A stretch of DNA of 6,991 bases, taken from contig CAIZDF010000401.1 of NCBI GenBank assembly GCA_903931645.1, forward strand, positions 1 to 6,991, given 5' to 3'. This DNA is from an uncultured Tolumonas sp. Its GTDB lineage: Bacteria; Pseudomonadota; Gammaproteobacteria; Enterobacterales; Aeromonadaceae. The notes beneath the pieces are model-generated. The model made no database searches. It worked only from the letters and a program-made list of their open reading frames with translations, and was not told the origin of the DNA. Positions 1 through 6,991 of this stretch are shown here, one piece after another. Position numbers and translations under genes: made by a program. Position 1 is the first letter of the stretch. Each line of letters opens with the position of its first letter.

Positions 1-44
1 ACACAGCAATCCTGACAGCTACCGACAACACCAATCAAGGTTTA

Positions 45-104
45 TAGTGATTGCGTTTTATCCCGTGTAAACCATTTCGCCCTACATCATGTGGGGCATT
101 TTTT
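45..104 (+). terminator. Plus-strand intrinsic terminator near left edge
   Basis: A 7-bp stem (79-85 with 91-97, GCCCTAC/GTGGGGC, one G-T wobble) with a 5-base loop is followed by six Ts at 99-104, which is the form of a rho-independent terminator on the plus strand. Two plus-strand frames that are open from the left edge end just before it, one with TAG at 45-47 and one with TAA at 68-70. A gene lying mostly outside the window and running toward fis could therefore end here. The visible tail (14 or 22 codons) is too short to identify. Confidence 0.55.
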
Positions 105-490
105 ATCGTTCCGTTTGAGCTGTATCAATACCCTCACAGCACAGGCTAAGTAATAGAATTTATAACACGTCAGATTTACCCTTTCCCGTTTCAAATTGAA
201 TTCCGTTTAACAGCAAGACTGCAAGGAATTGAGCATTGCCCGTCTAATTTTCGGAGTCTATGCAAACGCAGAAAAGAAATGGTTTCCCGACTATCAAAGG
301 GGCGCTTAATAAAACTTAACCTATCGCATCATTTCGACCTGATAAAACCTGACAGTTTTTGGAGCAATACGCGCGGTAGGGTAATGTTTTTTGGAAGCAT
401 AACGCCATTAATGAAGCGATAGATTGTGATAAACAGTCAGTGAAATCGAGCGATAGCAATAGATTATGTGTAGCAGGCTGTGTAGCAGAT
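105..490. other. Gene-free stretch downstream of fis
   Basis: I see no convincing gene, RNA gene or mobile element in this stretch. It is A+T-rich with stops in all frames. The best small frame is ATG at 260 (19 codons, ending at 319) behind a GGAG, which is too short and featureless to call. Near the fis end there is a 10-base direct repeat, TGTGTAGCAG, at 467-476 and 479-488. The stretch separates a likely convergent terminator on the left from the fis terminator on the right. Confidence 0.5.
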
Positions 491-496
491 AAGAAG

Positions 497-527
497 AAAG
501 GCGTTAACCAATAAGGAAAACGCCTTT
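497..527 (-). terminator. Terminator downstream of fis, probably bidirectional
   Basis: A perfect 9-bp stem (497-505 with 519-527, AAAGGCGTT/AACGCCTTT) with a 13-base loop lies 26 bases beyond the fis stop codon. On the minus strand it is followed by a pyrimidine-rich TTTCTTCTT tail. On the plus strand it is followed by TTTTATTT, so it can plausibly stop transcripts from both sides. It marks the end of the dusB-fis unit. Confidence 0.75.
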
Positions 528-553
528 TATTTCAAACTTTTAGCGAAGAGCTA

Positions 554-853
554 TTAGTTCATGCCGTATTTTTTCAGTTTCTTACGCAGGGTACCACGGT
601 TGATGCCCATCATGGTCGCAGCACGGGTTTGGTTACCACGAGTGTACTGCATGATAATGTCAAGCATAGGCGCTTCAACTTCACTCAGAACCATGTCGTA
701 CAGTTCAGTGACGTCCTGACCATTCAATTGCGCCAGATAGTTGCGTAAAGCCTGCTGAACGGAGTCACGTAGTGGGCGTTGCACTGGTTGATGAGTTTGT
801 GCGTGAGTGACGGTAGTCACCAGAGCTTCAGAAGTCACGGTTTGATCCAACAT
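554..853 (-). CDS. fis: DNA-binding protein Fis
   Basis: Fis is a homodimeric nucleoid-associated protein that bends DNA. It activates rRNA and tRNA promoters, assists site-specific recombinases and represses its own operon. The product is 99 residues against 98 in E. coli, so it is full length. The N-terminal half (1-26) is variable and the dimerisation core starts at RPLRDSV (26-32). The C-terminal helix-turn-helix (about 75-94, with [23 protein letters not shown] and the end KYGMN) is nearly identical to the E. coli protein. The gene ends in tandem stops TAA-TAG. It lies 18 bases after dusB with only a weak GAAGAG-type ribosome site, consistent with co-transcription as in E. coli. The residues [20 protein letters not shown] resemble Aeromonas-type Fis (memory, unsearched). 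Confidence 0.98.
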
Positions 854-871
854 AATTTTTTCTGCTCTTCA

Positions 872-1840
872 TTATGCAATTGCGTTACTAAAATACAGCT
901 TCAATGCGTCAAGTTGCTGTTCAGCACTTGTTAACGTATTGAAACCTCTGCGGAAATGCTTTGCTGACTCGTATTTCTCCAAATACCAGGCAACATGTTT
1001 TCTGGCAAAACGCACTCCTTTGGCTTCGCCGTAGAACTGATGCAAAGCTGCAACATGTTCCAGCACGATAGCTCTGATCTCATCCCATTCCGGCGATGGC
1101 AGATCGGAACCGTGCGTCAAAAAATGGCGGATACGATTAAACAACCAAGGTTGTCCTTGCGCAGCCCGTCCAATCATGATGGCATCAGCACCGGTGTACT
1201 CCAGTACAGCCAGTGCTTTTTGCGGAGTATCGATATCACCGTTCGCCACTACAGGAATAGAAACATGCTGTTTGATAGCGCGGATCGTGTCGTATTCGGC
1301 CTGACCATTGAATAAACACGCACGGGTACGCCCGTGTACAGTCAAGGCCTGAACACCACAGGATTCGGCTATTTCAGCAATTTCCACCCCATTACGATGT
1401 TCGGTATCCCATCCGGTTCTGATCTTCAGGGTAACGGGTACATCAACGGCAGCGACTACTGTTTGCAAGATCTCACGCACCAGCGCAGGGTCTTGCAACA
1501 GGGCTGAACCGGCTAAACGACGATTAATCTTTTTAGCTGGGCAACCCATATTGATATCAATTATCTGTGCACCTTCGGAAACTGAGCGGCGGGCGGCATC
1601 CGCCATCCAATCCGGTTCTGATCCTACAATCTGCACAGCGCGTATACCCGGCTCATCAGCCAAATACATTCGCTTAAGCGATTTATCGGTACCCCAGGTC
1701 TCCGGGTTAGCCGACATCATCTCAGAGACCGCCATGCCAGCTCCCATTCGCAAACACAACTGCCGGAACGGTTGGTCTGAAACACCAGCCATCGGTGCAA
1801 CAACAACCGGGGCTGATAACGAATAAGGTCCAATTTGCAT
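872..1840 (-). CDS. dusB: tRNA-dihydrouridine synthase B
   Basis: DusB is an FMN-dependent enzyme that uses NADPH to reduce uridine to dihydrouridine in the tRNA D-loop (U17 in E. coli). The product is 322 residues against 321 in E. coli, with an N-terminal TIM barrel and a C-terminal helical tRNA-binding domain. Visible motifs are APMAGVSD (15-22) at the FMN site, DINMGCPAKK (95-104) with catalytic Cys100, LKIRTGW (138-144), VHGRTRACLFNG (168-179), ANGDI (199-203) and IGRAAQG (223-229). The start at 1840 gives the usual MxIG beginning and has an AGGG about 11 bases upstream. It is the first gene of the dusB-fis unit and carries the candidate promoter 1863-1898 in front of it. All key residues are intact. 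Confidence 0.98.
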   Translation of the reverse strand: MQIGPYSLSAPVVVAPMAGVSDQPFRQLCLRMGAGMAVSEMMSANPETWGTDKSLKRMYLADEPGIRAVQIVGSEPDWMADAARRSVSEGAQIIDINMGCPAKKINRRLAGSALLQDPALVREILQTVVAAVDVPVTLKIRTGWDTEHRNGVEIAEIAESCGVQALTVHGRTRACLFNGQAEYDTIRAIKQHVSIPVVANGDIDTPQKALAVLEYTGADAIMIGRAAQGQPWLFNRIRHFLTHGSDLPSPEWDEIRAIVLEHVAALHQFYGEAKGVRFARKHVAWYLEKYESAKHFRRGFNTLTSAEQQLDALKLYFSNAIA

Positions 1841-1862
1841 GACGTGACACCCTAAGCTTGAG

Positions 1863-1898
1863 GGCGCGTATCTTACGGCTTTTTCACCACGCTGAAAA
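1863..1898 (-). promoter_or_regulatory. Candidate dusB-fis promoter with GC-rich discriminator
   Basis: Read on the minus strand: -35 TTTTCA (1893-1898), a 17-base spacer, -10 TAAGAT (1870-1875), then the GC-rich discriminator ACGCGCCC. The predicted start is a C near 1863, giving a short leader of about 23 bases. In E. coli the fis promoter is known to carry a GC-rich discriminator, to start with CTP and to be under stringent control, so this layout matches. The hexamers are each 4 of 6 to consensus. The assignment is inference from spacing and context. Confidence 0.6.
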
Positions 1899-1913
1899 GG
1901 TTAGAAATTGAGC
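1899..1913 (-). promoter_or_regulatory. Putative Fis-binding site (autorepression) upstream of dusB-fis
   Basis: The minus-strand 15-mer GCTCAATTTCTAACC fits the degenerate Fis consensus (G, pyrimidine at 4, A-rich centre, purine at 12, C at 15) at all but one position. It abuts the -35 hexamer, so its centre is near -43 relative to the predicted start. In E. coli the main autorepressing Fis site of the fis operon lies near -42. The match in both sequence and position makes this a good candidate operator. Confidence 0.55.
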
Positions 1914-2008
1914 GTAAGGTGAAAAAAATGCTTGTATTTTCTGACGAAAATCCTTGCCAAATCGTTTCGCTAACCAGATCAGACAAATACCGAACTTTTA
2001 ACAACGTT

Positions 2009-2887
2009 TCAGGCTTTTTTTATTCCATCCAGACGGCACCATTCTTCACGAGTGGTGGCTGGGTTCATCGCAAACCACTGGCTATAAACCTCTAGCAGCT
2101 CAGGTGCCTGACTTTCCAAAATGCCGGAAATAGCCATGCGGCCTTGCGATTTAACCAGTCCGCTGATCAAGCCAGACAGCTCACGTAACGGGCCAGCCAG
2201 GATATTGGCGACCACGATATCGGCTTGCAGCCCTGTGGGCTGATCTTCTGGCAGATACAATTCCAGTTGGTCACTAACGCCATTGCGCTGCGCATTATCG
2301 CGGCTCGCTTCAATCGCCTGCGGGTCAATATCAATGCCGATCACGCGTGCGGCACCCAGCTTCAGGGCGGCAATTGCCAGAATGCCGGAGCCGCAGCCAA
2401 AATCGACTAAGGTTTTGCCGGTCAGATCGAGGCTGTCCAGCCATTGCAGACAAAGTGCAGTCGTCGGGTGTGTACCCGTACCAAAAGCTAAACCGGGATC
2501 GAGCAAAACGTTGACGGCAGTCGGGTCCGGTACATCACGCCAGCTTGGGCAGATCCACAGGCGTTCACCAAACTGCATCGGCTGGAAATGCTCCATCCAT
2601 TCACGCACCCAATCTTTATCTTCCAGCAGTTCAACCTGATACGGCACATCTTCACTGATGTGTTTCTGGAAAAACGCGATGATTGGCGCCGGGTCGACTT
2701 CCGCATCAAACAGACCAATGCAGCGGGTATCGCCCCATAATTTCGTTTCCCCCGGTAGCGGTTCATAAACCGGCGTATCTTGGGCGTCCATGTAGGTGAC
2801 GGCCTGTGCGCCCAGTCCCATCAACATATTGCTGACTTTATTGGCGCTTTTGGCGGTTGCATTGATTTTGATTTGGATCCAGGGCAT
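2009..2887 (-). CDS. prmA: Ribosomal protein L11 methyltransferase
   Basis: PrmA uses S-adenosylmethionine to trimethylate lysines and the N-terminus of ribosomal protein L11, before or during ribosome assembly in the cytoplasm. The product is 292 residues against 293 in E. coli. An N-terminal L11-recognition domain (1 to about 55, beginning MPWIQIKI) is joined by a linker ([13 protein letters not shown], 91-103) to a class I methyltransferase domain. Visible motifs are [13 protein letters not shown] (131-143), the SAM loop [10 protein letters not shown] (161-170), the acidic GIDID (184-188), ANIL (228-231) and SGIL (254-257). The start at 2887 lacks a strong ribosome site but gives the family's usual N-terminus. 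It follows the EIICB-like gene by 83 bases with no terminator in between, so some read-through is possible. It is separated from dusB by 168 bases holding a promoter. Confidence 0.97.
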
Positions 2888-2970
2888 GGCAATACATCGG
2901 GTTATAAAAAAGAGGGCTATTCTAACACTCGCTAGTCAACGGATTGAATCATCTTTTCTATTGGCTGGTG

Positions 2971-4284
2971 CTAGTCCATGCGAAACGGCATCAACGGATG
3001 AATTTCTCGTGGTGTCAGATCCAGCGATTGGCGTTTAGCCAGATTATGAATGCGACTTTCCAGCGTCAGGGCGATAGGGCCGTTAAACAATTCAGCCCGT
3101 TGCGTCGACAGTATTTTTATCGACATCACCCCTAATTGATGTAATCGATCTCGGTTTAAATCAGCCACAGTTTCAACATCGACAATCAAACGAGTGAGAT
3201 CGGCGCGCAAGGCTACTAGATTTCCCAATCCGCCCATGGCTTTTATGTAACTGATCGTCAGGTAATCCACATCGAGTAATAATTCAGGTCCGTTAGATAG
3301 TGGTTGCGATACCGCTTCATTAGTTGATGCATTAAAAAAATGGATCGGGTGTTGGCTGATATAACCCCGTAATTCGTACAACAAGATACCGAATAACGAC
3401 ATAGGGATCGCAAACCAGACGGTTGAAATACTGGCGTAAGCGATTTGTTCCTGCTGCAACCAATGACAGCCATTATTTACAAACCCCAGAACAAACAACG
3501 TATAGATACAATGCCGAGGCGCCCATAACAGCAGCAGTAATAGCATCGGTTGTGCCTGACCGGATGCAATCATCAGCAAACTTAATATGCCATTCAAAAC
3601 CCGTTTCTGGGTCTTGGTGCCCGCAATATTGATCAGCGCACGTTGGAAGATCCAAGAAATGCAAAGTATCACCAGCCATATATACGGCGACGCCAAAAAA
3701 GAGTGCCAAGGCAAGCTGGTGAGTTGTAATTCAGCAACTGTTCCGCCGGATAACAGCAACAGTGGTTCCAACCAGAGTAACAACTCGACGGTTTGGTGTT
3801 GCAGTAGGAGTTGGTTAAAAAGATGCAGTAAGCCAGCAACAGGCAATGACAATAACAGACAGAAAAAACCGTTGCATAACAATACAATCGCATCGCCCTG
3901 AAAGGCTCTTAACCAGGATGGTACGCGAATTTTTTGTGTAAAGGGCGTCGCCCAAACAACGGCATAACCACTAAGTAATGCGGCAATAATATCGGTAGGA
4001 AAATGCTCAGGACCAAGCGAGTGCAACAACTTTGCCATTAAGACATAACTCAGGCAAGCGTTGAGCGGCTGCATGTCATATTGATAATTGCTGCGACTGA
4101 TAGCGATAGCCATCGCCAGTAAAAGGGGAGCGGATTGCTGGAGCCCCTTAAAGATGGTCAACCAGAGGTGTCCGGTATAATCGATATTAGCAATCATCAC
4201 CTGTGGCATATGGGCAAAGGTGAGCAGCAAAATCGGTAAAATTAGCAGACGCTGTTGGTTGTCATCAAAACTGGTAGATAGCAT
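2971..4284 (-). CDS. Degenerate PTS EIICB-like membrane protein (glucose family), likely non-catalytic
   Basis: The 437-residue product has about ten hydrophobic segments (about 11-305) and a soluble C-terminal domain (about 331-417). The membrane part aligns by eye with PtsG-type EIIC: RLLILPILLL (12-21) with the N-terminal ALMLPV segment, LQQSAPLLLAMAIAIS (48-63) with FANMPLIFAIGVALG, and QKIRVPSWLRAFQG (117-130) with YRIKLPEYLGFFAG. TKTQKRVLNGI (223-233) to LLWAPRHCIYTLFVLG (252-267) aligns with the GITEP region. The C-terminal part matches EIIB: IKAMGGLGNLVAL, ADLTRLIVDV (361-370) and FNGPIALTLESRI (400-412). Key residues are lost. The EIIB phosphocysteine is Asp362, GITEP is SGQAQP (241-246), the HH motif is missing, and the substrate loop is short. 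No EIIA is nearby. Transport by phosphorylation is therefore unlikely. A sensor or regulatory role is my inference. The frame is intact with no stops. ATG at 4284 fits the family N-terminus although the ribosome site is weak. Confidence 0.75.
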   Translation of the reverse strand: MLSTSFDDNQQRLLILPILLLTFAHMPQVMIANIDYTGHLWLTIFKGLQQSAPLLLAMAIAISRSNYQYDMQPLNACLSYVLMAKLLHSLGPEHFPTDIIAALLSGYAVVWATPFTQKIRVPSWLRAFQGDAIVLLCNGFFCLLLSLPVAGLLHLFNQLLLQHQTVELLLWLEPLLLLSGGTVAELQLTSLPWHSFLASPYIWLVILCISWIFQRALINIAGTKTQKRVLNGILSLLMIASGQAQPMLLLLLLWAPRHCIYTLFVLGFVNNGCHWLQQEQIAYASISTVWFAIPMSLFGILLYELRGYISQHPIHFFNASTNEAVSQPLSNGPELLLDVDYLTISYIKAMGGLGNLVALRADLTRLIVDVETVADLNRDRLHQLGVMSIKILSTQRAELFNGPIALTLESRIHNLAKRQSLDLTPREIHPLMPFRMD

Positions 4285-4299
4285 AACACTTTATAAAAC

Positions 4300-4334
4300 T
4301 GTGAGCATTGTATCATTTTAGCGCAAAACGTAAA
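4300..4334 (-). promoter_or_regulatory. Candidate promoter of the EIICB-like gene
   Basis: Read on the minus strand: -35 TTTACG (4329-4334), a 16-base spacer, and an extended -10, TGATACAAT (TACAAT at 4307-4312). The predicted start is near 4300, leaving a leader of about 16 bases. It sits between the accC terminator and the gene start, so the gene need not depend on the acc operon. Confidence 0.5.
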
Positions 4335-4350
4335 GAATAGCAGGATAAAT

Positions 4351-4366
4351 TGTGAGGTTGCTCGCA
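4351..4366 (-). promoter_or_regulatory. Putative CRP-cAMP site upstream of the EIICB-like gene
   Basis: The 16-mer TGTGA-N6-TCGCA (plus-strand reading) matches 9 of the 10 core bases of the CRP consensus TGTGA-N6-TCACA. It is flanked by A/T on both sides (AAAT before, TAAA after). The centre lies at about -58 from the predicted start, close to the -61.5 class I activating position given the uncertainty in the start site. CRP control would suit a PTS-related gene. Confidence 0.5.
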
Positions 4367-4367
4367 T

Positions 4368-4395
4368 AAAAAAGGCCGCGAATGAGCGCGGCCTT
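4368..4395 (-). terminator. Intrinsic terminator of the aroQ-accB-accC unit
   Basis: A perfect 9-bp, GC-rich stem (4372-4380 with 4387-4395, AAGGCCGCG/CGCGGCCTT) with a 6-base loop is followed on the minus strand by a T run (complement of 4373-4368). It starts 16 bases after the accC stop codon. The plus-strand side lacks a T run, so it acts leftward only. Confidence 0.92.
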
Positions 4396-4411
4396 AAATA
4401 AGAAGGAGGGC

Positions 4412-5752
4412 TTAGAGACCTAACTTCTTGTGTAGATAGTGAATATTGGTGCCACCGTTGTGGAAGTTTTCATCCCGCAGGATTTCTTTGTGTAGTGGAA
4501 TATTGGTCTTGATCCCTTCTACCACAATTTCATCCAGTGCATGACGCATACGCGCGATGGCAACATCACGGTTTTCACCGTAACAAATTAACTTGCCGAT
4601 CATCGAATCGTAATGCGGTGGTACGGTATAGCCGGAATAAATATGCGAATCCCAGCGAACACCTAAACCACCCGGAGCATGGAACCATTGGATCTTACCG
4701 GGTGCCTGCAAGAACGTCTGTGGATCTTCTGCATTGATACGACATTCGATCGCATGACCGCGGATACGAATTTCATCCTGTTTGATCGACAGCGGCTGAC
4801 CAGCAGCAATTTTCAGCTGTTCTTTGATCAGATCGACGCCGGTGATCATTTCTGTTACCGGATGTTCTACCTGAATACGGGTGTTCATTTCGATGAAATA
4901 GAACTCGCCGTTTTCGTACAGGAATTCAAAAGTACCAGCGCCACGGTAGTTAATTTCGATACATGCACGAACACAACGTTCGCCGATGTAACGACGCATT
5001 TCTTCTGTAATGCCCGGTGCTGGTGCTTCTTCAACTACTTTTTGGTGACGACGTTGCATAGAGCAATCACGTTCACCCAGATAGATCGCATTACCTTGGC
5101 CATCGGCTAATACCTGGATCTCGATATGACGCGGATTTTCCAGATATTTTTCCATGTAAACCATGTCGTTGCCAAAGAACTGGCCAGCTTCTGATTTTGT
5201 CAGTGCAACTGAGTTTTGCAGTTCTTCTTCCTGGCGAACAACACGCATACCACGACCACCACCGCCACCGGCAGCTTTGATGATGACTGGATAACCGATG
5301 CGTTTAGCAATAGCGGCATTTTGTTTGGCATCGTCGCCAATCGGGCCGCCTGAACCTGGTACACAAGGTACACCAGCTTTTTTCATCGCTTCAATAGCTG
5401 AAACTTTGTCGCCCATCAGACGGATAGTTTCAGCTCTTGGGCCGATAAAAATAAAGCCAGATTTTTCTACCTGCTCAGCAAAGTCGGCATTTTCAGACAA
5501 GAAGCCATAACCAGGGTGAATAGCTACTGCACCGGTCACTTCTGCTGCGGCAATAATAGAAGGCACGTTCAGATAAGAATCTTTAGCCGACGGCTTACCG
5601 ATACAGATGGTTTCGTCTGCCAGTTTAACGTGTTTCAGATCGCGGTCTGCGGTGGAATGCACAGCTACCGTTTTGATACCGAGCTCTTTGCATGCCCGCA
5701 GGATGCGCAAAGCGATTTCACCACGGTTAGCGATGACAATTTTATCCAACAT
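4412..5752 (-). CDS. accC: Biotin carboxylase subunit of acetyl-CoA carboxylase
   Basis: AccC carboxylates the biotin carried on AccB, using ATP and bicarbonate, as the first half-reaction of acetyl-CoA carboxylase (malonyl-CoA synthesis for fatty acids, cytoplasm). The product is 446 residues, the family's usual length. Order: biotin carboxylase N-domain (1 to about 113, from [14 protein letters not shown]), ATP-grasp domain (about 114-320), C-terminal domain (about 335-442). The glycine loop [10 protein letters not shown] is at 161-170. Residues matching the E. coli active site at the same numbers are Lys116, Lys159, His209, Lys238, Glu276, Glu288, Arg292, Glu296 and Arg338 ([11 protein letters not shown] at 288-298). 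The start is 11 bases after the accB stop with a GAGAG ribosome site, so the two are translated from one message. It is followed by a strong terminator. Confidence 0.99.
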
Positions 5753-5763
5753 AACGAGCTCTC

Positions 5764-6216
5764 TTATTCGATGATAAACAGAGGCTGATCAAATTCAACG
5801 GTGTCGCCGTTCTCAACCAGAATGCTTTTCACCACACCCGCTTTATCAGACTGGATCTGGTTCATCATTTTCATTGCTTCAACGATGCACAGTGGGTCAC
5901 CCACTTTTACTGATTGACCTACTTCAACAAACGCTTTCGCATCTGGGCCAGAGGAGCGGTAGAAAGTACCAACCATTGGTGAACGCATGGTTTGGCCATT
6001 TACTGCTTCTGGGGCTGCAACAACGTTTGCTACTGGTGCAACAGCAGATACTGCAGCTTGAGGTGCCTGTGGTACTGCAAAATTGACCATAGGTGCCGCC
6101 TGACCGCTGACTGCGCGGCTGATGCGAACCGATTCTTCACCTTCGGTGATTTCCAGTTCAACAATGCCGGATTCTTCAACCAGCTCGATCAGTTTTTTGA
6201 TTTTACGGATATCCAT
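5764..6216 (-). CDS. accB: Biotin carboxyl carrier protein of acetyl-CoA carboxylase
   Basis: AccB carries biotin between biotin carboxylase (AccC) and the AccA-AccD carboxyltransferase. The product is 150 residues (156 in E. coli). The N-terminal segment [18 protein letters not shown] (1-18) is the AccC-interacting part, an Ala/Pro/Val-rich linker spans about 38-72, and the biotinyl domain spans about 75-150. The biotin site is EAMKM (113-117) with Lys116. The 'thumb' typical of bacterial AccB is present (SSGPDAKAF, 88-96). The same frame is open 33 codons further upstream, but that part overlaps aroQ. The MDIRKIKK start at 6216 is the family start, with a modest GAGA about 8 bases ahead. 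AccB is known to repress its own operon in E. coli. No operator is visible here. Confidence 0.98.
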
Positions 6217-6247
6217 TTGCATTCTCAGTTCAACTTCTTCTGCTTGT

Positions 6248-6706
6248 TCAAATAGGGGATGACCGTTCCAGATAACGGACGGCCGCGGTAAGTGCGAATT
6301 CATATCCATCAGCACCTAGACCACATATCACGCCTTTAGCCACATCAGACAAATAGGAGTGATGACGGAAGGGCTCACGGGCATGAACATTCGATAAATG
6401 AATTTCGATAAACGGAATAGCTACACCCAACAAAGCGTCACGAATTGCAACACTGGTATGGGTGAAAGCTGCCGGATTGATGAGGATAAAATCAATTTTT
6501 CCCATCGCCTGATGGATGGTATCCACCAGTTCATATTCCGCGTTAGATTGTTTGTGCGTTAGTTCAACATCCATATTCATGGCAAGTTGTTGCAAACGGC
6601 TGACAATATCGTCCAGTGTTGCGGCACCGTAGATCCCGGGTTCACGTTTTCCCAGCAGATTCAGATTCGGGCCGTTAAGCACTAAAATGCGGAACTTTGC
6701 AGTCAT
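6248..6706 (-). CDS. aroQ: 3-dehydroquinate dehydratase, type II
   Basis: AroQ converts 3-dehydroquinate to 3-dehydroshikimate in the shikimate pathway to aromatic amino acids, and forms a dodecamer in the cytoplasm. From ATG 6706 the product is 152 residues, near the usual 146-150. Motifs are [21 protein letters not shown] (7-27) with lid Arg21 and catalytic Tyr26, [10 protein letters not shown] (76-85) with Asn77 and His83, [17 protein letters not shown] (101-117) with His103 and Arg114, and [11 protein letters not shown] (129-139). The frame extends 13 codons upstream to 6745, but ATG 6706 has a good GAGGAT ribosome site about 10 bases ahead and fits the family, while ATG 6745 has its AAGGA only two bases away. 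It precedes accB by 31 bases, so it probably shares a message with accBC. Confidence 0.97.
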
Positions 6707-6741
6707 TGAGTCGCTATCCTCAGTAAACATGCAGCGATTTT

Positions 6742-6990
6742 TCATTTTCCTTCAACTCTGATTCTTTTGTGTGCAAAAACCATCAGAGCTAAGGCGGTTT
6801 TCATGCTAATTGGCAAGATTACCGTAGATTCTTGTACGTTTGCCAGCGAAGAGGTAACGGCGAAAAAATCCCCTAATTCCAAGAAACCAAGAAGTAAACA
6901 CATCAGATCATTAATTTCATGGGGTGTTAAGGCCCAGATGATTTTATCAGCACGTGTGTTGTGGGTAATTTTCTTCTTGCCTATAATGCG
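6742..6990 (-). CDS. Possible 3' end of an unidentified gene upstream of aroQ
   Basis: A minus-strand frame is open from the right edge to TGA at 6742-6744 (82 codons visible, no start needed inside the window). The predicted residues include [14 protein letters not shown] and [14 protein letters not shown] and end with [13 protein letters not shown]. Codons show a purine-first bias, which is mildly coding-like, and the stop lies 35 bases before aroQ on the same strand. I do not recognise a family. Against it, an A+T-rich frame of this length can be open by chance, and a strong plus-strand promoter motif sits at its upstream end (6959-6987). An internal start would be ATG 6903 (53 codons), but no ribosome site is seen there. 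Confidence 0.28.
6756..6788 (-). promoter_or_regulatory. Hairpin upstream of aroQ
   Basis: A 7-bp outer stem (6756-6762 with 6782-6788, CTCTGAT/ATCAGAG) encloses a 5-bp inner stem (6765-6769 with 6774-6778, TTTTG/CAAAA) with a 4-base loop and a small internal loop. It lies about 50 bases before the aroQ start. There is no T run on either side, so it is not an ordinary terminator. It may be a leader structure or a protein site. Confidence 0.3.
6935..6946 (-). promoter_or_regulatory. Possible extended -10 promoter for aroQ-accB-accC
   Basis: On the minus strand the extended -10 TGATAAAAT (TAAAAT at 6941-6946) would start transcripts near 6935, giving a leader of about 230 bases before aroQ. 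No good -35 is present. It conflicts with a coding reading of 6742-6990. Confidence 0.25.
6959..6987 (+). promoter_or_regulatory. Strong rRNA-P1-like plus-strand promoter at right edge
   Basis: TTGTGG (6959-6964), a 17-base spacer, then a perfect TATAAT (6982-6987) followed at once by GCGC, where the window ends. E. coli rRNA P1 promoters have TTGTCA, TATAAT and a GCGCC discriminator, the basis of stringent and growth-rate control. The downstream gene is outside the window. An rRNA or tRNA operon, divergent from aroQ, would fit. Confidence 0.42.
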
Positions 6991-6991
6991 C

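Follow-up and report, generated by a model that had tools for sequence, protein, structure and literature searches.

Within the window, the whole 6,991-nucleotide stretch of DNA from an uncultured Tolumonas sp. analysed here, the gene at 2971..4284 (minus strand) encodes a phosphorylation-dead homologue of the glucose-family EIICB permeases of the PTS (437 amino acids, ATG start), as seen from its frame, its kinship, its orthologues, and its structure match. The protein, hereafter EIICB', is paralogous to NagE and PtsG, and it is under purifying selection. From the residues that it lacks, we infer that the known route of sugar import and phosphorylation is closed to it, and we give an even chance to the reading that it is a sensor or docking protein of the membrane without transport activity, the EIIB-like domain and tail of which would bind a cytosolic partner. 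An intact, full-length EIICB homologue with degenerate phosphate and sugar sites had been noticed in a preliminary description, and this observation is confirmed by residue alignment and by a profile-profile match. As to the interpretation offered there, a full-length degenerate EIICB maintained by selection stands, while the proposed role as a decoy for the repressor Mlc is not supported.

Pfam places neither domain of EIICB' above its cut-off, EIIB reaching 13.2 bits (cut-off 27) and EIIC being unlisted, which means that domain-based annotation can overlook proteins of this kind. The profile match expected in the preliminary description therefore fails on Pfam alone, but it is found elsewhere: NCBIfam models match both ends of the protein, under their cut-offs (NagE IIABC, E 4e-11), structures match, and an hhalign comparison of 11 Tolumonas-type rows with 12 canonical rows aligns residues 52-418 with E 5.4e-15. 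A profile search of solved structures returns eight sequences (best E 0.00024), each of them a PtsG protein or one of its two domains, EIIB or EIIC. The two predicted models of EIICB' (mean pLDDT 73.2 and 76.7; pTM 0.59 and 0.60) contain an EIIB-like alpha/beta domain and about 10 membrane-length helices, and structural comparison gives PtsG, EIIB, and MalT as the best structural rows, PtsG and MalT being the proteins that had been suggested for such a check. The homology is thus significant and full-length, with the EIIC-EIIB order of a descendant of this family, and the C-terminal domain has the EIIB fold. On TIGR01998, the NagE IIBC model with a cut-off of 553 bits, the scores fall from the Tolumonas NagE proteins (617 and 650) through the Aeromonas orthologues (294 and 330), an uncultured member of the Aeromonadaceae (G014, 140), and Pseudaeromonas (108) to the window protein (28).

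EIICB' is composed of an EIIC-like membrane part (residues 1-311, 3352..4284, minus), which is supported by predicted helices and a match to the EIIC of MalT, an EIIB-like cytosolic domain (residues 336-417, 3034..3279, minus), and a conserved C-terminal tail, RQSLDLTPREIHPLMPFRMD (residues 418-437, 2974..3033, minus). It shares with PtsG (EIICB-Glc) and NagE the domain order, the EIIB fold, and the overall EIIC fold. Unlike these two, it has no phosphate cysteine, Arg426, or Glu298, neither the His211/His212/Asn215 stretch nor the TPGRE linker is present, and its RQS tail is conserved. Of the 54 orthologue rows, 52 have the RQS motif, which none of the 12 canonical rows has; the TPGRE linker is absent from all 54 and present in all 12.

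The residue roles, with the numbering of E. coli IICB-Glc, are those given in the available text of a cryo-EM paper (PMC11393339), where E298 is a sugar-binding residue. In the alignment, Asp362 (3199..3201, minus) takes the place of the phosphate-carrying Cys421. This position is D in all ten Tolumonas loci, and among 12 rows it is D in 10 and N in 2 (P0018 and P0022); the phosphorylatable EIIB cysteine of a working EIICB is therefore missing in Tolumonas. The same holds for the sugar-binding glutamate, GQAQP (residues 242-246, 3547..3561, minus) replacing GITEP, with Gln245 at the place of Glu298; the position is Q in 10/10 Tolumonas loci, and G[IV]TEP occurs in 12/12 canonical rows. The arginine pair R424/R426, which follows the cysteine in a working EIICB, is broken: R424 is kept (R in nine loci, K in one) and R426 is lost (I in nine, V in one), Ile367 (3184..3186, minus) occupying the place of an arginine that is invariant in 12/12 canonical rows. 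Asp131 (3892..3894, minus) stands at the place of Lys150 of E. coli PtsG and is D in 13/13 Tolumonas-type rows.

The His211/His212/Asn215 stretch is missing at the junction of residues 180/181 (3742..3747, minus), where an alignment gap covers L210, H211, H212, N215, and Q219 in all ten Tolumonas loci. In the same loci, T297 is replaced by A (7), P (1), or I (1) and retained once, F337 becomes A (7), T (2), or S (1), R203 becomes P (10), and K257 becomes L (9) or I (1). G295 is kept in all ten; so is E202, although its position next to the gap means that this agreement may be an artefact of alignment. Apart from R424, G295, and this E202, the tested phosphate- and sugar-site residues are altered or absent in most or all of the ten loci. 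The facilitator uncoupled from phosphorylation that was considered in the preliminary description is weakened, because the protein has lost the H211/H212/N215 stretch and has other residues at the places of E298 and F337. The second membrane half has also acquired polar residues that are fixed in 13/13 rows, namely E173, W193, W203, Q214, Q226, N231, Q245, H258, N270, Q277, Q280, Y283, E304, and others.

EIICB' is flanked by accC and prmA in the minus-strand order aroQ-accB-accC-EIICB'-prmA-dusB-fis, and each of the six neighbours scores above the NCBIfam cut-off for its name. The arrangement is the same in 10/10 Tolumonas loci, with gaps of 89-128 nt to accC and 83-103 nt to prmA; since these gaps are so short, panF, LysR, and qor are absent from the Tolumonas locus. 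A promoter-like site is predicted before EIICB' (TTTACG-16-TACAAT, 4307..4334, minus); it is one of five such sites, against 4.0 expected by chance, and its second hexamer is conserved better than its first in the aligned Tolumonas loci. A terminator-like hairpin follows accC (4372..4395, minus) and is conserved in 10 aligned Tolumonas loci, although the count of terminator-like sites that includes it does not exceed chance. In positions 4290-4340 of the window, the segment that starts at the -10-like hexamer and includes GCTCACAG is kept with small changes in 9 of 10 aligned Tolumonas loci, and GTCACAG before EIICB' persists in the distant locus L084.

The orthologue loci were scanned for marker genes only. 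All 37 Aeromonas loci contain the EIICB family, with accC upstream in 35, panF directly before it in 36, and prmA downstream within the stretch in 33. In G014, the EIICB orthologue lies directly before prmA, and no accC is seen before the orthologue. A tree of 38 rows, which carries a warning from the program about long branches and unusual composition, places the 26 orthologues in one clade opposite the 12 canonical rows (100/100), and within it the Tolumonas, G014, and Pseudaeromonas-type rows group together (100/100), next to Aeromonas (97/98). The accC-prmA EIICB orthologues of Aeromonadaceae thus share both place and clade, and by its position EIICB' is orthologous to a gene found throughout the Aeromonadaceae and no recent wreck. 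The gene panF, found between accC and EIICB in 36/37 Aeromonas loci, has disappeared from the Tolumonas locus, and its only matches within the genus have about 29% identity; the one Aeromonas locus without a panF frame at this place is L120 (G064).

Selection on EIICB' was estimated by the Nei-Gojobori method from nine Tolumonas loci, the distant L084 being left out. The median dN/dS is 0.048 (range 0.019-0.109) over the 15 of 36 pairs with dS of 0.1-1.5, the 21 dropped pairs comprising one with dS 0.065 and 20 above 1.5 or saturated. This agrees with the earlier suggestion that the protein is kept by selection for some job, and the frame is intact in 10/11 Tolumonas genomes, so that orthologues full of stops, which would have spoken against that suggestion, are not what is seen. 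By part, the ratio is 0.039 in the membrane part, 0.284 in the loop 312-335, and 0.017 in the EIIB-like stretch 336-420; it is zero in the tail, where the median dN is zero. The neighbours give 0.024 (prmA), 0.015 (accC), 0.11 (accB), 0.074 (dusB), and 0.071 (aroQ). In the single comparable pair, G004-G007, EIICB' evolves faster than NagE (0.109 and 0.056, respectively), and it is therefore strongly constrained, though not beyond a true permease. For the Aeromonas orthologues (36 loci, 624/630 pairs), dN/dS is 0.204, with 0.19 for EIIC and 0.14 for EIIB.

The Aeromonas orthologues of the accC-panF-EIICB arrangement, related to EIICB' by place and tree, likewise have the RQS tail, no TPGRE linker, and neither Arg426 nor Lys150. 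They differ from EIICB' in their weaker constraint and in keeping C421, E298, and H211 (37/37 each, as is R424); R426S and N215G are also found in 37/37 each. The K150 position is acidic in 34/36 Aeromonas rows (P in 2/36) and in 10/10 Tolumonas loci, as in the laboratory mutant K150E of E. coli PtsG, which, in the available text of its report (PMC3901232), can still be phosphorylated on Cys421 but does not pass the phosphate to glucose ("locked-in"). The Tolumonas protein, unlike this mutant, has no such cysteine. Because Aeromonas keeps C421 and E298 with R426 and K150 lost, and K150E blocks transfer, uncoupling seems to have come first in this lineage and the loss of phosphorylation later. 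The Aeromonas orthologue may accordingly be a natural "locked-in" form, a reading by analogy with one E. coli mutant, in a loop that is otherwise altered too, although most rows align there without gaps. Elsewhere, C421 is replaced by S in G014, by Q in Pseudaeromonas P0023 and the related P0024, and by T in P0026; together with the D or N of Tolumonas, this argues against a general phosphomimic.

A sensor or docking protein is likelier than an importer because EIICB' has lost the phosphate cysteine and the sugar glutamate and is nevertheless held nearly unchanged by selection. Its most fixed parts are cytosolic, which indicates a protein partner, and the new fixed polar residues of the membrane part indicate a new ligand or membrane partner. 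The Aeromonas form would probably still be phosphorylated by EIIA with no hand-over to sugar, and it would therefore serve as a reporter of PTS state. In Tolumonas, phosphorylation would have been given up and the protein contact retained, and the reworked membrane part would probably sense a ligand or membrane partner and relay the signal. Against this reading count the variable C421 position, the constraint on the membrane part, which would also fit a transporter of something else, and the faster evolution of EIICB' than of NagE in the one pair mentioned above. We also propose, as somewhat less likely than not, that an Aeromonadaceae PTS permease left transport in two steps, passing from a "locked-in" PTS reporter as in Aeromonas to a phosphorylation-dead, whole-EIICB membrane sensor in Tolumonas, which would be a new class.

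Soluble regulators are known in which an EIIB-like domain has no cysteine; in Type-I Mga, according to the available text (PMC11537053), an EIIB-type domain without the phosphate cysteine is retained for protein contact. That domain is of the EIIB-Gat type and belongs to a soluble transcription regulator, whereas EIICB' is a whole membrane EIICB. No report of a whole EIICB retired from transport in this manner was found in the openly licensed papers searched. The yeast glucose sensors Snf3 and Rgt2, in which a transporter fold has been turned to sensing and signals through a part in the cytosol, offer an analogy of working only, the proteins being unrelated and no kinship being claimed. PTS permeases combine import and signalling. 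If the proposal is true, a lineage that lost first sugar transfer and then phosphorylation under strong selection would be a natural separation of the two, and it would make testable what the EIIB surface and the EIIC fold do without phosphate flow.

We have also considered that EIICB' transports a different, unphosphorylated substrate through the old fold and a rebuilt binding site, the EIIB-like domain being structural or gating. The denser invariant columns of the second membrane half (44/148, against 31/163 in the first), many of them polar, would suit such a transporter, as would the absence from the Tolumonas locus of the Aeromonas neighbour panF, given the distant matches in the genus. 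It is nevertheless rather unlikely, since EIICB' lacks a stretch that corresponds to part of the first hairpin and the cytosolic parts are the most constrained; moreover, panB is present in 11/11 Tolumonas genomes, so that pantothenate import is not forced. We therefore favour the sensor or docking protein over it, as about twice as likely.

It is improbable that EIICB' acts as an inactive protomer, pairing with NagE or PtsG in mixed dimers and dampening them. EIIC-Glc is a dimer held through its scaffold half, as the available text of the cryo-EM paper states (PMC11393339), and this half is one of the two parts of EIICB' still recognised by sequence profiles. However, the 13 Tolumonas-type rows have other residues at the PtsG dimer contacts E50, N74, D75, S21, and R151 (with one D at N74), and of the named contacts only K91 is kept, in 9/13 rows. 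Of the four EIIB domains that PF00367 finds in the window's genome, one belongs to a canonical NagE and the others to three further EIIBC frames, and PtsG-type proteins occur in Tolumonas G002 (two) and G007 (one), the two tested scoring above the cut-off. With canonical NagE and PtsG present in its own genome or genus, transport is covered in Tolumonas, which favours the sensor or docking protein.

In E. coli, unphosphorylated PtsG sequesters Mlc, and EIICB' was earlier suggested to be a constitutive membrane decoy for such a repressor. This is very improbable, because no Mlc orthologue was found in the 11 Tolumonas genomes with E. coli Mlc as the query, the nearest repressor being NagC; a PtsG of the Mlc-sequestering kind would thus have no Mlc in the same genome. 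The best match is full-length in nine genomes and closer to NagC (45-47%) than to Mlc (37-39%), it is a shorter protein in a tenth (42% to NagC, 37% to Mlc), and G006 (87% complete) has no close match to E. coli Mlc. One Tolumonas ROK tested against NCBIfam scores 538 bits with NagC and 404 with Mlc, both under the cut-offs. In the window's genome, the ROK nearest to Mlc is likewise closer to NagC and adjoins a sequence that we take to be nagA-like. A second ROK of the Mlc/NagC class (L175 and L176 in Aeromonas) is present in the 8/8 Aeromonas genomes tested and in G012, the two compared being slightly nearer to Mlc (36 and 35%) than to NagC (32 and 32%), and none turned up in G014 or any of the 11 Tolumonas genomes. 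Since G014 has no second ROK, this repressor and the cysteine are missing together, yet on the tree this amounts to one event.

That EIICB' is a functionless, decaying remnant is hardly credible, for despite the failure of Pfam to recognise it and the faster evolution and one split frame (L123) in Aeromonas, its intactness and low dN/dS in Tolumonas already refute such decay, unless dS is badly misjudged.

The split Aeromonas orthologue (L123, G074) consists of two frames of 630 and 840 nt. Another unusual member, P0017 (404 aa), has about 306 residues of the EIICB' family followed by unrelated sequence (Pfam PF01515) and is probably a misassembly or a frame error. In Tolumonas osonensis, L049:12706-14267 contains repeating-peptide frames on both strands that resemble a CRISPR array, beside a transposase-like frame.
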